Origin: Clostridia bacterium
Lineage (GTDB): Bacteria > Bacillota > Peptococcia > DRI-13 > SM3-B62
Direction of reading: 5' to 3'
Length of the DNA: 64,000 nucleotides
Assembly: GCA_018432615.1 (NCBI GenBank)
Contig: JAHDSQ010000012.1
Span: 1-64,000 of the forward strand
The position numbers were made by a program, and so were the translations under genes. This document shows, piece by piece, positions 1 through 64,000 of this stretch (positions are counted from its first letter, which is position 1; each line of letters starts with the position of its first letter). The notes beneath the pieces are model-generated. The model made no database searches, was not told the origin of the DNA, and saw only the letters and a list, made by a program, of their open reading frames with translations.

Positions 1-146
1 CTGCTGACACCCCGTATATTCAATTTATCTCTTTATATCTTTTACTTGCTTCTTGTTATTTAATAATTCGGCATAAAGAAGCAAATCTCCTCCTGAAAAT
101 GAGGATTTATAGGGGTTTTTGCAGTGGAATCATATATAAAAAGGAA

Positions 147-174
147 TTGACATTATTGTGTAGAAGTATAAAAT
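147..174 (+). promoter_or_regulatory. Probable sigma-A promoter of korDABC
   Basis: TTGACA at 147-152 and TAAAAT at 169-174 are 16 bases apart, upstream of the kor operon. Immediately downstream, at 181-195, lies a 6-bp inverted repeat (AGAGAC-AAC-GTCTCT), and a third AGAGAC follows at 203-208. The repeat falls at or just after the expected transcription start, where a repressor site or a short 5' hairpin could act. I see nothing else in bases 1-140. Confidence 0.6.
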
Positions 175-243
175 AAAAATAGAGACAACGTCTCTAAACG
201 AAAGAGACTACATAGGGAACTACATAAGCTGGAGGTGAGTTGT

Positions 244-429
244 TTGGCTAAAATAGTTATTAACCGAAAATGGTGTAAAGCATGCGGTATCTGCTACAAC
301 TTGTGTCCCAAGGATGTTTTAGACAAAGATGATACGGGGAAAGTTGTTGTTAAAAATCCGGATGCTTGTATCATGTGTCGGATTTGTGAGGAACACTGCC
401 CTGATTATTGCATCAAGATTGGAGGATAA
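244..429 (+). CDS. korD: 2-oxoacid:ferredoxin oxidoreductase, delta (ferredoxin) subunit
   Basis: This 61-residue protein carries two CxxCxxCxxxCP motifs, the signature of a 2[4Fe-4S] ferredoxin. As the small electron-transfer subunit of a 2-oxoglutarate (or related 2-oxoacid):ferredoxin oxidoreductase it would pass electrons from the thiamine site to external ferredoxin in the cytoplasm. TTG at 244 is the best start because GGAGGT at 231-236 lies at proper spacing; a GTG at 235 overlaps that site. The gene leads a four-gene operon in the order delta, alpha, beta, gamma and stops five bases before the next start. The ferredoxin fold is clear; the exact 2-oxoacid is inferred from the neighbouring subunits. 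Confidence 0.92.
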   Translation: MAKIVINRKWCKACGICYNLCPKDVLDKDDTGKVVVKNPDACIMCRICEEHCPDYCIKIGG

Positions 430-433
430 GGCA

Positions 434-1582
434 TTGGAAAAGCTTAGAAAGGCTCAACTGCTACAAGGCAATCAAGCCTGTGCGATAGCGGCTTTGGAGG
501 CGGGAGTTAGGTTTTTTGGGGGGTATCCCATTACACCATCGACTGAAATTGCGGAGTATATGGCGGCAGAACTGCCAAAACTTGGCGGGAAATTTATTCA
601 AATGGAAGATGAAATCAGCGGTATGGGAGCTGTATTAGGTGCTGCATTGACCGGAACAAAGGCTATGACCGCTACAAGTGGACCGGGATTTTCCTTAAAA
701 CAAGAGAATATTGGGTTTGCGGCAATGACAGAAATTCCTTGCGTAATTGTTAATGTCCAACGTATGGGGCCAAGTACCGGCGGACCGACTGCTCCGGCTC
801 AGGGGGACGTTATGCAGGCAAGATGGGGTACCCATGGGGATCATCCTATCATTGCTGTTTCACCGGCTTCTGTGTTGGAAGCTTATGAATTAACGGTTAA
901 GGCAATTAATTTTTCTGAGAAGCTTCGGACGCCTGTCATAATACTATTGGATGAAACCATCGGACATATGAGGGAGAAGGTAGAGCTTCCGGCCTTGGAA
1001 ACATTGGAGCTGTATGAGCGCAAACGGCCTTCAACATCGGCTGATAAATATTTACCGTATGAAACTGATGAAACAGGGATTCCGGAAATGGCTGACTTTG
1101 GCACCGGGTATCGCTGGCATGTTACAGGCTTAAATCATGATGAGACCGGTTTCCCAACCGGAAAGACAGATGTTATAGAAAAACAGTTAATGAGGCTGTT
1201 GACAAAAGTTGACAAGTATCAAGAAGAAATAACATTATATAAAACATATAAGATCGAAGATGCCGAGTATTTATTTATTACCTTTGGAGGGACTGTGCGT
1301 CCTGCCATGGAAGCTGTTGAAATCTTAAGAAAAGAAGGCATGAAAATCGGGCTTTTCCAACTTCAAACCATCTGGCCCTTTCCGGAAGAAATGGTGCAGG
1401 AATACTGTAAAGATAAAAAAGCAATATTTGTTCCGGAAATGAACATGGGTCAAATCCGGGGAGAAATAAAGAAAGTAGTTGATAATAAAGAAAAGCTGGT
1501 TGGTATAAATAAGATAAACGGAGAAATAATCACACCGCAAGAAATAGTCTCCAAGGTTAAGGAGGTGGCCGGTCAATGCTAA
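434..1582 (+). CDS. korA: 2-oxoglutarate:ferredoxin oxidoreductase, alpha subunit
   Basis: The 382-residue protein matches the alpha chain of the KorAB/VorAB family: the N-terminal pyrimidine-binding part includes GGYPITPSTEIAE and the SGPGFSL loop, and a transketolase C-terminal-like domain follows from about residue 270. It forms the heterotetramer that oxidatively decarboxylates a 2-oxoacid to its acyl-CoA, reducing ferredoxin; the reverse direction allows reductive carboxylation in anaerobes. The start is TTG 434, with GGAGG at 421-425 inside the end of the delta gene. The stop overlaps the beta-subunit start by 7 bases, which suggests translational coupling. The family is certain; preference for 2-oxoglutarate over branched-chain oxoacids is likely but not proven by sequence. 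Confidence 0.93.
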   Translation: MEKLRKAQLLQGNQACAIAALEAGVRFFGGYPITPSTEIAEYMAAELPKLGGKFIQMEDEISGMGAVLGAALTGTKAMTATSGPGFSLKQENIGFAAMTEIPCVIVNVQRMGPSTGGPTAPAQGDVMQARWGTHGDHPIIAVSPASVLEAYELTVKAINFSEKLRTPVIILLDETIGHMREKVELPALETLELYERKRPSTSADKYLPYETDETGIPEMADFGTGYRWHVTGLNHDETGFPTGKTDVIEKQLMRLLTKVDKYQEEITLYKTYKIEDAEYLFITFGGTVRPAMEAVEILRKEGMKIGLFQLQTIWPFPEEMVQEYCKDKKAIFVPEMNMGQIRGEIKKVVDNKEKLVGINKINGEIITPQEIVSKVKEVAGQC

Positions 1583-2397
1583 AGGACATTGAGAAATTGC
1601 TGCGACAGGATAAAATGCCGCATATTTGGTGCCCCGGTTGCGGAAACGGTATTGTCATGAAGGCTATGCTGGAAGCAATTAATAGTACCGGTATTGACAC
1701 GGAAAAGACTGTTGTTGTTTCGGGAATAGGCTGTTCTTCCCGTGCTACCGGATATATGAATTTTGATACTCTTCATACCACTCATGGGAGGGCTCTTGCT
1801 TTTGCCACAGGCGTGAAGCTTGCCAAGCCTGAATTGAATGTGTTCGTTGTAACAGGGGATGGGGACGGTTCGGCTATTGGCGGTAACCATTTAATCCATG
1901 CAGCCCGTCGAAATATAGATATTAATGTAGTGATGTTTAATAATAATATTTACGGTATGACAGGAGGCCAATATTCACCACTAACTCCTCATGGCAAGTT
2001 TGCGACTACTGCACCGTACGGTAATTTTGACAGGACATTTAACATTTGCGATCTGGTGAAAGGAGCCGGCGCAACCTTTATTGGAAGAGGAACTGTATTT
2101 CATACAAAGATACTTACCGAATTGATAAAAGGAGCTATTGAGAATAAAGGATTTTCCTTTGTTGAAGCAGTAAGCATCTGTCCAATTTCTTATGGTCGCA
2201 GGAACAAAATGGGTACGGCTCCGCAAATGATGGAATGGCTTAAGAAAAACAGTATGCCAGTTAAAGCCGCCGAGAAATTGGGGCCTGAAAAGGTTGAAGG
2301 TAAAATTCTTGTCGGCGAATTATACAAAGAGGAAGCCCCGGAGTTTACTCAAAAGTACGATGAACTAATAGCTCGTTTCCAGAAGGGAGCTGAATAA
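1576..2397 (+). CDS. korB: 2-oxoglutarate:ferredoxin oxidoreductase, beta subunit (TPP-binding)
   Basis: The 273-residue beta chain binds thiamine diphosphate. Visible motifs are CPGCGNG near residue 20, the GDGDGSAIGGNH diphosphate/Mg2+ motif near residue 95, and NNNIYGMTGGQ. These match KorB rather than the pyruvate enzyme, whose beta chain is longer with extra cysteines. It pairs with the alpha chain and passes electrons to the delta ferredoxin. The start overlaps korA; the next gene begins one base after the stop. Length is normal for the family. Confidence 0.93.
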   Translation: MLKDIEKLLRQDKMPHIWCPGCGNGIVMKAMLEAINSTGIDTEKTVVVSGIGCSSRATGYMNFDTLHTTHGRALAFATGVKLAKPELNVFVVTGDGDGSAIGGNHLIHAARRNIDINVVMFNNNIYGMTGGQYSPLTPHGKFATTAPYGNFDRTFNICDLVKGAGATFIGRGTVFHTKILTELIKGAIENKGFSFVEAVSICPISYGRRNKMGTAPQMMEWLKKNSMPVKAAEKLGPEKVEGKILVGELYKEEAPEFTQKYDELIARFQKGAE

Positions 2398-2398
2398 A

Positions 2399-2938
2399 TT
2401 GGCTAATAGAAAGGAAATACGTTTAAGCGGAACAGGAGGCCAGGGTATAATTCTTGGGGGAATTCTTTTGGCTGAAGCCGCTATCCTGGACGGTAAAGAG
2501 GTCGTACAGACGCAAAGCTATGGTCCCGAAGCCAGGGGAGGAGCCAGTAAAGCCGAGGTTATCATAGACGAAAAACCTATTCTGCATCCCAAGGTTGTAA
2601 TTCCCAATTATTTATTAATTATGTCCCAAGCCGCAGCCGACAAATACGCAAGCGAGATAGCGGATAAGGGTTTAGTGATTGTGGATAGCACAAACGTCGG
2701 TAAAATACCCGCAAAGAATGCTCAGGTTATTTATCTTCCTCTTTCGGAGCTGGCACGAGAAAAAATCGGTAATACCCTGACTACTAATATTCTTGCAATT
2801 GGCGCTCTGGCAGGGGCGGGAGACCTTGTTTCGTATGTATCGTTAGAAGAAGCGGTAAAACTGCGTCTGGCTAAGGTGGCAGATTTGAATATCAAAGCCT
2901 TGCGTCTTGGTTGGGAAAGTGCAAAAGAGATAATATAA
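2399..2938 (+). CDS. korC: 2-oxoglutarate:ferredoxin oxidoreductase, gamma subunit
   Basis: This 179-residue protein is the gamma subunit, recognised by the N-terminal GTGGQGIILGG motif and the YGPEARGG segment typical of the KorC/PorC domain, which binds CoA and contacts the alpha chain. The start is TTG 2399, immediately after the korB stop, with its ribosome site (AAGGGAG) inside korB. It closes the four-gene kor operon and is followed by a strong intrinsic terminator. Nothing is missing from the complex. Confidence 0.92.
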   Translation: MANRKEIRLSGTGGQGIILGGILLAEAAILDGKEVVQTQSYGPEARGGASKAEVIIDEKPILHPKVVIPNYLLIMSQAAADKYASEIADKGLVIVDSTNVGKIPAKNAQVIYLPLSELAREKIGNTLTTNILAIGALAGAGDLVSYVSLEEAVKLRLAKVADLNIKALRLGWESAKEII

Positions 2939-2972
2939 TTGTATGCGAAAGATTAAGACCACACAACAACTT

Positions 2973-3010
2973 ACAACCCTATCATGAATGATAGGGTTGT
3001 TGCTTTTTTT
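2973..3010 (+). terminator. Intrinsic terminator of the kor operon
   Basis: A 12-bp perfect stem (ACAACCCTATCA) with a TGAA loop is followed by TGC and seven T residues. It separates the kor operon from the ABC transporter genes. Confidence 0.9.
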
Positions 3011-3091
3011 AATATTACGTGTTAAAATTACAAAGAATAATTGAAATAAACTTATTTTATTTTTGTTTTTAAAATGGAGGAGGTTGTTATT

Positions 3092-3883
3092 TTGTTTAAA
3101 AGTAAAAAAATGCTCTCTTGGGGCATTGTTCTTGTTGTTGCCTTAGGTCTGTTACTTACCGGATGTGGAGAGAAGGAAGGGGATGCGCTGCAAAGGGTAA
3201 AGGATGCAGGTGAGATATCTTTTGCAATGAGCGGTGGCTACCCGCCCTTCAATTATTATAATGAGAAGGACGAATTAGTCGGTTTTGATGTGGATGTATG
3301 CAAAGAGGTTGCCAAGAGATTGGGAGTAGAATTCAAACCGGTCACCACTGACTGGAGCGGCATTATCGAAGGATTGAGATCAGGGGCTTATGACGGTATT
3401 CTGGGAAGCATGGCCGTAACGGAAAAAAGATTAAAGGTTGTAGATTTTTCTGTGCCTTATTATTACTCCGGTGCTCAGTTGGTTGTGAAAAAAGGGAGCG
3501 GTTTTACAAGCCCATCAGATCTTGAAGGGAAAGTAATAGGTGTTGTCACGGGAACAACCTTTGAAAATGATGCCGAAGAATTGGGAGCCGGTGAGGTTAA
3601 GCTGTATAAAGACGATAACCAAACCCTTCTTGAATTAGACAATGACATGGTCGATGCAGTTATAACTGACCGTGTGGTAGGTGTCAATGCCGTTAATAAA
3701 GGTACTTTTTCCGTTGAACTACTAGGCAATCCTTTGAGAAGCGAGGACATTGCGGTTGCCATCAGAAAAGGCGACGATTCGTTAAAGGCAGAGATTGATA
3801 AAATCTTGGAAGAAATGCATCAGGACGGAACATTGACAGAGTTCAGTGAGAATTGGCTGAGTACTGATATTACCAAGAAGTAG
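3092..3883 (+). CDS. Amino-acid ABC transporter, substrate-binding lipoprotein
   Basis: The 263-residue product has a lipoprotein signal peptide ending LLLTGC with Cys25 as the lipidation site, followed by a family 3 (SBP_bac_3) periplasmic-binding fold. Segments such as GGYPPFNYYN, GFDVDVCKEVAKRLG and DFSVPYY are typical of glutamine/polar amino-acid binding proteins. It would sit on the outer face of the membrane and deliver substrate to the permease encoded next. The start is TTG 3092, 8 bases after GGAGGAGG; an in-frame ATG at 3074 overlaps that site. A hairpin between this gene and the permease may set higher expression of the binding protein. The ligand cannot be read from the sequence. 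Confidence 0.9.
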   Translation: MFKSKKMLSWGIVLVVALGLLLTGCGEKEGDALQRVKDAGEISFAMSGGYPPFNYYNEKDELVGFDVDVCKEVAKRLGVEFKPVTTDWSGIIEGLRSGAYDGILGSMAVTEKRLKVVDFSVPYYYSGAQLVVKKGSGFTSPSDLEGKVIGVVTGTTFENDAEELGAGEVKLYKDDNQTLLELDNDMVDAVITDRVVGVNAVNKGTFSVELLGNPLRSEDIAVAIRKGDDSLKAEIDKILEEMHQDGTLTEFSENWLSTDITKK

Positions 3884-3904
3884 ACACGGAGCATAAAGAA
3901 CTAA

Positions 3905-3932
3905 AAGGCACAGTAGTTTACTGCTGTGCCTT
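3905..3932 (+). terminator. Attenuator hairpin between binding protein and permease
   Basis: A 12-bp stem (AAGGCACAGTAG against CTGCTGTGCCTT, one G-T pair) with a TTTA loop is followed by a weak T tract (GCTTTGG). Its place inside an otherwise contiguous transporter operon suggests partial termination or 3' end protection of the binding-protein mRNA. That role is inferred. Confidence 0.6.
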
Positions 3933-3960
3933 GCTTTGGCATTGAGGAGAGGTGAAGGAA

Positions 3961-4620
3961 ATGGATTATAATGTATCGGCTCTAATTGAATATTTCCCCT
4001 ATTTTATACCTGCGGCTTGGAAAACAATTGAGGTTACAGCTTTGGGGATTCTGTTGGGTATGGTGTTAGGATTATTAACCGCTTTTTCCAGACTCTCGAA
4101 GAATCCTCTTTTTAATGTACCAGCCCGTCTTTATATTTTTGTGATTAGAGGAACGCCTCTTTTGTTGCAGCTTATGTTTTTGTATTTTGGTTTACGCAGT
4201 ATCTTGAATCTGGAGGCGTTAACTACGGCGGTGATAGCTTTAGGGATTCATAACGGGGCCTATATCGCCGAAATATTTCGCGGTGCCATCCAATCTATAG
4301 CCGTAGGTCAAATGGAAGCGGCACGTTCTTTGGGAATGACTTATCGGAAGGCCATGATAAGGATAATTTTGCCACAGGCTTTCAAACGCGCCATACCTCC
4401 CTTAGGAAACCAATTTATCATTGCCCTAAAGGATTCTTCTTTGGCCAGTGCGATTACGATTAAAGAGCTGTTGCTTAAATCACAACAGCTTGCATCCTCG
4501 AATTACTATATGATGGAGATGCTGACGATAGCAGCTATTTTCTATCTTTTTTATACAAGCATCTTCACCTGGTTGGTTCATAAGATCGAAGAAAAATTGG
4601 CAGTTAGTGGCAGCCGCTAA
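3961..4620 (+). CDS. Amino-acid ABC transporter, permease
   Basis: A 219-residue inner-membrane protein of the HisMQ/GlnP family with several hydrophobic segments. The cytoplasmic coupling loop reads EAARSLGMTYRKAMIRIILPQA, which matches the family EAA motif that docks on the ATPase. The nearby GTPLLLQL segment is also characteristic. It likely forms a homodimeric pore with the ATPase encoded 13 bases downstream. ATG 3961 is preferred to GTG 3952, which overlaps the GAGGAGAGG ribosome site. Confidence 0.9.
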   Translation: MDYNVSALIEYFPYFIPAAWKTIEVTALGILLGMVLGLLTAFSRLSKNPLFNVPARLYIFVIRGTPLLLQLMFLYFGLRSILNLEALTTAVIALGIHNGAYIAEIFRGAIQSIAVGQMEAARSLGMTYRKAMIRIILPQAFKRAIPPLGNQFIIALKDSSLASAITIKELLLKSQQLASSNYYMMEMLTIAAIFYLFYTSIFTWLVHKIEEKLAVSGSR

Positions 4621-4633
4621 AGGAGGATGAGGG

Positions 4634-5359
4634 ATGATCAAGGTTAGAAAATTAGAAAAGTGGTTCGGAAAGCTTCATGTGTTAAAGGGAATTGACCTGG
4701 ATGTTAATCCTTCGGAGGTTGTGGTTATAATAGGTGCCAGTGGCTCAGGGAAAAGTACGCTACTCAGGTGTATAAATTTTTTGGAGAAATTTCAAAAGGG
4801 TACTGTGGAGATTGACGGTAAGGTCATAGATAAAAATAATGAAAAAATGAAGAATGCGATGAGGACACATGTTGGTATGGTGTTTCAGCACTTTAATCTC
4901 TTTCCGCATATGACCGTGTTGCAGAATGTGATCGAAGGACCGTCACAGGTAAAGAAAATCTCCAAAGCTAAAGCTGTGGAGATTGGGAAATATTATTTAG
5001 AAAAGGTTGGTCTGAGTGACAAGGAAGTAGCCTATCCCAGTATGCTCTCGGGTGGTCAGAAACAGCGGGTGGCTATTGCCCGCGCTCTCGGCATGGAGCC
5101 CTCGGTGATGCTGTTTGACGAGCCGACCTCGGCCCTTGACCCGGAACTGGTAGGTGAGGTGTTGTCCGTTATGAAGGATTTAGCCAGTGAGGGTATGACG
5201 ATGGTTGTGGTCACACATGAGATGGGCTTTGCCAGGGAGGTAGCTGATCGGGTTATATATATGGATGATGGGCTAATCGTTGAGGAAGGCACTCCCGAAG
5301 AAATCTTCAATAATCCTAAGGTTGAAAGAACACAGGAGTTTTTAAGCCAGATCTTATAA
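4634..5359 (+). CDS. Amino-acid ABC transporter, ATP-binding protein
   Basis: A 241-residue GlnQ/ArtM-type ATPase. All motifs are intact: Walker [10 protein letters not shown] (about residues 34-42), Q-loop [11 protein letters not shown], signature [15 protein letters not shown], Walker [14 protein letters not shown] and the switch histidine in [10 protein letters not shown]. It powers the importer formed with the two preceding genes. AGGAGG at 4621-4626 precedes ATG 4634. Confidence 0.94.
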
Positions 5360-5373
5360 AGGTAAAGGCATTG

Positions 5374-5398
5374 GAGTAAAAATCTTTTGCTTTACTCA
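5374..5398. terminator. Weak shared terminator between convergent genes
   Basis: GAGTAAA and TTTACTC flank a T-rich 10-base loop between the ABC ATPase and the convergent ktrA gene, overlapping the ktrA stop codon. The stem is only 7 bp, so termination here is uncertain. Confidence 0.35.
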
Positions 5399-6039
5399 GG
5401 TAGCTTACTTAAGACTTTATTGTGTCCAAGCAGAATCAAAGCATCGCCTTTTTCAACTTTTGAATCGGCACCGGGAGCAACTACAATGGTGTCGTTTTTC
5501 TTTATGGCCAAGACACTCAATCCGTATTTTGCGCGTAAATCCAGTTCGCCAAGTGTTTTGTTGGTATATGCAAAAGGGGCTAAAACCTCCATAATACTGT
5601 AATTGGGATGCAACTCTATATAGTCCATTACATTTGAACTGACCAAACTTTGAGCTAAGCGGATACCCATGTCCTTTTCCGGATATACGACTTTATCAGC
5701 TCCTACTTTTTCTAAAACCTTTCCGTGAAGATTGCTTTGAGCCTTAACGACCACATATTTTATTCCGAGTTCTTTTAGCATTACTGTTATTAAGATGTTT
5801 GCTTCGAGGTCGTTTCCGATAGCTACCACAACCACATCAAAGTTACGTATGCCCAAGGCCTTTAACGCTGATTCATCGCGGGCGTCGGCTTGGACAGAGT
5901 GAGTCACTTCATTTGCAACTTTTTGAACGGCCTGTTCAGAGGTATCGACAGCCAGAACATCGTGTCCTAAGGAGCTTAAAGTCAAGGCCAGGCTGGTTCC
6001 AAAACGACCTAATCCGATTACTGCAAACTGTTTACGCAT
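5392..6039 (-). CDS. ktrA: Potassium uptake regulatory subunit, KtrA/TrkA family
   Basis: A 215-residue cytoplasmic RCK protein. The N-terminal Rossmann domain has GLGRFGTSLA for NAD(H)/ATP binding and acidic AVDTSE at the end of the second strand; the C-terminal RCK_C domain starts near residue 135. Such rings gate the KtrB channel, and in Firmicutes the RCK_C domain often binds c-di-AMP (family knowledge, not visible here). AGGAGG precedes the ATG and only 10 bases separate it from ktrB, so both are in one minus-strand operon. Confidence 0.92.
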   Translation of the reverse strand: MRKQFAVIGLGRFGTSLALTLSSLGHDVLAVDTSEQAVQKVANEVTHSVQADARDESALKALGIRNFDVVVVAIGNDLEANILITVMLKELGIKYVVVKAQSNLHGKVLEKVGADKVVYPEKDMGIRLAQSLVSSNVMDYIELHPNYSIMEVLAPFAYTNKTLGELDLRAKYGLSVLAIKKNDTIVVAPGADSKVEKGDALILLGHNKVLSKLPE

Positions 6040-6049
6040 AATATGCCTC

Positions 6050-7438
6050 CTATCCGATAGTAATTCTTTCCTCCGGCAGTTTTATATGGTTGGTGCCGTT
6101 AGATTTGTTTTTGTTTTGGCTGAGAGCAAAAACTAAGGTAAGGGGACCGACTCTGCCGCAAAACATTGTAAGAATGATAGCCGCTTTTCCGATTCCGGTA
6201 AGATAAGGGGTTATGCCCATTGACAATCCCACCGTTCCGAAAGCAGATACGGTTTCGAACAACAGTGTCATAAAGTCACTGTTTTCTGTAATTGAAAGGA
6301 TAAAGACAATCATAAGGATGAGAGCAAAGGCTGAGAATACAATTATAACTGCTCTGCGGATGACTTCTTGAGATATGGCTCTGTTTTCATAAGAGACCTG
6401 ATTGTTACCGCGGAAAGTACACTTTAGGTATAATACAATTGAAGCAAAGGTGGTTGTTTTGATACCACCCCCTGTTGAGCCCGGCGATGCACCGATAAAC
6501 ATTAGCAGAAGGAGAAGGATATGAGTAGAGTTACAAAGACCCGAGGTGTCAATTGTATTAAAACCGGCGGTGCGGGCGGTAACCGCTTGAAACAGCGAGG
6601 CTAATATCTTGTTTGAAGAATCCAATCCGGCTAAGGTAGCCGGATTAGTGTGTTCAAGGAGAAAAACGAGAATTGTACCGGAGACTATGAGAATCAGGGA
6701 GGTTTGAATGACCATTTTTGAATGTAGGGTCAATCGTTTTCCCTGGTGCGAATACAAATCGGATAAGACCGTAAACCCCAAACCTCCGGTAATTATTAAT
6801 AGCATCATTGTGATGTTGGTAATATAATCTGCGGTATAGGAAGTAAGACTTGAATAGTTCCCGAAGAGATCAAAGCCGGCATTGTTGAAGCCTGAGGCCG
6901 CATGGAATATTCCAAAGTATAATGATTTACCCCATCCTAGTTCAGAAGACCAATTGAAAGCAAAGACGAGGGCGGCAATTCCCTCGATAAGGAGGGATAT
7001 TTTTATAATATATTTTGTAAGCCGTACAACGCCCTGGAGGGAGAGTTGACTCAAAGCTTCCTGCAACAGCAGACGCTCTTTCAGCGTTATCTTCTTACCC
7101 ATAATAATAGCCAAGAGGCTGGCAAAGGTCATAAAGCCGATTCCGCCTATTTGAATTAAAACCAAAATAACTACTTGCCCAAAGACTGTAAAGGTGGTTC
7201 CGGTATCAACAACAGTTAAACCTGTAACACAGACGGCTGAAGCTGCCGTGAAAATAGCATCAAGTAAAGGCAAACCTCCGTCTTTGACAGTGGCCTGGGG
7301 CAAGGATAGCATTATTGCACCGCAGATTATCAGGGCGGCGAAACCAAGGACGAGAACCTGAGGTGGATCAAACTTTACAGAACCGTTTTTGCCAGGTTTG
7401 TTTGTGTCTTCATGTGAAAGGTCAATAACTTCCTTCAT
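6050..7438 (-). CDS. ktrB: Potassium uptake channel subunit, KtrB/TrkH family
   Basis: A 462-residue multi-pass membrane protein of the TrkH/TrkG/KtrB family, with repeated pore loops such as the AVCVTGLTVVDTG, ASGFNNAGFDLFG, TARTAGFNTID and SAFGTVGLSMG segments, whose glycines form the K+ selectivity filter. It imports K+ together with the KtrA ring. The start at 7438 is chosen because GAGGGTGA lies just upstream; a longer reading frame up to 7501 lacks a ribosome site. The gene lies 134 bases downstream of the response regulator gene on the same strand. Confidence 0.92.
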   Translation of the reverse strand: MKEVIDLSHEDTNKPGKNGSVKFDPPQVLVLGFAALIICGAIMLSLPQATVKDGGLPLLDAIFTAASAVCVTGLTVVDTGTTFTVFGQVVILVLIQIGGIGFMTFASLLAIIMGKKITLKERLLLQEALSQLSLQGVVRLTKYIIKISLLIEGIAALVFAFNWSSELGWGKSLYFGIFHAASGFNNAGFDLFGNYSSLTSYTADYITNITMMLLIITGGLGFTVLSDLYSHQGKRLTLHSKMVIQTSLILIVSGTILVFLLEHTNPATLAGLDSSNKILASLFQAVTARTAGFNTIDTSGLCNSTHILLLLLMFIGASPGSTGGGIKTTTFASIVLYLKCTFRGNNQVSYENRAISQEVIRRAVIIVFSAFALILMIVFILSITENSDFMTLLFETVSAFGTVGLSMGITPYLTGIGKAAIILTMFCGRVGPLTLVFALSQNKNKSNGTNHIKLPEERITIG

Positions 7439-7572
7439 TTTTTCACCCTCAGTAAATGCTATACTATACTTTGTCAAAATGGTGTTAATATTAATGCTCA
7501 ATGTGTAAATATTTTATAAAGAAGAATGTAAACAGAAGGATGCAAGCAGTGTAAGGTCATTTAATTTTCTCC

Positions 7573-8265
7573 CTACGTTTTGGAAGTAAACCTGTAGCCG
7601 ACTCCCGGCTCTGTGATAATGAATTCCGGTCGAGTGGGGTCTTTTTCTATTTTTCGCCGTATTTGCCTGATATAAACCCTTAAGTAATGGTCCTTTTGTT
7701 GGTAATCGATGCCCCAGATAGCCTTAAGTAACTGGCGATGCGTCAAAACCTTACCGGCATGGGTGATAAGGTGTTTTAAGAGGTCGTACTCGGTAGGTGT
7801 TAGGCGTATTTCGCTTTTATCCACGGTAACCTGTCTGTGGGCCATATCAATTGTTAAGCTTCCACAGCTAATCACGGGTTCTGTGTCAGATTTCACCGCA
7901 TGTCTGATGGCAACACGGATGCGTGCCAATAGTTCGCCCATACCAAAGGGTTTTGTTATATAGTCATCAGCTCCTAAATCCAGTGCCGCGACTTTATCGT
8001 TTTCCGATTCTCTCACCGATAATACTATGATCGGAACTGTGGTCCATTCTCGCAGTTCTCTTAATACATCTAACCCATTCATATCGGGCAGACCCAAATC
8101 TAAGATGATTAGGTCGGGATGGAACAATGCTGCTTGGTTCAGGCCATCCTGACCGGTAGGTGCTTCGTTGATGTGGTACTTATGAGCCGTAAGAGCAACC
8201 TTTAGCATCTTTCTGATTTGACTCTCGTCATCTATTATCAATACTCTGGCACCTTTATCCTGCAT
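7573..8265 (-). CDS. KdpE-like response regulator
   Basis: A 230-residue OmpR-family regulator with a receiver domain (acidic pair DD at 12-13, phospho-acceptor Asp56 in LILDLGLPDMNG, Lys in ITKPFGMGEL) and a winged-helix DNA-binding domain ending in GVGYRF. It most resembles KdpE. ATG 8265 has GAAGGTGA upstream and lies one base after the sensor-kinase stop, so the pair is co-translated. KdpE normally controls kdpFABC, which is absent here; ktrBA immediately downstream are the likely targets (inference). Confidence 0.9.
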   Translation of the reverse strand: MQDKGARVLIIDDESQIRKMLKVALTAHKYHINEAPTGQDGLNQAALFHPDLIILDLGLPDMNGLDVLRELREWTTVPIIVLSVRESENDKVAALDLGADDYITKPFGMGELLARIRVAIRHAVKSDTEPVISCGSLTIDMAHRQVTVDKSEIRLTPTEYDLLKHLITHAGKVLTHRQLLKAIWGIDYQQKDHYLRVYIRQIRRKIEKDPTRPEFIITEPGVGYRFTSKT

Positions 8266-8266
8266 T

Positions 8267-10216
8267 TTATTCACCTTCACTTTCCAAAGAAATATTAGGC
8301 GGTGATTGATTAAAAGGTAAAGAGAAAGCAAAGATTACTTTATTATTCTTTCCTTCCGCCCATATTTCACCACCATGGGCTTCAATGATCCCTTTACAAA
8401 TTGATAACCCTAAACCGGTTCCGGTGATATGTCTATTGGAATCAAGTCGATAAAATTTATCAAAGACTTTTTTCCTGTTTTCTTCCGATATTGGGTTGCC
8501 GAGATTTTTAATAAAAAGAGATATACTATCAGGGGTTGTTTTTACGATAATGTCTATTTTGCTTTCAGGTGATGAGTATTTATGAGCGTTATCAATAAGA
8601 TTTGTTATCACCTGTTCAATTAAGACGAAATCGACATTGATTAAAGGCATGTTTTCAGGAAGACTGATTTCGACTTTTCTATCCCGCAGGACAGAGGTGA
8701 GCTTACGGAGGGTTACTTCAATGATTTCCTGAATATCGCACCATTCACTTTTCAGCTGCATCATTCCGCTCTCAAGGCGAGCCATATCAATCAGATTCTT
8801 TACTAGCATGTTCATTCTTAATGCACCCTCATTGACTGTCTGTAAAAGGGAGTTTCTTTCCGAAGGATTATAGAGGTCTCCTTCTTCAAGCAGGCTTGTT
8901 ACCGCGCCCATGATGGAAGCCAGGGGTGTGCGCAGTTCATGAGAAATCGAATTAAACAAGGCTGTTCGTAATTTTTCGGATTGAATGAGGTTTCGTGCCT
9001 GTTGTGCTTCGGCAGATAACTGCAGGCTGAAAACAGCTATGGCGGTAAGATTAGCAAAGGCTTCTAATAAACGGTTTTGTTCTGTTGAAAGGCGGAGGGG
9101 AGGATGATAGGATTTTAAGACCAATACCCCGATGTTTTTTTCTTCGGTTTTTAAAGGAATGTAAAGGCAGTTTTCCTTTTCACCGGGTTTTGTTCCGCAA
9201 CCTGCACTTTTTCCGTGTTCAAAAGCCCAGGAAGCAATTTCATCGTTAATACCAAATTCTTTCGGGTTACAGGAGGAATAGGCCATGGGTTTTAATATTC
9301 CCGAATTATCCGGCAGCAGGACTGTTGTTTCGGCATCAATAGTTTCGGCAATGACGTTGATGACGGTATTGAGGATGCCTTCAATATCCGTTTCAACAAC
9401 AATTTTACGACTTAAAGCATAAAGTGCTGCGGTTCTTGCTTCGCGTCGCTTGGATACAGAGGCCTGAGCCCTTAATCTATTGGCCATTGTACCGGTCATG
9501 ACTGCCACGAGCAAGAAAATAGCAAAGCTCAAAAGGTATTTAAGATCCTCAACCGTGATACTCAACACCGGTGGGATAAAAAAGATGTCAAAAGACAGGA
9601 CGCTTAATACCGAGGCTAGGATGGAAGGCCCTCTCCCCCAATATGCGGCGCTGATTAGGACAGGCAGGAGGAAAAGCAAGGCAATATTAACGTGATCAAA
9701 GCCGGTCAGCATGTTTAGTAAGGTTGTGAAGACAACTAAAAGAACTGTAAAAAGATAAGGGAGAAGCCTATGCTGTTTCCGAAAAGGGTTAAAGATTTTT
9801 GTTTTGTACGGTGTGCTTTTTCCGGGAAGCAAATGTACACTGATACCGTTGCTTCTCCTTACGATATTGTCAACTAACGAACCCTTCCAGATCTCACTGA
9901 ATTTTGCATGACGGGGTTTTCCAATCATTATTTGGGTTATATTTTTACGTTCCGCAAAGGAAAGAAGTTCATTTGCTATTTGCTTTCCATATAGTATCGT
10001 TATCTCTGCTCCCAGGCTTTCGGCTAAACGCAGGTTATTGTCCAGTTGTTCATACCACTTTTCATCGGTTGAAGAAAGCTGTTGTGTTTCAACGTAGACG
10101 GCAAACCATTCCGCCTGTAAAGCATCGGCTATTTTCTTGGCAGCCCTGATAACATGGGCCGAAAAGGGGCTTGGACCAACACAAACAAGAATCTTTTCAC
10201 TTGCTTGGTTATACAT
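8267..10216 (-). CDS. KdpD-like sensor histidine kinase lacking the N-terminal KdpD domain
   Basis: A 649-residue kinase. Order of domains: universal-stress-protein-like domain (about 7-132), a cluster of membrane helices like the four-helix DUF4118 unit (about 150-247), GAF-like domain (about 265-400), HisKA with ISHELRTPLAS (His426), then HATPase with GTGLGLSI. This is the C-terminal two thirds of KdpD. Full-length KdpD is near 900 residues and starts with a Walker-A-containing KdpD domain, which is absent. GAGGTGAG precedes the start, and an extended -10 (TGCTATACT) lies upstream. It is encoded directly before its regulator and the Ktr genes, suggesting it senses K+ or turgor to control K+ uptake (inference). 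Confidence 0.88.
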   Translation of the reverse strand: MYNQASEKILVCVGPSPFSAHVIRAAKKIADALQAEWFAVYVETQQLSSTDEKWYEQLDNNLRLAESLGAEITILYGKQIANELLSFAERKNITQIMIGKPRHAKFSEIWKGSLVDNIVRRSNGISVHLLPGKSTPYKTKIFNPFRKQHRLLPYLFTVLLVVFTTLLNMLTGFDHVNIALLFLLPVLISAAYWGRGPSILASVLSVLSFDIFFIPPVLSITVEDLKYLLSFAIFLLVAVMTGTMANRLRAQASVSKRREARTAALYALSRKIVVETDIEGILNTVINVIAETIDAETTVLLPDNSGILKPMAYSSCNPKEFGINDEIASWAFEHGKSAGCGTKPGEKENCLYIPLKTEEKNIGVLVLKSYHPPLRLSTEQNRLLEAFANLTAIAVFSLQLSAEAQQARNLIQSEKLRTALFNSISHELRTPLASIMGAVTSLLEEGDLYNPSERNSLLQTVNEGALRMNMLVKNLIDMARLESGMMQLKSEWCDIQEIIEVTLRKLTSVLRDRKVEISLPENMPLINVDFVLIEQVITNLIDNAHKYSSPESKIDIIVKTTPDSISLFIKNLGNPISEENRKKVFDKFYRLDSNRHITGTGLGLSICKGIIEAHGGEIWAEGKNNKVIFAFSLPFNQSPPNISLESEGE

Positions 10217-10285
10217 TTTATTCTCACCTCAAGGTTTAGTATAGCAAGTTTTATCATAACAGCATACTTAAGATTTTGCGGTAGA

Positions 10286-10315
10286 TTAGACGACAATAAT
10301 ATTTACTGATATAAT
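10286..10315 (+). promoter_or_regulatory. Probable promoter of the PHP-domain gene
   Basis: TTAGAC (10286-10291) and a perfect TATAAT (10310-10315) with an 18-base spacer stand about 58 bases before the start codon, in the divergent region next to the sensor kinase gene. Confidence 0.55.
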
Positions 10316-10372
10316 TTTATAGCAAAATAATCAAAGTGACGCAAGTGGTGGTATGAACGGAGGATGGAAGGA

Positions 10373-11233
10373 ATGAGGGTTGATTTACATATCCATACGA
10401 CGGCGTCCGATGGGTGTTGGTCTCCGGAACAATTGGTAAGAAAGGTAGCAGAAAGGGGCATCGGGTTGTTTGCGGTTACCGATCATGAGTCGGTAGCTAA
10501 TGTTGCCGAAACCCGAAAACTGGCTGAAACAAAAGGCCTGGGGTTTTTACCCGGTGTAGAGATTTCAGCCACGAGTAACGGTCAGATGTACCACATCCTC
10601 GGCTATTATGTGGATGTGCAGAATAAGGATTTTTTATCACTTCTTGGGCACAATTCGGAATTGATGCGTAAGAAAGACGACGAAAGTATTGTCATGTTGG
10701 CTGAAAAAGGTTATCCGCTGGATTTGGCAAAATACCAAACATATCAAAACGATCCCCGGCGCGGAGGATGGAAAGCCCTTAACTTTCTGATTGACGAAGG
10801 GATTTGCGCCGATAAGGATGACTTCTTTCGTAATCTATTCAAAGGCGACTTGAAAACACCTTTTCCCATTTTCCCCGAGCCTTTCGAGGTGATTGAAGTC
10901 ATAAAGGAATCGGGCGGTATTCCTGTTCTAGCCCACCCGGGGGGAGATATTTACGGAGGCATTGACCTCTTGGACACCTTAGAGTTTTTGTATTCCTGCG
11001 GGATAGAAGGTATTGAATGTTTTCATCCGGAACACGATTCTCGGACGACGAAGTTTTGCCTTGGCTGGACAAAGGAGAAAAATCTTCATATCTCAGGTGG
11101 CTCGGATTGTCATGGAGAGTTACACGACTCGCGTCGTTTGGGAGAACCCTTTATTACAGAAAAAGAAATATCATCTATCTGGCGGGAAAAAGGACTTTTT
11201 CAAAAGGCAGCTACAAAAACACAGATTTCTTAA
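10373..11233 (+). CDS. PHP-domain metal-dependent phosphoesterase
   Basis: A 286-residue PHP-family protein. The metal-binding motifs are visible: DLHIHTTASDG at the N terminus, VTDHESV, GVEIS, VLAHPGG and the C-terminal GGSDCHGE. Relatives hydrolyse small phosphoesters (3',5'-nucleoside bisphosphates, 5'-3' oligoribonucleotides or histidinol phosphate); the substrate here cannot be fixed. ATG 10373 sits 9 bases after GGAGG (10359-10363), whereas ATG 10364 directly abuts it. It appears to be a single-gene unit. Confidence 0.85.
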   Translation: MRVDLHIHTTASDGCWSPEQLVRKVAERGIGLFAVTDHESVANVAETRKLAETKGLGFLPGVEISATSNGQMYHILGYYVDVQNKDFLSLLGHNSELMRKKDDESIVMLAEKGYPLDLAKYQTYQNDPRRGGWKALNFLIDEGICADKDDFFRNLFKGDLKTPFPIFPEPFEVIEVIKESGGIPVLAHPGGDIYGGIDLLDTLEFLYSCGIEGIECFHPEHDSRTTKFCLGWTKEKNLHISGGSDCHGELHDSRRLGEPFITEKEISSIWREKGLFQKAATKTQIS

Positions 11234-11255
11234 AAAAAGATTTCCTAAAATATGT

Positions 11256-11284
11256 TTGACAAGAAGAAAAAAGAGTTATAGAAT
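11256..11284 (+). promoter_or_regulatory. Promoter of the ylxM-ffh operon
   Basis: TTGACA (11256-11261) and TAGAAT (11279-11284) are separated by 17 bases, about 48 bases before the ylxM start. This probably drives the long SRP/ribosome operon. Confidence 0.7.
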
Positions 11285-11331
11285 ACTGGTGTTAAGCAAA
11301 AATACTTAACAACGTTGTGGTGGTAGAATTG

Positions 11332-11676
11332 ATGGATGAGCGAACGAAACGTGTGATGATGTATGATTTTTACGGAGCCCTGTTGACACAGAAACAGCGG
11401 GAGATATATGACCTGTATTACCAGCAGGATCTGTCCTTAGGTGAAATTGCAGAGCTGCACGGTGTTTCAAGGCAGGCTGTTTTTGATTTGCTGAAAAGAA
11501 CGGATGAGGTCTTAAGGGAATATGACAACAAATTAGGGCTTGTTGCAAAGTATTTCAGCAGTGTGGATATAGTGGAAAAAGTTAACGGAATGTTGGCAGG
11601 GGTGGAAAAGAACGCGGTAAACGTTGATTTAAAAGATGTGTACAGCCTCTTGAATTCATTAAAAAGTGTTTGGTAG
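11332..11676 (+). CDS. ylxM: YlxM-family DNA-binding protein associated with SRP
   Basis: A 114-residue protein of the UPF0122/YlxM family. DFYGALLTQKQREIYDLYY and the helix-turn-helix segment SLGEIAELHGVSRQAVFDLL resemble a sigma-70 region 4 fold. YlxM is nearly always encoded just before ffh and has been linked to SRP function in Gram-positive bacteria. ATG 11332 is preferred, since family members begin a few residues before the conserved YDFY; GTG 11317 in the same frame is possible. The gene ends 11 bases before ffh. Confidence 0.9.
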   Translation: MDERTKRVMMYDFYGALLTQKQREIYDLYYQQDLSLGEIAELHGVSRQAVFDLLKRTDEVLREYDNKLGLVAKYFSSVDIVEKVNGMLAGVEKNAVNVDLKDVYSLLNSLKSVW

Positions 11677-11687
11677 GTGATGCCAAA

Positions 11688-13040
11688 GTGGCATTTGAAA
11701 GTTTAGCGGAAAAACTACAGGGTATATTTAAGAATTTGCGCGGTAAGGGGAAGCTTTCCGAAAAAGATGTCAGTCAGGCTATGCGGGAAATACGGATGGC
11801 CTTGTTGGAGGCTGATGTTAACTATAAAGTTGTAAAAGAATTTATAAATAATCTCAAAGAAAAAGCGGTTGGTGCCGAGGTGTTGGAGAGTCTGACGCCG
11901 GGACAGCAGGTTGTTAAAATCGTTCACCAAGAAATGACAGCCTTGATGGGCGGAAGTCTCAGTAAACTCAACATGTCTTCTAAACCGCCGACGGTGGTGA
12001 TGCTTGTCGGACTGCAGGGAGCAGGCAAGACGACCACTTGCGGGAAACTTGCTCTGCTTTTAAAAAAACAGGGCAAGAATCCGTTGCTTGTGGCCTGCGA
12101 TATATACCGTCCGGCAGCAATTAAGCAGTTGCAGATACTGGGCGAGAATCTTGATGTTTCTGTCTTTACGATGGGGGAGAAAAGCAAACCCGTCGATATC
12201 GTTGAAGCAGCTCGCTCTTTTGCGGAAAAGCAAGGAAAAGACATGCTAATCATTGATACGGCGGGACGTTTGCACATAGACGAAGACTTAATGTCGGAGT
12301 TGGAAGGAATCAAGAAAAAATGCCGGCCTCATGAAATTCTGCTTGTGGTGGATGCCATGACAGGACAGGATGCAGTTAATGCCGCTGAAGTATTTAATGA
12401 TCGTTTAGGCTTGGATGGTGTGATATTAACCAAGCTGGATGGAGATGCCCGCGGTGGTGCGGCCCTTTCTGTGAAGGCTGTCACGGGGAAACCCATTAAA
12501 TTTGTGGGTATGGGAGAAAAGCCGGAGGCCTTAGAACCATTTTATCCTGATAGGATGTCCTCACGTATTTTGGGAATGGGGGATGTGCTGACACTTATTG
12601 AAAAAGCACAGGATAGTGTAGATGCAAAAAAGGCAGCGGAGCTTCAGCAGAAGCTTAGGAAGAATGAGTACACCTTGGAAGATTTTCTTGATCAATTGCA
12701 GCAGATGAAGTCAATGGGTCCGATCAATCAGATAATGGATATGCTTCCCGGTATGGGAAAAATGAAAGGTATGAAAAATGTTGAAATAAACGAACAGGAC
12801 CTGAAAAAAACCGAAGCAATTATCCGCTCTATGACCAAAGAAGAGCGCAGGAAAACGGAGCTATTAAATGCCGGCCGCAGAAAAAGGATAGCCAGAGGGA
12901 GCGGTACTTCCGTGCAAGATGTTAACAAGCTAATCAAGCAGTATGAACAGTCGTTGAAACTGATAAAACAGATGAACCAAATGCAGAGTTCAGCTAAGGG
13001 TGGTAAAAAAGGGAGTTTTAATCTTCCTTTCTTAAAATAA
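11688..13040 (+). CDS. ffh: Signal recognition particle protein Ffh (SRP54)
   Basis: The 450-residue SRP GTPase binds signal sequences on nascent chains and 4.5S/6S RNA and docks with FtsY. The N domain starts [14 protein letters not shown]; the G domain has P-loop [14 protein letters not shown], the DIYRPAA insertion motif, DTAGRLH and [10 protein letters not shown]; the methionine-rich M domain (from about residue 330) contains [13 protein letters not shown] and [17 protein letters not shown] for RNA contact. GTG 11688 is chosen over TTG 11670 because TAGGTGAT is well spaced and the family start matches. Confidence 0.96.
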
Positions 13041-13086
13041 ATGTCTTCTAATAGTTGTTCTATTGATGATGAGGAGGTGAACAAAT

Positions 13087-13401
13087 ATGGCTACACGTAT
13101 CAGACTTAAACGCATGGGAGCAAAAAAGAATCCGTTTTACCGCTTAGTTGTTGCTGATTCCCGCTCGCCACGTGACGGAAGGTTCATTGAAGAGATTGGG
13201 TATTATGATCCGACCAAAGAGCCCACGGTTGTTAAGATTAATGAAGAGAGAGCCGCGTACTGGTTAGGGACAGGTGCACAACCTTCCGATACGGCTAGGG
13301 CTTTGTTAAAAAAAGCAGGAATTATTTCCAAAAAACAAGTCAAGGCTGAAGAAGTACAAGAAGTACAAGAGGTAGAAGAGGTACAAGAGGTAAGTGAATA
13401 A
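13087..13401 (+). CDS. rpsP: 30S ribosomal protein S16
   Basis: Recognised from [37 protein letters not shown] and the [17 protein letters not shown] segment. It is a 30S assembly protein. At 104 residues it is longer than the usual 80-90 because of an acidic tail made of repeated V-Q-E units (nucleotides about 13348-13398, 9-base repeats), probably produced by slippage. GAGGAGGTG precedes the start. It keeps the classical ffh-rpsP order. Confidence 0.97.
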
Positions 13402-13425
13402 CCGTAAGGTTAGGAGGAAGGACAA

Positions 13426-13659
13426 ATGGTAGAATTGGTGAAGGTCCTGGCACAAGCCCTTGTTGACAACCCAGGTGCCGTACAAGTAGGCAGCCGGGAA
13501 GAAGGTAACGCTATTATCATTGAGTTGCGTGTTGCATCCGAAGATATGGGAAAGGTAATCGGCAAGCAGGGGCGAATCGCCAGAGCTATTCGTACTGTAG
13601 TTAAGGCTGCATCTTCCCAAAGAACGGGTAAAAGGGTAGTAGTGGATATACTGGAGTAA
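13426..13659 (+). CDS. khpA: KH-domain RNA-binding protein KhpA
   Basis: A 77-residue single KH domain (YlqC family). The GxxG loop is present as IGKQGR. KhpA usually partners with KhpB/Jag in RNA binding linked to cell elongation; this function is family knowledge. AGGAGG precedes the start. It sits between rpsP and ylqD as in Bacillus and many Clostridia, and a modest terminator follows. Confidence 0.93.
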   Translation: MVELVKVLAQALVDNPGAVQVGSREEGNAIIIELRVASEDMGKVIGKQGRIARAIRTVVKAASSQRTGKRVVVDILE

Positions 13660-13668
13660 AAACCGGGA

Positions 13669-13688
13669 AGGGGCCTTGGGCCTCTTTT
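13669..13688 (+). terminator. Weak internal terminator after khpA
   Basis: AGGGGCC-TTG-GGCCTCT (7 bp, one G-T pair) followed by TTTCTTGG. It may only partly terminate, since ylqD-rimM-trmD continue on the same strand. Confidence 0.5.
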
Positions 13689-13741
13689 CTTGGTTTGGGT
13701 AAACAGAAGAAAAAGTATTTTCGGATATTGGAGGCTATAGA

Positions 13742-14137
13742 ATGATTATTCAGCGTAAGATCAAGGTGAAAGTAATAGTTACGGAAAATTTTAAAAATGT
13801 CGTTGTTAACGAGATGCAGGAGACAATTAAAAAAATCGAGGCGGAAATTGCTTTTATCGAACAAAGGACAAAAAAGACTGTGACGGAATTGACTATTAAA
13901 GCTTCTCCTCAGGTAAACACGGTACGGGAGCAATTGGAATACGAAAGAAGGAAAAGAGAAGAGACAAAAAGCAATCTGTTGGAGCAAATCAAACAGGTAA
14001 ATGCACTAGAAGAGGGCTCAGAGGTTTTACAGGGGGAAGTAGAAGGTCCTGCTGAGGTTAGTGTTGGTGCTGACTGGAAAGAGTTATACAGCAAGGAAAT
14101 AGTCGTAAAAGACGGTATTGTCGTTGAGATAAGGTAG
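13742..14137 (+). CDS. ylqD: YlqD family protein
   Basis: A 131-residue protein matching the YlqD family by position between khpA and rimM and by its layout: a short beta-rich N terminus (IIQRKIKVKVIVTENFK), a charged coiled-coil (about residues 20-85) and a small C-terminal domain ending IVVKDGIVVEIR. The molecular function of YlqD is unknown. It ends 10 bases before rimM. The position strongly supports the call even though sequence conservation is low. Confidence 0.8.
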   Translation: MIIQRKIKVKVIVTENFKNVVVNEMQETIKKIEAEIAFIEQRTKKTVTELTIKASPQVNTVREQLEYERRKREETKSNLLEQIKQVNALEEGSEVLQGEVEGPAEVSVGADWKELYSKEIVVKDGIVVEIR

Positions 14138-14147
14138 GTGTGTTACG

Positions 14148-14642
14148 GTGCCGCTTTATGTAAAGATCGGTAAAATTATTAATACTCACGGTTACAAAGG
14201 TGAGCTGAAGGTGCTGCCGTTGACTGATGAGGTCGACAGGTTCTTTGATTTGCATCATGTGTTTATTGATGATAATGAGTATCATGTCATAAAGGCCAGA
14301 TTGCACCAAGAGTACGTGCTGCTTTTATTGCAGGGAAGAGAAGATATGGACAGTGCCAAAGAATTACAGGGTTCATATTTAGAATTGCCGGTTGAAGAAC
14401 TCAAGAAACTGCCGGAAGGGCAATATTACCATTTCCAAATAGTCGGCTTGAGCGTTTATGAGGATAACAGATTGCTGGGAGAAGTGTCGGATATTTTACA
14501 AACGGGAAGCAATGATGTTTATGTGGTCAAAAGCCCTAAAGGGAAAGAAATATATCTTCCGGCACTTAAAGAAGTCGTGCGACACATTGATGTCGAGGCG
14601 GGTAAAATCGAGGTCAAGCTGCCGCCCGGCCTGTTGGATTAA
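14148..14642 (+). CDS. rimM: 16S rRNA processing protein RimM
   Basis: A 164-residue 30S-maturation factor with the RimM N-terminal domain (KIGKIINTHGYKGELKVLPLTD) and a C-terminal PRC-barrel (QIVGLSVYEDNRLLGEVSDI, then YLPALKEVVRHIDVE). It helps assemble the 30S head with S19. The start is GTG 14148, with AGGTAGGTG upstream. It precedes trmD, the usual pairing. Confidence 0.95.
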   Translation: MPLYVKIGKIINTHGYKGELKVLPLTDEVDRFFDLHHVFIDDNEYHVIKARLHQEYVLLLLQGREDMDSAKELQGSYLELPVEELKKLPEGQYYHFQIVGLSVYEDNRLLGEVSDILQTGSNDVYVVKSPKGKEIYLPALKEVVRHIDVEAGKIEVKLPPGLLD

Positions 14643-14663
14643 GTGTTTTAAAACGGAGGGACT

Positions 14664-15401
14664 ATGGATATTTTTGTTTTTACGATATTTCCCGAGATGT
14701 TTGAGGGACCGTTAAATACGAGTATTATGCAAAAGGCCAGGGAGAGAGGTCTTGTTAGCATTCAAATGGTAGATTACAGGCTATATGCTCCTTCCAAGCA
14801 TAAGAACGTGGATGATTCTCCTTATGGAGGTGGGGCCGGTATGGTGATCAAGCCTGAACCTGTTTATTACGCCCTCGAAGATCGTTTGCAGGGAGATTAC
14901 GGGAAGGTGCTTTTGATGACACCCCAGGGTGAGAAGTTTTCTCAGGAGATGGCTAAGGAACTGGCCGGGGAGGAAAGGTTATCTATCATTTGCGGGCATT
15001 ATGAAGGGTTTGACGAAAGGATTAGGAAGCTGGCTCATCAGGAGGTGTCAATCGGGGATTATGTACTGACGGGGGGAGAAATACCGGCAGTTGTCATTAT
15101 TGATGCCGTAAGTCGCCTTATTCCCGGCGTTTTGGGAGAAGAAGAGTCTGCTCGCTTTGATTCCCATTATGATGGCTTGCTTGAGCATCCACAGTATACA
15201 CGACCCCGTGAATTTCGAGGGATGTCTGTTCCTGATGTTTTGCTTTCCGGTAACCACGAGGAAATAAGACGGTGGCGGCGTAAGGAGTCTCTGCGGCGTA
15301 CATTGCTGCGCAGACCGGATTTATTGGACAGAGCTAAGTTGTGTCGTGAGGACGAAGTGCTGGTAGCTGAAATACTGAACGAGGAGAGAACCGAAAAATG
15401 A
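14664..15401 (+). CDS. trmD: tRNA (guanine-37-N1)-methyltransferase TrmD
   Basis: A 245-residue SPOUT-class enzyme that forms m1G37 in tRNAs reading CNN and CGG codons to prevent frameshifts. Motifs: [35 protein letters not shown] (the AdoMet trefoil knot) and the C-terminal RRKESLRRT. The full family length is present. It overlaps the next methyltransferase gene by 4 bases (ATGA). Confidence 0.97.
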
Positions 15402-15973
15402 CAAACCGCATTTTTTTAGGTCTGGTCCATCATCCTGTTTACAGTAAAAACATGGATGTTATTGCTACTTCGGTTACAAACCTTGATATTCATGATATAG
15501 CACGTTGTGCGGCGACCTATTGCTTAAACCGTTATTATATTATTCATCCTTTACAGTCGCATCACGAGCTTGTGCAGGAAATAGTAGGGTATTGGCGAGA
15601 GGGATTTGGTGCCGCCTATAACCCGGATCGCAAAGAAGCCGTCGGTCTTATTGAGTTGGCTGATTCCATTGAAAATGCGGTTAAGGTAATCAAGGAGGAA
15701 TACCATGGTCCGGTTTATACGGTAGCGACTGATGCGAAAAGGTCCCCGAAGAGTGTATCTTACGGTCATTTGCGTGAGCAGTTAAAAAACGGAAAAGACA
15801 GCAACTATTTGCTTTTGTTTGGAACAGGCTGGGGGATGACAGAAGAAACTGTTTCCGCGGCAGATTATGTGCTGGAACCGATCCAAGGTGGGGCTGAATA
15901 CAATCATCTTTCCGTAAGGAGTGCCGTTTCTATCATTTTAGACAGGCTTTTGGGAGAAAAATGGTGGAAATAA
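15398..15973 (+). CDS. TrmD-linked SAM-dependent RNA methyltransferase (Methyltrn_RNA_4 family)
   Basis: A 191-residue protein of a SPOUT-like family found next to trmD in many Clostridia. It begins [33 protein letters not shown], and the GTGWGMTEE and [19 protein letters not shown] segments near the C terminus fit the AdoMet-binding knot. The target nucleotide is unknown to me. It is translationally coupled to trmD by an ATGA overlap. Confidence 0.85.
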
Positions 15974-15974
15974 G

Positions 15975-16004
15975 TTGCTTGTTGGCAAAGTGTTATGATA
16001 TAAT
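15975..16004 (+). promoter_or_regulatory. Promoter of rplS
   Basis: TTGCTT (15975-15980) and a perfect TATAAT (15999-16004) with an 18-base spacer lie directly after the upstream stop codon, giving a leader of roughly 90 bases before rplS. Confidence 0.65.
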
Positions 16005-16009
16005 ACAAA

Positions 16010-16102
16010 ACGGTTGCGCATTGCGCTTGTGAGAACGGATGGTCCGCTGTCCTGACCTGAGGGTGGGATATGAACATTCATGTGGGAAGGAGGTAGCATA
16101 TT
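16010..16102 (+). promoter_or_regulatory. Candidate L19 leader RNA (rplS autoregulation)
   Basis: The leader between the rplS promoter and gene can fold locally: GCGCATTGCGC at about 16016-16026 and a GGTCCGCTGTCCTGACC element further on, then a strong AAGGAGG ribosome site near 16087. Ribosomal protein L19 leaders are known in Firmicutes at this place. I infer the class from position and structure, not from a covariance search. Confidence 0.45.
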
Positions 16103-16450
16103 ATGGATTTTATCAAAGCTGTAGAAAAAGAACATCTTCGCGATGATATACCTGAATTCCGTCCCGGTGACACCGTGAAAGTGCACGTTAAGGTTGTTGA
16201 GGGCAGCAGGGAAAGGGTACAGGTATTTGAAGGTGTTGTTATAAAAAGAAAAGGAAGCGGTTTGAGTGAGACCTTCACCGTGCGCCGTGTTTCCTATGGT
16301 GTGGGAGTTGAGCGCTGTTTTCCCGTACATTCACCCAGACTGGAGAAGATTGAGGTTGTACGTCTGGGCAGAGTAAGAAGAGCCAAGCTCTATTATCTGC
16401 GTCAGCGTTCGGGTAAGGCGGCCAGAATCAAAGAACGGGCAAAAAGATAG
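16103..16450 (+). CDS. rplS: 50S ribosomal protein L19
   Basis: A 115-residue L19 at the 30S-50S interface. [33 protein letters not shown] and the [18 protein letters not shown] segment are diagnostic; the C terminus is basic. It follows trmD as in most bacteria but has its own promoter and leader. A terminator follows the gene. Confidence 0.97.
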
Positions 16451-16471
16451 TTGGATTTCGGATGGTGGTTG

Positions 16472-16500
16472 AAGGGGCTGAATTGTTCAGTCCCTTTGTT
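16472..16500 (+). terminator. Terminator of rplS
   Basis: AAGGGGCTGAA-TTG-TTCAGTCCCTT (11 bp, one G-T pair) followed by TGTTTCT. A TATAAT at 16505-16510, with TTGTTC 16 bases before it inside the hairpin, could start the next transcript. Confidence 0.75.
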
Positions 16501-16569
16501 TCTATATAATATAAACAAAAAAGGCGATTATTTCGCGTGAGCTGTGTTGTCTTTTGGGAGGCGAGGAAA

Positions 16570-17424
16570 ATGGTACAATGGTTTCCGGGGCATATGGCCA
16601 AAACAAAACGCCTTATCACGGAAAACATCAAGCTGGTGGATGTAGTGCTGGAGTTGGCTGATGCGAGGCTTCCTGCAAGCAGCCGTAATCCCTTGTTGGA
16701 CGATATTATTATTAATAAGCCCAAGGTTTTGGTGTTAACGAGAGAGGATTTGGCTGATCCGGAGAAAACGGCAGAGTGGTTAAAGCATTTTGAGGGTGTA
16801 GGTCTCTCGGCAATACCGATTGATGCCTTGCATGGCAAGGGAACTGCAAGAAACCGTCTCCTTCAGGGCATCAGGGAACAGGCTCAGGGTGTCATTGAAA
16901 AAAGAAAGAAAAAAGGTATAATTAAAACTGTAGTAAGGACGATGGTTGTTGGTATACCAAACGTTGGAAAGTCAACGCTGATAAATTTTTTGGCAGGCAG
17001 TAAAGCGGCAGAAACAGGTAATAAACCGGGTGTTACCAGAGGTAAGCAGTGGATCAAGATCGGCAGGGATGTAGAATTACTGGATATGCCGGGTATTCTG
17101 TGGCCAAAGATTGAGGATCCCGAAGTCGGATACAAGTTGGCTGCAACCGGTGCCGTCGGAGAAAGGGCACTCGATGTCGGGGACATAGCAAGGTGGTTGA
17201 TTGAGTGGCTGTGCGTCAATATACCCGGTAGAATACTTCAGAGATATGGTGTCGACGAGGAGCTTTCAGTTGAGGAGATAATAACCCGGATAAGTAAAAG
17301 GCGAGGATTTGTTAGAAGAGGCGGGATAATTGAGACAGAAAAAGGTGCCTTGGTTTTGCTGGAGGAGTTTCGCAGTGGGAAGCTTGGAACTGTAACTATG
17401 GATGAAATAAGGAGAAGTGTATGA
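16570..17424 (+). CDS. rbgA: Ribosome biogenesis GTPase RbgA (YlqF)
   Basis: A 284-residue circularly permuted GTPase needed for late 50S assembly. It starts VQWFPGHMAKTKR, typical of RbgA. The permuted motif order shows: the G4-type segment (VLTRED here) comes before G1 [14 protein letters not shown], then G2/G3 with GVTRGKQW and LLDMPGILWPK. A C-terminal helical domain contacts 23S rRNA. ATG 16570 follows GGAGGCGAGG. The stop overlaps the rnhB start by 4 bases. Confidence 0.95.
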   Translation: MVQWFPGHMAKTKRLITENIKLVDVVLELADARLPASSRNPLLDDIIINKPKVLVLTREDLADPEKTAEWLKHFEGVGLSAIPIDALHGKGTARNRLLQGIREQAQGVIEKRKKKGIIKTVVRTMVVGIPNVGKSTLINFLAGSKAAETGNKPGVTRGKQWIKIGRDVELLDMPGILWPKIEDPEVGYKLAATGAVGERALDVGDIARWLIEWLCVNIPGRILQRYGVDEELSVEEIITRISKRRGFVRRGGIIETEKGALVLLEEFRSGKLGTVTMDEIRRSV

Positions 17425-18200
17425 ATAAAGCAGTAAGAGAGAAAATGAGTGTTTCAGAGCTTCAATCGCTGTTGTATGAAGCAGGAGAGGGTAGGGATGA
17501 AATCCTCGAGGAATTGAGGTATGACAAGCGTAAAGGTGTGCAAAACCTTGTTGAGCAATACGAAAAGATGCAGTTTCGCGAAAAAGAGGAACGCAATCGC
17601 TTGGCAGCTCTTTGGGAAAAGGAGCGGCTTCTGCAGAAAAAAGGTTTTCTACAGGTAGCCGGGATTGATGAAGCGGGCCGAGGTCCGTTGGCGGGTCCGG
17701 TGGTGGCGGCTTGTGTGCTGTTGCCTTGCGGTGTGGAGTTGACTGGTTTGAATGATTCAAAGAAATTATCGCCTAGGATGAGAGAAAAGCTGGCCGGACA
17801 AATTAAGGATTGTGCGGTGTCCTGGGGGATCGGGCTTGTAGACAATGAAGAGATTGACCGTATTAATATTCTTAATGCTACAGAAAAAGCTATGCTTCTA
17901 GCCGTGGAAGACATGAACGTTAAGCCTGATTACCTTTTGATTGATGCCATGAATATAAAGACCAATATTAAACAAGAGGGAATAATTCATGGTGATGCCG
18001 TTTGTGCGTCGATTGCCGCAGCATCTATTATAGCCAAAACCCATCGTGACTCTTTAATGGAGGAGTTGGATACCATATATCCTCAGTACGATTTCCGCAA
18101 GCATAAGGGCTATGGAACACTTTTACATATGAAAGCGTTGACGGAGCATGGATCCTGTCCGGTACATAGGATGAGTTTTATTCAGAAATTTATAGGATGA
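17421..18200 (+). CDS. rnhB: Ribonuclease HII
   Basis: A 259-residue RNase HII that removes ribonucleotides from DNA and RNA from RNA-DNA hybrids. The catalytic region is intact: GIDEAGRGPLAGPVV (Asp and Glu ligands), LIDAMNI and the SIIAKTHRD segment. About 70 residues precede the core, as in Bacillus RnhB. It overlaps rbgA and has AAGGAGAAG upstream. Confidence 0.95.
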   Translation: MNKAVREKMSVSELQSLLYEAGEGRDEILEELRYDKRKGVQNLVEQYEKMQFREKEERNRLAALWEKERLLQKKGFLQVAGIDEAGRGPLAGPVVAACVLLPCGVELTGLNDSKKLSPRMREKLAGQIKDCAVSWGIGLVDNEEIDRINILNATEKAMLLAVEDMNVKPDYLLIDAMNIKTNIKQEGIIHGDAVCASIAAASIIAKTHRDSLMEELDTIYPQYDFRKHKGYGTLLHMKALTEHGSCPVHRMSFIQKFIG

Positions 18201-18239
18201 GGAACGAGGATCTAGTGCCGGGTAAAACGGGGTGGTGTC

Positions 18240-18596
18240 GTGAAAAAAACGGAGAAAGGCCGCAGGGCTGAAAATGCAGCTGTTAGGTATCTAGAGAGCC
18301 TAGGTTATGTTGTGCTTGAAAGAAACTACAGATCATCCCTGGGGGAAATTGATATTGTTGCGGAAGATCAAGGTTATTTGGTATTTATTGAGGTTCGCAG
18401 CAGACAAGGAATACGTTTTGGGTTCCCACAGGAGACGGTCAATTGGGCAAAACAGCAAAGACTAAGACGGCTGGCAAGCGCGTATTTGAAGGATAAAGGT
18501 TTATGGAACAAGAGTTGTAGGTTTGATGTGGTTGGTGTGCTGATTGGCAGTAATAACAAAATAAAGTCGATAGAATTGATTAAGGCGGCATTCTAG
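18240..18596 (+). CDS. yraN: YraN family endonuclease-like protein (UPF0102)
   Basis: A 118-residue protein with the PD-(D/E)XK-like core GEIDIVAEDQGYLVFIEVRSR preceded by GRRAENAAVRYLESLGY. The family has a restriction-endonuclease fold, but its cellular role is undefined. It lies just after rnhB, the usual neighbourhood. The GTG start at 18240 has a GGGGTGG-like site upstream. Confidence 0.9.
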   Translation: MKKTEKGRRAENAAVRYLESLGYVVLERNYRSSLGEIDIVAEDQGYLVFIEVRSRQGIRFGFPQETVNWAKQQRLRRLASAYLKDKGLWNKSCRFDVVGVLIGSNNKIKSIELIKAAF

Positions 18597-18637
18597 TTGG
18601 TATCCATGATAGGAATGCAAAAGAGCGGGGGTTCATT

Positions 18638-19042
18638 ATGAGCAGTGAAGTAAAAAAAAGTGAGGAAATCAGAAGGGATAGCGATTCCCAGTACCTGCAG
18701 GGGAGAAAAAGGAAAAAGTCAACTGCCTGGGCGGGAATTCTGTTGGGTGTTGTTTTGTGGTTAGGTCTTGTTGCAGGAGGATTTTACGTAGCCAAAACAT
18801 ATATTGACCAGTCCATGCAGAATATACAGCAAACAAATGCGATGAATATAAAAGCGGTAAACGATCGTTTGGATGCAATCGCTTCTGATATACAAGCGTT
18901 AAATAGTGGTTTAAACATAACAGAACAAACCCTTTCTAGTTCCGGCAACGTTCAAATGGAATTAATCAGCAGGATTGCAGAGGTAGAAGCGAGGGTTCAA
19001 GAGTTAAAAGAAAGCCTAGACATATTAAAGGAGGCCCCCTAA
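18638..19042 (+). CDS. Membrane-anchored coiled-coil protein, unknown function
   Basis: A 134-residue protein I do not recognise. It has a charged cytoplasmic head (1-30), one membrane helix (about 32-52, AGILLGVVLWLGLVAGGFYV) and an outside coiled-coil tail (about 55-132) rich in I/L/A heptads. Its stop overlaps the start of the next gene (TAATG), so the two are co-translated and may work together at the cell surface. Confidence 0.7.
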   Translation: MSSEVKKSEEIRRDSDSQYLQGRKRKKSTAWAGILLGVVLWLGLVAGGFYVAKTYIDQSMQNIQQTNAMNIKAVNDRLDAIASDIQALNSGLNITEQTLSSSGNVQMELISRIAEVEARVQELKESLDILKEAP

Positions 19043-20085
19043 TGCCGGTTAAAAAGCTAATGATATTTCTGCTTGCGCCTCTTCTCGGGTTGGGTGTTGC
19101 TGTCTTTATGTTTGCCGGTGATATGCAAGCGGTCATCCTGCCGGTTGAAACTGTCAAGGTAAGTGTTGAAACGGTTGAAAATGAGCTTAACTTGTTTGGG
19201 GAGGAAATAGCCGCTGTTTCAAACATGGCACAGTTTCAGGAGTCAGGCTATCGGGAACAGCAAGCGACACTTGAGGAATTGGCGGGCAAGGTTTCGGAAC
19301 AAAAAAATCTCTCCGAACAGATATATGAAGACAGGATATTGAAGATGTTGGGGCCTCCTGTTAAGGACTATAAATCTCAGAGAGTTGAGATTAAGGTTTT
19401 CGAATTAAAGGAAATCGGCTATCGCGGTTATATTGCCAAGGTGAAGCTCTTCGATCCGTCGGCTTTTAAGGTGGTATTAGCCAAGGATACACTTGGTGAA
19501 AAGGAAACAACTCTTGCAGCAGCGGAGAGGACAGGAGCCATACTGGCTATCAACGGTGGCGGCTTTTATTCAGAGATGCGGGACGGCAAATCTTATGCTC
19601 AGCATATTGGGAATTTAATTATTAATGGGAAGTTGGTGGGCCCATTCAACCCATATCCCCCGGATTTACATTTTGCAGGTATAGACCGAGAGGGACGTTT
19701 AATCGGTGGGATATTCTATGAAAAAGATCAATTGATGGGGCTTAATCCCATGCATGGTGTGAGCTTCATCCCTATTTTAATCAAAGGCGGGATAGTAAGG
19801 CCCATTCATGAAGATTGGAAGTTGACAAGACAGCCGCGTACCATCATTGGCGAATACGCAAACGGAGACCTTATCATGATCGTTGTAGATGGCCGTCAAT
19901 CAAACTGGAGTAGCGGCGTCACGTTGGAGGACCTGCTTGATAAACTGGTGGAATTAGGTGTTAAAGAGGGTTACAATCTTGACGGCGGCGGTTCCAGTAC
20001 GTTTGTTTATGATAAAGAGATATTAAACAAGCCTTCGGATGGCAGTGCACGTCCTGTTGTGACGAATATTGTGATATTACCGTAA
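19042..20085 (+). CDS. Exported phosphodiester glycosidase (NAGPA) domain protein
   Basis: A 347-residue protein with an N-terminal signal anchor (about 6-30), a coiled-coil part (about 45-95) and a C-terminal NAGPA/DUF2233 domain: AAERTGAILAINGGGFY, RTIIGEYANGDLIMIVVDGRQ and EGYNLDGGGSSTFVY are its conserved blocks. Related domains hydrolyse GlcNAc-1-phosphodiester bonds and act on cell envelope polymers; the substrate here is unknown. Co-translated with the preceding coiled-coil protein; a terminator follows. Confidence 0.85.
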   Translation: MPVKKLMIFLLAPLLGLGVAVFMFAGDMQAVILPVETVKVSVETVENELNLFGEEIAAVSNMAQFQESGYREQQATLEELAGKVSEQKNLSEQIYEDRILKMLGPPVKDYKSQRVEIKVFELKEIGYRGYIAKVKLFDPSAFKVVLAKDTLGEKETTLAAAERTGAILAINGGGFYSEMRDGKSYAQHIGNLIINGKLVGPFNPYPPDLHFAGIDREGRLIGGIFYEKDQLMGLNPMHGVSFIPILIKGGIVRPIHEDWKLTRQPRTIIGEYANGDLIMIVVDGRQSNWSSGVTLEDLLDKLVELGVKEGYNLDGGGSSTFVYDKEILNKPSDGSARPVVTNIVILP

Positions 20086-20104
20086 AGACAGTAAGGTTCA
20101 AAAT

Positions 20105-20137
20105 GGGGTTGTCGCCGGGAAGCGAGCCCCCTTTTTT
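20105..20137 (+). terminator. Terminator after the NAGPA-domain gene
   Basis: A GC-rich imperfect hairpin, GGGGTTGTCGC paired with GCGAGCCCC, is followed by six T residues. It isolates the following c-di-GMP-controlled gene. Confidence 0.75.
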
Positions 20138-20285
20138 CTTATGAAAATAACAAGGATTCGGGACCCGACAGCAATCTTTGATTAGACGTATGGTTCACAA
20201 TATAAATATTGAATGGTAAATAAAGAATATACATACTAAATATTATGAATATAAAAGATAAATAGCAACTATTAAAATCAGGATA

Positions 20286-20294
20286 TGCTATAAT
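20286..20294 (+). promoter_or_regulatory. Extended -10 promoter of the adhesin transcript
   Basis: TGCTATAAT carries the TGn extension and a perfect TATAAT (20289-20294); no good -35 box is visible in the AT-rich stretch upstream. The transcript would start near 20301, right at the riboswitch. Confidence 0.55.
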
Positions 20295-20296
20295 TA

Positions 20297-20376
20297 CTGT
20301 GTACGAAAGCTATGAAGCGCAGGGAAATCTGGGCACCTGATCTGTGCGGAGCCAGTGGTGCAACCGGTCGTATAAA
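20297..20376 (+). promoter_or_regulatory. Class II c-di-GMP riboswitch (ON-type architecture)
   Basis: The core matches the known class II c-di-GMP aptamer: CTGGGCACCTGA (20329-20340), then AGCCAGTGGTGCAACCGG (20350-20367), giving the GGGCAC/GTGGTGC pairing and the conserved GTGCAACCG 3' pseudoknot strand. TGTACG (20300-20305 region) can pair with CGTATA (20369-20374) to close the aptamer. That same 3' strand is the start of the terminator at 20367-20404, so ligand binding should block termination and switch expression on. Class assignment is by recall of the reference aptamer, not a covariance search. Confidence 0.85.
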
Positions 20377-20404
20377 CTGTGTTTATGCGGCTTTTTGTTT
20401 TTTT
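20367..20404 (+). terminator. Riboswitch-controlled terminator
   Basis: GTCGTATAAAC pairs with GTTTATGCGGC around a TGT loop (11 bp, two G-T pairs), followed by TTTTTGTTTTTTT. It shares CGTATA with the aptamer closing stem, so the two folds exclude each other. Confidence 0.85.
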
Positions 20405-20487
20405 AGGTGTTATTAGACAAGCTTAGATCAGCACGAGGCGGTAGGACTTATAATAAGAAAAAATTATATATAAGGAGGAAATTAAGA

Positions 20488-23400
20488 ATGTTGGGGAATC
20501 ATAGAAAGTTGCTATCTATTCTGGTATTGTTTGCCATGATGTTCACAATGATAATTCCCGTAACCGTATTTGCAGAGGATATACCCGTAATTGTTCCGGG
20601 AGAAGGAGAAGGCGATGACGGGTCGGAAGGAAAGGAAGGAGAATCCGCTGAAACGATTAATATTGCAACACTCGAAGGGGTGACTGTCCCGGTGACAGGC
20701 GAGACTCCGGTAACAGAAATAACAGAAACTGATGAATACACGGGAGAGGTTACCTGGGAACCGGCAGATGATGTGTTTGCCGCCGAAACGGAGTATACGG
20801 CAACGATTAGTCTTACTTCCAAAGAAGGGTTTACATTGACCGGTGTATCTGCCAATTTCTTCACGGTAGATGGAGCAACGGAAACGACAAATGATGCAAA
20901 CTTGGGAGTTGTCACAGCAGTTTTTCCTGTGACAGAGCCTGAATCAAAAGCCAAAGACGGGTTAAAGGAAAAGCCTATGTCTTATGTTTTACGTACTGGA
21001 CCGGCGACTCTGGAGGTAGGGGAAGGTGAATCTATCCAAGATGCCATTAATGCGGCATCAGCTGGGGATACCATTGAGGTGTCTGCCGGGGTGTATGTTG
21101 AGGATGTGGTTGTAAATAATAAAGTGACAATCATAGGTGTTGATGGTGCTGACAAAACCAAAATTGTTGCAACGAATGGGAATTCATGTCCGTTGACTTT
21201 CAATGCAAATGATGCCACCGTAAGAGGGTTTACACTAACCCACAGATATACGGACGAAGAGCTTAGTAATTGGGTTGATGGAAATTTTAATAAAAACAAA
21301 GGTGTTGATTTCAGTCAGGGAGTCACAGGAAATACATTGGCGAATTGTGTTGTCACGCTCAATAGAAATGGCATTTATCTAAACAATTGTCAAGGCAATA
21401 CTATCACGAATAACACGATTTATAATAACAGAACCGGCATTAATATGACAAACAATGTTAACGGTACGGTGATAACCGGAAACACGATATCCGAAAACTG
21501 GACGTTAGGGCTAGTGTTCTACTCCCTTGGTAGTGATACGGATTTTACAAGCGTTACGGTTTTCGAGAACACCTTTGATAATAACTGGTATTCGGAGATA
21601 TTGATTAAGGATGCAGGGGGATCTTCCGGAACTTTGAATGTAACAAATAATACTTTTACGGACAATACGGTTACATATACAGACTTAGCGGATGGAAGTC
21701 TCAATGAGCCGGGCTTTGATACGCAAAAACCAAATGTTGATGGGATAGGCGGCGATGCAACTAAGCCTGAAGATGAGTTGCCAACCTTGCGGATATATAA
21801 GAGTGGCGACGCAAAACTTCAATATGATAACAAGACATTATTTGTTGGCAATCACGAAGGGCAATACACTACATATACCGCGATTCAGTCGGCAATTGAC
21901 GCGGCATCGGCTGGGGACACCATTATAGTGGCCGCAGGCCTATACAACGAGGTAATTTCAATTACCAAGCCGCTGACCTTATTGGGCGCAACCCATGGCG
22001 TAGATAAAAGGGAATATAATGTAAATTCGGCTGGAACCTGGGATCAATCGGGTGAGAGCGTTATTCAACATCCGGACTCGAATCCTTCCGGTGATTGTGT
22101 TGTGGATATTAATGGAACTAGTGATGTGACTTTTGATGGGTTTGTGGTGCAGGTACTGAACGCTAACGGAAACGCTCTGTCCTCGTTAGTCAGGGTTACT
22201 ACAAGAAAAGCAACTTCTTCTATTGCGAACATACAGGTAATCAACAATATCATCGGCCCGTTTACTAAGGTAGGAGAACAAGACGGTACGCATGGACGGA
22301 TGGGCCTGTATATTGTCAATGATCCATACAACAGTGCTTTAGGTGTTAAGAACAGCACCTTTGCCTACAATAAGATATTTGGAGCCGAAGGTAACGGCAA
22401 CAATGTTTTTGTGTGGTCCGCATATCACTCTTATGGTGCAGCCGGACCTAGCCCAATGGATGGGACAGTTATCGAGTATAACGATATTTTCGGTTCTCAC
22501 CGTTCCGGCATTGAGACGGCGGGAGGATTTAAGGATTTAGTTATCCGACATAACACTATCCATGATAACGGGTGTGGAGATACTTCGGGCAACCTTAAAT
22601 ATGGCAACGGTATTATACTGTTAAGGGGTAGCAGTGATGTAGAAAATGGTAAAAGTGGTATAGCGAATCCGTTGGCATATGGCCCGGAAAATCTAACCAT
22701 CCGGAATAACGAGATTTACAACAACGCAAAGCATGGTATCTATTCAGGTCCGGTAATAAATAGACTTACAATTGAAGACAACAATATTTATACTAACGGT
22801 GAGGATGGAGTAATTGTAGATTTGGACGGTACATATCACGGTTTTGCTCTTTATAACCGGGCCTCAAATGTTAAGGTTAACAATAATACCATAGAAGGAA
22901 ACGGCAGTAATGGTGTTAAGGTACAAGGTACTCCAACAAATGATTTTGTAATTGATGCTGAAAAGAACTATTGGGGCGAAGCCAGCGGCCCGACACACGA
23001 GTCTAACCCCGAAGGAAGCGGTGATGCCGTTGTAGGCGTTGTGACCTTTGATCCTTGGTACACCGGTTCTACAAGGGATACGCTGGCATCAAATAAAAAA
23101 GTATTTAACCAGACAAAGATGGAGTTCTATAACACCATCAAGGATGCTATCGACGATGCAGATTCCGGTGATACCATCAGTCTGGCTACCGGTACGTATA
23201 CGGAAGGGAAGATCATCATTGATAAGGATTTGACAGTTATAGGAGAGGATAAAAACACTACAATTATCCAACCGGCGGAAGATATAATCGGAAAGAATCA
23301 TGAAGATGACAGTGCCTGGTTTGTTGTAAACCCCAAAGTTACCTTCAATTTGAGTAATGTTACTTTAGACGGCATTGGTAATGTAGCAGATGTTGGGAAA

Positions 23401-25344
23401 AATATTAAAGTTGCCATCATGTCTCATGGCAGCGGCCTAATCGAGAATAACATTATAAAGAACATTTACGGCGGTCATAAGTATTATGGTATTGGTATTC
23501 AACTGTATGGTTCCGATATGACCGTACGAGGTAATAGTTTCAACAATATCCAACGCATTGGTGTTTTTTCCGGTCACGGATCTCAGGCTGTAATTGAGAA
23601 CAACACCTATGTGGGTAAAGGTGATGGAGATTACCTTGATTATGCCTTCGAAGTAGGACGAGGCGGCCAAGCTACCATTCATGGTAATAATATTTCCGGC
23701 AATAAAGGAGTAGCAACAATTGATGACTCCACTTCAGCAGGAATCCTTGTGACCAGTTATCATGATTATAATGGGAATCCTGTTAAAGCGACAATAACCG
23801 GCAATACTATCACTGATTGCTATACGGCGGTTTGTGTAGGATACGATGAAAATGATAGTAGTGTAGTTACAGTGACAGAAAATAATCTGACAGGGAACGA
23901 AATGGGTGTTGAGAGTACAAATTCAGAGGTTAATGCCACCAAAAACTGGTGGGGTACTGCCGTAAAAGCCGACATCCAGGCCTTGGTGAAAGGCAAAGTA
24001 AGTTTTGATCCTTGGTATGTCGATGCGGGTAAGACACGCCTTATCAACAATGGGTACAATTTAACCACAACCAGCAAGAGCGAGACGAGTGTTGTTCTGA
24101 GTTGGAACGGGGTAGACGGAGTTGACGGATATAACGTTTATCGTGGGAACGAGAAACTTAACGACACGCTTCTGACAGCTACAACCTACACGGCAAGCGG
24201 CCTTTCCGCGGAAACGACATACAGCTTCAATTTAAAAGTTGTGATAGATGGCAAAGAACATAGTATCAATGATTCTGTTTTATCAGTCACCACAGACAGT
24301 TATAGCAGTTCTGAAGATGATTCCAGCTCCAGCGGAGGAACCATACCACCGGCAGGGACACCGGCTCCGGCCGCCTTGGAAGATCCGGTAACGGAAGATG
24401 ATAAGAAATTAAATGATAGTCTTACCAACACCGGAGAAGCTAAGTTGAATCTGGCAGGGGACAGCGACGGCAAGGCAAATCTTTCTACCAATATTGTTAC
24501 TCAACTGGCTCAGGAGAATCAGCCGTTGACTGTCGAGAGCACAGGTGTAGGTCTAACATTTGCTCCCACCTCCTTAGTTACTCCTGAGTTGACGGAGGCT
24601 TTGGATAAAGAAGGGGCTACGGTGGAAATAGGGGCCAGGCAGGTAACGGAAACGGAGAAAGAAGAGATTATTGCCGGTGCCGCTTTAGGGCAGAGTACCG
24701 GGGTATTTGAGGTAGGAGGAGTCATAGTTGACTTATCGGCTCAGGTCACATCCGACGATGGTAGTACAAAAATAGAAGGTTTCGCTGAACCTGTTGCGGT
24801 GACGATTGATTTATCGGGACTGGATTTGACCCCTGAACAGATTAGCGAGCTTTCGGGAGTGCGTTTTGAAAAAGATGAGGATGGCAATGTTGTACCGGTT
24901 CCGCTGGGTGGAAGCTATGACCCGGAGACCAAGACATTTACCTTCTATACCACGAAATTCAGTCTCTATTCGGTATTGCAGGTGAAGGATCTGGTCACGG
25001 TGGAATTAGCTATAGGGAACAGCAATTCAAAAGTTAATGGTAAAGATAAGAGTGTTGACGTTCCTCCGACAATAATCAATAACCGTACTATGGTGCCGTT
25101 GCGCTTTATCGGTGAGGCACTGGGCGCGGAGTTTGACTGGGACGCAAAAACCAGAACAGTAACCGTTGTCTTGGGTGAAAAAGAGCTTAAGCTTGTCATT
25201 GATAAGCTCACACCGGGCCTTGATGTACCGGCGACGATTGTAAACGGAAGGACGTTAGTTCCGGTACGGTATGTTTCGGAAAACTTTGGGGCTAATGTGA
25301 CCTGGTTCCCGACTGAGAGAAAGGTCTCGATAGTAAAAAAATAG
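20488..25344 (+). CDS. Secreted c-di-GMP-regulated beta-helix surface protein (putative adhesin)
   Basis: A 1618-residue exported protein. Signal peptide 1-31 (LLSILVLFAMMFTMIIPVTVFA). An acidic stretch and an Ig-like module (about 60-150) follow. Three tandem right-handed beta-helix modules each open with the same motif (IQDAINAASAGDTI, IQSAIDAASAGDTI, IKDAIDDADSGDTI) and contain many NxI/NNT PbH1 repeats; two end KN[YW]WG...FDPWY. An FN3 domain (about 1190-1270), a Ser/Pro linker (1272-1300) with a Pro-Pro bond at 1287-1288, a beta-rich domain, then two copper-amine-oxidase-like repeats (NNRTMVPLRFIGE, NGRTLVPVRYVSE) that probably hold it on the wall. No sortase motif. AAGGAGG precedes ATG 20488. 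Adhesion is inferred from architecture and regulation; polysaccharide lyase activity is possible. Confidence 0.85.
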   Translation: MLGNHRKLLSILVLFAMMFTMIIPVTVFAEDIPVIVPGEGEGDDGSEGKEGESAETINIATLEGVTVPVTGETPVTEITETDEYTGEVTWEPADDVFAAETEYTATISLTSKEGFTLTGVSANFFTVDGATETTNDANLGVVTAVFPVTEPESKAKDGLKEKPMSYVLRTGPATLEVGEGESIQDAINAASAGDTIEVSAGVYVEDVVVNNKVTIIGVDGADKTKIVATNGNSCPLTFNANDATVRGFTLTHRYTDEELSNWVDGNFNKNKGVDFSQGVTGNTLANCVVTLNRNGIYLNNCQGNTITNNTIYNNRTGINMTNNVNGTVITGNTISENWTLGLVFYSLGSDTDFTSVTVFENTFDNNWYSEILIKDAGGSSGTLNVTNNTFTDNTVTYTDLADGSLNEPGFDTQKPNVDGIGGDATKPEDELPTLRIYKSGDAKLQYDNKTLFVGNHEGQYTTYTAIQSAIDAASAGDTIIVAAGLYNEVISITKPLTLLGATHGVDKREYNVNSAGTWDQSGESVIQHPDSNPSGDCVVDINGTSDVTFDGFVVQVLNANGNALSSLVRVTTRKATSSIANIQVINNIIGPFTKVGEQDGTHGRMGLYIVNDPYNSALGVKNSTFAYNKIFGAEGNGNNVFVWSAYHSYGAAGPSPMDGTVIEYNDIFGSHRSGIETAGGFKDLVIRHNTIHDNGCGDTSGNLKYGNGIILLRGSSDVENGKSGIANPLAYGPENLTIRNNEIYNNAKHGIYSGPVINRLTIEDNNIYTNGEDGVIVDLDGTYHGFALYNRASNVKVNNNTIEGNGSNGVKVQGTPTNDFVIDAEKNYWGEASGPTHESNPEGSGDAVVGVVTFDPWYTGSTRDTLASNKKVFNQTKMEFYNTIKDAIDDADSGDTISLATGTYTEGKIIIDKDLTVIGEDKNTTIIQPAEDIIGKNHEDDSAWFVVNPKVTFNLSNVTLDGIGNVADVGKNIKVAIMSHGSGLIENNIIKNIYGGHKYYGIGIQLYGSDMTVRGNSFNNIQRIGVFSGHGSQAVIENNTYVGKGDGDYLDYAFEVGRGGQATIHGNNISGNKGVATIDDSTSAGILVTSYHDYNGNPVKATITGNTITDCYTAVCVGYDENDSSVVTVTENNLTGNEMGVESTNSEVNATKNWWGTAVKADIQALVKGKVSFDPWYVDAGKTRLINNGYNLTTTSKSETSVVLSWNGVDGVDGYNVYRGNEKLNDTLLTATTYTASGLSAETTYSFNLKVVIDGKEHSINDSVLSVTTDSYSSSEDDSSSSGGTIPPAGTPAPAALEDPVTEDDKKLNDSLTNTGEAKLNLAGDSDGKANLSTNIVTQLAQENQPLTVESTGVGLTFAPTSLVTPELTEALDKEGATVEIGARQVTETEKEEIIAGAALGQSTGVFEVGGVIVDLSAQVTSDDGSTKIEGFAEPVAVTIDLSGLDLTPEQISELSGVRFEKDEDGNVVPVPLGGSYDPETKTFTFYTTKFSLYSVLQVKDLVTVELAIGNSNSKVNGKDKSVDVPPTIINNRTMVPLRFIGEALGAEFDWDAKTRTVTVVLGEKELKLVIDKLTPGLDVPATIVNGRTLVPVRYVSENFGANVTWFPTERKVSIVKK

Positions 25345-25394
25345 ATTTAATAAGCAGAAATATGATTCTATCTTTTGCAGCATAATATGTTTAA

Positions 25395-25440
25395 AAAAGC
25401 CCGCGAATCTTTTAGAAAAAGAGATTTGCGGGCTTTTAAA
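25395..25440 (+). terminator. Terminator of the beta-helix gene
   Basis: AAAAGCCCGCGAATCT pairs with AGATTTGCGGGCTTTT (one mismatch) across an A-rich loop. It can act on either strand. Confidence 0.88.
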
Positions 25441-25504
25441 TATGCTAAAGCATATGAAGTTGTGATACTTATAACAGTTTACATTTCAGAGGAGAAACAG
25501 CGTG

Positions 25505-25550
25505 TAAACACAAACGGTGTTTAAAATTATTGACATATGCTCATTATAAT
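25505..25550 (+). promoter_or_regulatory. Candidate promoter and operator of the ferredoxin gene
   Basis: TATAAT at 25545-25550 is the likely -10. A 7-bp inverted repeat, TAAACAC-AAACG-GTGTTTA (25505-25523), ends where the -35 would be expected and could bind a regulator. No convincing -35 box is seen, consistent with a need for an activator. Inference only. Confidence 0.35.
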
Positions 25551-25613
25551 AGTACGATTGCATCAACTGATAGAATTATCCGAATCATACTTTGAGGAAG
25601 GGAGATATATATA

Positions 25614-25958
25614 ATGCCGTGGATAAAAGAAGAAAATTGTGTTGGATGTGGAATATGCGCAAAGAAGTGTCCTGTAGGTGCTATTAGTATTAAAAACAGA
25701 AAAGCGATAATGGATAATAAGACATGTATACGTTGTGGGATATGCCATGATGTGTGTCCTCGGAATGCAGTCCGGCATGATTCGGAAAAAATACCTTTTG
25801 AAATTGAATCTAACATTTCTTGGGTTAATAAACTAATGGAAAACTTCAAAACAAAAGATGAAAGAACGGCTTTTATTGTAAGAATGAAGAAACACTATAA
25901 TAAAGAAAAAGTTGTTGCAGAAAAAACATTAGAGAAGATTGAGGAAATTATTATATAA
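25614..25958 (+). CDS. 2[4Fe-4S] ferredoxin-domain protein
   Basis: A 114-residue protein whose first 65 residues form a two-cluster ferredoxin (CVGCGICAKKCP and CIRCGICHDVCP). The last 50 residues are a charged helical extension (SWVNKLMENFKTKDERTAFIVRMKKHYNKEK) not found in simple ferredoxins; it may bind a partner. It stands alone between the adhesin and protease units, and its partner is unknown. GAGGAAGGGAG precedes the ATG. Confidence 0.88.
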   Translation: MPWIKEENCVGCGICAKKCPVGAISIKNRKAIMDNKTCIRCGICHDVCPRNAVRHDSEKIPFEIESNISWVNKLMENFKTKDERTAFIVRMKKHYNKEKVVAEKTLEKIEEIII

Positions 25959-26031
25959 ATGACAACCGAATCATAAAGCAAGCAAAAAATAAAATAAACA
26001 GTAAACACAAATACAAACAGTAAAACAATAT

Positions 26032-26055
26032 TTGCAAATAGGCAGAAAATATAAT
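26032..26055 (+). promoter_or_regulatory. Promoter of the protease riboswitch transcript
   Basis: TTGCAA (26032-26037) and TATAAT (26050-26055) are 12 bases apart, but a second overlapping TATAAT (26055-26060) gives an ideal 17-base spacing. The transcript would start near 26067, just before the first GEMM aptamer. Confidence 0.6.
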
Positions 26056-26096
26056 ATAATAGTCCCATAGAAAGACAATAGGTCTTCAACGAAAAA

Positions 26097-26171
26097 GGCA
26101 AACCCGGTGAAAGCCGGGGACGCAAAGCCGCGAGTCTAAAGCCTGTAAAGGTCATGATAGTCGGGTTGCCG
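26097..26171 (+). promoter_or_regulatory. Class I c-di-GMP riboswitch (GEMM), copy 1
   Basis: All GEMM-I signature blocks are present: GGCAAACCCGGTGAAAGCC with its GAAA tetraloop, GGGGACGCAAAGCC, the AGTCTAAAG tetraloop-receptor side, and the 3' ATGATAGTCGGGTTGCC. It differs from copy 2 at only 4 of 74 positions and all four keep pairing. The 3' strand GGGTTGCC (26163-26170) is complementary to GGCAACCC (26201-26208) in the terminator that follows, so ligand binding would release the terminator: an OFF switch (inference from fold logic). Confidence 0.95.
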
Positions 26172-26192
26172 TGAATTGGGTGATTTAAAACC

Positions 26193-26226
26193 CCTACTTT
26201 GGCAACCCCAAAGTAGGTTTTTTTTT
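26193..26226 (+). terminator. Terminator controlled by GEMM copy 1
   Basis: CCTACTTTGG pairs with CCAAAGTAGG around CAACC, followed by nine T residues. Its loop-side strand can instead pair with the 3' strand of the aptamer. It lies between the two riboswitch copies, so copy 1 alone has a terminator. Confidence 0.9.
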
Positions 26227-26254
26227 GCAAAGATAAATTTTAATAATTCTATCA

Positions 26255-26299
26255 AGTGCCGTTTGCCTGGGGTAATCCCTCGGCAGTAAATGACACTTG
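26255..26299 (+). other. Long imperfect hairpin between the two riboswitches
   Basis: AAGTGCCGTTTGC at 26255 pairs with GTAAATGACACTT ending at 26299 (about 12 pairs including G-T pairs, one mismatch) around a GGGGTAATCCCTC-containing loop. No T tract follows. It may insulate the two aptamers or be the trace of an older terminator; role unknown. Confidence 0.45.
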
Positions 26300-26304
26300 A
26301 AAAA

Positions 26305-26378
26305 GGCAAACTCGGTGAAAGCCGGGGACGCAAAGCCGCGAGTCTAAAGTCTGTAAAGACCATGATAGTCGGGTTGCC
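26305..26378 (+). promoter_or_regulatory. Class I c-di-GMP riboswitch (GEMM), copy 2
   Basis: A second complete GEMM-I aptamer, 74 bases, 53 bases upstream of the protease start. Compared with copy 1 the differences are C to T in the first stem (C-G becomes T-G) and three changes in the second stem (GCCT/AGGT becomes GTCT/AGAC). No T-rich terminator follows. A 7-bp hairpin (ACGCTCC/GGGGCGT, 26386-26408) lies between it and the GGGGGTGGAG ribosome site, so control here may be translational. Confidence 0.93.
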
Positions 26379-26430
26379 AAGTATCAACGCTCCGTATGAT
26401 ATGGGGCGTGCTGCCAGAGGGGGTGGAGTA

Positions 26431-27120
26431 ATGTCCAGGAAGGCTGCACTTTTAGTTGTCTCTTTTTTCTTATTGATTTGTTTTGGTGCAAATGCCGTTT
26501 CGGCGGCAGAAAACATCAAAGTCTTCAATTGTGAAGAAAGCAGAATGGAGCTTTTTGTCGATTCCAAGGACAAGGTCTTGCTTGCCAAAGAATGGTATGA
26601 CTATGAGTTTGAAATAAGCACAGTGAATAACATTGGTGCATTAGAAATGAAGGCTGTAGACAACCAAAGCTATCTTGAGGCGCTGGAAGAAGTCGAATTT
26701 CCTTTAGCTGCTGTAGGATCTTATAAAATCTACTTTCTTGATTATAAATTGAAGGACTATTTTTCCACCCTGGCTCTCAGTTTTAAGGATGGAAGTGTCG
26801 TGGTCTTCGGGAATTATTACGACTTGCCCCAGGAGAAAATACACCGACTTGCCGTACATGAATTAGGGCATCAGGTCGATTTTAGTCTAATGGATGAAGA
26901 AAAAAGACATGAGTATAGAAGATTACGAGGACTTGAAAATCAAGAGAAATTTAACGATTACACCCAAGAATATAAAAACAGAGTGCAAGAGATATTTGCT
27001 GAGGATTTTAGAATCCTTTTCGGAGGAGAAAAGGCAAAAAAAGCAGCACATTTGAACGGTGATCTGATAAGCCCCGCTCAGGTCCCCGGTCTTAGAGAGT
27101 TTTTTATATCCCTTCTTTAA
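26431..27120 (+). CDS. Secreted zinc metalloprotease, Pro-Pro endopeptidase-like
   Basis: A 229-residue exported protease of the anthrax-lethal-factor-like (ATLF) fold, closest in plan to clostridial PPEP-1/Zmp1 (about 220 residues). Signal peptide 1-25 (LLICFGANAVSA). HELGHQVD at 143-150 gives zinc ligands His143 and His147 and catalytic Glu144; the third ligand is probably Glu187 in RVQEIFAEDF, with Tyr181 six residues before it (seven in PPEP-1 and lethal factor). Family members cut between two prolines. Two upstream c-di-GMP riboswitches fit the known repression of PPEP-1 by c-di-GMP. ATG 26431 follows GGGGGTGGAG. The Pro-Pro specificity is inferred. Confidence 0.82.
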   Translation: MSRKAALLVVSFFLLICFGANAVSAAENIKVFNCEESRMELFVDSKDKVLLAKEWYDYEFEISTVNNIGALEMKAVDNQSYLEALEEVEFPLAAVGSYKIYFLDYKLKDYFSTLALSFKDGSVVVFGNYYDLPQEKIHRLAVHELGHQVDFSLMDEEKRHEYRRLRGLENQEKFNDYTQEYKNRVQEIFAEDFRILFGGEKAKKAAHLNGDLISPAQVPGLREFFISLL

Positions 27121-27143
27121 ACCCGTATCTTACGGGTTTTTTT
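27119..27143 (+). terminator. Terminator of the protease gene
   Basis: AAACCCGTA-TCT-TACGGGTTT followed by a T run, beginning inside the stop codon. Confidence 0.9.
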
Positions 27144-27282
27144 CTTTGCAATAGGAGAGTATAATAACTATTGAAAATAATATAAAATATTATTAGCTAT
27201 TTCAGTCGTTTTAGGCAGGAATATGTAATATAAAGAAAGAATAGTAATATAAGGTAAATGCAATGTCGCGGGGGAACAAATA

Positions 27283-28812
27283 TTGTTATCCAGGGTATTT
27301 AGTTGTACTACTATAGGGCTGGAACCTCATTTGGTTGAGGTTGAAGTTGATGTTGGTAACGGGCTGCCTTGCTTCGAACTGGTCGGGTTGCCTGATACGA
27401 CCGTAAGGGAAAGTAAGGAAAGGGTCAGGACTGCGATTAAAAATGCAGGATTTGATTTTCCGCCTCGCAGGATAATTGTTAATTTGGCTCCTGCTGATCT
27501 TAAAAAGGCGGGGCCGGGGTTCGATTTGGCTATTGCCATTGGCATACTGGCTGCAACCCGGCAAATATGTGAAAAAGAAATTTGTAAATATGTAATGGTA
27601 GGGGAACTTTCTTTAGATGGAAAGCTGAGAAGAATTTCCGGGATTTTGCCTATGGCCCTTTTTTTGACGGGGAACGGGTGCAGAAGCTTTATAATTCCTG
27701 CAGATAATAGGGGGGAGGCCGGCTTAACTCCTCTTGATTCCTATGGATTTAACGATCTGGCCGAGGTAGGAAGGTTTTTGTCGAAAACGAAATCCTATCC
27801 TATGGTGGAAAAGACTAATACCAGTGAACTTTTACAGGACCGTATGGTTTCGACGGTCGTTGATTTTGCGGATGTCAAGGGACAGAATACCGCGAAACGT
27901 GCCTTGGAGGTTGCGGCCGCCGGGGGACATAATATTTTAATGATTGGTCCGCCGGGATCGGGAAAAACAATGCTGGCCCAATGTATGCCTGCAATTTTGC
28001 CACCTCTGACTACAAAAGAAGCCCTGGAAATAAGTCAGGTTTACAGCATTGCCGGTTTACTTAGCAAAGAAATGCCGTTGGTTACGAGTCGGCCCTTTAG
28101 GACACCGCATCACAGTGCTTCTTTAGCCAGTATGATAGGGGGAGGCGCATTGCCCAGACCGGGAGAAGTAACTTTGGCTACTCATGGTGTTTTATTTTTG
28201 GATGAGTTTCCGGAATATCGCAGAGATGTTTTGGAGTCATTACGACAACCCTTGGAAGACGGAGTGGTCACTGTTGCTCGTGTTTCTTCTGTTATGACGT
28301 TTCCTGCAAGGTTTCAGCTTGTGGCTGCAGCAAATCCATGTTATTGCGGCTATTATACGGATCCGGTCCGGGAATGCACCTGCACCCCTTACCAGATCAA
28401 AAGGTACCGTAACAAAATATCGGGGCCACTGATGGATAGAATAGATTTGCATGTCGAGGTTCCAAGATTAAGCTATCAGGATCTCAATAGTTCTTCAGGC
28501 GAAGAAAAATCGCAGGCGGTACGCAGAAGGGTTGTTGCTGCCAGAGAACGGCAAACCAGGCGCTATGCTTCTGAGGGAGTATATTGCAATGCACAGATGG
28601 GGGCGAAAGAGCGTGCTGCGTTTTGTCTTTTGGAAGATGACGCAAAATTGCTGTTAAAGGAAGCTTTTAGATCGCTGGGATTAAGCACAAGGGCGTACGC
28701 TTGTGTATTAAGGATGGCACGTACAATAGCGGATCTGGCCGAGGTTGAAATGATTACAGATGAACATATAGCTGAGGCCCTTTTGTATCGCAGTTTTGAA
28801 AGAAATGTATAA
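27283..28812 (+). CDS. comM: ComM/YifB family Mg-chelatase-like AAA+ protein
   Basis: A 509-residue AAA+ ATPase. The N-terminal ChlI-like/Lon-type fold (LPCFELVGLPDTTVRESKERVRTAIKNAGF) is followed by Walker A GPPGSGKTML (about residue 222), Walker B GVLFLDEFPE, and a C-terminal magnesium-chelatase domain with zinc-type cysteines (NPCYCGYYTDPVRECTCTP). ComM helicases promote branch migration in natural transformation; in Clostridia the gene is often next to dprA, which is not seen here. TTG 27283 is the start in frame with the family N terminus. Confidence 0.92.
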   Translation: MLSRVFSCTTIGLEPHLVEVEVDVGNGLPCFELVGLPDTTVRESKERVRTAIKNAGFDFPPRRIIVNLAPADLKKAGPGFDLAIAIGILAATRQICEKEICKYVMVGELSLDGKLRRISGILPMALFLTGNGCRSFIIPADNRGEAGLTPLDSYGFNDLAEVGRFLSKTKSYPMVEKTNTSELLQDRMVSTVVDFADVKGQNTAKRALEVAAAGGHNILMIGPPGSGKTMLAQCMPAILPPLTTKEALEISQVYSIAGLLSKEMPLVTSRPFRTPHHSASLASMIGGGALPRPGEVTLATHGVLFLDEFPEYRRDVLESLRQPLEDGVVTVARVSSVMTFPARFQLVAAANPCYCGYYTDPVRECTCTPYQIKRYRNKISGPLMDRIDLHVEVPRLSYQDLNSSSGEEKSQAVRRRVVAARERQTRRYASEGVYCNAQMGAKERAAFCLLEDDAKLLLKEAFRSLGLSTRAYACVLRMARTIADLAEVEMITDEHIAEALLYRSFERNV

Positions 28813-28843
28813 TTTAAAATATAGTATGGGGGTGTTTTGATAT

Positions 28844-31054
28844 ATGGAGGTGGTTAGGGATGTGCAAAAAAGGCTGATTAACTATTTTCAGCTTGTTCTG
28901 GTCTTGTCGTTTTTAACGGCAGGAATCATAAATGAGACATTTTGGCAGGGATATCTGCAGCTCAGTTTAGCGGGAATAGAGTTGATTTGTGTTATTATTG
29001 CTTTTATGACACTACTTATTCTTTTCTTTGCATACGAACGTAATCCGCTTGCAAATCGCCTTATCGGCATCGGACTTTTCGTGAGTATTTTCGCAAACTT
29101 GTTTCAGGTGTATAGTTTGGTACGATTCGGAATGGAACTGGTCGAGTTTGCGGATAACTATTCGTTATTTGGGAGGTTTGTGGAAGCCCTGATGCTTTTA
29201 CTTGTTTCCCTGCATATTAGGTACAGTATACAGATAAAAAAGGGAAAAGGGTTATCTTTATTTATACCAATATCTCTTCTTTGTACGGGCTTGCTGATAT
29301 ATTTGCAATATCTTTTTCCTGATTTTATCAGCAATAATGCCGATATAGGGTATCCCGATTATTTTAATATTGTGATAATGATTATTATCCTCATTAGTAT
29401 GTATTGTATGATGAAAAAGAAGGAACCGGAGGGTGTGGTGAACTACCATCATATCAATTATGCCATCGGTTTATGTCTTTTCTCTTCGATTTGCTTCATT
29501 GCCGGCGCAGGAGAAGGTACGTATTTTGTAACGCTGGGACATGTTTTGAGGATATGCTGTTATCTTTATTTGTATATCGGCATTTTTTTTGGGACTGTTA
29601 CCTATCCTTATAAAAAAATCAAAGAGACATGCAATTATATGAATGATGTGATCGATACTATGCCTGTTCCCTTGACGGTGTACGACAGCAAGAGGAGATT
29701 AATATTTGCCAACAAGAAGTGTATAGATTTTCTCGGCTACTCCTTTTCGGAAATAATCGGTCTTACAGCAGAGGAAATAGAAGAACTTGTCTATTATAAA
29801 AAGCAAAAAAGAAGATGGCACGTAATCAAAGAAATATCGGAAAATTCCTCGTTTGTACAGAATGTAACAAGAACATACGTAACGAAAAGCGGCGAGAATA
29901 TCAAGGTGTTTGTCAGTGTATATAAATTAGCAAACGGCGGGTTTTTATCCATTTTTGATGAGGCCAAAAATGTCCAAGCTTTGGAGAATATGAAGCTGCA
30001 ATTAAAAACGATCCTTAAATCTATTAATAGTATGGTCCTGATAGTTGATAACAGCAACAAAGTCGTAATGTGCAATGAAGCCTTTGTTAAATCCGTAGAG
30101 ATGGAAAGCGAGGATATTAATAGGCATGATTTTGATGAGCTGATGTCTAAGCTGCGTTTTTCAGAAAAGAGATGGAAAAAATGCTATAAGCCCTGGGAGG
30201 AGGAAGGCGAATGTTTGGAGGTAACATTTGTATCGTATACGGGAAAGAAAAAGGAGGCGTTAGTAAACTATTCGCAAATAACGAATGTTGAGGGAGAACA
30301 GATTGGGAAGATAATGGTTGCCTCAGATGTTACTGTTCTTAATAAGGAATATCGTCGTATGCAACAGCAGGAAAAACTGTCACTTCTCGGACAGATGGCT
30401 ATCGGTGTTGTCCATGAGATAAAAAACCCGTTAACAACAATGTGGGGTTTCAGCCAATTGATATCACTGGAAACTAAAGATAATGAGAAGCTGAAGCAAT
30501 ATGCTAAGCAAATAGAGGGGGAGATAGAGAATCTCAATAAAGTGGTCAGCGACTTTTTTAGATTCGCGAGGCCGCAGCCTCCGGTGCTTAAAAAGATATC
30601 CCTCAAAGAACTAATTGAAAGCCTGCGTTTTTTAATAGATTCACATTTGTTTAGCAAAAGGGTCAAAGCAGTATTCGATTTAGATGATGTGGAGTATTTA
30701 GTAATGGCAGACGAAAATCAACTCAAACAGGTAGTGCTGAACATTGTTAGAAATGCTGTTGATGCGCTTAGTAACACGGCAAATCCGCTGCTCGTGATAA
30801 ACACCGGTTTTGATGAGGATGCAAGGCAGATGTACATCAAGATATTTAACAATGGCAGGGTAATGACTTCTGAGGAGAAAGAAAGAATAGGCACCCCGTT
30901 TTTTACGACAAAAGCAGAGAATACCGGTTTGGGGCTGAGCATTTGCTATCAGATTATTAAGGAGCATGGCGGCGTTATTGATGTTGAAAGCGAAAAAGAT
31001 ATTGGCACTGTATTTACCCTCTACTTTCCTGTAGAATTGGAATCAGGAAATTGA
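28844..31054 (+). CDS. Membrane PAS-domain sensor histidine kinase, sporulation-kinase-like
   Basis: A 736-residue kinase: N-terminal membrane region of about seven helices (15-260), two PAS domains (about 270-385 and 390-500), HisKA with VVHEIKNPLTTMWGF, and HATPase with NIVRNAVDAL and GLGLSI. The HEIKNPLT form and PAS layout match KinA/KinB-type and other orphan kinases feeding the Spo0A phosphorelay. No response regulator lies nearby, so it is probably an orphan. GTG 28862, 9 bases after GGAGGTGG, is an equally good start. Confidence 0.82.
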   Translation: MEVVRDVQKRLINYFQLVLVLSFLTAGIINETFWQGYLQLSLAGIELICVIIAFMTLLILFFAYERNPLANRLIGIGLFVSIFANLFQVYSLVRFGMELVEFADNYSLFGRFVEALMLLLVSLHIRYSIQIKKGKGLSLFIPISLLCTGLLIYLQYLFPDFISNNADIGYPDYFNIVIMIIILISMYCMMKKKEPEGVVNYHHINYAIGLCLFSSICFIAGAGEGTYFVTLGHVLRICCYLYLYIGIFFGTVTYPYKKIKETCNYMNDVIDTMPVPLTVYDSKRRLIFANKKCIDFLGYSFSEIIGLTAEEIEELVYYKKQKRRWHVIKEISENSSFVQNVTRTYVTKSGENIKVFVSVYKLANGGFLSIFDEAKNVQALENMKLQLKTILKSINSMVLIVDNSNKVVMCNEAFVKSVEMESEDINRHDFDELMSKLRFSEKRWKKCYKPWEEEGECLEVTFVSYTGKKKEALVNYSQITNVEGEQIGKIMVASDVTVLNKEYRRMQQQEKLSLLGQMAIGVVHEIKNPLTTMWGFSQLISLETKDNEKLKQYAKQIEGEIENLNKVVSDFFRFARPQPPVLKKISLKELIESLRFLIDSHLFSKRVKAVFDLDDVEYLVMADENQLKQVVLNIVRNAVDALSNTANPLLVINTGFDEDARQMYIKIFNNGRVMTSEEKERIGTPFFTTKAENTGLGLSICYQIIKEHGGVIDVESEKDIGTVFTLYFPVELESGN

Positions 31055-31096
31055 TGCCGAGTCAATGCCAAATCGAAAGCAGAGGAGAGTATAGAT

Positions 31097-31540
31097 ATGG
31101 AGAGTATTGAGGTTTGCATTGAATTATGTCACAAGGATGCACGTCTTCCTGAGTACGCCCGGACAGGAGATGCCGGTATGGACATCTATGCCGTTGAGGA
31201 TTGTTTGATTGAAGCGGGTGTTACAAAAATAGTTAAAACAGGTCTAAAAGTTGCAGTGCCGACAGGCTTTGAGATACAAATAAGACCAAGAAGCGGGGTG
31301 TCGTTAAAAACCCCGCTTAGATTGGCTAATAGTCCCGGCACCATCGATTCGGGCTACCGGGATGAGATAGGTATCATTGTTCATAATACGTCACAAATAG
31401 AAGTTTTTCAGGTTAATAAAGGAGACAGGATAGCTCAAATGGTGTTACAACGAGTACCGGCCATTGCCTGGAATGTTGTTGGGTCGGTGGCGGATATTGG
31501 ATGGGATAGGGGCGGAGGCTTTGGTTCCAGTGGTTTTTAA
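31097..31540 (+). CDS. dut: dUTP diphosphatase
   Basis: A 147-residue trimeric dUTPase that hydrolyses dUTP to dUMP. The five family motifs are visible: AGMDIYA, PRSGVSLKT, GTIDSGYRDEIGIIV, GDRIAQMVL and the glycine-rich C-terminal RGGGFGSSGF that closes over the active site. AGGAGAG precedes ATG 31097. The gene is convergent with pepF, with 15 bases between stops. Confidence 0.95.
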   Translation: MESIEVCIELCHKDARLPEYARTGDAGMDIYAVEDCLIEAGVTKIVKTGLKVAVPTGFEIQIRPRSGVSLKTPLRLANSPGTIDSGYRDEIGIIVHNTSQIEVFQVNKGDRIAQMVLQRVPAIAWNVVGSVADIGWDRGGGFGSSGF

Positions 31541-31555
31541 AAGGAGTAACGGCTG

Positions 31556-33352
31556 TTAAATGGTTTTTTCCAAAAGGTCCAGGGTCTCAGAAAAATCTTG
31601 GAGGGCTGCAATGATAGGCTCAGAAGTAGTCATATCCACTCCGGCATCCTTAAGAAGGTTGATTGGATAATCCGAACCGCCTTTGGTAAGAAAGGCCAGG
31701 TATTGTTCGCGTTTTTTTGAAGCCGGATAATCTTTTTCTGCCAGGATACCTTTGGCCAGAGATATAGCGGCGGAAATTCCCGTAGCATATTGGTAAACAT
31801 AAAAAGGATTATAGAAATGGGGAATGCGGGCCCATTCGTAGGTCAATTCTTTATCAATGGTGAATCCTGAGCCATGGTAGAATTCATAAAGAGATCGATA
31901 GGTTTCGCAGAGTGCTTGGGGCGTAACGGGTCGATCCTTTTGCACCATTTCATGCAGTTGGACTTCAAAGTCTGCAAAGAAGGTTTGACGGAATAGTGTT
32001 GAACGAATACTGTCCAGATGTACGCACAGCAAATATGATTTTTCCTCTTTAGTTTCCGATTTGTCTAGAAGGTAGCGGTAAAGCAGGTATTCGTTCACGG
32101 TAGAGGCTACCTCTGCGGTAAAAATGACGTAATCAGAATCTACATAAGGCTGGTTTTTATTGCTATAGTAGCTGTGCATAACGTGGCCTAATTCATGGGC
32201 CATGGTGAAGATATCGTCCGGTGTGCCGGTAAAGTTGAGCAACGAATAAGGATGAAGGCCATATACACCCGTGGCGTACGCTCCGGGGGTTTTTCCTTGG
32301 TTGGGATATGCATCTATCCAGCGATGGGAGAAGGCCTCGGCTAAGGTGTTGTTATAGCTGTCACCCAACACTTTGAGGGCATCTTTAACTGTGTGGCATG
32401 CTTCTTCGTAGGTATAGGTTTTTTCTATGTTTTGAACAAGGGGGACAAAAAGATCGTAGAAATGGATGTCCTGATAACCGAGGATGTTTTTTCGCAGGTC
32501 AATGTAGCGCTGAAGAAGACTGATGTTGCTGCGAACGGTTGTAATCAGTGTATCGTATACTTCGAGAGGAATATGGTTTTGAGCCAAAGACATTTGGCGG
32601 GAGGAGGAATACTTTCTTGTTTTGGCCGTTAAGCTACTGTTTTTGAGATTGCCGTTTATTACTGAGGTAAGAGAGTTAATGTGAGAACCGTAGGTGCCCA
32701 GCAGACCTTTAAAATATCGTTTGCGCAGGTTGCGGTCGTACGAGTTAAGGATTTTTCGATAATTTGCTTCATTAGTTCTTATGGTTTCACCCTGGCCGTC
32801 GTCAATTTCCGGAAAGACGAGGTCATTTACGGTCATATCATCGTAAATCTTGTGAAATGAGCTGCCCAATGAATTCATCCGTGATAATATCTCTTCTTCT
32901 GAAACACTTAAAATGTGCTCTTTGCGTTTAAATAGTTTTTCAAACATCAAGGAATATGTGGCAAGGGCGGGTCTTTCTTTTTGGTATTTCTCAAATGTTT
33001 CAGGTGTGAGTTGAATCAGTTCAGGTTCATAAAATGACAGCTTATCACTGATTCTTGTGTAGAGATTATCCAGTTTTTCGTAGTTTTCTTTATACACGGG
33101 GTTACTCATATCCGTATCGAAATGAAGTTTGGCATAACTGGCTGCCCATTCCAGCTTGATGCCTAAACTGTCCATTAGAGTCAGTGCTTCCAGAAGGTTA
33201 TGAGCGCCGCGCGTTATCAATCCTTTTTTTGTTACGATTTCATCACAAAGGGTTTCTATTTCTTGCAGGGATTCTTCCCAGTCATCCTGGGAGGCAAAGA
33301 GATCGTTCAGATTCCAGGTGTACTGCAAGGGAATTTCTTTTCTGTCTTTCAA
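31556..33352 (-). CDS. pepF: Oligoendopeptidase F (M3 metallopeptidase)
   Basis: A 598-residue cytosolic zinc peptidase of family M3B. The active site is HELGHVMHSY, with the downstream Glu ligand in FTAEVASTVNEY and the tyrosine-rich YVYQYATG segment near the C terminus. It degrades short peptides. TTG 33352 is preferred because AGGAG lies 8 bases upstream, whereas ATG 33358 is only 2 bases from it. Full family length. Confidence 0.94.
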   Translation of the reverse strand: MKDRKEIPLQYTWNLNDLFASQDDWEESLQEIETLCDEIVTKKGLITRGAHNLLEALTLMDSLGIKLEWAASYAKLHFDTDMSNPVYKENYEKLDNLYTRISDKLSFYEPELIQLTPETFEKYQKERPALATYSLMFEKLFKRKEHILSVSEEEILSRMNSLGSSFHKIYDDMTVNDLVFPEIDDGQGETIRTNEANYRKILNSYDRNLRKRYFKGLLGTYGSHINSLTSVINGNLKNSSLTAKTRKYSSSRQMSLAQNHIPLEVYDTLITTVRSNISLLQRYIDLRKNILGYQDIHFYDLFVPLVQNIEKTYTYEEACHTVKDALKVLGDSYNNTLAEAFSHRWIDAYPNQGKTPGAYATGVYGLHPYSLLNFTGTPDDIFTMAHELGHVMHSYYSNKNQPYVDSDYVIFTAEVASTVNEYLLYRYLLDKSETKEEKSYLLCVHLDSIRSTLFRQTFFADFEVQLHEMVQKDRPVTPQALCETYRSLYEFYHGSGFTIDKELTYEWARIPHFYNPFYVYQYATGISAAISLAKGILAEKDYPASKKREQYLAFLTKGGSDYPINLLKDAGVDMTTSEPIIAALQDFSETLDLLEKTI

Positions 33353-33457
33353 TATCATCACTCCTAAAAATGAAAGTATCTTTAAACATGTAATTATATT
33401 ATAAACTACGTTTCCCATTGTATACCAGTGAAGGTATGGGAAAAAGGGGCGATTTTA

Positions 33458-34288
33458 ATGCAGGATATAAAGATTGGGCTTGTTCAGATGGATTCTCAGG
33501 TTGGTGAGCCGGCAAAGAATTTCAGTAGGATACAGGAGTATGTAATCGCGGCGGCCAAAGCAAGGGTGGAAATTTTGTGTTTTCCGGAAATGTGTTTACA
33601 GGGATATGCAATGCAATCACCTGTGATAACTTCAGTTGCATCCTCAGGCAGTTGGATGAAAAATCTGCAAAAGCTGGCAGCAGAACATAAGATGGTGTTG
33701 TTGGCAGGGTTTGCGGAGAGCAATAAGAACGGACAGCCGTATATTTCTCAATACATTGCTTTTCCTAATAAGGAACCTGCTGTTTATCGGAAATCGCATT
33801 TAGGGAAAAAGGAAGAGCAGTACTATTCAGCCGGAGATGATATACCTGTGTTTTCTTATGAAAAAGCTGTTTTTTCGGTGCAGCTTTGCTGGGAAGCTCA
33901 TTTCCCCGAAATCAGCACTATACAGGCTTTAAAAGGAGCGGAAATTATTTTTATGCCCCATGCCGCGCCACAAAGTGTGAATGTCAGAAGGAAGATATGG
34001 CAAAGATACTTACCGGCCCGGGCATATGATAACAGTGTTTTTGTTTGCGCTTGCAACAGTATTGGTAAGAGCAACGGAACACAATTCGGAGGGGGTGCGG
34101 TGGTATATGACCCCAAGGGGGAAATTATCGGTGAGGATTTTAGTGGAGAAGAAGGGATGCTCACGGTAAATTTGCCATCCTCATTGCTTAATAATATTCG
34201 TAGGAATAAGGATCAAAAAATGACGGAGCTGTTTATGTTGGCAAGACGAAGACCGGAACTGTATCCGGAAATAATAAAGACAAAATAA
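33458..34288 (+). CDS. Carbon-nitrogen hydrolase (nitrilase superfamily)
   Basis: A 276-residue nitrilase-fold amidase. The catalytic triad is recognisable: Glu in CFPEMCLQGY, Lys in YRKSHLG, and Cys in VQLCWEAHFPE. Substrates in this superfamily range from N-carbamoylputrescine to omega-amides; the sequence does not decide. An AAGGGG site precedes ATG 33458. Divergent from pepF. A strong hairpin follows. Confidence 0.87.
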   Translation: MQDIKIGLVQMDSQVGEPAKNFSRIQEYVIAAAKARVEILCFPEMCLQGYAMQSPVITSVASSGSWMKNLQKLAAEHKMVLLAGFAESNKNGQPYISQYIAFPNKEPAVYRKSHLGKKEEQYYSAGDDIPVFSYEKAVFSVQLCWEAHFPEISTIQALKGAEIIFMPHAAPQSVNVRRKIWQRYLPARAYDNSVFVCACNSIGKSNGTQFGGGAVVYDPKGEIIGEDFSGEEGMLTVNLPSSLLNNIRRNKDQKMTELFMLARRRPELYPEIIKTK

Positions 34289-34304
34289 AAAATGAGATAA
34301 ACTG

Positions 34305-34340
34305 TGGTAATGCCCTCCAAAAGAAAGGAGGGCATTACCA
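34305..34340 (+). terminator. Hairpin after the nitrilase gene
   Basis: TGGTAATGCCCTCC pairs perfectly with GGAGGGCATTACCA (14 bp) around AAAAGAAA. The following sequence is only weakly T-rich, so it may be a less efficient terminator or a 3' stabiliser. Confidence 0.65.
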
Positions 34341-34407
34341 TTTCCTGGGAAATGAATGCATAATATTGTTTGCTGCGGGGGAAATTATTGTTGAAAGGAG
34401 GCTGATT

Positions 34408-35124
34408 ATGAGCAGGTTGCCTTTAGGTTCAATAATTCTTGCAGCAGCATTTATTTTGGTCTATTTTGGTTTGGCACAGCGCCTCTTGGATAAAATGCGC
34501 ATTTCTGACAAAACAGCATTGTTGATAATAGCGGGTCTGGTTGTAGGAAGTTTTATTGACATTCCTATCATGAGAGGGGATGTTCAGGTGGCGGTCAATG
34601 TAGGAGGGGCATTAATACCAATTGGTCTGGCTATATACCTGATGTCAAAAGCCGGTTCGCGAAAAGAGTTGGTCAGAACCGTATTCGCTACGTTAGCTAC
34701 GGTAGGAGTAATCTATTTTATAGGGGGCTATTTGATGAAGGGGGAGGTCCGGGACAGGATGAGTGTTGTTGATCCCCTATACGTTTATCCCTTTGTCGGT
34801 GGTGGCATAGCTTATCTTTTAGGACGTTCAAGGAGGGCGGCATTTGTTGCGGCAACTATTGGTGTGCTGGGTTTGGATATCATTCATTTTGTCTGGCTGC
34901 TTTCTACCGGGACACCAGGGAACGTTTTTATCGGTGGAGCCGGGGCCTTTGATTCAATTGTGATAGCCGGATTAGTAGCTGTTTTGTTGGCTGAGGTAAT
35001 CGGCGAGACACGGGAACGACTGCAGGGAGGACCTGAATCAAAAGGACGAGACAGCAGTTTACTTGAAAATCTCCGAGGTATCAATCGTGAAAGAAAAGAT
35101 GGGGAAGGAGGTGGCGGTAAATGA
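34408..35124 (+). CDS. DUF1614 family membrane protein
   Basis: A 238-residue multi-pass membrane protein, mostly hydrophobic from residue 5 to 205, with a charged C-terminal tail. Features such as DIPIMRGD and the glycine-rich FVGGGIAYLLGRSRRAA segment fit DUF1614. The family is commonly linked to spoIIP in Clostridia; its function is unknown. AAGGAGG precedes ATG 34408, and the stop overlaps the spoIIP start by 4 bases. Confidence 0.75.
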   Translation: MSRLPLGSIILAAAFILVYFGLAQRLLDKMRISDKTALLIIAGLVVGSFIDIPIMRGDVQVAVNVGGALIPIGLAIYLMSKAGSRKELVRTVFATLATVGVIYFIGGYLMKGEVRDRMSVVDPLYVYPFVGGGIAYLLGRSRRAAFVAATIGVLGLDIIHFVWLLSTGTPGNVFIGGAGAFDSIVIAGLVAVLLAEVIGETRERLQGGPESKGRDSSLLENLRGINRERKDGEGGGGK

Positions 35125-36338
35125 TAGCCAGGGGTAACAGGGTAGTCTTGTTTATAGGTTTGGTTTTGGTGTTTATAGGCGGCATTGCCTATTATTATGA
35201 AGAAAACAAGGGGCTTGACAATATTCCGGTCCAAGTTGAACTTGATCAAGCCGAACTTGAGACGGATATTCTTGAAATACTGGGAAAATGGGAGGGAGAG
35301 CTTACCGGCGGGGAATATTTCACGTTGGTAGATGAGGATGGTAATGAGTTAGATTGTACAGGACATGAGGTGTTTATTGGGGATGAAATGATTTTGGAGG
35401 ACAACAATAGGTATAAGGTTACAGAGGTGGATGATAAAAAGTTAATAGCAATCTGCGATTTGGTTGGCAAGGAAGAAATAGCCTGGGAGGACGAAGAAAA
35501 CCAAATTCCCGTGTTGGATGTTGCTCAAGGAAAAAGCGTTATAGGGGTATATATGACCCACAATGACGAATCATATGTTCCGTCCGATGGGCAGGAGAGT
35601 ATTAAGGGCAATGGAGGCATTATTCAGGTAGGAGAAAAGCTAGCAGAAGAGTTGAAGAAAAACGGTGTTGACGCCGAGATAAATCTTAATAAGCATGACC
35701 CTCATGATGCTAACGCCTATCATCGCTCTCGCAAAACTGCGGTTCAGCTCTTGAAAGCAAATCCATCTGTTATTGTTGATGTTCATCGGGATGGTATTCC
35801 CGATCCGGGGTTTTATGCAACCAAAATTGACGGAGAGCCTGCTACTAAAATCAGGCTGGTGGTTGGCAGACAGAATCCCCACGTTTCTTCAAATCTTGAA
35901 TTTGCCAAACAAATCAAAGGGTATTTTGATAAAAATGAACCAGGCTTGATAAAGGGAATTTTCATGGGGAAAGGAAACTATAATCAGGATTTGGGGCCTA
36001 AGGCGATATTAGTTGAGGTGGGGACATATACAAATACCAAAGGCGCAGCTTTAAACGGTATTACTGCGTTTGCCGATGGCCTGCCTGCTATTGTTGGAGC
36101 GGGTGCAGCCAAGGGGGTACCGGGAACGCCTGCTGCAAAAGCACCTTCTCCCGGAGTCGGTAGTTCGCTTATTTGGCTCTTGCTTTTTGTGGTTGTCGGC
36201 GGTGGTGCCTTCTTGCTGATAAGCACAGGTAGTATTAAAGGTTCCGTCAAAAGAATAACGAACATGGGGAAAGAGTTTTCCAATAATAGTGGAACGGTAA
36301 AGGTAGAAGAAAAAGAGAAGAACAAACAAAGGGAGTAA
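35121..36338 (+). CDS. spoIIP: Stage II sporulation protein P
   Basis: A 405-residue membrane-anchored peptidoglycan amidase/endopeptidase that, with SpoIID and SpoIIM, drives engulfment of the forespore. N-terminal anchor (about 6-27); SpoIIP core with THNDESYVP, LNKHDPHDANAYHRSRKTA, DVHRDGIPD and ILVEVGTYTNT, holding the zinc-binding His and Glu residues. A second hydrophobic segment (about 348-370, SSLIWLLLFVVVGGGAFLLI) near the C terminus is unusual for SpoIIP. Translationally coupled to the DUF1614 gene. Confidence 0.92.
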   Translation: MIARGNRVVLFIGLVLVFIGGIAYYYEENKGLDNIPVQVELDQAELETDILEILGKWEGELTGGEYFTLVDEDGNELDCTGHEVFIGDEMILEDNNRYKVTEVDDKKLIAICDLVGKEEIAWEDEENQIPVLDVAQGKSVIGVYMTHNDESYVPSDGQESIKGNGGIIQVGEKLAEELKKNGVDAEINLNKHDPHDANAYHRSRKTAVQLLKANPSVIVDVHRDGIPDPGFYATKIDGEPATKIRLVVGRQNPHVSSNLEFAKQIKGYFDKNEPGLIKGIFMGKGNYNQDLGPKAILVEVGTYTNTKGAALNGITAFADGLPAIVGAGAAKGVPGTPAAKAPSPGVGSSLIWLLLFVVVGGGAFLLISTGSIKGSVKRITNMGKEFSNNSGTVKVEEKEKNKQRE

Positions 36339-36393
36339 CAGCAATAAAACAATAAATAGCGGAAGAGTCGTTGGCGGAAAAGAAAAGTATCCC

Positions 36394-36422
36394 TTGACGC
36401 TGATAGTCCGATAAAGGATAAT
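36394..36422 (+). promoter_or_regulatory. Promoter of the radical-SAM/der operon
   Basis: TTGACG (36394-36399) and GATAAT (36417-36422) with a 17-base spacer lie 45 bases before the next start codon. Confidence 0.6.
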
Positions 36423-36466
36423 TAGTGATGAAATCCGATCAATAAATATTCTTTGGTGGTGGAAAA

Positions 36467-37765
36467 ATGTCCTGTGCGGTGATAGCTTCGGTTGAGAAAG
36501 GTGCAATAGCTGACGAACTCGGCCTAATGGCCGGGGATCGGATTGTAAAAATAAACAAGAAAGATATAATAGACTTGATACAGTTCCGATATGAATGGGC
36601 AGGAGAAGAAGTAGAGCTTGAGATCGAAAAAAATTCGGGTGAAAGGCAAATAGTGGAGGTTGAAAAGGATTATGATGATTCGCCCGGAATTGTTTTTGAA
36701 AGTGCTGTTTTCGATGGTGTCAAGAGGTGCCAAAACAGATGTCTTTTTTGTTTTGTTGATCAAATGCCGCCAGGCATGCGAGGGAGTTTATATATCAAGG
36801 ATGATGACTACCGGCTTTCCTTTTTGCAGGGCAGTTATATTACGATGACTAATTTATCTGAATGCGATATCCAGAGGATAAAGAAAGAACATCTCTCCCC
36901 TTTATACTTGTCGGTACATGCGACTGAGCCTGCACTGCGTACAAGGATGCTAAATAATCCCCGGGCCGGTGATTTGATTAAGACTTTAGCGGATTTAACG
37001 CAGGCAGGTATAGAGTTTCATACGCAAATTGTTTTATGTCCCGGGATAAATGATGGGGAAAACCTAGCAAGGACATATCGTGATTTGCTTGAGCTTCCCG
37101 GTATTTTGTCTGTTGCCGTTGTGCCGGTCGGTCTGACAAGATATAGAGACGGTCTGCCAGAAATACAATCCGTTGATGGTAGGCAAGCCGGTAGGTTGAT
37201 TGATTGGGTCGAAGCAAGGCAGGGAGAATGTAAAAGAGATAGGGGCACAAATTTTATTTGGCCTTCTGATGAGTTTTATTTCCTTGCTAAGCGGGAACTA
37301 CCCCCTCTTGAAGTATACGAAGACTTTTGTCAGTTAGAAAACGGTGTCGGTCAAGTAAGACTATTGTGGGATGAATTCGAGAAGTTGGAGTTGCCTGTCG
37401 GGTTGAAACCTTCCAGTGAGGTTTATATTGCAACAGGGGTTTCGGGGCGACCTGTCATGCTTCCATTGGTGAGAAGGATTATAGAGGAGACCGGGCTTAA
37501 GGTGAATCTTCGGACGATTGCAAACAGTTTTTTTGGTCCGTCCGTCACTGTTACAGGCCTCTTGACAGGAAAGTGTCTTCTTAAGGGATTAAAAGGTATT
37601 GATGTGGGTAGCACGGTTATAATTCCAGAAGTGATGCTTGAGGAACGCAAAGGTAAATTCTTAGATGATCAAGAACCGGAAGATGTAGCAGGGGAATTGG
37701 GAATAAAAATACTCGCAATTCCTGTTAGTGCACAGGAAATTTTAAATGTGCTTCGATATATTTGA
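36467..37765 (+). CDS. PDZ and radical-SAM domain protein (DUF512 family)
   Basis: A 432-residue protein with an N-terminal PDZ-like domain (about 1-65; [23 protein letters not shown]), a [4Fe-4S] radical-SAM motif CQNRCLFC near residue 85, and the C-terminal DUF512 domain ([27 protein letters not shown]). The family is widespread in Clostridia, next to der; its reaction is unknown. The end overlaps the region just before der by only 13 bases, so the two are expressed together. Confidence 0.9.
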
Positions 37766-37778
37766 GGATGGTGAAAAA

Positions 37779-39098
37779 ATGAGTAAGCCGATAGTGGCCA
37801 TTGTAGGAAGACCAAATGTTGGAAAATCCACTTTATTTAATCGTCTTGTAGGAGGACGTACGGCTATTGTCGAGGATACGGCCGGAGTAACAAGGGACAG
37901 GATTTATCAGGATACGGATTGGACGGATAGGATATTTACTTTGATAGATACCGGCGGTATGGATTTTATCAGCAAGGATGATACTATTTTAGGCCAGGTG
38001 AGAAAACAAGTGCAGATGGCAGTGCAGGAAGCGGATGTCATTATTTTTCTGGTTGACGGTCGGGTGGGTTTAACCAGTGATGACGCGAAGCTGGCAGAGA
38101 TGCTGCGTCGTTCACAAAAACCGGTGATTCTGGTGGTTAACAAGATTGAAGACTATAGTAAACCAGATTCAATATATGATTTTTATTCCCTGGGACTTGG
38201 TGAACCCCTGCCCATTTCGGCAGCCCACGGCATGAATACGGGAGATCTTCTGGATAATGTGGTCAGTGCGTTTCCGTCGCAGCAGGAGGAAGAAGAAAAT
38301 CCGGATACCATCAAGATAGCCTTTGTCGGTAGGCCCAATGTGGGCAAATCCTCCCTTGTTAATGTTATTTTAGGACATGATAGGTCTATTGTCAGTCAAA
38401 TTCCCGGAACGACAAGGGATGCTATTGATACTCCTTTTGAAAATAATGGACAAAAGTATATTCTTATCGATACCGCCGGAATGAGGCGTAAACGAAGTAT
38501 CGATGAGAACACGGAGCGGTATAGTGTAATCAGAGCATTAAGAGCTATTGACAGGTGTGATGTAGCTTTGCTCGTCATTGATGCCATAACCGGTCTTACT
38601 GAGCAGGACAAGCGTATTGCCGGTTATATTCGTGAATCCGGCAAGGGCACTGTGCTGGTAGTGAATAAATGGGATTTGGTCGAAAAGGATGGCAAAACCA
38701 TCAATAAATATGAGAAGACTATTCGTTCAGGCCTTGCCTTTATGCAGTATGTGCCTCTGATTTTTGTTTCGGCCTTAACAAAGCAACGTGTGAACAAAAT
38801 ACTGGAATTAGTCGAATATGTTGCTGATCAGCAATCCAGGAGAATAAGCACCAGTGTATTGAATGAAGTTATATCAGAAGCCATACAGTTGACACCACCG
38901 CCGACTGATAAAGGCAGGAGGCTGAAGGTTATATATTGCACACAACCCGGTATTAAGCCGCCAACCTTTGTGTTTTTTGTTAATGACCCAGAATTGATGC
39001 ATTTTTCTTACCGTAGGCATTTGGAGAATGTTATCAGGGAGAATTTCGGCTTTGAGGGTTCGCCTCTTCGATTTGTTATCAAAAGAAGAGAAGGGTAG
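37779..39098 (+). CDS. der: Ribosome-associated GTPase Der (EngA)
   Basis: A 439-residue protein with two G domains in tandem, unique to Der: [14 protein letters not shown] at about 10-23 and [15 protein letters not shown] near 185, each followed by DTAG/DTGG and NK(I/W)(E/D). A C-terminal KH-like domain follows from about 350. It acts in 50S assembly. ATG 37779 has GAGGATGGTG upstream; an upstream in-frame ATG at 37746 lies inside the previous gene. Confidence 0.96.
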
Positions 39099-39108
39099 GA
39101 GTGATGGA

Positions 39109-39696
39109 ATGATGAGAGTTGTACTGGTCGTGCTTTTTGGTTATTTAATTGGCTCGATATCATTCGGGATTATTGTAACAAAGCTGGTGAGGGGTGTTGA
39201 TATCAGGGCCCTTGGCAGTGGTAATACCGGCTTTACAAATGTGTTGAGAGTAATAGGCAAAGGTCCCGCCGCTGTTGTCTTGCTAGGTGATGTCTTTAAA
39301 GGGATTGCCGCGGTGCTGTTTGGCTTTTACCTTGGTGATACTATGCTTGCTGTTTGTGGGGGAATAGCGGCTATGATCGGCCATAATTACCCTTTGTATT
39401 TTGGTTTAAAAGGCGGAAAAGGAGTGGCGACGGGATTTGGTGTTGTAATTGCCTTAGTTCCTGATGTTATGGCCGTAGCATTAGCGGTATTTATCGTTAC
39501 TGTATTGATAACACGCTATGTTTCTTTAGGCTCTATCTTGGGGGCGCTCAGCGTACCGGTTACTTCTTTGATATTTGGAAAGCCTGCTTCGGTTATTGTG
39601 TTTGCTTTTTTTGCTTGTTCAATGGTGATTTTTCGGCATAAATCAAATATTATTAAGCTATATCATGGTGAGGAAAGCAAGCTGGGTGAGAATTAG
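39109..39696 (+). CDS. plsY: Glycerol-3-phosphate acyltransferase PlsY
   Basis: A 195-residue membrane enzyme that acylates glycerol 3-phosphate with acyl phosphate. The three conserved loops are present: GSISFG..., GSGNTGFTNVLR, and GLKGGKGVATGFG. The gene sits between der and gpsA, the next-upstream step of phospholipid synthesis. ATG 39109 (MMRVV) follows TAGGAG. Confidence 0.94.
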   Translation: MMRVVLVVLFGYLIGSISFGIIVTKLVRGVDIRALGSGNTGFTNVLRVIGKGPAAVVLLGDVFKGIAAVLFGFYLGDTMLAVCGGIAAMIGHNYPLYFGLKGGKGVATGFGVVIALVPDVMAVALAVFIVTVLITRYVSLGSILGALSVPVTSLIFGKPASVIVFAFFACSMVIFRHKSNIIKLYHGEESKLGEN

Positions 39697-39707
39697 GAGG
39701 TGTTGAC

Positions 39708-40748
39708 TTGCTCAATAAGGCCGCAGTTATTGGTGCGGGAAGCTGGGGAACGGCATTAGCTGTTTTGTTGGCAAAAAAAGGTATAAATATTCATGTTTAT
39801 GGCAGAAATAAAGAGAAAGTGAGTTCATTCAACCGTGATCGAGAAAACGCTAGGTATTTGCCGGGTATTGTGCTACCACCAAATATCGTTGCCACCACGA
39901 GCCTTAAAGAGGCTGTGGAGGGAGTTGAGTACATAGTAATGTCGGTTCCTTCACATATGGTGAGGGAGGCGGCACGAAATCTGAAGCCTTACATTGCTTC
40001 CGGTGCTGTAGTTATTAATGTTGCTAAGGGTATTGAAACTGGGACATTAATGAGGTTAAGCGAGGTTTTAGCAGAAGAATTAGCGGGTTCGGATGCTGAA
40101 ATTGCTGTTTTGTCGGGACCGAGTCATGCTGAAGAGGTTAGTCGTGACATTCCTACGGCTGTTGTTGCGAGTGCCCATAAAAGAAGTGTGGCTGAAGAGG
40201 TACAGGATTTGTTTATGTCACCGGGCTTCAGAGTTTATACTAATCCCGATATGTTAGGGGTGGAGCTGGGAGGAGCACTAAAAAATGTTATTGCTCTTGG
40301 AACAGGTATAGCAGACGGATTGGGCTTCGGCGATAACACGACTGCTGCTTTAATAACCCGCGGTGCCGAAGAAATAGCCCGCTTAGGGAGAACAGCGGGA
40401 GCTAATACCCTTACTTTCGCCGGATTATCGGGTATCGGGGATTTGATTGTGACCTGTACCAGCAAACACAGTCGAAACCGCAGGACAGGATATTTGATCG
40501 GCAACGGTGTGCAGCTTAAAGAGGCGGTTGCGGAGGTGGGTATGGTGGTTGAAGGTGTGAAAGCTACAGAGGCGGCGCATTCTTTAAGCCGGAGGTATCA
40601 GGTAACGATGCCGATATGTGATGAAATGTATAAGGTGCTCTTTGAGAATAAAGACCCGCGGGAAGCGGTGATTTCTTTAATGTCGAGAGAAAAAAAGCAT
40701 GAGGTGGAGGGAATTTTGGCAGCAGATTTATCATTTAGTGAATGGTAA
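39708..40748 (+). CDS. gpsA: Glycerol-3-phosphate dehydrogenase [NAD(P)+]
   Basis: A 346-residue enzyme making sn-glycerol 3-phosphate from dihydroxyacetone phosphate. GAGSWGTALAVLLA binds NAD(P); LSGPSHAEEV, GVELGGALKNVIALGTGIADGLGFGDNT and the catalytic Lys in that region are conserved. TTG 39708 is the start with AGGAGGTG upstream. Its product is the substrate of PlsY encoded just before. Confidence 0.95.
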   Translation: MLNKAAVIGAGSWGTALAVLLAKKGINIHVYGRNKEKVSSFNRDRENARYLPGIVLPPNIVATTSLKEAVEGVEYIVMSVPSHMVREAARNLKPYIASGAVVINVAKGIETGTLMRLSEVLAEELAGSDAEIAVLSGPSHAEEVSRDIPTAVVASAHKRSVAEEVQDLFMSPGFRVYTNPDMLGVELGGALKNVIALGTGIADGLGFGDNTTAALITRGAEEIARLGRTAGANTLTFAGLSGIGDLIVTCTSKHSRNRRTGYLIGNGVQLKEAVAEVGMVVEGVKATEAAHSLSRRYQVTMPICDEMYKVLFENKDPREAVISLMSREKKHEVEGILAADLSFSEW

Positions 40749-40783
40749 ACTGCCGTCGTATGAAGAGATAATATTTTTGTATT

Positions 40784-40835
40784 AAAGAAAACTTACTTCA
40801 GTGGGGTTTTGCTCCATCTGAAGTAAGTTTTCTTT
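40784..40835. terminator. Strong terminator after gpsA
   Basis: An 18-bp perfect stem (AAAGAAAACTTACTTCAG and its complement) encloses a 16-base loop that can itself form TGG/CCA pairs. A/T-rich arms let it act in both directions. In the remaining bases to 41010 I see only a TATAAT at 40907-40912 and no confident sigma-E promoter for spoIVA. Confidence 0.88.
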
Positions 40836-41010
40836 ATCTTGTGTAATAAATATGTCCGTAAGCAAGTATATATGTAGTGTTATGGAAAACGTAAATAAGT
40901 TATAATAGCGTCTAATCTGTGACTGGGGGGATGAAGATACTATAATATAGAGTTATTTGGGCAGTGAGCGGATAGAAGACAAGGTTTAAATTATATGAGG
41001 AGGGGATAAT

Positions 41011-42483
41011 GTGGAAAATGTTTTTCGCGATATTGCTGAAAGGACGGGAGGTGATATCTATCTGGGTGTGGTCGGACCCGTTCGTGCAGGCAAATCAACT
41101 TTTATAAAGAGGTTTATGGAGTTGTTGGTAATTCCCAATATAATGGAACCTTACGATCGTGAAAGGTCTGTGGATGAACTGCCGCAGAGCGGTGCGGGTA
41201 GGACGATTATGACCACGGAGCCAAAATTTATACCGAATGAAGCAGTGGAAATTGAGATAAAAGAAGGATTAAATGTAAGGGTAAGAGTAGTTGATTGTGT
41301 TGGTTACTCAGTTGCGGGAGCCAAAGGATATGAAGACGAAACGGGTCCCCGGATGGTAAACACTCCTTGGTCGGAGGAGGCAATGCCTTTTCAGGATGCC
41401 GCTGAGATGGGTACCAGAAAGGTAATTACCGATCACTCAACGTTAGGGATAGTTGTCACTACAGACGGAAGCATTACCGGGATACCGAGGGAAGATTATG
41501 CAGAGGCAGAAGCCAGGGTTATCCGGGAATTAAAGGAAATGAACAAACCGTTTGTAGTGTTGCTGAATTCAATTAAGGCCAATGATGTAGGAACGGTTGA
41601 ACTTGCTCAAGAGTTGGAAACAATGTATGAGGTGCCTGTTATTCCTCTGGATGTTGCTCAATTATCCCAAGGTATGATAATGCAGGTGCTGGAGGAAGCC
41701 CTGTTCGAATTTCCCGTTACCGAAGTTAATGTGAGCTTGCCTAAGTGGATTGAGGAATTAGAAGAAGATCAATGGCTACGGAGAGCTTTCGAAAATGCGG
41801 TACACGATACCATCAGTAAGGTTAGACGTTTAAGAGATATCGATCAGGCTATTGAGGAAATGGCGAAACTTGATATCATTGAAGAGGTTGTACTGGAAAA
41901 CATGGATCTAGGCAGCGGTGCGGCTGCAATTGAGATGACTGCCAAGGAAGGCTTGTTTTACCAGGTGCTGGGTGAGAAAACCGGCTTGCAAATCGAAGGA
42001 GACCATGATTTATTCAAGTTGGTGAAGGAATTAAACATTTCCAAAAATGAATACGAAAAGGTTGAAGTGGCTTTAAAACAAGTGCAGGAAAGCGGCTATG
42101 GTGTTGTAAACCCCATCATTTCTGAAATAGTTCTTGAGGAACCTGAATTAATCAAGCAAGGTGGTCTTTTCGGGGTTAAGTTAAGGGCCAGTGCGCCGGC
42201 GTTACATATAATTCGTACTGACATAGCGGCGGAAATCACACCGCTAATGGGGACAGAAAAGCAATGTGCCGACCTTGCCAGATATATAACGGAGAAGTTT
42301 CAAGAAAACCCCTCGCAAATTTGGTCATATGATATTTTCGGAAAATCATTACATGATTTAGTCAAAGAAAGCATTCAGGGCAAACTACAGTTAATGCCGG
42401 AAAACGCTCAAAACAAACTAAAAGAGACCTTGAATAGGATCGTCAATGATGGTGGCGGTGGAATTATATGCATCATAATATGA
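41011..42483 (+). CDS. spoIVA: Stage IV sporulation protein A
   Basis: A 490-residue coat-morphogenesis ATPase that assembles around the forespore with SpoVM and anchors the spore coat and cortex. The Walker A motif is GPVRAGKST near residue 25; the DELPQSGAGRTIMTTEP and DCVGY segments follow, and the C terminus ends NDGGGGIICIII, matching the conserved family end. GTG 41011 lies after GAGGAGGGG. It shows that the organism forms endospores. Confidence 0.96.
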   Translation: MENVFRDIAERTGGDIYLGVVGPVRAGKSTFIKRFMELLVIPNIMEPYDRERSVDELPQSGAGRTIMTTEPKFIPNEAVEIEIKEGLNVRVRVVDCVGYSVAGAKGYEDETGPRMVNTPWSEEAMPFQDAAEMGTRKVITDHSTLGIVVTTDGSITGIPREDYAEAEARVIRELKEMNKPFVVLLNSIKANDVGTVELAQELETMYEVPVIPLDVAQLSQGMIMQVLEEALFEFPVTEVNVSLPKWIEELEEDQWLRRAFENAVHDTISKVRRLRDIDQAIEEMAKLDIIEEVVLENMDLGSGAAAIEMTAKEGLFYQVLGEKTGLQIEGDHDLFKLVKELNISKNEYEKVEVALKQVQESGYGVVNPIISEIVLEEPELIKQGGLFGVKLRASAPALHIIRTDIAAEITPLMGTEKQCADLARYITEKFQENPSQIWSYDIFGKSLHDLVKESIQGKLQLMPENAQNKLKETLNRIVNDGGGGIICIII

Positions 42484-42487
42484 TAAG

Positions 42488-42510
42488 TCGGTCGATTAGA
42501 CCGATTTTTT
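42488..42510 (+). terminator. Terminator of spoIVA
   Basis: TCGGTC-GATTA-GACCGA followed by six T residues. Confidence 0.85.
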
Positions 42511-42523
42511 CTTTATGGTATAG

Positions 42524-42552
42524 TTGCCGTATTATAGTGTGGGTGTTATAAT
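42524..42552 (+). promoter_or_regulatory. Promoter of the ACT/hom/thrB operon
   Basis: TTGCCG (42524-42529) and perfect TATAAT (42547-42552), 17-base spacer, 64 bases before the start of the ACT-domain gene. Confidence 0.65.
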
Positions 42553-42615
42553 GTCTATCATACAAGGAGAAATATCCTCTTGACAAGGACACAGTGGGGG
42601 TAGGTGGTGATTGTT

Positions 42616-43065
42616 ATGCAAGAAAAAAGGGCCAAGGAATTCTACATGGTACGGAAGGATATATTGCCTGAGGCTATATATAAAACAGCATTGGTTAAAG
42701 AGTTGATTGCCCGAGGGGAAGCATTTACTGTGAACGAAGCAGTCGGGAAAGTTGGTATGAGCCGTAGCGCTTTTTACAAATACCGAGATGGGGTGTTTCC
42801 CTTTTATCAGGCCAGCAAGGAAAAGATAATTACAGTATCCTTGCTTTTAGAGCACAAGACAGGTGTGCTTTCTAATGTTCTCAACACTGTTGCTTTGATG
42901 AAGGGTAATGTTCTTACAATAAATCAGGGTATACCTTTGCAGGGCATGGCGGTAGTTAATCTGAGTATAGATACTATGGAGATTATGGGAGATGTGGAAG
43001 GTCTTATTATTAAATTACAGCAGATTGACGGGGCAAAGAAAGTAGAAATAGTCGGACACAGTTAG
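42616..43065 (+). CDS. ACT-domain regulatory protein (UPF0735/PheB-like)
   Basis: A 149-residue protein. The N-terminal half has a helix-turn-helix-like segment (VNEAVGKVGMSRSAFYKYRDGVFPF) and the C-terminal half an ACT domain (TVSLLLEHKTGVLSNVLNTVA), which usually binds amino acids. It precedes hom in many Firmicutes and may sense threonine or a related amino acid; the role is inferred. ATG 42616 is favoured over GTG 42604. Confidence 0.87.
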   Translation: MQEKRAKEFYMVRKDILPEAIYKTALVKELIARGEAFTVNEAVGKVGMSRSAFYKYRDGVFPFYQASKEKIITVSLLLEHKTGVLSNVLNTVALMKGNVLTINQGIPLQGMAVVNLSIDTMEIMGDVEGLIIKLQQIDGAKKVEIVGHS

Positions 43066-43077
43066 GAGGAATTGATG

Positions 43078-44376
43078 ATGAAAAAGGTTGATATTGCAAT
43101 ACTGGGATTTGGAACGGTCGGGCAGGGAGTCGCAAAAATCATCTATGATAAAGCGAGCCAATGGGAGAAGAAATGCGGTGCGGAAATCAACATTAAGAAG
43201 GTTCTGGTCAGGAAGGCAGGCAAAAAAAGGGATATTGAGTTTCCTGAGGGTGTGTTAACTACAGATTGGAACGAAATAATAAACGATTCCTCAATTAAAG
43301 TTATTGTTGAGTTAATGGGAGGAATTGAACCGGCCAGGACATATATAATCGAGGCGTTGAAAAAAGGCAAGCATATTGTTACTGCTAATAAAGATCTTTT
43401 GGCGGAGTACGGCGAGGAAATATTTGAGCTTAGCAAAAAGGGTAAATTAGATTTATATTTTGAGGCTAGTGTAGCCGGTGGCATTCCGATCATATCTCCA
43501 CTAAAACAGAGTTTGGCCTCTAATGATATTAAGGAAGTAATGGGTATTGTAAACGGTACAACGAATTATATCCTAACCAAGATGCTTAAGGATGGCATGA
43601 GCTATGAAGAGGCCCTGAAGGGGGCTCAGGAACTGGGATATGCCGAAGCCGATCCGACAGCGGATGTTGGAGGATACGACGCAGCACGTAAAATAGCTAT
43701 TCTGGCTTCCATAGCTTTTCATACCAGAGTAAAGTTGAAAGATGTTTATGTTGAAGGTATCACAGGGATAACGCCTGAGGATTTAATGCATGCCGCTGAG
43801 TTGGGTTATGTGATTAAGCTGGTGGGCATCGCTCGAGAAGAAAACAATGAGGTTGAGGCAAGGGTTCATCCTGTTTTGGTTCCTGTGAAGCATCCCTTGG
43901 CGGGAGTTAACGATTCTTTCAATGCGGTGTATGTTTACGGTGATGCGGTTGGAGAAACGATGTTCTTCGGACGGGGAGCCGGAAGGATGCCTACGGCTAG
44001 TTCCGTAATGGGTGATGTAGTAGAAGTTGTAAATAATATCGTGAATGATTGTAACGGCAGGGTCAGTTGTACTTGCTACGAAAAGAAAAAAATCAAGCCG
44101 ATACAAGAAGTTAATTCAAATTTCTATTTGCGTTTGCATGTTTCGGACAAACCCGGTGTTTTAGCAAGTATCGCTACGGTATTCAGTAAGTATGGCGTAA
44201 GTTTGGCCTCGGTAATACAGAAAAACGGTAAGCAACGAAATGATGTTGCAGAATTGGTGGTGGTGACTCATCTTGTTAAGGAAAAAGATATGCAAGAGGC
44301 CATCAAGGTTATCAAAGAAATGTCCAGTACAAGAAGAATAGATAATTTGATTAGGGTAGAGCAGCTTAAAGACTAA
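43078..44376 (+). CDS. hom: Homoserine dehydrogenase
   Basis: A 432-residue enzyme reducing aspartate semialdehyde to homoserine. The N-terminal GFGTVGQGV binds NAD(P)H; NGTTNYIL, GYAEADPTADVGGYDAARK and KL form the catalytic region; a C-terminal ACT domain (LRLHVSDKPGVLASIATVFS) gives feedback control. AGGAGG lies 8 bases before ATG 43078. It is co-transcribed with the ACT protein and thrB. Confidence 0.95.
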   Translation: MKKVDIAILGFGTVGQGVAKIIYDKASQWEKKCGAEINIKKVLVRKAGKKRDIEFPEGVLTTDWNEIINDSSIKVIVELMGGIEPARTYIIEALKKGKHIVTANKDLLAEYGEEIFELSKKGKLDLYFEASVAGGIPIISPLKQSLASNDIKEVMGIVNGTTNYILTKMLKDGMSYEEALKGAQELGYAEADPTADVGGYDAARKIAILASIAFHTRVKLKDVYVEGITGITPEDLMHAAELGYVIKLVGIAREENNEVEARVHPVLVPVKHPLAGVNDSFNAVYVYGDAVGETMFFGRGAGRMPTASSVMGDVVEVVNNIVNDCNGRVSCTCYEKKKIKPIQEVNSNFYLRLHVSDKPGVLASIATVFSKYGVSLASVIQKNGKQRNDVAELVVVTHLVKEKDMQEAIKVIKEMSSTRRIDNLIRVEQLKD

Positions 44377-44411
44377 ATATCAAAGTTCTATAGTGAGACG
44401 TAGGAGGAGAT

Positions 44412-45293
44412 ATGCTCAAGGTTAGTGTGCCGGCTTCGTCGGCTAATTTAGGTCCAGGCTTCGATTTTGTAGGATTAGCGTTAAATCTATACAACCATTT
44501 CTATTTTTTTGAAAAAGGTCGGGAAAATCCTCCCGCAGAAGCAATAATAATCACAGATGATAGTCTTGTTCATAAGGGAATGGATCTACTGGGAGAAAGG
44601 TATGGACGAGACACGCGGAATATAGGAGTTGCCATAATAGCCAGTGTTCCCCGGACAAGAGGTTTGGGGAGCAGCGCCACTTTGACTTTGGCAGGGGTTA
44701 TTGCTGCCAACACATTGTTTTCCCTTAAAAAAAACGTTGAAGATATTATTAATCTCGCTACTTCGATCGAGGGTCATCCGGATAATGTTGCGGCTGCCCT
44801 GGTGGGAGGTCTCGTTGTTTGCATCAAAACAGCAGAGGGTATCAAATATATTAAAACAATGCCCAAGGCGCCTCTGAAGGTGATTGTGGCTGTGCCTGAG
44901 TTTATCTTATCGACAGATGATGCTAGAAAGGTGCTGCCTAGTGAGGTTTCATATTCTGATGCTGTGAATAATGCGGGGCGTTTTGGGTTCTTTATGGCAT
45001 CTATGCTAACAGGGGACTACAGTCGGCTATCATTAGCTATGGAGGATCTAATTCATCAGCCATACAGGATGCAGCTCGTTCCCGGTATGCGGGAGGTTAT
45101 GAAGGCCGCACTGGATTCTGGGGCGTTAGGAAGCTGTCTGTCAGGTGCAGGACCATCGATACTCGCGTTTCATGATTCGGACGGCACCGTGATAAGTGAA
45201 AACATGAAAGCAACGTGGCAGAGGTCAGGGATTAAAGCTGATATTTACTTATTGGATGTTGCTGAGGAAGGTATACTATGTGAAGAAATATAA
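44412..45293 (+). CDS. thrB: Homoserine kinase
   Basis: A 293-residue GHMP kinase forming O-phosphohomoserine. It begins VSVPASSANLGPGFD and has the ATP loop PRTRGLGSSATLTLAGV and C-terminal SGAGPSILAF. TAGGAGGAG precedes ATG 44412. thrC is not in this window; the operon ends here. Confidence 0.95.
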   Translation: MLKVSVPASSANLGPGFDFVGLALNLYNHFYFFEKGRENPPAEAIIITDDSLVHKGMDLLGERYGRDTRNIGVAIIASVPRTRGLGSSATLTLAGVIAANTLFSLKKNVEDIINLATSIEGHPDNVAAALVGGLVVCIKTAEGIKYIKTMPKAPLKVIVAVPEFILSTDDARKVLPSEVSYSDAVNNAGRFGFFMASMLTGDYSRLSLAMEDLIHQPYRMQLVPGMREVMKAALDSGALGSCLSGAGPSILAFHDSDGTVISENMKATWQRSGIKADIYLLDVAEEGILCEEI

Positions 45294-45325
45294 GAAATAT
45301 AGGTGACAGGGTGGGGTTCTTCTTC

Positions 45326-45354
45326 TTGACATGGCAGATGGAGGGATATATAAT
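45326..45354 (+). promoter_or_regulatory. Promoter of tRNA-Pro(GGG)
   Basis: Consensus TTGACA (45326-45331) and TATAAT (45349-45354) with a 17-base spacer, 16 bases before the tRNA. Confidence 0.85.
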
Positions 45355-45369
45355 ATCAAATGTGGTTAT

Positions 45370-45447
45370 CGGGGCGTAGCTCAGTTTGGCTAGAGCGCCA
45401 TCTTGGGGTGGTGGAGGCCGCTGGTTCAAGTCCAGTCGCTCCGACCA
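45370..45447 (+). tRNA. tRNA-Pro(GGG)
   Basis: Full cloverleaf: acceptor CGGGGCG with CGCTCCG (one G-T pair), anticodon loop TTGGGGT with anticodon GGG, T-loop TTCAAGT, CCA encoded. It has its own consensus promoter and terminator, apart from the main cluster. Confidence 0.93.
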
Positions 45448-45475
45448 TTTTTTTATTTCAGATAGTATAAGAAAC

Positions 45476-45508
45476 AAAGGAAACTTGCGAAGGCCAAGTT
45501 TCCTTTTT
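45476..45508 (+). terminator. Terminator of tRNA-Pro(GGG)
   Basis: AAAGGAAACTTG pairs with CAAGTTTCCTTT (12 bp), then TT. Strong. Confidence 0.88.
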
Positions 45509-45558
45509 CAGACAATTGTGGTTTCAGACACAATTTGCAGGTAAAGAAGATTTTCTTG

Positions 45559-45586
45559 TTGACATCGAACTAATATATGCTAAAAT
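45559..45586 (+). promoter_or_regulatory. Promoter of speD
   Basis: TTGACA (45559-45564) and TAAAAT (45581-45586), 16-base spacer, with an extended TGC before the -10. Confidence 0.7.
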
Positions 45587-45659
45587 TTATTTTGATTGGC
45601 AAGAAAGCAAATCTGGTTTTTGGGGGTATTTTTATTTGAAAAATAAGGAGGCATGATAA

Positions 45660-46037
45660 ATGAAGGCATTGGGCCGTCATGTGCTGGCCGAGATTTATGA
45701 TTGTGACTTTGAGGTCTTGAATGACATCAAAAAGGTAGAAGAGATCATGGTAAATGCTGCTCTTGAAGCCGGTGCGGAAGTGAGAGAAATAGCCTTCCAC
45801 AAATTCAGTCCGCAAGGAGTAAGTGGAGTTGTGGTTATTTCAGAATCGCATCTGGCAATACACACATGGCCGGAGTTGGGATATGCGGCAGTGGATGTGT
45901 TTACGTGCGGGGATACCGTTAATCCCTGGGATTCATGCAATTATTTGGTGGATAAATTCAAGGCAGGGCATATGACCGCTACTGAAGTAAAAAGAGGTAT
46001 TGTCGAAGGTATACAAAAAGAAGCTGTAAATTTGTAG
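45660..46037 (+). CDS. speD: S-adenosylmethionine decarboxylase proenzyme
   Basis: A 125-residue class 1B (SpeH-type) proenzyme. It self-cleaves between Glu62 and Ser63 in VVISESHLAIHTWPE, producing the pyruvoyl group needed to decarboxylate AdoMet for spermidine synthesis. The conserved AAVDVFTCGD segment follows. speE is not adjacent. GGAGG precedes ATG 45660. Confidence 0.95.
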   Translation: MKALGRHVLAEIYDCDFEVLNDIKKVEEIMVNAALEAGAEVREIAFHKFSPQGVSGVVVISESHLAIHTWPELGYAAVDVFTCGDTVNPWDSCNYLVDKFKAGHMTATEVKRGIVEGIQKEAVNL

Positions 46038-46079
46038 GGGGGATATTTATTTTACCTCGACGAAGTATGAAAAAAGACT

Positions 46080-46118
46080 AACACCGGCTTTCAAACAGTA
46101 TGTTTGTAGGTCGGTGTT
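46080..46118 (+). terminator. Terminator of speD
   Basis: AACACCG pairs with CGGTGTT and CAAACA with TGTTTG in a bulged hairpin, followed by TAGTTTTGC. Confidence 0.65.
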
Positions 46119-46149
46119 TAGTTTTGCTATAATAGCCTGTAAGGGGAAT

Positions 46150-46176
46150 AATTATCCTGCTTAAAGCAGGATAATT
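46150..46176. repeat. Perfect hairpin upstream of cheR
   Basis: AATTATCCTGC-TTAAA-GCAGGATAATT, 11-bp stem, without a T tract. It may be an operator or a 5' mRNA structure of cheR; unknown. Confidence 0.5.
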
Positions 46177-46231
46177 ACTTATCGTAAAGAATTCAGCAAA
46201 AGGTGGAACATTTGATATAGGTAGGTGAGCT

Positions 46232-47032
46232 ATGAAAATCGATAGTATTGATGACGGAAAGATAGACGAGTACGAAAAATTTATATTTGATTTAAAACGA
46301 AACCTTGATGTTGATTTAAGAGGGTATAAGAGACCGCAGATGGAAAGAAGAATTAATTCATTGATGCGAACATTAAAAATACAGGATTACAATTCTTTTA
46401 TACTTGAAATGAAAAGGGAAAAGGCTGTGTTGGATCGATTTATTGACCACTTGACGATAAATGTGTCGCAGTTTTTTCGAAACGATACGCAGTGGGTCGT
46501 AGTTGAGGAGAAAATATTGCCGTTGCTGTTATCAAAGAATAAAAATCTTAGAATTTGGAGCGCCGGTTGTTCGACAGGGGAAGAACCTTATACGATGTCC
46601 ATGATTTTGCGTAAAATTGCCCCGGAAGGTAAACATCATATCCTGGCTACTGACTTTGACAATAATGTCTTAAATAAAGCTAGGGCGGGAATTTATCCGG
46701 CTAAGCAGATAGAAACGGTACCTGATAAAATAAGGAAAGCTTATTTTAATGAGTGCGAAGGCGGGTATGTTGTAAAAGAAGATTTAAAAAAAATGATTGA
46801 GTTCCGTTCGCATAATCTTTTGCGCGATAGTTTTCCACAGGAGTTGGATTTAATTATCTGTCGTAATGTAGTAATATATTTTAAGGAGGAAACAAAAAAC
46901 TACTTATACAGAAAACTGTTTTCGGCATTGAGGCCGCAAGGAATTTTATTCACAGGAAGCACCGAACAGATAATTAACTATCGTGATATTGGTTTTGAGC
47001 AGGCCGCAGTGTTCTTCTATAAAAAACCCTAG
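46232..47032 (+). CDS. cheR: Chemotaxis protein methyltransferase CheR
   Basis: A 266-residue CheR that methylates glutamates of chemoreceptors with AdoMet. An N-terminal helical domain (about 20-75) is followed by the methyltransferase domain with [18 protein letters not shown] (AdoMet site), [11 protein letters not shown] and [12 protein letters not shown]. No other chemotaxis gene is adjacent, so it may serve a distant cluster. It ends 23 bases before the next gene. Confidence 0.93.
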
Positions 47033-47055
47033 GGTTGGAAAAGGGAGGAAATTCA

Positions 47056-47577
47056 ATGAAAAATTTAGAAGCATGCATACCATTTAAAGGGAAGAAACCA
47101 TTTATAGATGAGGATGCTTTTCTCGCTCCAGGCTCGAAAATAATAGGTGATGTTGTGATTGGAAAAGGTTCCAGTATATGGTTTAATGCAGTATTAAGAG
47201 GTGATGTCGAAAGAATAGAAATTGGGGAATACACTAACATCCAGGATAATGCCGTTATACATTGTGATCCCGATATTCCGACTGATATAGGCAGTTATGT
47301 AACGATTGGGCACAATGCCATAATACACGCTTGCATGATACAGGATTATTGTCTGATAGGAATGGGCGCGATTGTTATGGACGGTGCTTTGATTGGGGAA
47401 GGTTCTGTCATTGGGGCAGGTGCGGTTGTCCTGAAGAATAAACTAATACCGCCGTATTCTCTTGTTCTGGGTTCACCTGCGGAAGTGGTCGAGACACTTG
47501 ATGAGTCAACCAAGGAGAAGAGGACCAGGCATGCCTTGAGATACTATGAGAATACAAAAGCATATAAACATGAATAG
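47056..47577 (+). CDS. Gamma-carbonic anhydrase-like protein (YrdA/PaaY family)
   Basis: A 173-residue left-handed beta-helix (hexapeptide repeat) protein. The zinc histidines of the family are visible in [18 protein letters not shown]; repeats such as [20 protein letters not shown] are typical. Activity may be carbonic anhydrase or acyl-CoA related. GGGAGG precedes ATG 47056. Confidence 0.88.
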
Positions 47578-47616
47578 ATTGGGTTATGGTATTTTTTAGC
47601 ATGAGGAGGGATGTTA

Positions 47617-49734
47617 TTGCAGAGCGAAATATTTGTTTTAGACATTGGGACAAGGTCTGTTATGGCGCTCTTGGCTTCACGGCAAGGTAATAGTCTGGTT
47701 GTGTCACATCTTGCTTTTAAAGAGCACAAGACACGTTCAATGCTGGATGGACAGATACATAATGTCGATGAGGTTGCCGGAGTTATAGGGGAACTGTTAG
47801 AGGAAATGCGTGAAACATCGGGACAAGAGCTTAAAAAAGTTGCCGTAGCGGCAGCGGGACGATCATTAAAAACTACGCGCGGCAAGGCAAAGGTGAGATA
47901 TCGGGTGAGCTCTTTAATAACGGCGGAGGAGCGTTACTCACTGGAATTACAAGCTGTTCAGGATGCACAATTGCAGCTGCCTAAAGAGGATGCTGAGAAA
48001 ACTCCTCTTTCTCAACAGTATTTTTGTGTCGGCTATAATGTTATTGCAGAGTACTTGGATGGTATCAGATTAACAAATATAGTTGGACAAAAAGGGCAAG
48101 ATGCTGAGATGGAGGTAGTTGCTACTTTTCTGCCTCGAATTGTCGTGGATTCATTGCAAAGGGCTGTTGAATTGGCAGGACTTGAATTGGTTAGCATTAC
48201 ACTGGAGCCTATTGCCGTTGCCAATTTGGTGCTGAATCATTCAATGCGACGCTTAAATCTAGTCTTAGTCGACATCGGGGCAGGGACATCTGATATCGCG
48301 GTATGCACTGAAGATAGCATCAGTGCCTTTGGTATGGTACCGATTGCCGGTGACGAAATAACTGAGGTTATAAGCAGCGAATATGTTCTGGATTTTAACA
48401 GAGCCGAAGAAGTAAAAAAACAATTGGAAACAAAGGATAGGATCGAGACCGTTGACGTCTTGGGAGTTAAACAAGCGGTTTTCAGTGCGGCAGTGAAACC
48501 TGTTATTGAATCATCTGTAGCAAACCTCGCAGCAGCTATAGCAAGGGAAATCCTTAATCTTAACGGAAAGCCGCCCCAAGCAGTGCTTTTAGTGGGAGGT
48601 GGCAGCCTTACTTGGGAATTGCCTAAGATGTTGGCCCAAGCCTTAGAAATACCAGAAATGAGAGTAGTAGTGCAGCAGGCGGGCAAACTGCCTAATATTG
48701 AAAACCTTCCGGCGGATTATAGAGGCCCGTCCTTTATTACTGTTTTGGGTATCGCCCATACGGCGTTAAGTAGCCCGACAGTAGGATTTATTAAGATAAC
48801 AATAAACGGAAAAACCCATAGACTTCTTAATGTTTTTGTAAATAAGTTGGCTGAAGCATTATTGGCAGGCGGTTTTAATCTCAAAGATGTTTATGGACGG
48901 CCCGGTAACGCGCTTGCCTGCGAGCTTAACGGAAAGCTGTTTACGATACCGGGTAAGCCCGGGAAACCAGGCATGGTTACCTTAAACGGCAAACCGGCAA
49001 GTTTTAGCGATAGTATCAAGGATGATGATGTAATAACGTTTAAACCGGGGTTTGTTGGGGAGGACGGCAAAGGGAAATTCATCGATATTATAAGGGATCG
49101 TGTTGGACATTGCAGTGTCAATGGAATGCAGTATTCTCTTTATCCGAAGATCATGGCCGACGGTAAAGAGGTCGAACTGGAAGAAGAGATATGGGAAGGA
49201 TGTAAAATCGAAATAGAGGAAGGTAAGCAGATAGGAATGATCCTAACTGAGATGGGAATAATAGACGAGAGCAGAGCAATCTGGGTAAATAAGAGAAAGA
49301 TTCCCTTGTCGGATTTAGCCACAATAAAAAACAACGGGAAAAAAGCCCGCCGCAATGATGTTGTTGTGGCCGGAGATGAAGTAACTTGCGAACAACCTGT
49401 AGAATATAAAGTTGAGGATTTTCTTCCTTTTCACGTCGAACAGTCAATTGAAGTGTCGGTGAACGGTGAGAGTATTTGTATGAGTTCTCATCAGATCTTG
49501 GTGAATGATAAACCTGTCGGAGCACAAACGGTAATACATCCCGGGGATGCTATTGAATACAAACTCGGGGGCAGAGAGTTTCAACCAATATTGGTTGATG
49601 TGTTCAATAAAATAGATTTTAATCCAACTCCACCGGCAGGTTGTTCGAAGCTGGTATTAAGCATTAACGGAGAGGAAGCCGAATACACAAGACCGTTAAA
49701 AAACGGGGATGAAATCAGTATTGGGTGGAAGTAA
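47617..49734 (+). CDS. FtsA-like actin-fold protein with long C-terminal extension
   Basis: A 705-residue protein. Residues 1-390 are FtsA-like: FVLDIGTRSVMALLA phosphate loop, the SHS2-type insertion, LVLVDIGAGTSDIAV and LLVGGGSLTWELPKM. The remaining 315 residues are not found in classical FtsA and contain repeated beta-grasp-like units (NGKTHRL, LNGKPASF, VNGESICMS, INGEEAEY) each followed by a GD-I motif. It is not next to ftsZ or the mur cluster, so it is probably an accessory to the division FtsA. TTG 47617 follows GAGGAGGG; ATG 47611 directly abuts it. Confidence 0.78.
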   Translation: MQSEIFVLDIGTRSVMALLASRQGNSLVVSHLAFKEHKTRSMLDGQIHNVDEVAGVIGELLEEMRETSGQELKKVAVAAAGRSLKTTRGKAKVRYRVSSLITAEERYSLELQAVQDAQLQLPKEDAEKTPLSQQYFCVGYNVIAEYLDGIRLTNIVGQKGQDAEMEVVATFLPRIVVDSLQRAVELAGLELVSITLEPIAVANLVLNHSMRRLNLVLVDIGAGTSDIAVCTEDSISAFGMVPIAGDEITEVISSEYVLDFNRAEEVKKQLETKDRIETVDVLGVKQAVFSAAVKPVIESSVANLAAAIAREILNLNGKPPQAVLLVGGGSLTWELPKMLAQALEIPEMRVVVQQAGKLPNIENLPADYRGPSFITVLGIAHTALSSPTVGFIKITINGKTHRLLNVFVNKLAEALLAGGFNLKDVYGRPGNALACELNGKLFTIPGKPGKPGMVTLNGKPASFSDSIKDDDVITFKPGFVGEDGKGKFIDIIRDRVGHCSVNGMQYSLYPKIMADGKEVELEEEIWEGCKIEIEEGKQIGMILTEMGIIDESRAIWVNKRKIPLSDLATIKNNGKKARRNDVVVAGDEVTCEQPVEYKVEDFLPFHVEQSIEVSVNGESICMSSHQILVNDKPVGAQTVIHPGDAIEYKLGGREFQPILVDVFNKIDFNPTPPAGCSKLVLSINGEEAEYTRPLKNGDEISIGWK

Positions 49735-49742
49735 TGACAGTG

Positions 49743-50435
49743 CTATTTTAGGCTTCTTAGTATTCGGAAAAGAAAGTATGGATTGTCAAGTTCGGATTGA
49801 CTGATTTCTATTGCATTGATATTATCTTTTTGCAGAAGACGGCGGTACAGTTTAGGTAAGCGCTGGGCGTTATGTGGGAGGATAAATGCAGTTTTTTTAT
49901 TCGGCAGGTAATAGTCTATCACGAGGCTGCGATACTCATAATTTTTTATAACCTTTTCATTCGGGTATGCACTCATAACGGCATCATTAAAGTCTATTGC
50001 ATAAGGTTTGGTTTCTTCCTCCGGCGGTGCAACATCTGATGTATCAATTGCTTCAGAAACAACGGTGTGATGTTCTGTGTTTTCTTCGGAGATACCAAGT
50101 GTCTCCGGTTTGTTTTGAGTTTCACCGCTAGGTTCTTTCACCGTAAGGGTAATAACCTTATTGATGGAATTTTGAAGTTCGCCAAAGCTGTTTAACAGGT
50201 AAGGGTGAGGCAGCTGCTGTGAAATCAACTGTTTAAGTAGAGATTCCATCAGGTATTCTTTTCCGTCGATGAGCTGTAAAAGATAGGGTTTGATTTCTTT
50301 TAATAAAGATATGGCGTTATCAATTTCTTCATCAAGCCTATTTCCGTAGGTATTACTCGCGCTTACCAGTATCCTGACTACTTGATTGACGTTCGTAATA
50401 ATTTTGTTTTCCGCAACGCTTTTATATGGATACAA
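49743..50435 (-). CDS. Hypothetical protein, possible nuclease-like C-terminal domain
   Basis: I do not recognise this 230-residue protein. Residues 1-100 are helical; 100-145 form an acidic low-complexity linker (EEETKP); the last 85 residues have the pattern YRSLVIDYYLPNKKTAFILP then RRLLQKDNINAIEISQSEL, like the RAP/VSR-type endonuclease fold but without clear catalytic residues. TTG 50435, 5 bases after GAGGGTGA, is favoured over TTG 50450. It converges on the FtsA-like gene with 8 bases between them and no visible terminator. Confidence 0.65.
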   Translation of the reverse strand: MYPYKSVAENKIITNVNQVVRILVSASNTYGNRLDEEIDNAISLLKEIKPYLLQLIDGKEYLMESLLKQLISQQLPHPYLLNSFGELQNSINKVITLTVKEPSGETQNKPETLGISEENTEHHTVVSEAIDTSDVAPPEEETKPYAIDFNDAVMSAYPNEKVIKNYEYRSLVIDYYLPNKKTAFILPHNAQRLPKLYRRLLQKDNINAIEISQSELDNPYFLFRILRSLK

Positions 50436-50577
50436 TAGAATCACCCTCAATACTTTATGGATTCATGATATTTATATTTAGCATCATAATAATAGATATT
50501 AAAAAATTAACAGGATTATGACATTATTTAATTCTGTAGGTCATCAATAATTTGGACACATTTCAACTAAATTACAC

Positions 50578-50606
50578 TTGACCGATACGATAATATTTGA
50601 TAAGAT
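50578..50606 (+). promoter_or_regulatory. Promoter of the seven-tRNA cluster
   Basis: TTGACC (50578-50583) and TAAGAT (50601-50606), 17-base spacer, 20 bases before the first tRNA. Confidence 0.65.
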
Positions 50607-50625
50607 ATATTTCGCCACGTCAAAA

Positions 50626-50702
50626 CGGGGCATAGCGCAGTTTGGTAGCGCACCTGGTTTGGGACCAGGGGGTCGGGGGTTCAAATCCCTCTGCCCCGAC
50701 CA
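50626..50702 (+). tRNA. tRNA-Pro(TGG)
   Basis: Acceptor CGGGGCA/TGCCCCG, anticodon loop TTTGGGA with anticodon TGG, T-loop TTCAAAT, CCA encoded. First in the cluster. Confidence 0.95.
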
Positions 50703-50720
50703 TTGCTTCTAATGATACAT

Positions 50721-50795
50721 GGCCCGGTGGTCAAGTGGTTAAGACACGGCCCTTTCAAGGCTGTAACACGGGTTCGACTCCCGTCCGGGTCACCA
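50721..50795 (+). tRNA. tRNA-Glu(TTC)
   Basis: Acceptor GGCCCGG/CCGGGTC, anticodon loop CTTTCAA with anticodon TTC, T-loop TTCGACT, CCA encoded. Confidence 0.95.
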
Positions 50796-50802
50796 TATTA
50801 GC

Positions 50803-50879
50803 GGAGCTGTGGTGTAGTGGCCTAACATGCCTGCCTGTCACGCAGGAGATCGCGAGTTCGACTCTCGTCAGCTCCGCCA
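50803..50879 (+). tRNA. tRNA-Asp(GTC)
   Basis: Acceptor GGAGCTG/CAGCTCC, anticodon loop CTGTCAC with anticodon GTC, CCA encoded. Confidence 0.95.
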
Positions 50880-50886
50880 TAAAATT

Positions 50887-50962
50887 GCCGACGTAGCTCA
50901 ATTGGCAGAGCAGCTGATTTGTAATCAGCAGGTTGCGGGTTCGAGTCCCATCGTCGGCTCCA
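50887..50962 (+). tRNA. tRNA-Thr(TGT)
   Basis: Acceptor GCCGACG/CGTCGGC, anticodon loop TTTGTAA with anticodon TGT, T-loop TTCGAGT, CCA encoded. Confidence 0.95.
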
Positions 50963-50988
50963 TACTAATTATTCACAAGTCAAAATAT

Positions 50989-51074
50989 GGAGGGATTCCC
51001 GAGTTGGCCAAAGGGGGCAGACTGTAAATCTGCTGGCACTGCCTTCGAAGGTTCGAATCCTTCTCCCTCCACCA
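50989..51074 (+). tRNA. tRNA-Tyr(GTA)
   Basis: A class II tRNA with a long variable arm; acceptor GGAGGGA/TCCCTCC, anticodon stem GCAGA/TCTGC with loop CTGTAAA, anticodon GTA, CCA encoded. Confidence 0.95.
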
Positions 51075-51080
51075 TTTTAT

Positions 51081-51157
51081 TGGGGTGTAGCCAAGTCTGG
51101 TAAGGCAACGGACTTTGACTCCGTCATGCGTTGGTTCGAATCCAGCCACCCCAGCCA
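51081..51157 (+). tRNA. tRNA-Gln(TTG)
   Basis: Acceptor TGGGGTG/CACCCCA, anticodon loop CTTTGAC with anticodon TTG, T-loop TTCGAAT, CCA encoded. Confidence 0.95.
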
Positions 51158-51187
51158 CTGAAACAAATATTAATTTATTATAAATAT

Positions 51188-51274
51188 GCGGCTGTGGCGG
51201 AATTGGCAGACGCGCTAGATTCAGGTTCTAGTGTTCGCAAGGACGTGGAGGTTCAAGTCCTCTCAGCCGCACCA
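51188..51274 (+). tRNA. tRNA-Leu(CAG)
   Basis: A class II tRNA with a long variable arm; acceptor GCGGCTG/CAGCCGC, anticodon loop TTCAGGT with anticodon CAG, T-loop TTCAAGT, CCA encoded. Last in the cluster. Confidence 0.95.
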
Positions 51275-51292
51275 AAAATAAGCAAAAAAATG

Positions 51293-51318
51293 ACCACCTG
51301 CAATGCGGGTGGTTTTTT
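51293..51318. terminator. Bidirectional terminator after the tRNA cluster
   Basis: ACCACC pairs with GGTGGT, extended by T-G and GC/GC pairs, followed by six T residues on the plus strand; on the minus strand the hairpin is followed by TCATTTTTTT, serving the convergent gene at 51333. Confidence 0.85.
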
Positions 51319-51332
51319 AGTTGAGTAGGAAA

Positions 51333-52094
51333 CTAGAAAAATATCTTCCTGATTTTTGTTACAGTCTGGTCTATATTATCCACGACTTGAGGAATATGAT
51401 AGCCGATGAACAAAGGAGAAGTAATAAAACGGGGAATAATTTTGGCATAGATTCTATCGTTAAGATGATAAAAGAAAATGTTGTAGCTTTGACAACTTCT
51501 ATTAAAATGGTTTAGGACGTAATATACGGCAATCTGGATGTAATCAGACATGATGTCTATTTGATTGATTTCATCCAGTATCACGTTGAATTCCTGAAAA
51601 CCCACCAGTGGATTTGTTGAAATATTAAATTCTACATTTCTGTTTATATCAATTGGTATTCCCTCGAAGTGTTGATGATGAACGTTTTGGCGATAATCAA
51701 TTTTTTTAAGTCCGATAATTTGCATATGGGGGTGAGATACTGTGCCGCCGGAGTATCGTCCGTGGTTTTTAAAAAAAATCACAGACTTAAAGGAGCCATC
51801 ATTCTCCATTTCCAGCCATTTGCTGACACCAAATCTGAGCAAGCGGTACAGGTGGCTCTTAGGGTAGGTAGAAATATCGGCATGACAGTCATCAGTTTCA
51901 ATAAGTACGGTTTGGAAGGTATCTTGTAATACACAGTATTTGTTTTTAACCAGCACAATGTTCCCATCTTCGGCCAGAATGTTTTTAAGATTATCACGGT
52001 CGCAGAAAGGACAGTAAGTGTCGGTTTGCTTTTCATAGCCCTTTAATTTTTGACTGCCGGTCATCGTATCAAACCACAGGAGATTATCTGACAT
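51333..52094 (-). CDS. GalT/HIT-like nucleotidyltransferase-fold protein (DUF4931-like)
   Basis: A 253-residue protein. TYCPFCDRDN near residue 28 resembles the N-terminal metal site of galactose-1-phosphate uridylyltransferase, and SHPHMQIIGL matches the HxHxQ active-site strand of the HIT/GalT superfamily. It is shorter than true GalT and lies away from any galactose gene, so its substrate is unknown. GGTGAAAGAGA precedes the ATG. It converges on the tRNA cluster. Confidence 0.72.
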   Translation of the reverse strand: MSDNLLWFDTMTGSQKLKGYEKQTDTYCPFCDRDNLKNILAEDGNIVLVKNKYCVLQDTFQTVLIETDDCHADISTYPKSHLYRLLRFGVSKWLEMENDGSFKSVIFFKNHGRYSGGTVSHPHMQIIGLKKIDYRQNVHHQHFEGIPIDINRNVEFNISTNPLVGFQEFNVILDEINQIDIMSDYIQIAVYYVLNHFNRSCQSYNIFFYHLNDRIYAKIIPRFITSPLFIGYHIPQVVDNIDQTVTKIRKIFF

Positions 52095-52191
52095 TCTCTT
52101 TCACCCGATTCACATTTAATTAGGAATCCACCACCTTTAATAATAACGGGATTATCTAAGAAAATCTATAGTGGATATTGCTTAAAGATAC

Positions 52192-52221
52192 TTGAATGTA
52201 TTAGACGTGGTGTGATAAAAT
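52192..52221 (+). promoter_or_regulatory. Probable promoter of trpB2
   Basis: TTGAAT (52192-52197) and TAAAAT (52216-52221), 18-base spacer, 49 bases before the start. The leader is too short for a T-box. Confidence 0.5.
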
Positions 52222-52269
52222 GAAGCAAATTTAAAGAAAAAAGCTATAGCAAAGGAGAGACGAGTTGAG

Positions 52270-53631
52270 ATGAGTAAAGAAGAGTATACTAAAATTGTTT
52301 TGCCAGAGGAGAAAATACCAAGGTATTGGTACAATGTACAGGCTGATATGCCTAATCCCATGGAACCGGGACTAAATCCCCAAACGAAACAGGTATTAAA
52401 ACCGGAGGATCTGGCTCCGATTTTTCCCATGTCGTTAATTGGGCAAGAGGTAACTACGGAAAGATACGTAGAAATTCCTGAAGAGGTAAGAGAGATTTAT
52501 AAAAAGTGGAGACCTTCTCCTCTTTTTAGGGCTCGTGGTTTGGAAAAGGCCTTAGGTACGTCGTCTCGTATTTATTATAAGTACGAGGGAGTAAGCCCGG
52601 TTGGAAGCCACAAACTCAACACAGCAGTTCCGCAAGCATATTACAATAAAGAAGCAGGAATTAAACGTTTATCCACAGAAACAGGCGCAGGGCAGTGGGG
52701 GACGGCTCTAGCTTTGGCGTGCAAAATGTTTGATATTGAGTGCATAGTGTATATGGTAAGGATCAGTTTCCAGCAAAAGCCATATAGACGGACATTTATG
52801 CAGGCTTACGGAGCTGAGTGTCTGGCAAGTCCAACCGATAAAACCGAGATAGGGAGAAGAGTACTAAAAGAATATCCGGATACACCGGGTACTTTGGGTA
52901 TCGCTATAAGTGAGGCCGTTGAGGATGCAGCCGGCAGGGATGATACTAATTACTCATTAGGAAGCGTATTGAATCATGTGTGTCTTCACCAGTCAATAAT
53001 AGGTCAAGAAGTAAAATTACAGATGGAAATGGTTGACGACTACCCGGACGTCATTGTTGGCTGCTGTGGTGGAGGCAGTAATTTTGCCGGAATTGCATTT
53101 CCCTTTATACCTGATAAGCTACAGGGCAAAAAGGTTCGGCTTGTTGGTGTGGAGCCGGCAGCTTGTCCGACAATGACAAAGGGCGCGTATGCGTATGATT
53201 ATTGCGATGTGGCAGGAATGACACCTTTGATGAAGATGTATACCCTTGGACATGAGTTTACTCCGCCGGGTATTCATGCCGGAGGGTTGAGGTACCATGG
53301 AGAGTCACCCTTGTTGAGCAGGCTCTATTATGACGGTTTGACAGAAGCAGTGGCAGTAAAACAAAAGGGTGTGTTTGAAGCTGCTTTGCTCTTTGCTCAA
53401 ACAGAGGGAATCATACCTGCACCTGAGTCGGCTCATGCGATTAAAACTGCTATCGATGAGGCTTTAAAAGCCAAAGAAGAAGGTGTTGAAAAAAGCATAG
53501 TCCTGAATCTCAGCGGACATGGTCATTTGGATCTGACGGCTTATGAAAACTATTTTGCCGGCAAGATAGAGGATGTTGAATTTCCTGAGGAAGAGTTAAA
53601 AAAACAATTGGCAAATCTTCCCAAGGTATAA
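52270..53631 (+). CDS. TrpB-like tryptophan synthase beta (TrpB2 class)
   Basis: A 453-residue PLP enzyme. The Schiff-base lysine is in [13 protein letters not shown], and the phosphate-binding loop is [11 protein letters not shown]. The length, the N-terminal extension ([15 protein letters not shown]) and the R-G-L-E-K-A-L start of the core place it in the TrpB2 group, which works without TrpA, condensing serine with indole. No trp genes are adjacent, consistent with indole salvage. AAGGAGAG precedes ATG 52270. Confidence 0.92.
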
Positions 53632-53674
53632 CTATAGAACCATTTATGTTTTTTAGAATAGCTTAATATCAGCG

Positions 53675-53705
53675 GCACCGGCTGTTTTGGCCGGTGCTTT
53701 TGTTT
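53675..53705 (+). terminator. Terminator of trpB2
   Basis: GCACCGGC pairs with GCCGGTGC (8 bp) around a TGTTTTG loop, then TTTTGTTTTA. Confidence 0.9.
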
Positions 53706-53811
53706 TATCCGATAGCCACCTGAACCCAAGAATCCTGTTTATGGCTCTTTTCTTTGAAATGTGTTAGAATCTAGATAAATGTCGAAAAAAGACTGAAAGG
53801 ACGGCGATGAA

Positions 53812-55404
53812 GTGAAGATACAGTTTTTTGGCGCCGCAGAAACGGTTACAGGTTCCTGCTTTATGGTTACAACGGAGCAAGAAAAATTTCTGGTTGATTG
53901 CGGATTGTTTCAGGGTTCGAAAGATTTGAAAGAAAGAAACTATGGAGATTTTGCTTTTAATCCGGCAGAAGTCGATTTTATTCTCTTAACACATGCCCAT
54001 GTCGATCATTGTGGGTTGATTCCCAAAGCATACAAGCACGGTTTTGCCGGAAAGATATATACCACCATAGCGACGAAAGAATTGTGCGGTGTTGTCCTGC
54101 CTGATAGTGCACATATTCAGGAGATGGAGGTAGAAAGAAAGAACAGGAAGCTTGCCAGAAGCGGGGCAGAACTTCTTGAACCTATTTATACAGTGAATGA
54201 TGCTAAGGAATGCTTAAAAAGATTTATCGGTCAAAAATATGAGGAGGAAATTGTTATTACCCCGAATGTAACTGTTCGCTTTGAGGATGCCGGTCACATT
54301 TTAGGTTCTGCCATCATCGAAGTTTTCATTAAGGAGGCAGGAGAAGAAAAAAAGCTGGTATTCACAGGGGATATCGGGAATATTAATCAACCTATCATTG
54401 ATGATCCGACGATAATAAAACAGGCAGATGTTGTGGTGATGGAATCAACTTATGGGAACCGTTATCACATAGAAGCCGAAAATAAATTGGAAACGTTGGC
54501 AAGGATAGTAAAAACGACGCAAAAGAAAGGCGGCAATCTGGTTATACCTTCTTTTGCCGTGGAAAGAACACAAGATTTAATTTTTCATTTACAGGTAATG
54601 ATGAAGGAAGGGGTCATTGACCCTGTTGATATATATATCGATAGCCCGATGGCTGTGGAGGCAACGAAGGTTTTTCTTGATAACCCGGAGTTTTTTACGG
54701 ACGAGGTGTTTTGCAACATAAGTGATGCCGAGTGCCGTGAATACTTTGAAGGGCCCCACATTAATTATGTTACTGCTGTGGAGGGTTCAATTGCTCTAAA
54801 TAAGATCAAAGGTGCAATCATTATTTCTGCCAGTGGTATGGCTGATGCCGGCAGAATCAAGCACCATTTAAAACATAATTTGTGGCGGCGTGAGTCTACG
54901 GTTTTATTCGTCGGGTATCAGGCCCAGGGAACATTGGGAAGAAGAATTCTGGAAGGAGAGAAAAAAGTCAGAATTCATGGGGAAGAAATTGCGGTAAAAG
55001 CCGATATCTTCAGAATCGATGGTTTTTCCTCTCATGCAGACCAAAGGGCTTTGGTTGAATGGGTTAATAATTTTGAAAAGAAGCCATCTCATCTCTTTCT
55101 GGTACATGGTGAGGGGGAAGCCTTATCAACTCTGCAAAGGGTTATTGAACAAGAAGCAGGCATTGCGGCTAAAATTGCTGAATATCAGGCTGAATACGAA
55201 ATCGAGGATGGAGTTGCCGCGAAGGTAAAGGAACCGGTAACCGTAAAAGAAAGCCTTGTTATGCCGGAATTAGCAGATTCCTTCAGGAATATCCAAGAGA
55301 AAATACGGGATATGGCAAATATGCCGGGTAAGGATGTGCGTAAGCTGCAATATTTGCTTGCACAACTGAATGAAATTGAAAGAGAATTAAATCGAGCAGG
55401 CTGA
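53812..55404 (+). CDS. Beta-CASP metallo-beta-lactamase RNA-processing protein
   Basis: A 530-residue metallo-beta-lactamase/beta-CASP protein, the fold of CPSF73-like RNA nucleases. Motif 2 is LTHAHVDHCGLIPK; later motifs include AGHILGSA, FTGDIGN, SHADQRALVEW and LVHGE. It differs from RNase J by length and the C-terminal helical tail. Members are presumed RNA exo/endonucleases. GTG 53812 has an AAGGA upstream. Confidence 0.9.
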   Translation: MKIQFFGAAETVTGSCFMVTTEQEKFLVDCGLFQGSKDLKERNYGDFAFNPAEVDFILLTHAHVDHCGLIPKAYKHGFAGKIYTTIATKELCGVVLPDSAHIQEMEVERKNRKLARSGAELLEPIYTVNDAKECLKRFIGQKYEEEIVITPNVTVRFEDAGHILGSAIIEVFIKEAGEEKKLVFTGDIGNINQPIIDDPTIIKQADVVVMESTYGNRYHIEAENKLETLARIVKTTQKKGGNLVIPSFAVERTQDLIFHLQVMMKEGVIDPVDIYIDSPMAVEATKVFLDNPEFFTDEVFCNISDAECREYFEGPHINYVTAVEGSIALNKIKGAIIISASGMADAGRIKHHLKHNLWRRESTVLFVGYQAQGTLGRRILEGEKKVRIHGEEIAVKADIFRIDGFSSHADQRALVEWVNNFEKKPSHLFLVHGEGEALSTLQRVIEQEAGIAAKIAEYQAEYEIEDGVAAKVKEPVTVKESLVMPELADSFRNIQEKIRDMANMPGKDVRKLQYLLAQLNEIERELNRAG

Positions 55405-55436
55405 GAGCATCAGACTATTTGAGGGAGCTGGTATTA

Positions 55437-56642
55437 TTGCAGAAATTGTTGCGGAAATCGTCTGAGCCGTTGGTTATCTTGGTAGTAATTCTTTTTGCTT
55501 TGGCTTCCGCACTTTACGTTGTGGGTAATTCCGTAACAACGGAAGATAATGATGACGACCTTACTCTGATTCAACATGAATTAAGAGGCACTCATCTTTT
55601 GATGTCCATGGAGGAAAAGGCATATCACAAGGAAAGGAGTCTTTCGGAGGATTACCGACCTACGACAAGGATTCCGGTTCAAGTAAAAGGAATATATGTA
55701 AGTGGCAGGGTCTTTAATGCGCCGACCCTGTTTAAAAACATGCTGAATCTGGTAGAGGAAACGGAGTTAAACTCTCTAGTCATCGATATCAAGGATGATG
55801 ACGGCAACCTCAGTGCTGTGCTGCCGGTTGAATTTGATAAGGATATTAAGCCGAAGGTTTACGGTGGGGGCAAGAACACCAAGGAAAAGATGGACACTCT
55901 TTATGCTAAAGGCATTTATCCTATTGCCAGAATAGTTGTATTTAAGGACCCTATCCTTGCCGAGAGTAAGAAGAACCTTGCCCTAAAAAGACAGGACGGT
56001 TTGATATGGCGTGATAAGAGCGGTTTAGCCTGGGTGGATCCACATAACAAAGAAGTATGGGAATATACTGTTAATGTGGCAAAGGGAGCTGCAATGTTAG
56101 GATTTAGGGAGATACAGTTTGATTACGTGCGTTTTCCCACCGACGGTAACCTGAAAAACGCTGTTTATCCGTATGCCACAGGTCAAAAGATGGAAGACGT
56201 CATCAATGAGTTTTTAGCATACGCGCAGAAGGAATTAGAGCCATATAATGTCTTTTTGTCAGCAGATGTCTTTGGCTTAACTACCTTAACAACAGGTGAT
56301 ATGGGGATGGGACAAAAGTATGAAAAAATTATTTCTGAAGTAGATTATGTTTGTCCTATGGTGTATCCTTCCCACTATGGACGAGGTAATTACGGTTTTC
56401 AAAACCCCAACGCATATCCTTATGAAATTGTTAAGAATTCTTTGCTTGACGGGTTGAAACGTATGGAGGGTAGTAACACTATAATTCGGCCCTGGCTGCA
56501 GAGTTTTAGCTTAGGGTCACCGGCATACGGTGCGAAAGAAATTAGGGAGCAAATTGAGGCTGTGTATGATGCGGGACTTAATGAGTGGATTCTTTGGAAT
56601 GCGGGCAACAAGTACAATAAAGACGCCCTGCAGCCTGATTAA
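55437..56642 (+). CDS. Putative glycoside hydrolase, membrane-anchored (DUF4015/GHL10-like)
   Basis: A 401-residue protein with one N-terminal membrane segment (about 12-32, LVILVVILFALASALYVVG) and an outside TIM-barrel domain: VKGIYVSGR, LVIDIKDDDGNL, VDPHNKEVWEYTVNVAKGAA, FDYVRFPTDG and YPSHYGRGNYG are conserved in the DUF4015 family. A polysaccharide of the envelope is the likely substrate; no activity is established. TTG 55437 follows GAGGGAG. Its stop codon overlaps the stop of the convergent gene. Confidence 0.83.
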   Translation: MQKLLRKSSEPLVILVVILFALASALYVVGNSVTTEDNDDDLTLIQHELRGTHLLMSMEEKAYHKERSLSEDYRPTTRIPVQVKGIYVSGRVFNAPTLFKNMLNLVEETELNSLVIDIKDDDGNLSAVLPVEFDKDIKPKVYGGGKNTKEKMDTLYAKGIYPIARIVVFKDPILAESKKNLALKRQDGLIWRDKSGLAWVDPHNKEVWEYTVNVAKGAAMLGFREIQFDYVRFPTDGNLKNAVYPYATGQKMEDVINEFLAYAQKELEPYNVFLSADVFGLTTLTTGDMGMGQKYEKIISEVDYVCPMVYPSHYGRGNYGFQNPNAYPYEIVKNSLLDGLKRMEGSNTIIRPWLQSFSLGSPAYGAKEIREQIEAVYDAGLNEWILWNAGNKYNKDALQPD

Positions 56643-57277
56643 CCGCAGCCCTTATGCAGATAAATCATACAGGTCTTATTCGTGACGTATTTTAAAACAA
56701 TGGCATCTTCGTTTTTTTTGATAAGCCGTCCGCACTTAAGACAATATATATCTTTATCGGCTCTCCCCTCCAGCTTTTCTTTAGATACTTGCGACCATTT
56801 TTGCCAGCTTTTCCAGCCTGATTTGCAGTATTTGGCTCTATTCTCGTAATCTGCCATAACCCATTTTAACAGTCTGTGAAAACCGAAAGCAAAACGAGCA
56901 TGCTTGACGAAATTAGGCGGAAGGCCTAAAGCTATTACGTAATCGGTGAATGATGCTTCGACCTTGCTTTGCAATGGGTCCTTGATTTTTGTGTTGACCC
57001 AATTGTAGTTTTTATCATCAAGCCATGTACGCAGGTCATCAAAGATATAACCTTGACAGACGTAAACAGGTTCTTTTGTAGTGACGTCCAGCTTTTTAAA
57101 GGCTTCAGCTACTATTTTTGTTGCGTATTGCTGGTACGTTTTTTCAGAAAAATAGGGTTGTTGAAAAAACATGATGGGAATAACTCTAAAAACATATTCG
57201 TTACTTTCCGGTCTAAGAATTCCAATTCCTGTCCCGCCAATAAGGCTGCCACTGCCGGCGTCATCGATATAAATCAT
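56639..57277 (-). CDS. Hypothetical protein with possible RNase H-like N terminus and Cys-rich C terminus
   Basis: I do not recognise this 212-residue protein. It begins IYIDDAGSGSLIGGTGIGIL, which looks like the first strand of an RNase H-like fold (acidic residue on a beta-strand, then Gly-Ser turn). The middle is basic and aromatic (KYCKSGWKSWQKWSQ). The C terminus has CLKCGRLIKKNEDAI followed later by LHKGCG, a likely zinc knuckle. Its stop (56639-56641) shares bases with the convergent glycosidase stop. AGGTGG precedes the ATG. Confidence 0.65.
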   Translation of the reverse strand: MIYIDDAGSGSLIGGTGIGILRPESNEYVFRVIPIMFFQQPYFSEKTYQQYATKIVAEAFKKLDVTTKEPVYVCQGYIFDDLRTWLDDKNYNWVNTKIKDPLQSKVEASFTDYVIALGLPPNFVKHARFAFGFHRLLKWVMADYENRAKYCKSGWKSWQKWSQVSKEKLEGRADKDIYCLKCGRLIKKNEDAIVLKYVTNKTCMIYLHKGCG

Positions 57278-57328
57278 ATTTCCACCTCGCTTTTTTAGTA
57301 TGTCTATTGGGATTGTATTGTATTAAAA

Positions 57329-57358
57329 TTGACTGGCTTCTAATCTACAAAGTATAAT
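57329..57358 (+). promoter_or_regulatory. Promoter of the FakA-like gene
   Basis: TTGACT (57329-57334) and TATAAT (57353-57358), 18-base spacer, 52 bases before the start codon. Confidence 0.65.
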
Positions 57359-57409
57359 AGTAGATAATCTCTTGTTTTTTGTGCTTATTCTGGCTAAGGG
57401 GGAGAACGG

Positions 57410-59032
57410 GTGAAAATTGAACTGGTTGACGGTCATCTTTGGGCTAAGTTGGTCTTGGCTTCAAGCAGATGCTTAGATGAAAAAAAGAACATTGTAGATA
57501 CATTAAATGTGTTTCCCGTACCGGACGGTGATACGGGAACAAATATGAGTTTAACCTTGGCCTCGGCAGCCAGGGCAGCGCAAAAGGAACCGGTTGAAGA
57601 GATCGGGGAAATGGCAAAAAAGATTTCATATGGTGCCTTAATGGGGGCCCGCGGCAATTCCGGCGTAATTCTTTCACAGTTGTTTGCCGGGTTTGCAAAG
57701 GCAGCCGAGAAAGAGCAGGCTTTGACTCCAATAAAGTTTGCAAAAGCCCTTGAGGCTGCTGTGAAGACAGCATATCAGGCGGTAATGAATCCGGTGGAAG
57801 GGACCATTTTGACGGTCTCTAAGGAGGCTGCAAAAGCCGCTAGGAAGGCAGCGAAGAAAAAGGGCTGCCAGATTGCAGATGTTGTTGAAGCGGCATATAA
57901 GGGCTCCCTTGTAACTTTGGAAAAAACCCCGCAGATGTTGCCGGTTCTTAAGCAGGCCGGCGTCGTTGATGCCGGCGGTCAAGGTTTAGTTTATATTTTT
58001 GAAGGGATGCTCCGTGTTTTAAAAGGCGGAGAAATTGATTTTGATTTTTCAGCAGAGACAGAATTAATGATAGATACTAACAATGAATTTCATGCGCACA
58101 AATTCGTTGGTGAACTAAAGTACCGGTATTGTACGGAATTTATCCTGAGAAACAAGGAACAGAAAATTGAATTAGAAAAAATCAGAAGTTTTCTTGCAGA
58201 TAAAGGCGATTGTTTGCTGGTAGTCGGAAACCAAGAAGCGGGGAAAATTCATATACATACAAACCATCCCGGGACGGTATTGGAGTTTTGTACAGATATG
58301 GGTTCTTTGCATGATATTAAAATTGATAACATGCAGGAACAGACTGATGAGCTCCAGCATGGTATGAATGATGCCAAGGATATAGGTATAATTTGTACTG
58401 CGGTGGGGACAGGTATGTCGGAAATATTCAAGAGCCTTGGTGTGGATGCTGTGATCTCTGGGGGACAGACCATGAATCCGAGTACTCAGGATTTCATTGA
58501 AGCCATTGAGAATATCATGGCAGCCGAAGTGCTTCTTTTGCCGAATAACAGCAATATTATTCTTGCCGCACAGCAGGCCGCTAAGGTATCCGAAAAGCCA
58601 TGCGCAGTTGTGCAAACAAAAACAATACCACAGGGGATTGCGGCGTTAATGGCTTTTAACCATGAAAATGAGTTGGATTTTAATAAAGAAAAAATGGAAG
58701 AGGCAAGCAAAAAAATTATCACTATTGAAATAACGTATGCAATTCGTGATTCTGAATATGAGGGCAGAAGGATAAAGAAGGACCAGATACTGGGCATGGT
58801 GGATGGTAAGCTGGAAGCAACCGGAGAAACGGCGGTTCAGGTTGTTGAGGATACGATCAGAAGGTTTATCGGGACCGAACATGAACTTGTCACTGTTTAT
58901 TATGGTGATGATGTCACAGAGGATGAAGCCCGTGGGTTGCTGGAGAAATTGTCCCAAGAACACGCTGATGTTGATTTCGAACTGCATTATGGAGGTCAGC
59001 CCTTATACTTTTATATGATATCAATAGAGTAA
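57410..59032 (+). CDS. FakA/YloV-like DhaL-domain kinase
   Basis: A 540-residue protein. The N-terminal DhaL domain holds the ATP/Mg2+ sites (FPVPDGDTGTNMSLTL with its Asp residues, GARGNSGVILSQLFAGF, VDAGGQGLV). The middle and C-terminal domains (from about 230) match FakA, which phosphorylates fatty acids carried by FakB (DegV) proteins for phospholipid synthesis. Its common neighbours (asp23-like, rpmB, recG) are absent here. GTG 57410 follows GGGGGAGAACGG. Confidence 0.88.
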   Translation: MKIELVDGHLWAKLVLASSRCLDEKKNIVDTLNVFPVPDGDTGTNMSLTLASAARAAQKEPVEEIGEMAKKISYGALMGARGNSGVILSQLFAGFAKAAEKEQALTPIKFAKALEAAVKTAYQAVMNPVEGTILTVSKEAAKAARKAAKKKGCQIADVVEAAYKGSLVTLEKTPQMLPVLKQAGVVDAGGQGLVYIFEGMLRVLKGGEIDFDFSAETELMIDTNNEFHAHKFVGELKYRYCTEFILRNKEQKIELEKIRSFLADKGDCLLVVGNQEAGKIHIHTNHPGTVLEFCTDMGSLHDIKIDNMQEQTDELQHGMNDAKDIGIICTAVGTGMSEIFKSLGVDAVISGGQTMNPSTQDFIEAIENIMAAEVLLLPNNSNIILAAQQAAKVSEKPCAVVQTKTIPQGIAALMAFNHENELDFNKEKMEEASKKIITIEITYAIRDSEYEGRRIKKDQILGMVDGKLEATGETAVQVVEDTIRRFIGTEHELVTVYYGDDVTEDEARGLLEKLSQEHADVDFELHYGGQPLYFYMISIE

Positions 59033-59089
59033 TGCAAAACAAAAACGCAGGTAAAACAAGGCTGGACGGGAGGGTTGGTGAGATAAATA

Positions 59090-59848
59090 GTGGTAGAAAT
59101 AAATTCTCTGATATCTAATTCAGCCCTGACATTAAACAAGCCGGAAATTTCTATTAAAATTGACAGCAGTTTGGAATTAATAAAAGGACAAAAGATAGAT
59201 GCCTTAGTCCTGGAAAAAGAAAATGATGGGTACATGCTGCAGTATGGCTCTAAGAGATTTTTTGCCCGCTCAAAAAACCCTTTGGCGGTGGGGCAATGGA
59301 TCAGACTTATGGTATTGGGTAAAAAGGATGATAGCATTATTCTTAAGAATATATCTTTTTATAGTAACGAGGACAGTGAAGAGGTTACATCTTTGAAACA
59401 ATTGATAAAAAAGTACGGTATTGAGAATACAAAGGATATTGAAAAGGTCGAAAGTTTCCTGCCCAAGATTCCTATTGAAACAAGCCAGGCCATAAAGTAC
59501 TTACTTGATCCCAGCCTCTTGGCTGCTATTATCTTCCCTGAAAAAGAAACTGAAAAGAAACAACAAAAAATTGAAATCCGTTACTATCGGGAACAGGAAA
59601 AAAAAGACGTATGGGAACTGCTATTTGAGCTTTCCGCACAGCAACTCGGGAATCTACAACTGTCAATAATGATGACCGGAAACGATATATACACAAGGAT
59701 ATGGGCCGAATCTGCAGCAACAGCGGTGATGTTGGAGACGAAGATTAAGGAAATAAGGGAGATATGCAGGCATACAGAGATTCTGTCACCAAATTCAGGA
59801 CCTTTGTTTTCTGATAAACAAAGAAGCAATGTCGATTTAATGGTTTGA
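59090..59848 (+). CDS. FliK-like C-terminal-domain protein (YlqG-like)
   Basis: A 252-residue protein with low overall similarity. Residues 15-85 form a small beta-domain (LELIKGQKIDALVLEKENDGYMLQYGSK); the last 75 (VWELLFELSAQQLGNLQLSIMMTGNDIYTRIWAES) resemble the FliK C-terminal domain that talks to FlhB. An FlhB-like gene starts 10 bases downstream, supporting the call by context (ylqG-ylqH type pair). GTG 59090 follows GGGAGGG. No flagellar genes are near. Confidence 0.65.
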   Translation: MVEINSLISNSALTLNKPEISIKIDSSLELIKGQKIDALVLEKENDGYMLQYGSKRFFARSKNPLAVGQWIRLMVLGKKDDSIILKNISFYSNEDSEEVTSLKQLIKKYGIENTKDIEKVESFLPKIPIETSQAIKYLLDPSLLAAIIFPEKETEKKQQKIEIRYYREQEKKDVWELLFELSAQQLGNLQLSIMMTGNDIYTRIWAESAATAVMLETKIKEIREICRHTEILSPNSGPLFSDKQRSNVDLMV

Positions 59849-59858
59849 GGTGAAAGAT

Positions 59859-60152
59859 ATGAGGAAGAATAAGCAGGCGGTCGCCATAAAATATGATCAT
59901 GAGAGCAAGAAAAAGCAAAATGCTCCTCAGGTTGTGGCCGTAGGCGATGGGATTATTGCCGAAAAAATCATTAACATTGCAAAGGAACAAGGCGTTCCCG
60001 TTGTAGAGGATGTTGAGGTAGTTGCTAAACTTGTTCGTATTCCTCTTGGTTCGGAAATACCCCCGGAATTATATGCTGCCGTGGCGAAGATACTGGCTTT
60101 TATTTATAAATTGGATGAGGAAAAAAGAACCGCAAGAAACAGCGGCAGATAA
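59859..60152 (+). CDS. FlhB-like cytoplasmic-domain protein (YlqH/FhlB type)
   Basis: A 97-residue protein homologous to the cytoplasmic C-terminal domain of the export switch protein FlhB: AVAIKYDH, APQVVAVGDGIIAEKIINIAKEQGVPVVED, IPPELYAAVAKILAFIYKL. The membrane part and the NPTH autocleavage site of FlhB are missing; the corresponding place reads NAPQ. ATG 59859 follows GAGGTGA. Such small proteins can substitute for cleaved FlhB in some bacteria; its partner here is probably the preceding FliK-like protein. Confidence 0.88.
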   Translation: MRKNKQAVAIKYDHESKKKQNAPQVVAVGDGIIAEKIINIAKEQGVPVVEDVEVVAKLVRIPLGSEIPPELYAAVAKILAFIYKLDEEKRTARNSGR

Positions 60153-60179
60153 CTTGAATGTTGCAAGAAGGTGGACATA

Positions 60180-60659
60180 TTGTTTAATGTTGTTTTGTTG
60201 GAGCCTGAGATACCTGCGAATACAGGGAATATAGTGCGCACCTGTTCAGTTACCGGTTGCAGCCTTCATTTAATAGAACCTCTGGGTTTCTCAATTGATG
60301 ATAAGCATTTGAAGAGAGCGGGACTTGATTACTGGCAATATTTAGATATTCATATCCACAAGGACCTGGATGAATTTATGAGAACAGTAGGAGATACTTC
60401 ACTTTTGTTCTTGGCTACAACGAAAGGTGAAAAGTGCTATTCTGAGATTGATTATCCGGAGGGTTGTTATTTGATGTTTGGGAAAGAAACAAAGGGTTTA
60501 CCGAAAGAATTATTGGCTTCCTATCCCGATCAATGCTTGCGTATCCCGATGTGTAGTGAAGTGCGTTCCATTAATTTGAGCAATTCTGTGGCGATTTTCG
60601 TCTATGAAGCCTTACGACAGCATAATTTTTCCGGATTGAAGAAAACAAAAGACTCCTGA
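60180..60659 (+). CDS. trmL: tRNA (cytidine/uridine-34-2'-O)-methyltransferase TrmL
   Basis: A 159-residue SPOUT enzyme that methylates the wobble ribose of tRNA-Leu. EPEIPANTGNIVRTC, LMFGKETKGLPKELL and the knot RIPMCSEVRSINLSNSVAIFVYEA are diagnostic. TTG 60180 fits the family start (MFNVVLLEPE) with AAGGTGG upstream; GTG 60171 is an alternative. The last codons and stop form one arm of a terminator hairpin. Confidence 0.93.
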   Translation: MFNVVLLEPEIPANTGNIVRTCSVTGCSLHLIEPLGFSIDDKHLKRAGLDYWQYLDIHIHKDLDEFMRTVGDTSLLFLATTKGEKCYSEIDYPEGCYLMFGKETKGLPKELLASYPDQCLRIPMCSEVRSINLSNSVAIFVYEALRQHNFSGLKKTKDS

Positions 60660-60674
60660 TTGTTCAGGAGTCTT
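60649..60674 (-). terminator. Terminator of tRNA-Arg, overlapping the trmL 3' end
   Basis: AAGACTCCTGA pairs with TCAGGAGTCTT (11 bp) around TTGT. On the minus strand it is followed by TTGTTTTC, a U-rich tail, so it suits the tRNA-Arg transcript; on the plus strand no T tract follows. Confidence 0.75.
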
Positions 60675-60702
60675 GATGTGTGTGCGCCCGGTGAATGAAT
60701 AA

Positions 60703-60777
60703 TGGTACGCCCGGTAGGAATCGAACCTACGCACCTGGCTCCGGAGGCCAGTGCTCTATCCACTGAGCTACGGGCGC
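60703..60777 (-). tRNA. tRNA-Arg(CCG)
   Basis: On the minus strand: acceptor GCGCCCG/CGGGCGT, D-arm GCTC/GAGC, anticodon loop CTCCGGA with anticodon CCG, T-loop TTCGATT, encoded CCA at 60703-60705. Confidence 0.95.
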
Positions 60778-60827
60778 ATTAAATAAAATGGCAAGCATGA
60801 TTATAAACCATCTGTGTTCAATTGTCA

Positions 60828-60876
60828 AAGTTGAGTAAGATCACAAGTTGAGTAAGATCATTATGTGAGCTATGAT
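60828..60876 (+). promoter_or_regulatory. Promoter of ahcY with a 16-base direct repeat
   Basis: AAGTTGAGTAAGATCA occurs twice, at 60828-60843 and 60845-60860. The second copy supplies the -35 TTGAGT (60848-60853), with TATGAT at 60871-60876 after 17 bases. The tandem copy could be a regulator site or a promoter duplication. Confidence 0.5.
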
Positions 60877-60929
60877 GATATGGGAATGTTAGGTAATGAA
60901 GTTATTATGGTAAAGAGAGGGGAAATGGT

Positions 60930-62180
60930 ATGGTAGGGGAATCAATGATCAGGGACATCAAGCTTGCCGGGAGCGGGCAGCAAAAATTAAGCTGGGTGAG
61001 GAACTTTATGCCGGTTCTCAACAGAATCAGGGATGATTATGAAAGGGAAAAACCGTTTGCAGGCTACAAGGTTGCGATTTGTCTGCATTTGGAGGCCAAA
61101 ACAGGGTATTTGGCGATGGTGTTAAAAGCGGGTGGTGCAGATGTAACGGTAACTGCTTCAAACCCACTTTCCACTCAGGATGATGTTGTGGCCGCTCTGG
61201 TTGAAAATGGGATTAGAGCATATGCTCGACATGGTGCAGATGAAAAGGAATATCGTCGGCACCACCATGAGACTCTCAGACACAAGCCTAATTTAATAAT
61301 TGATGATGGTGGGGACTTGCTCTCCCTTTTACATACCGATTATGCAGAGGATATTTCCGGTGTTATCGGCGGCTGTGAGGAAACAACAACAGGCCTGATA
61401 AGGCTGCGCGCAATGGAAAAGGAAAATGTGTTAAAAGTACCCGTTTATGCTGTTAACGATGCGGCTATGAAACACCTGTTTGATAATCGTTATGGTACAG
61501 GACAATCTGTATGGGACGGGATAATGAATACGACAAATCTCATTATTGCGGGTAAAAATGTTGTGGTTTCAGGGTATGGCTGGTGTGGTAAAGGCGTGGC
61601 GCTTAGAGCAAAAGGACTGGGCGCCAGAGTCATTGTTACTGAGATTGATCCAATTAAGGCCAATGAGGCATTACTTGATGGTTTCGAGGCTATGACGATG
61701 AGTGAGGCGGCACCAAGGGGAGACATTTTTGTTACGGTAACGGGTAATAAAGATGTTATTAACAAGAAGCATCTTGAGGTTATGAAGGACGGAGCCGTTT
61801 TGAGCAATGCAGGTCACTTTGACGTAGAGATAAGCAAACCTGCTTTATGCGAGTGTGCGGTTTCGGTGCGGAAGATAAAGCCTAATATAGAGGAATTTGT
61901 GATGTCCGACGGAAGAAAAATATTCTTACTGGCTGAAGGAAGATTAGTGAATCTGGCCTCAGGTAACGGTCATCCGGTGGAAATAATGGATCTTTCCTTC
62001 GCCATTCAGGCTCTGTCATTGTTTCACTTGCTTAAAAACAGAAATGACATTCGGCCCGGTGTGATCCCGGTACCAAAGGAGATTGACCGCATGGTTGCCG
62101 GTTTACGCTTGGAGGCGTTAGGAAGGAAAATTGATTCTTTAACCGACACACAAGATGAATATTTGAGGAATTGGTCTTAA
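60930..62180 (+). CDS. ahcY: Adenosylhomocysteinase
   Basis: A 416-residue NAD-dependent enzyme that splits S-adenosylhomocysteine to homocysteine and adenosine, relieving inhibition of methyltransferases. Motifs: CLHLEAKTGYLAMVLKAGGADV, NDAAMKHLFDNRYGTGQSVWDGI, the NAD site VVSGYGWCGKGVALRAKGLGA, and SNAGHFDVEI. The bacterial insert of about 40 residues is absent, as in many anaerobes and archaea. ATG 60930 follows GAGAGGGG. dinG follows 29 bases later. Confidence 0.94.
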   Translation: MVGESMIRDIKLAGSGQQKLSWVRNFMPVLNRIRDDYEREKPFAGYKVAICLHLEAKTGYLAMVLKAGGADVTVTASNPLSTQDDVVAALVENGIRAYARHGADEKEYRRHHHETLRHKPNLIIDDGGDLLSLLHTDYAEDISGVIGGCEETTTGLIRLRAMEKENVLKVPVYAVNDAAMKHLFDNRYGTGQSVWDGIMNTTNLIIAGKNVVVSGYGWCGKGVALRAKGLGARVIVTEIDPIKANEALLDGFEAMTMSEAAPRGDIFVTVTGNKDVINKKHLEVMKDGAVLSNAGHFDVEISKPALCECAVSVRKIKPNIEEFVMSDGRKIFLLAEGRLVNLASGNGHPVEIMDLSFAIQALSLFHLLKNRNDIRPGVIPVPKEIDRMVAGLRLEALGRKIDSLTDTQDEYLRNWS

Positions 62181-62209
62181 TAACATGAATTGTATAGGCG
62201 GGCTGTTTA

Positions 62210-64000
62210 ATGACAAAATTTGACTGGGTATTTATCGATCTAGAAACAACCGGTATTCAATCTGAAACAGATCGGATTATAGAAGTAGCTGCAATCAGTG
62301 TTAAGAGCGATGGGACAAGAGAAACTTACCAGCAAATGGTGAATCCGGGGATCCCAATCCCGGAGTTTATCACACAGCTTACGGGTATAAGCGATGATAT
62401 GGTTAAAAATGCCCCGCGGATGAGTGAAATCCTGCCGTTATTGCTGTGCTTCATTGAAGGAAAAGTCCTTGTGGCGCATAATGCTGCTTTTGATCTTTCC
62501 TTTTTACGGGCGGCCAACGGCGGGAAACTGCCGAATTTGCATGTTTGTACCTTTGAATTGGCCCGGCTATTGTTTCCCGGTTTGTCATCGTACAGTTTGC
62601 AGAATCTGGTCAGAACATTTGAAATTCCAGAGGCAAGACCGGAGCATCGTGCATTAGCTGATACCCTTGCGTTGGAGGGTCTGTTTGCAAAGTTGATGAA
62701 AAGATTAAAAAGTCTATCGATAAAAAACCTAGAGGAAGTCAATCATTTCTTTCAAGATCAAGAGAAGGGATTAACTTTTTTATGGCAAGAGGTTTTACGT
62801 GAAAAGGTACGAGAATACAATTTTACTGAAGATACTAAAGCGTCTTCGTATAAAGACAAGGAAGTCAAAGATATAAAAGAAAAAAAAGATTCCGGTTTTG
62901 AAAAAATATGGGATATTGATTATCTCATAAAAATGTTTTTGCCCGGAGGGAAGATAGCCCTGGCTTTTCAAACATATCAAGAAAGACCGGCGCAAATAAA
63001 ACTTCTCAAGTCAGTGGCTAAAGCTTTTATGCAGAGGCGTCATTTGCTTGCCGAGGCAGGAACAGGGGTTGGCAAATCATTAGCCTATCTCGTGCCGGCG
63101 GTGTATTGGTCCGTGACTGAAGGAGAAAAGGTTGTTATATCCACTCATACGATTGCACTACAGGAACAGTTATTGCAAAGTGACATCAAGTTTTTAAAAG
63201 AGGAGTTAAGGATTCCGTTGCACGCGGCGGTTTTTAAAGGCAGGAGTAATTATGTTTGTCGGCAGAGGTATCAGGCCGCAAAAGAGAATGCAAAAACAAT
63301 GTCTTGGATAGAGAAGTTATTTTTTGCCAGGGTAGGGCTTTGGCTGACAAGTAACGAGACAGGAGATAAGGACTCTCTTAATCTTGGTGAGTGGGAGCAT
63401 GAAATATATCATCAATTGGCCTCATCAAGTGATAACTGTCATTCTCACGATTGTCCATATTACCAGGCTTGTTTTTACCAAAAGGCCAGGCAGCATGCTC
63501 AAGATGCCGATGTGCTGATTATTAATCATTCTCTGCTGCTGACGGATCTTAAACTGGGCGGAAAAGTACTTCCCCCATACAAATATTTGGTTATTGATGA
63601 AGCCCATCATTTGGAGGAAGAAGGTTCGAAGCAGTTCAGTGAAGTGTTTTCTTTGCGTAATTACTCAAGATGCTTGACGGGTCTTGCCAGAAAAAGAGAT
63701 ATCTTTAGAAATAAAGGAGTACTATTCTCTTGGAAGCAATATTTTATTGCTGAAAACAGGAAAGATGATAATTCCGTTTCCATGGTACAAATGATAGAAA
63801 AAGCCGAAACTATTATCGGCAAATTGCAGGAAAGACTTAAGGAAATCATAAATTACACAGCAGCAATGACTTCCGATACTATCAGAATTAAGGCAGAAAT
63901 GAAAGAAAACCAGTACTGGAAAGAAATTTCTTTGCTTTTCGATAATTTCATGGTGATAAATGCCGATCTATTGGAGACATTAAAGGTTATTCAGACTGGA
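62210..64000 (+). CDS. dinG: DinG-type exonuclease/helicase, 3' end outside the window
   Basis: The reading frame starts at ATG 62210 and is open to the window end (597 codons seen; family members have about 900). The N-terminal DEDD 3'-5' exonuclease domain (FIDLETTG, HNAAFDLSFL, EHRALADT; about 1-165) is followed by a superfamily 2 XPD-like helicase with Walker A AEAGTGVGKSLAY (about 280), STHTIALQEQL, VFKGRSNYVC and a cysteine set (DNCHSHDCPYYQAC) suited to a [4Fe-4S] cluster, then VIDEAHHLEEE. This is the Gram-positive DinG architecture. Confidence 0.93.
   Translation, partial: MTKFDWVFIDLETTGIQSETDRIIEVAAISVKSDGTRETYQQMVNPGIPIPEFITQLTGISDDMVKNAPRMSEILPLLLCFIEGKVLVAHNAAFDLSFLRAANGGKLPNLHVCTFELARLLFPGLSSYSLQNLVRTFEIPEARPEHRALADTLALEGLFAKLMKRLKSLSIKNLEEVNHFFQDQEKGLTFLWQEVLREKVREYNFTEDTKASSYKDKEVKDIKEKKDSGFEKIWDIDYLIKMFLPGGKIALAFQTYQERPAQIKLLKSVAKAFMQRRHLLAEAGTGVGKSLAYLVPAVYWSVTEGEKVVISTHTIALQEQLLQSDIKFLKEELRIPLHAAVFKGRSNYVCRQRYQAAKENAKTMSWIEKLFFARVGLWLTSNETGDKDSLNLGEWEHEIYHQLASSSDNCHSHDCPYYQACFYQKARQHAQDADVLIINHSLLLTDLKLGGKVLPPYKYLVIDEAHHLEEEGSKQFSEVFSLRNYSRCLTGLARKRDIFRNKGVLFSWKQYFIAENRKDDNSVSMVQMIEKAETIIGKLQERLKEIINYTAAMTSDTIRIKAEMKENQYWKEISLLFDNFMVINADLLETLKVIQTG

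Follow-up and report, generated by a model that had tools for sequence, protein, structure and literature searches.

The leader of a secreted metalloprotease gene in the window (the whole stretch of DNA that was analysed, 64,000 nucleotides of a Clostridia bacterium contig) is best read as a two-stage OFF switch for c-di-GMP, in which a first c-di-GMP-I (GEMM-I) aptamer would act on transcription and a second, lying closer to the gene, would act on translation; with both stages as described below, we put the probability of this reading at about 0.58. The aptamers, the terminators and antiterminators, the hairpin 5′ of the second aptamer (IH), its complementarity to the ribosome site and the recurrence of that complementarity are established by sequence and statistics. 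The gene and its two aptamers are as follows.

26087 to 26173, + strand: c-di-GMP-I (GEMM-I) aptamer, copy 1 (RF01051, 88.9 bits, E = 2.8e-16)
26295 to 26381, + strand: c-di-GMP-I aptamer, copy 2 (RF01051, 88.4 bits, E = 3.7e-16)
26431 to 27120, + strand: gene for a secreted HELGH zinc metalloprotease of 229 aa, with a weak, sub-threshold match to the ATLF clan (E = 0.003)

The gathering score of RF01051 is 35, both aptamers cover the covariance model end to end (positions 1–87 of 87), and in the covariance-model alignment each copy retains the conserved G of GGCAAA. By this whole-aptamer match both copies are members of the c-di-GMP-I riboswitch class, and both are predicted to bind the ligand. 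The same doublet is present in a separate genome, that of a sister species (G001, locus L005), and is therefore not an assembly artefact. A mobile-element origin of the leader was considered and rejected: nothing matched among phages, and the plasmid matches were partial and no larger than an aptamer. Elsewhere in the window, seven tRNA genes are clustered on the + strand at 50626–51271.

The elements around copy 1 are those of a terminator switch.

26032 to 26060, + strand: promoter-like site TTGCAA-17-TATAAT, identical in the sister species
26163 to 26170, + strand: GGGTTGCC, the 3′ strand of aptamer 1 and the 5′ half of the antiterminator
26193 to 26226, + strand: intrinsic terminator of copy 1, a 10-bp stem followed by T9
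26201 to 26208, + strand: GGCAACCC, the 3′ half of the antiterminator, within the terminator apex

A second promoter was looked for between copy 1 and copy 2 and was not found. Between the window and the sister species the terminator stem shows a double change, A-U to G-C, that retains pairing. The 9-bp antiterminator GGGTTGCC:GGCAACCC is the minimum free energy structure of a transcript lacking the 3′ strand of the terminator, and in the fold of the full-length transcript aptamer 1 and the terminator beat the antiterminator. In a bi-mechanism tandem the first aptamer should control a terminator, and here folding predicts terminator and antiterminator to be mutually exclusive, with the same exchange between them, in three species: that of the window, its sister, and G004, a member of another family. 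The counterparts of the antiterminator 3′ half (GGTAACCC in the sister, CAACCC in G004) keep the pairing. To judge from this anatomy, copy 1 is very probably a transcriptional OFF switch in which the ligand favours termination: when bound, copy 1 would retain GGGTTGCC, allowing the terminator to form and transcription to stop, and when free it would give up GGGTTGCC to GGCAACCC in the terminator apex, leading to read-through. A preliminary description had given copy 1 alone an overlapping terminator; a terminator does follow copy 1 (26193–26217 and T9), and the stretch from copy 2 to the start codon (ATG, 26431) has none, but the stem lies clear of the aptamer and it is the antiterminator that overlaps it.

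Copy 2 is flanked by elements of a different kind.

26252 to 26300, + strand: IH hairpin, 5′ of copy 2, TCAAGTG..CACTTGA, −22.6 kcal/mol
26277 to 26286, + strand: CCCTCGGCAG, a putative anti-SD within the IH 3′ arm, pairing with 26411–26421
26295 to 26299, + strand: ACTTG, 5′ strand of the P1 extension of copy 2, pairing with CAAGT (26378–26382) in predicted state B and alternatively part of IH
26387 to 26409, + strand: H3 hairpin between aptamer 2 and the RBS; a hairpin of lineage-specific sequence stands here in all five loci with this layout
26411 to 26427, + strand: ribosome site CTGCCAGAGGGGGTGGA, with the SD at 26417–26426, sequestered in predicted state B

Only one of 500 shuffles folded as well as IH, and in the sister species, where the hairpin is present with length-compensated changes, 499 of 500 were likewise beaten. 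CCCTCGGCAG is complementary to the SD region CTGCC-A-GAGGG (7 of 500 shuffles as good), and the complementarity of IH to the start-codon region 3′ of aptamer 2 amounts to −41.5 kcal/mol (2 of 500). The whole of IH set against the RBS, with the target ending at AUG+3, did not rise above shuffles (142 of 400 in the window, 249 of 400 in the sister), because G-rich SDs pair readily. Since the IH 3′ arm is complementary to the RBS that lies behind copy 2, the aptamer itself falls within the putative sequestering helix.

Folding the leader gave two states of near-equal energy. Predicted state A has a closed IH and a mostly open SD; in predicted state B, the P1 extension ACTTG/CAAGT is formed, the IH arm lies on the ribosome site and H3 completes a three-way junction. 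The core of aptamer 2 is predicted to be able to form in both. We compared the cost of opening the SD with the P1 extension forced and with IH forced, for five loci and four transcript lengths, and the cost was higher with the P1 extension in 19 of the 20 calculations; for the window transcript to AUG+3 the values were 9.7 and 3.4 kcal/mol, respectively. The corresponding probabilities of an unpaired SD were 0.06 and 0.54 in the window, 0.04 and 0.71 in G153, and 0.02 and 0.52 in G129. The anti-SD helix of the sister is weaker (SD unpaired 0.48 with the P1 extension), and in the longest context the predicted effect on the SD was smaller, being reversed for G195 at AUG+35. Ligand binding to a GEMM-I aptamer stabilizes its P1 side, and, as the SD is costlier to open in these calculations once the P1 extension is in place, translational OFF control is predicted. 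On these folding calculations copy 2 is probably a translational OFF switch working through a 5′ anti-RBS. In the absence of ligand, IH would be closed and would hold the anti-SD, leaving the ribosome site open on the full mRNA; with ligand, copy 2 and its P1 extension would be stabilized and would take the outer strand of IH, and the freed CCCTCGGCAG would pair with CTGCCAGAGGG in the ribosome site, giving a three-way junction of the anti-SD:SD helix, aptamer 2 and H3. In both species the protease frame also extends, without a stop codon, across aptamer 2 as far as an ATG at 26290 (276 aa); this is probably chance, because a good ribosome site is missing there and the signal peptide begins at 26431.

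A phylum-wide scan of 399 genomes for the pattern of an IH outer stem joined to the 5′ end of a GEMM-I aptamer matched four genomes only: that of the window, G153, and G129 and G195, which are two species of one genus. The last three have the same IH outer stem as the window, and each carries a doublet in which copy 1 is followed by a terminator and copy 2 is not; the gene behind it encodes a transglutaminase-like secreted protein. With the sister species, the IH layout is thus found at five loci in three independent lineages (window and sister; G153; G129 and G195). The IH arms and RBSs of G153, G129 and G195 are unlike those of the window, yet they match each other within each locus, as TATCCTTCA/TGAAGGATA in G153 and as about 21 pairs around GGAGGTTAGG in G129. 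In a matrix of IH 3′ arms against ribosome sites, each anti-RBS paired best with the RBS of its own lineage, and the matched assignment was the best of the six permutations (−89.5, against −79.1 or weaker). The case that copy 2 has a platform of its own rests on this recurrence and on the matched anti-RBS/RBS pairs, and not on any one energy. A general rule of a 5′ anti-RBS for GEMM-I riboswitches was rejected, because such complementarity was not general among the 73 loci surveyed. The preliminary description had proposed two serial switches, one transcriptional and one possibly translational, from the position of copy 2 close to the ribosome site; that nearness alone proves nothing, but the proposal itself is the best reading, by way of the IH anti-RBS in three lineages. 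IH, the kind of gene controlled and the oppositely wired c-di-GMP-II riboswitch nearby (below) had escaped that description.

Other arrangements were seen among the remaining loci. G004 has a single GEMM-I copy, followed, after its terminator, by a long hairpin (L010, about 6690–6830) in which AACCCC is complementary to the SD GGGGTT, an anti-SD element with no second aptamer there. The doublets L069 (G014) and L070 (G008) have a second stage different from that of the window: the 3′ strand of copy 2, GCCAGTTA/G, matches a downstream TAACTGGC/CAACTGGC that covaries with it and competes with an SD-hiding hairpin. In L075 and L076 (G028), unlike other doublets, weak GEMM-I matches occur two by two with no spacer, either overlapping or directly adjoining.

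The divergence of the two copies bears on whether both are functional. Their aptamer cores differ at exactly four of 74 positions, all of which keep their pairs, as the preliminary description had counted: the first hairpin has a C-G to U-G change that retains pairing, and GCCU/AGGU becomes GUCU/AGAC, through a change on both sides of one pair and the replacement of a G-U by a G-C. Copy 2 of the sister species has the U-G intermediate GUCU/AGGC, a step between C-G and the U-A of the window, and each aptamer copy differs between the two species at 2 of 74 positions. The C/T difference that distinguishes copy 1 from copy 2 is common to both species, so the duplication is older than their split. 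Divergence of the copies before the split, and the later restoration of a pair via U-G, support constraint on both, and both copies appear constrained; the suggestion that selection has acted on each gains support from the same intermediate and restored pair.

These comparisons bear on the view that copy 1 is the sole regulator, copy 2 being a ligand-binding duplicate that has no platform of its own and IH serving to insulate or stabilize. The lack of a terminator after copy 2 and the sufficiency of a single copy in G004 speak for it, but it is unlikely, given that copy 2 is as constrained as copy 1 and that IH, with its RBS complement, recurs in unrelated lineages. Less probable is a translational ON switch, in which the ligand would disfavour the long anti-SD helix and free the RBS, making copy 2 incoherent with copy 1. 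Because the core of copy 2 can fold while IH is closed, the ligand might be bound and the SD still be free, and a non-canonical, incoherent c-di-GMP-I case, Bc1, has been published (PMC11218506); against this, in each of the five loci the P1 extension and the anti-SD helix belong to one and the same state of the switch, and an ON stage would counter copy 1. An action of IH on transcription or mRNA decay, through pausing or RNase cleavage, rather than on translation, would suit a strong hairpin placed right after a terminator, but it leaves the lineage-specific complementarity to the RBS unexplained and is improbable to a similar degree. Least probable is that the copies are alike through recent duplication or gene conversion and do not function separately, to which the 70/74 identity within the doublet might point: this is largely refuted by the sister sequence, the copies having been distinct before the species split, and the completely different flanking sequences also speak against it; a recent duplication free of constraint was rejected.

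The two-stage OFF reading of the protease leader has a counterpart upstream, about 5 kb before the protease gene with its tandem GEMM-I aptamers.

20296 to 20378, + strand: the genome's single c-di-GMP-II aptamer (RF01786, 63.0 bits, positions 1–84 of 84)
20366 to 20392, + strand: type II terminator of 12 bp, overlapping the 3′ strand of the aptamer and conserved in the sister
20407 to 25344, + strand: surface protein gene, 1645 aa, with a beta-helix, fn3 and two Cu_amine_oxidN1 stalk domains

The aptamer belongs to the c-di-GMP-II class by a whole-aptamer covariance match (gathering score 53.5), and, as the terminator shares its 3′ strand and is conserved in the sister, an ON switch is the natural reading. 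The likely start of the surface protein is ATG 20488. On this scheme the secreted protease would be made at low c-di-GMP, and the c-di-GMP-II riboswitch would turn the large surface protein on at high c-di-GMP. The G001 orthologue of the surface protein (84%) also has a type II aptamer in front of it and stands at the end of a contig, a position compatible with adjacency; G004 encodes the C-terminal portion of a related protein about 5.5 kb upstream of the protease gene. In all three surface proteins the linker leading to the conserved C-terminal region contains Pro-Pro (TIPPAG, TTPPAP and WAPPEEP), within the segments GGTIPPAGTPAPA and, in the sister, VTTPPAPAAL; as a target of the protease this linker is suggestive only. 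The genome has a third GEMM-I aptamer (L003, 1502–1584; G000:C15:37515), for which the c-di-GMP-I-GGC variant RF03167 is the better fit; the gene behind it, too, encodes a surface protein of the Cu_amine_oxidN1 type.

The layout resembles that of Clostridium difficile, in which a type I riboswitch represses the protease PPEP-1 and a type II riboswitch activates its substrate CD2831 (PMC6366702): on the present reading, both have a type I element acting against a secreted zinc protease and a type II element in favour of a surface protein encoded nearby. Here, in contrast, two aptamers make up the type I part, the stalk domains of the surface protein are of the Cu_amine_oxidN1 kind, and the protease cannot be assigned to PPEP by sequence; the likeness of the circuits is one of layout. 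The protease has a signal-peptide-like N-terminus and HELGH at residues 143–147, and it shares secretion and the HEXXH zinc motif with the PPEPs, but it shows no sequence similarity to solved PPEPs; neither the single protein nor a profile found a PPEP or other credible relative among PDB sequences up to E = 10. Structure prediction from two near-identical sequences gave a pLDDT of 35, unusable as a model, and the protease is at most a candidate PPEP. A scan of the genome contigs found the sister species only, and profile searches of the class (46 genomes) and the phylum (399 genomes) yielded just three orthologues, all behind GEMM-I, those of G001 and G004 being 93% and 51% identical, respectively. 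We consider the chances about even that protease and surface protein form an opposed functional unit, in which the protease would act on the surface protein.

Tandem c-di-GMP-I riboswitches are themselves well known, with 347 doublets and 12 triplets counted and a triplet of Bacillus thuringiensis cited (PMC9481103), and doublets are enriched before transglutaminase (COG1305) genes in Bacillota (PMC12452182). At least 10 of the about 14 doublets that we examined have a terminator after copy 1 only; with doublets so common in the literature, the bare arrangement is ordinary. The first unit of a doublet is expected to act on transcription, leaving the second free for either level (PMC12452182), and the sharpened response proposed in the preliminary description agrees with the pseudo-cooperative sharpening already expected of such doublets, and so is not new (PMC9481103). 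As in known tandems, two complete GEMM-I aptamers follow one another ahead of a single gene, and copy 1 has a terminator; the leader differs in a second stage that has no terminator and an anti-RBS hairpin 5′ of the aptamer, and in its target, a secreted metalloprotease. Bi-mechanism tandems in the 2022 survey, whose authors did not evaluate all tandems, were of SAM classes only; SAM-II/SAM-V and related pairs likewise place termination first and ribosome-site access second under one ligand (PMC9481103), whereas here both proposed stages use c-di-GMP-I aptamers. Bc1 of B. thuringiensis also combines transcriptional and translational control by c-di-GMP-I, with the RBS trapped when bound (PMC11218506), but it has a single aptamer, two terminators and a platform on the 3′ side, and its logic is the opposite, incoherent one. 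In the literature covered, mostly that outside subscription, we found no pairing of a c-di-GMP-I riboswitch with a 5′ anti-SD platform.

We therefore offer, as a proposal with somewhat less than an even chance of being right, a recurrent and undescribed platform in which an anti-RBS 5′ of the aptamer is held in a competing hairpin and the aptamer forms one arm of an RBS-hiding three-way junction, giving a translational second stage, joined here to an opposed type II switch that would make protease and surface protein mutually exclusive. If this is right, the leader would join two c-di-GMP-I aptamers in a bi-mechanism tandem, of a sort that the 2022 survey lists for SAM classes only, and platforms 5′ of the aptamer would be missed by searches restricted to sequence downstream of aptamers. 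The type II ON switch nearby suggests that the shed-or-stick logic of C. difficile, with protease off and adhesin on at high c-di-GMP, may also operate in Bacillota that are only distantly related, do not seem to be pathogens and have unrelated surface proteins, where it would be testable outside a pathogen.
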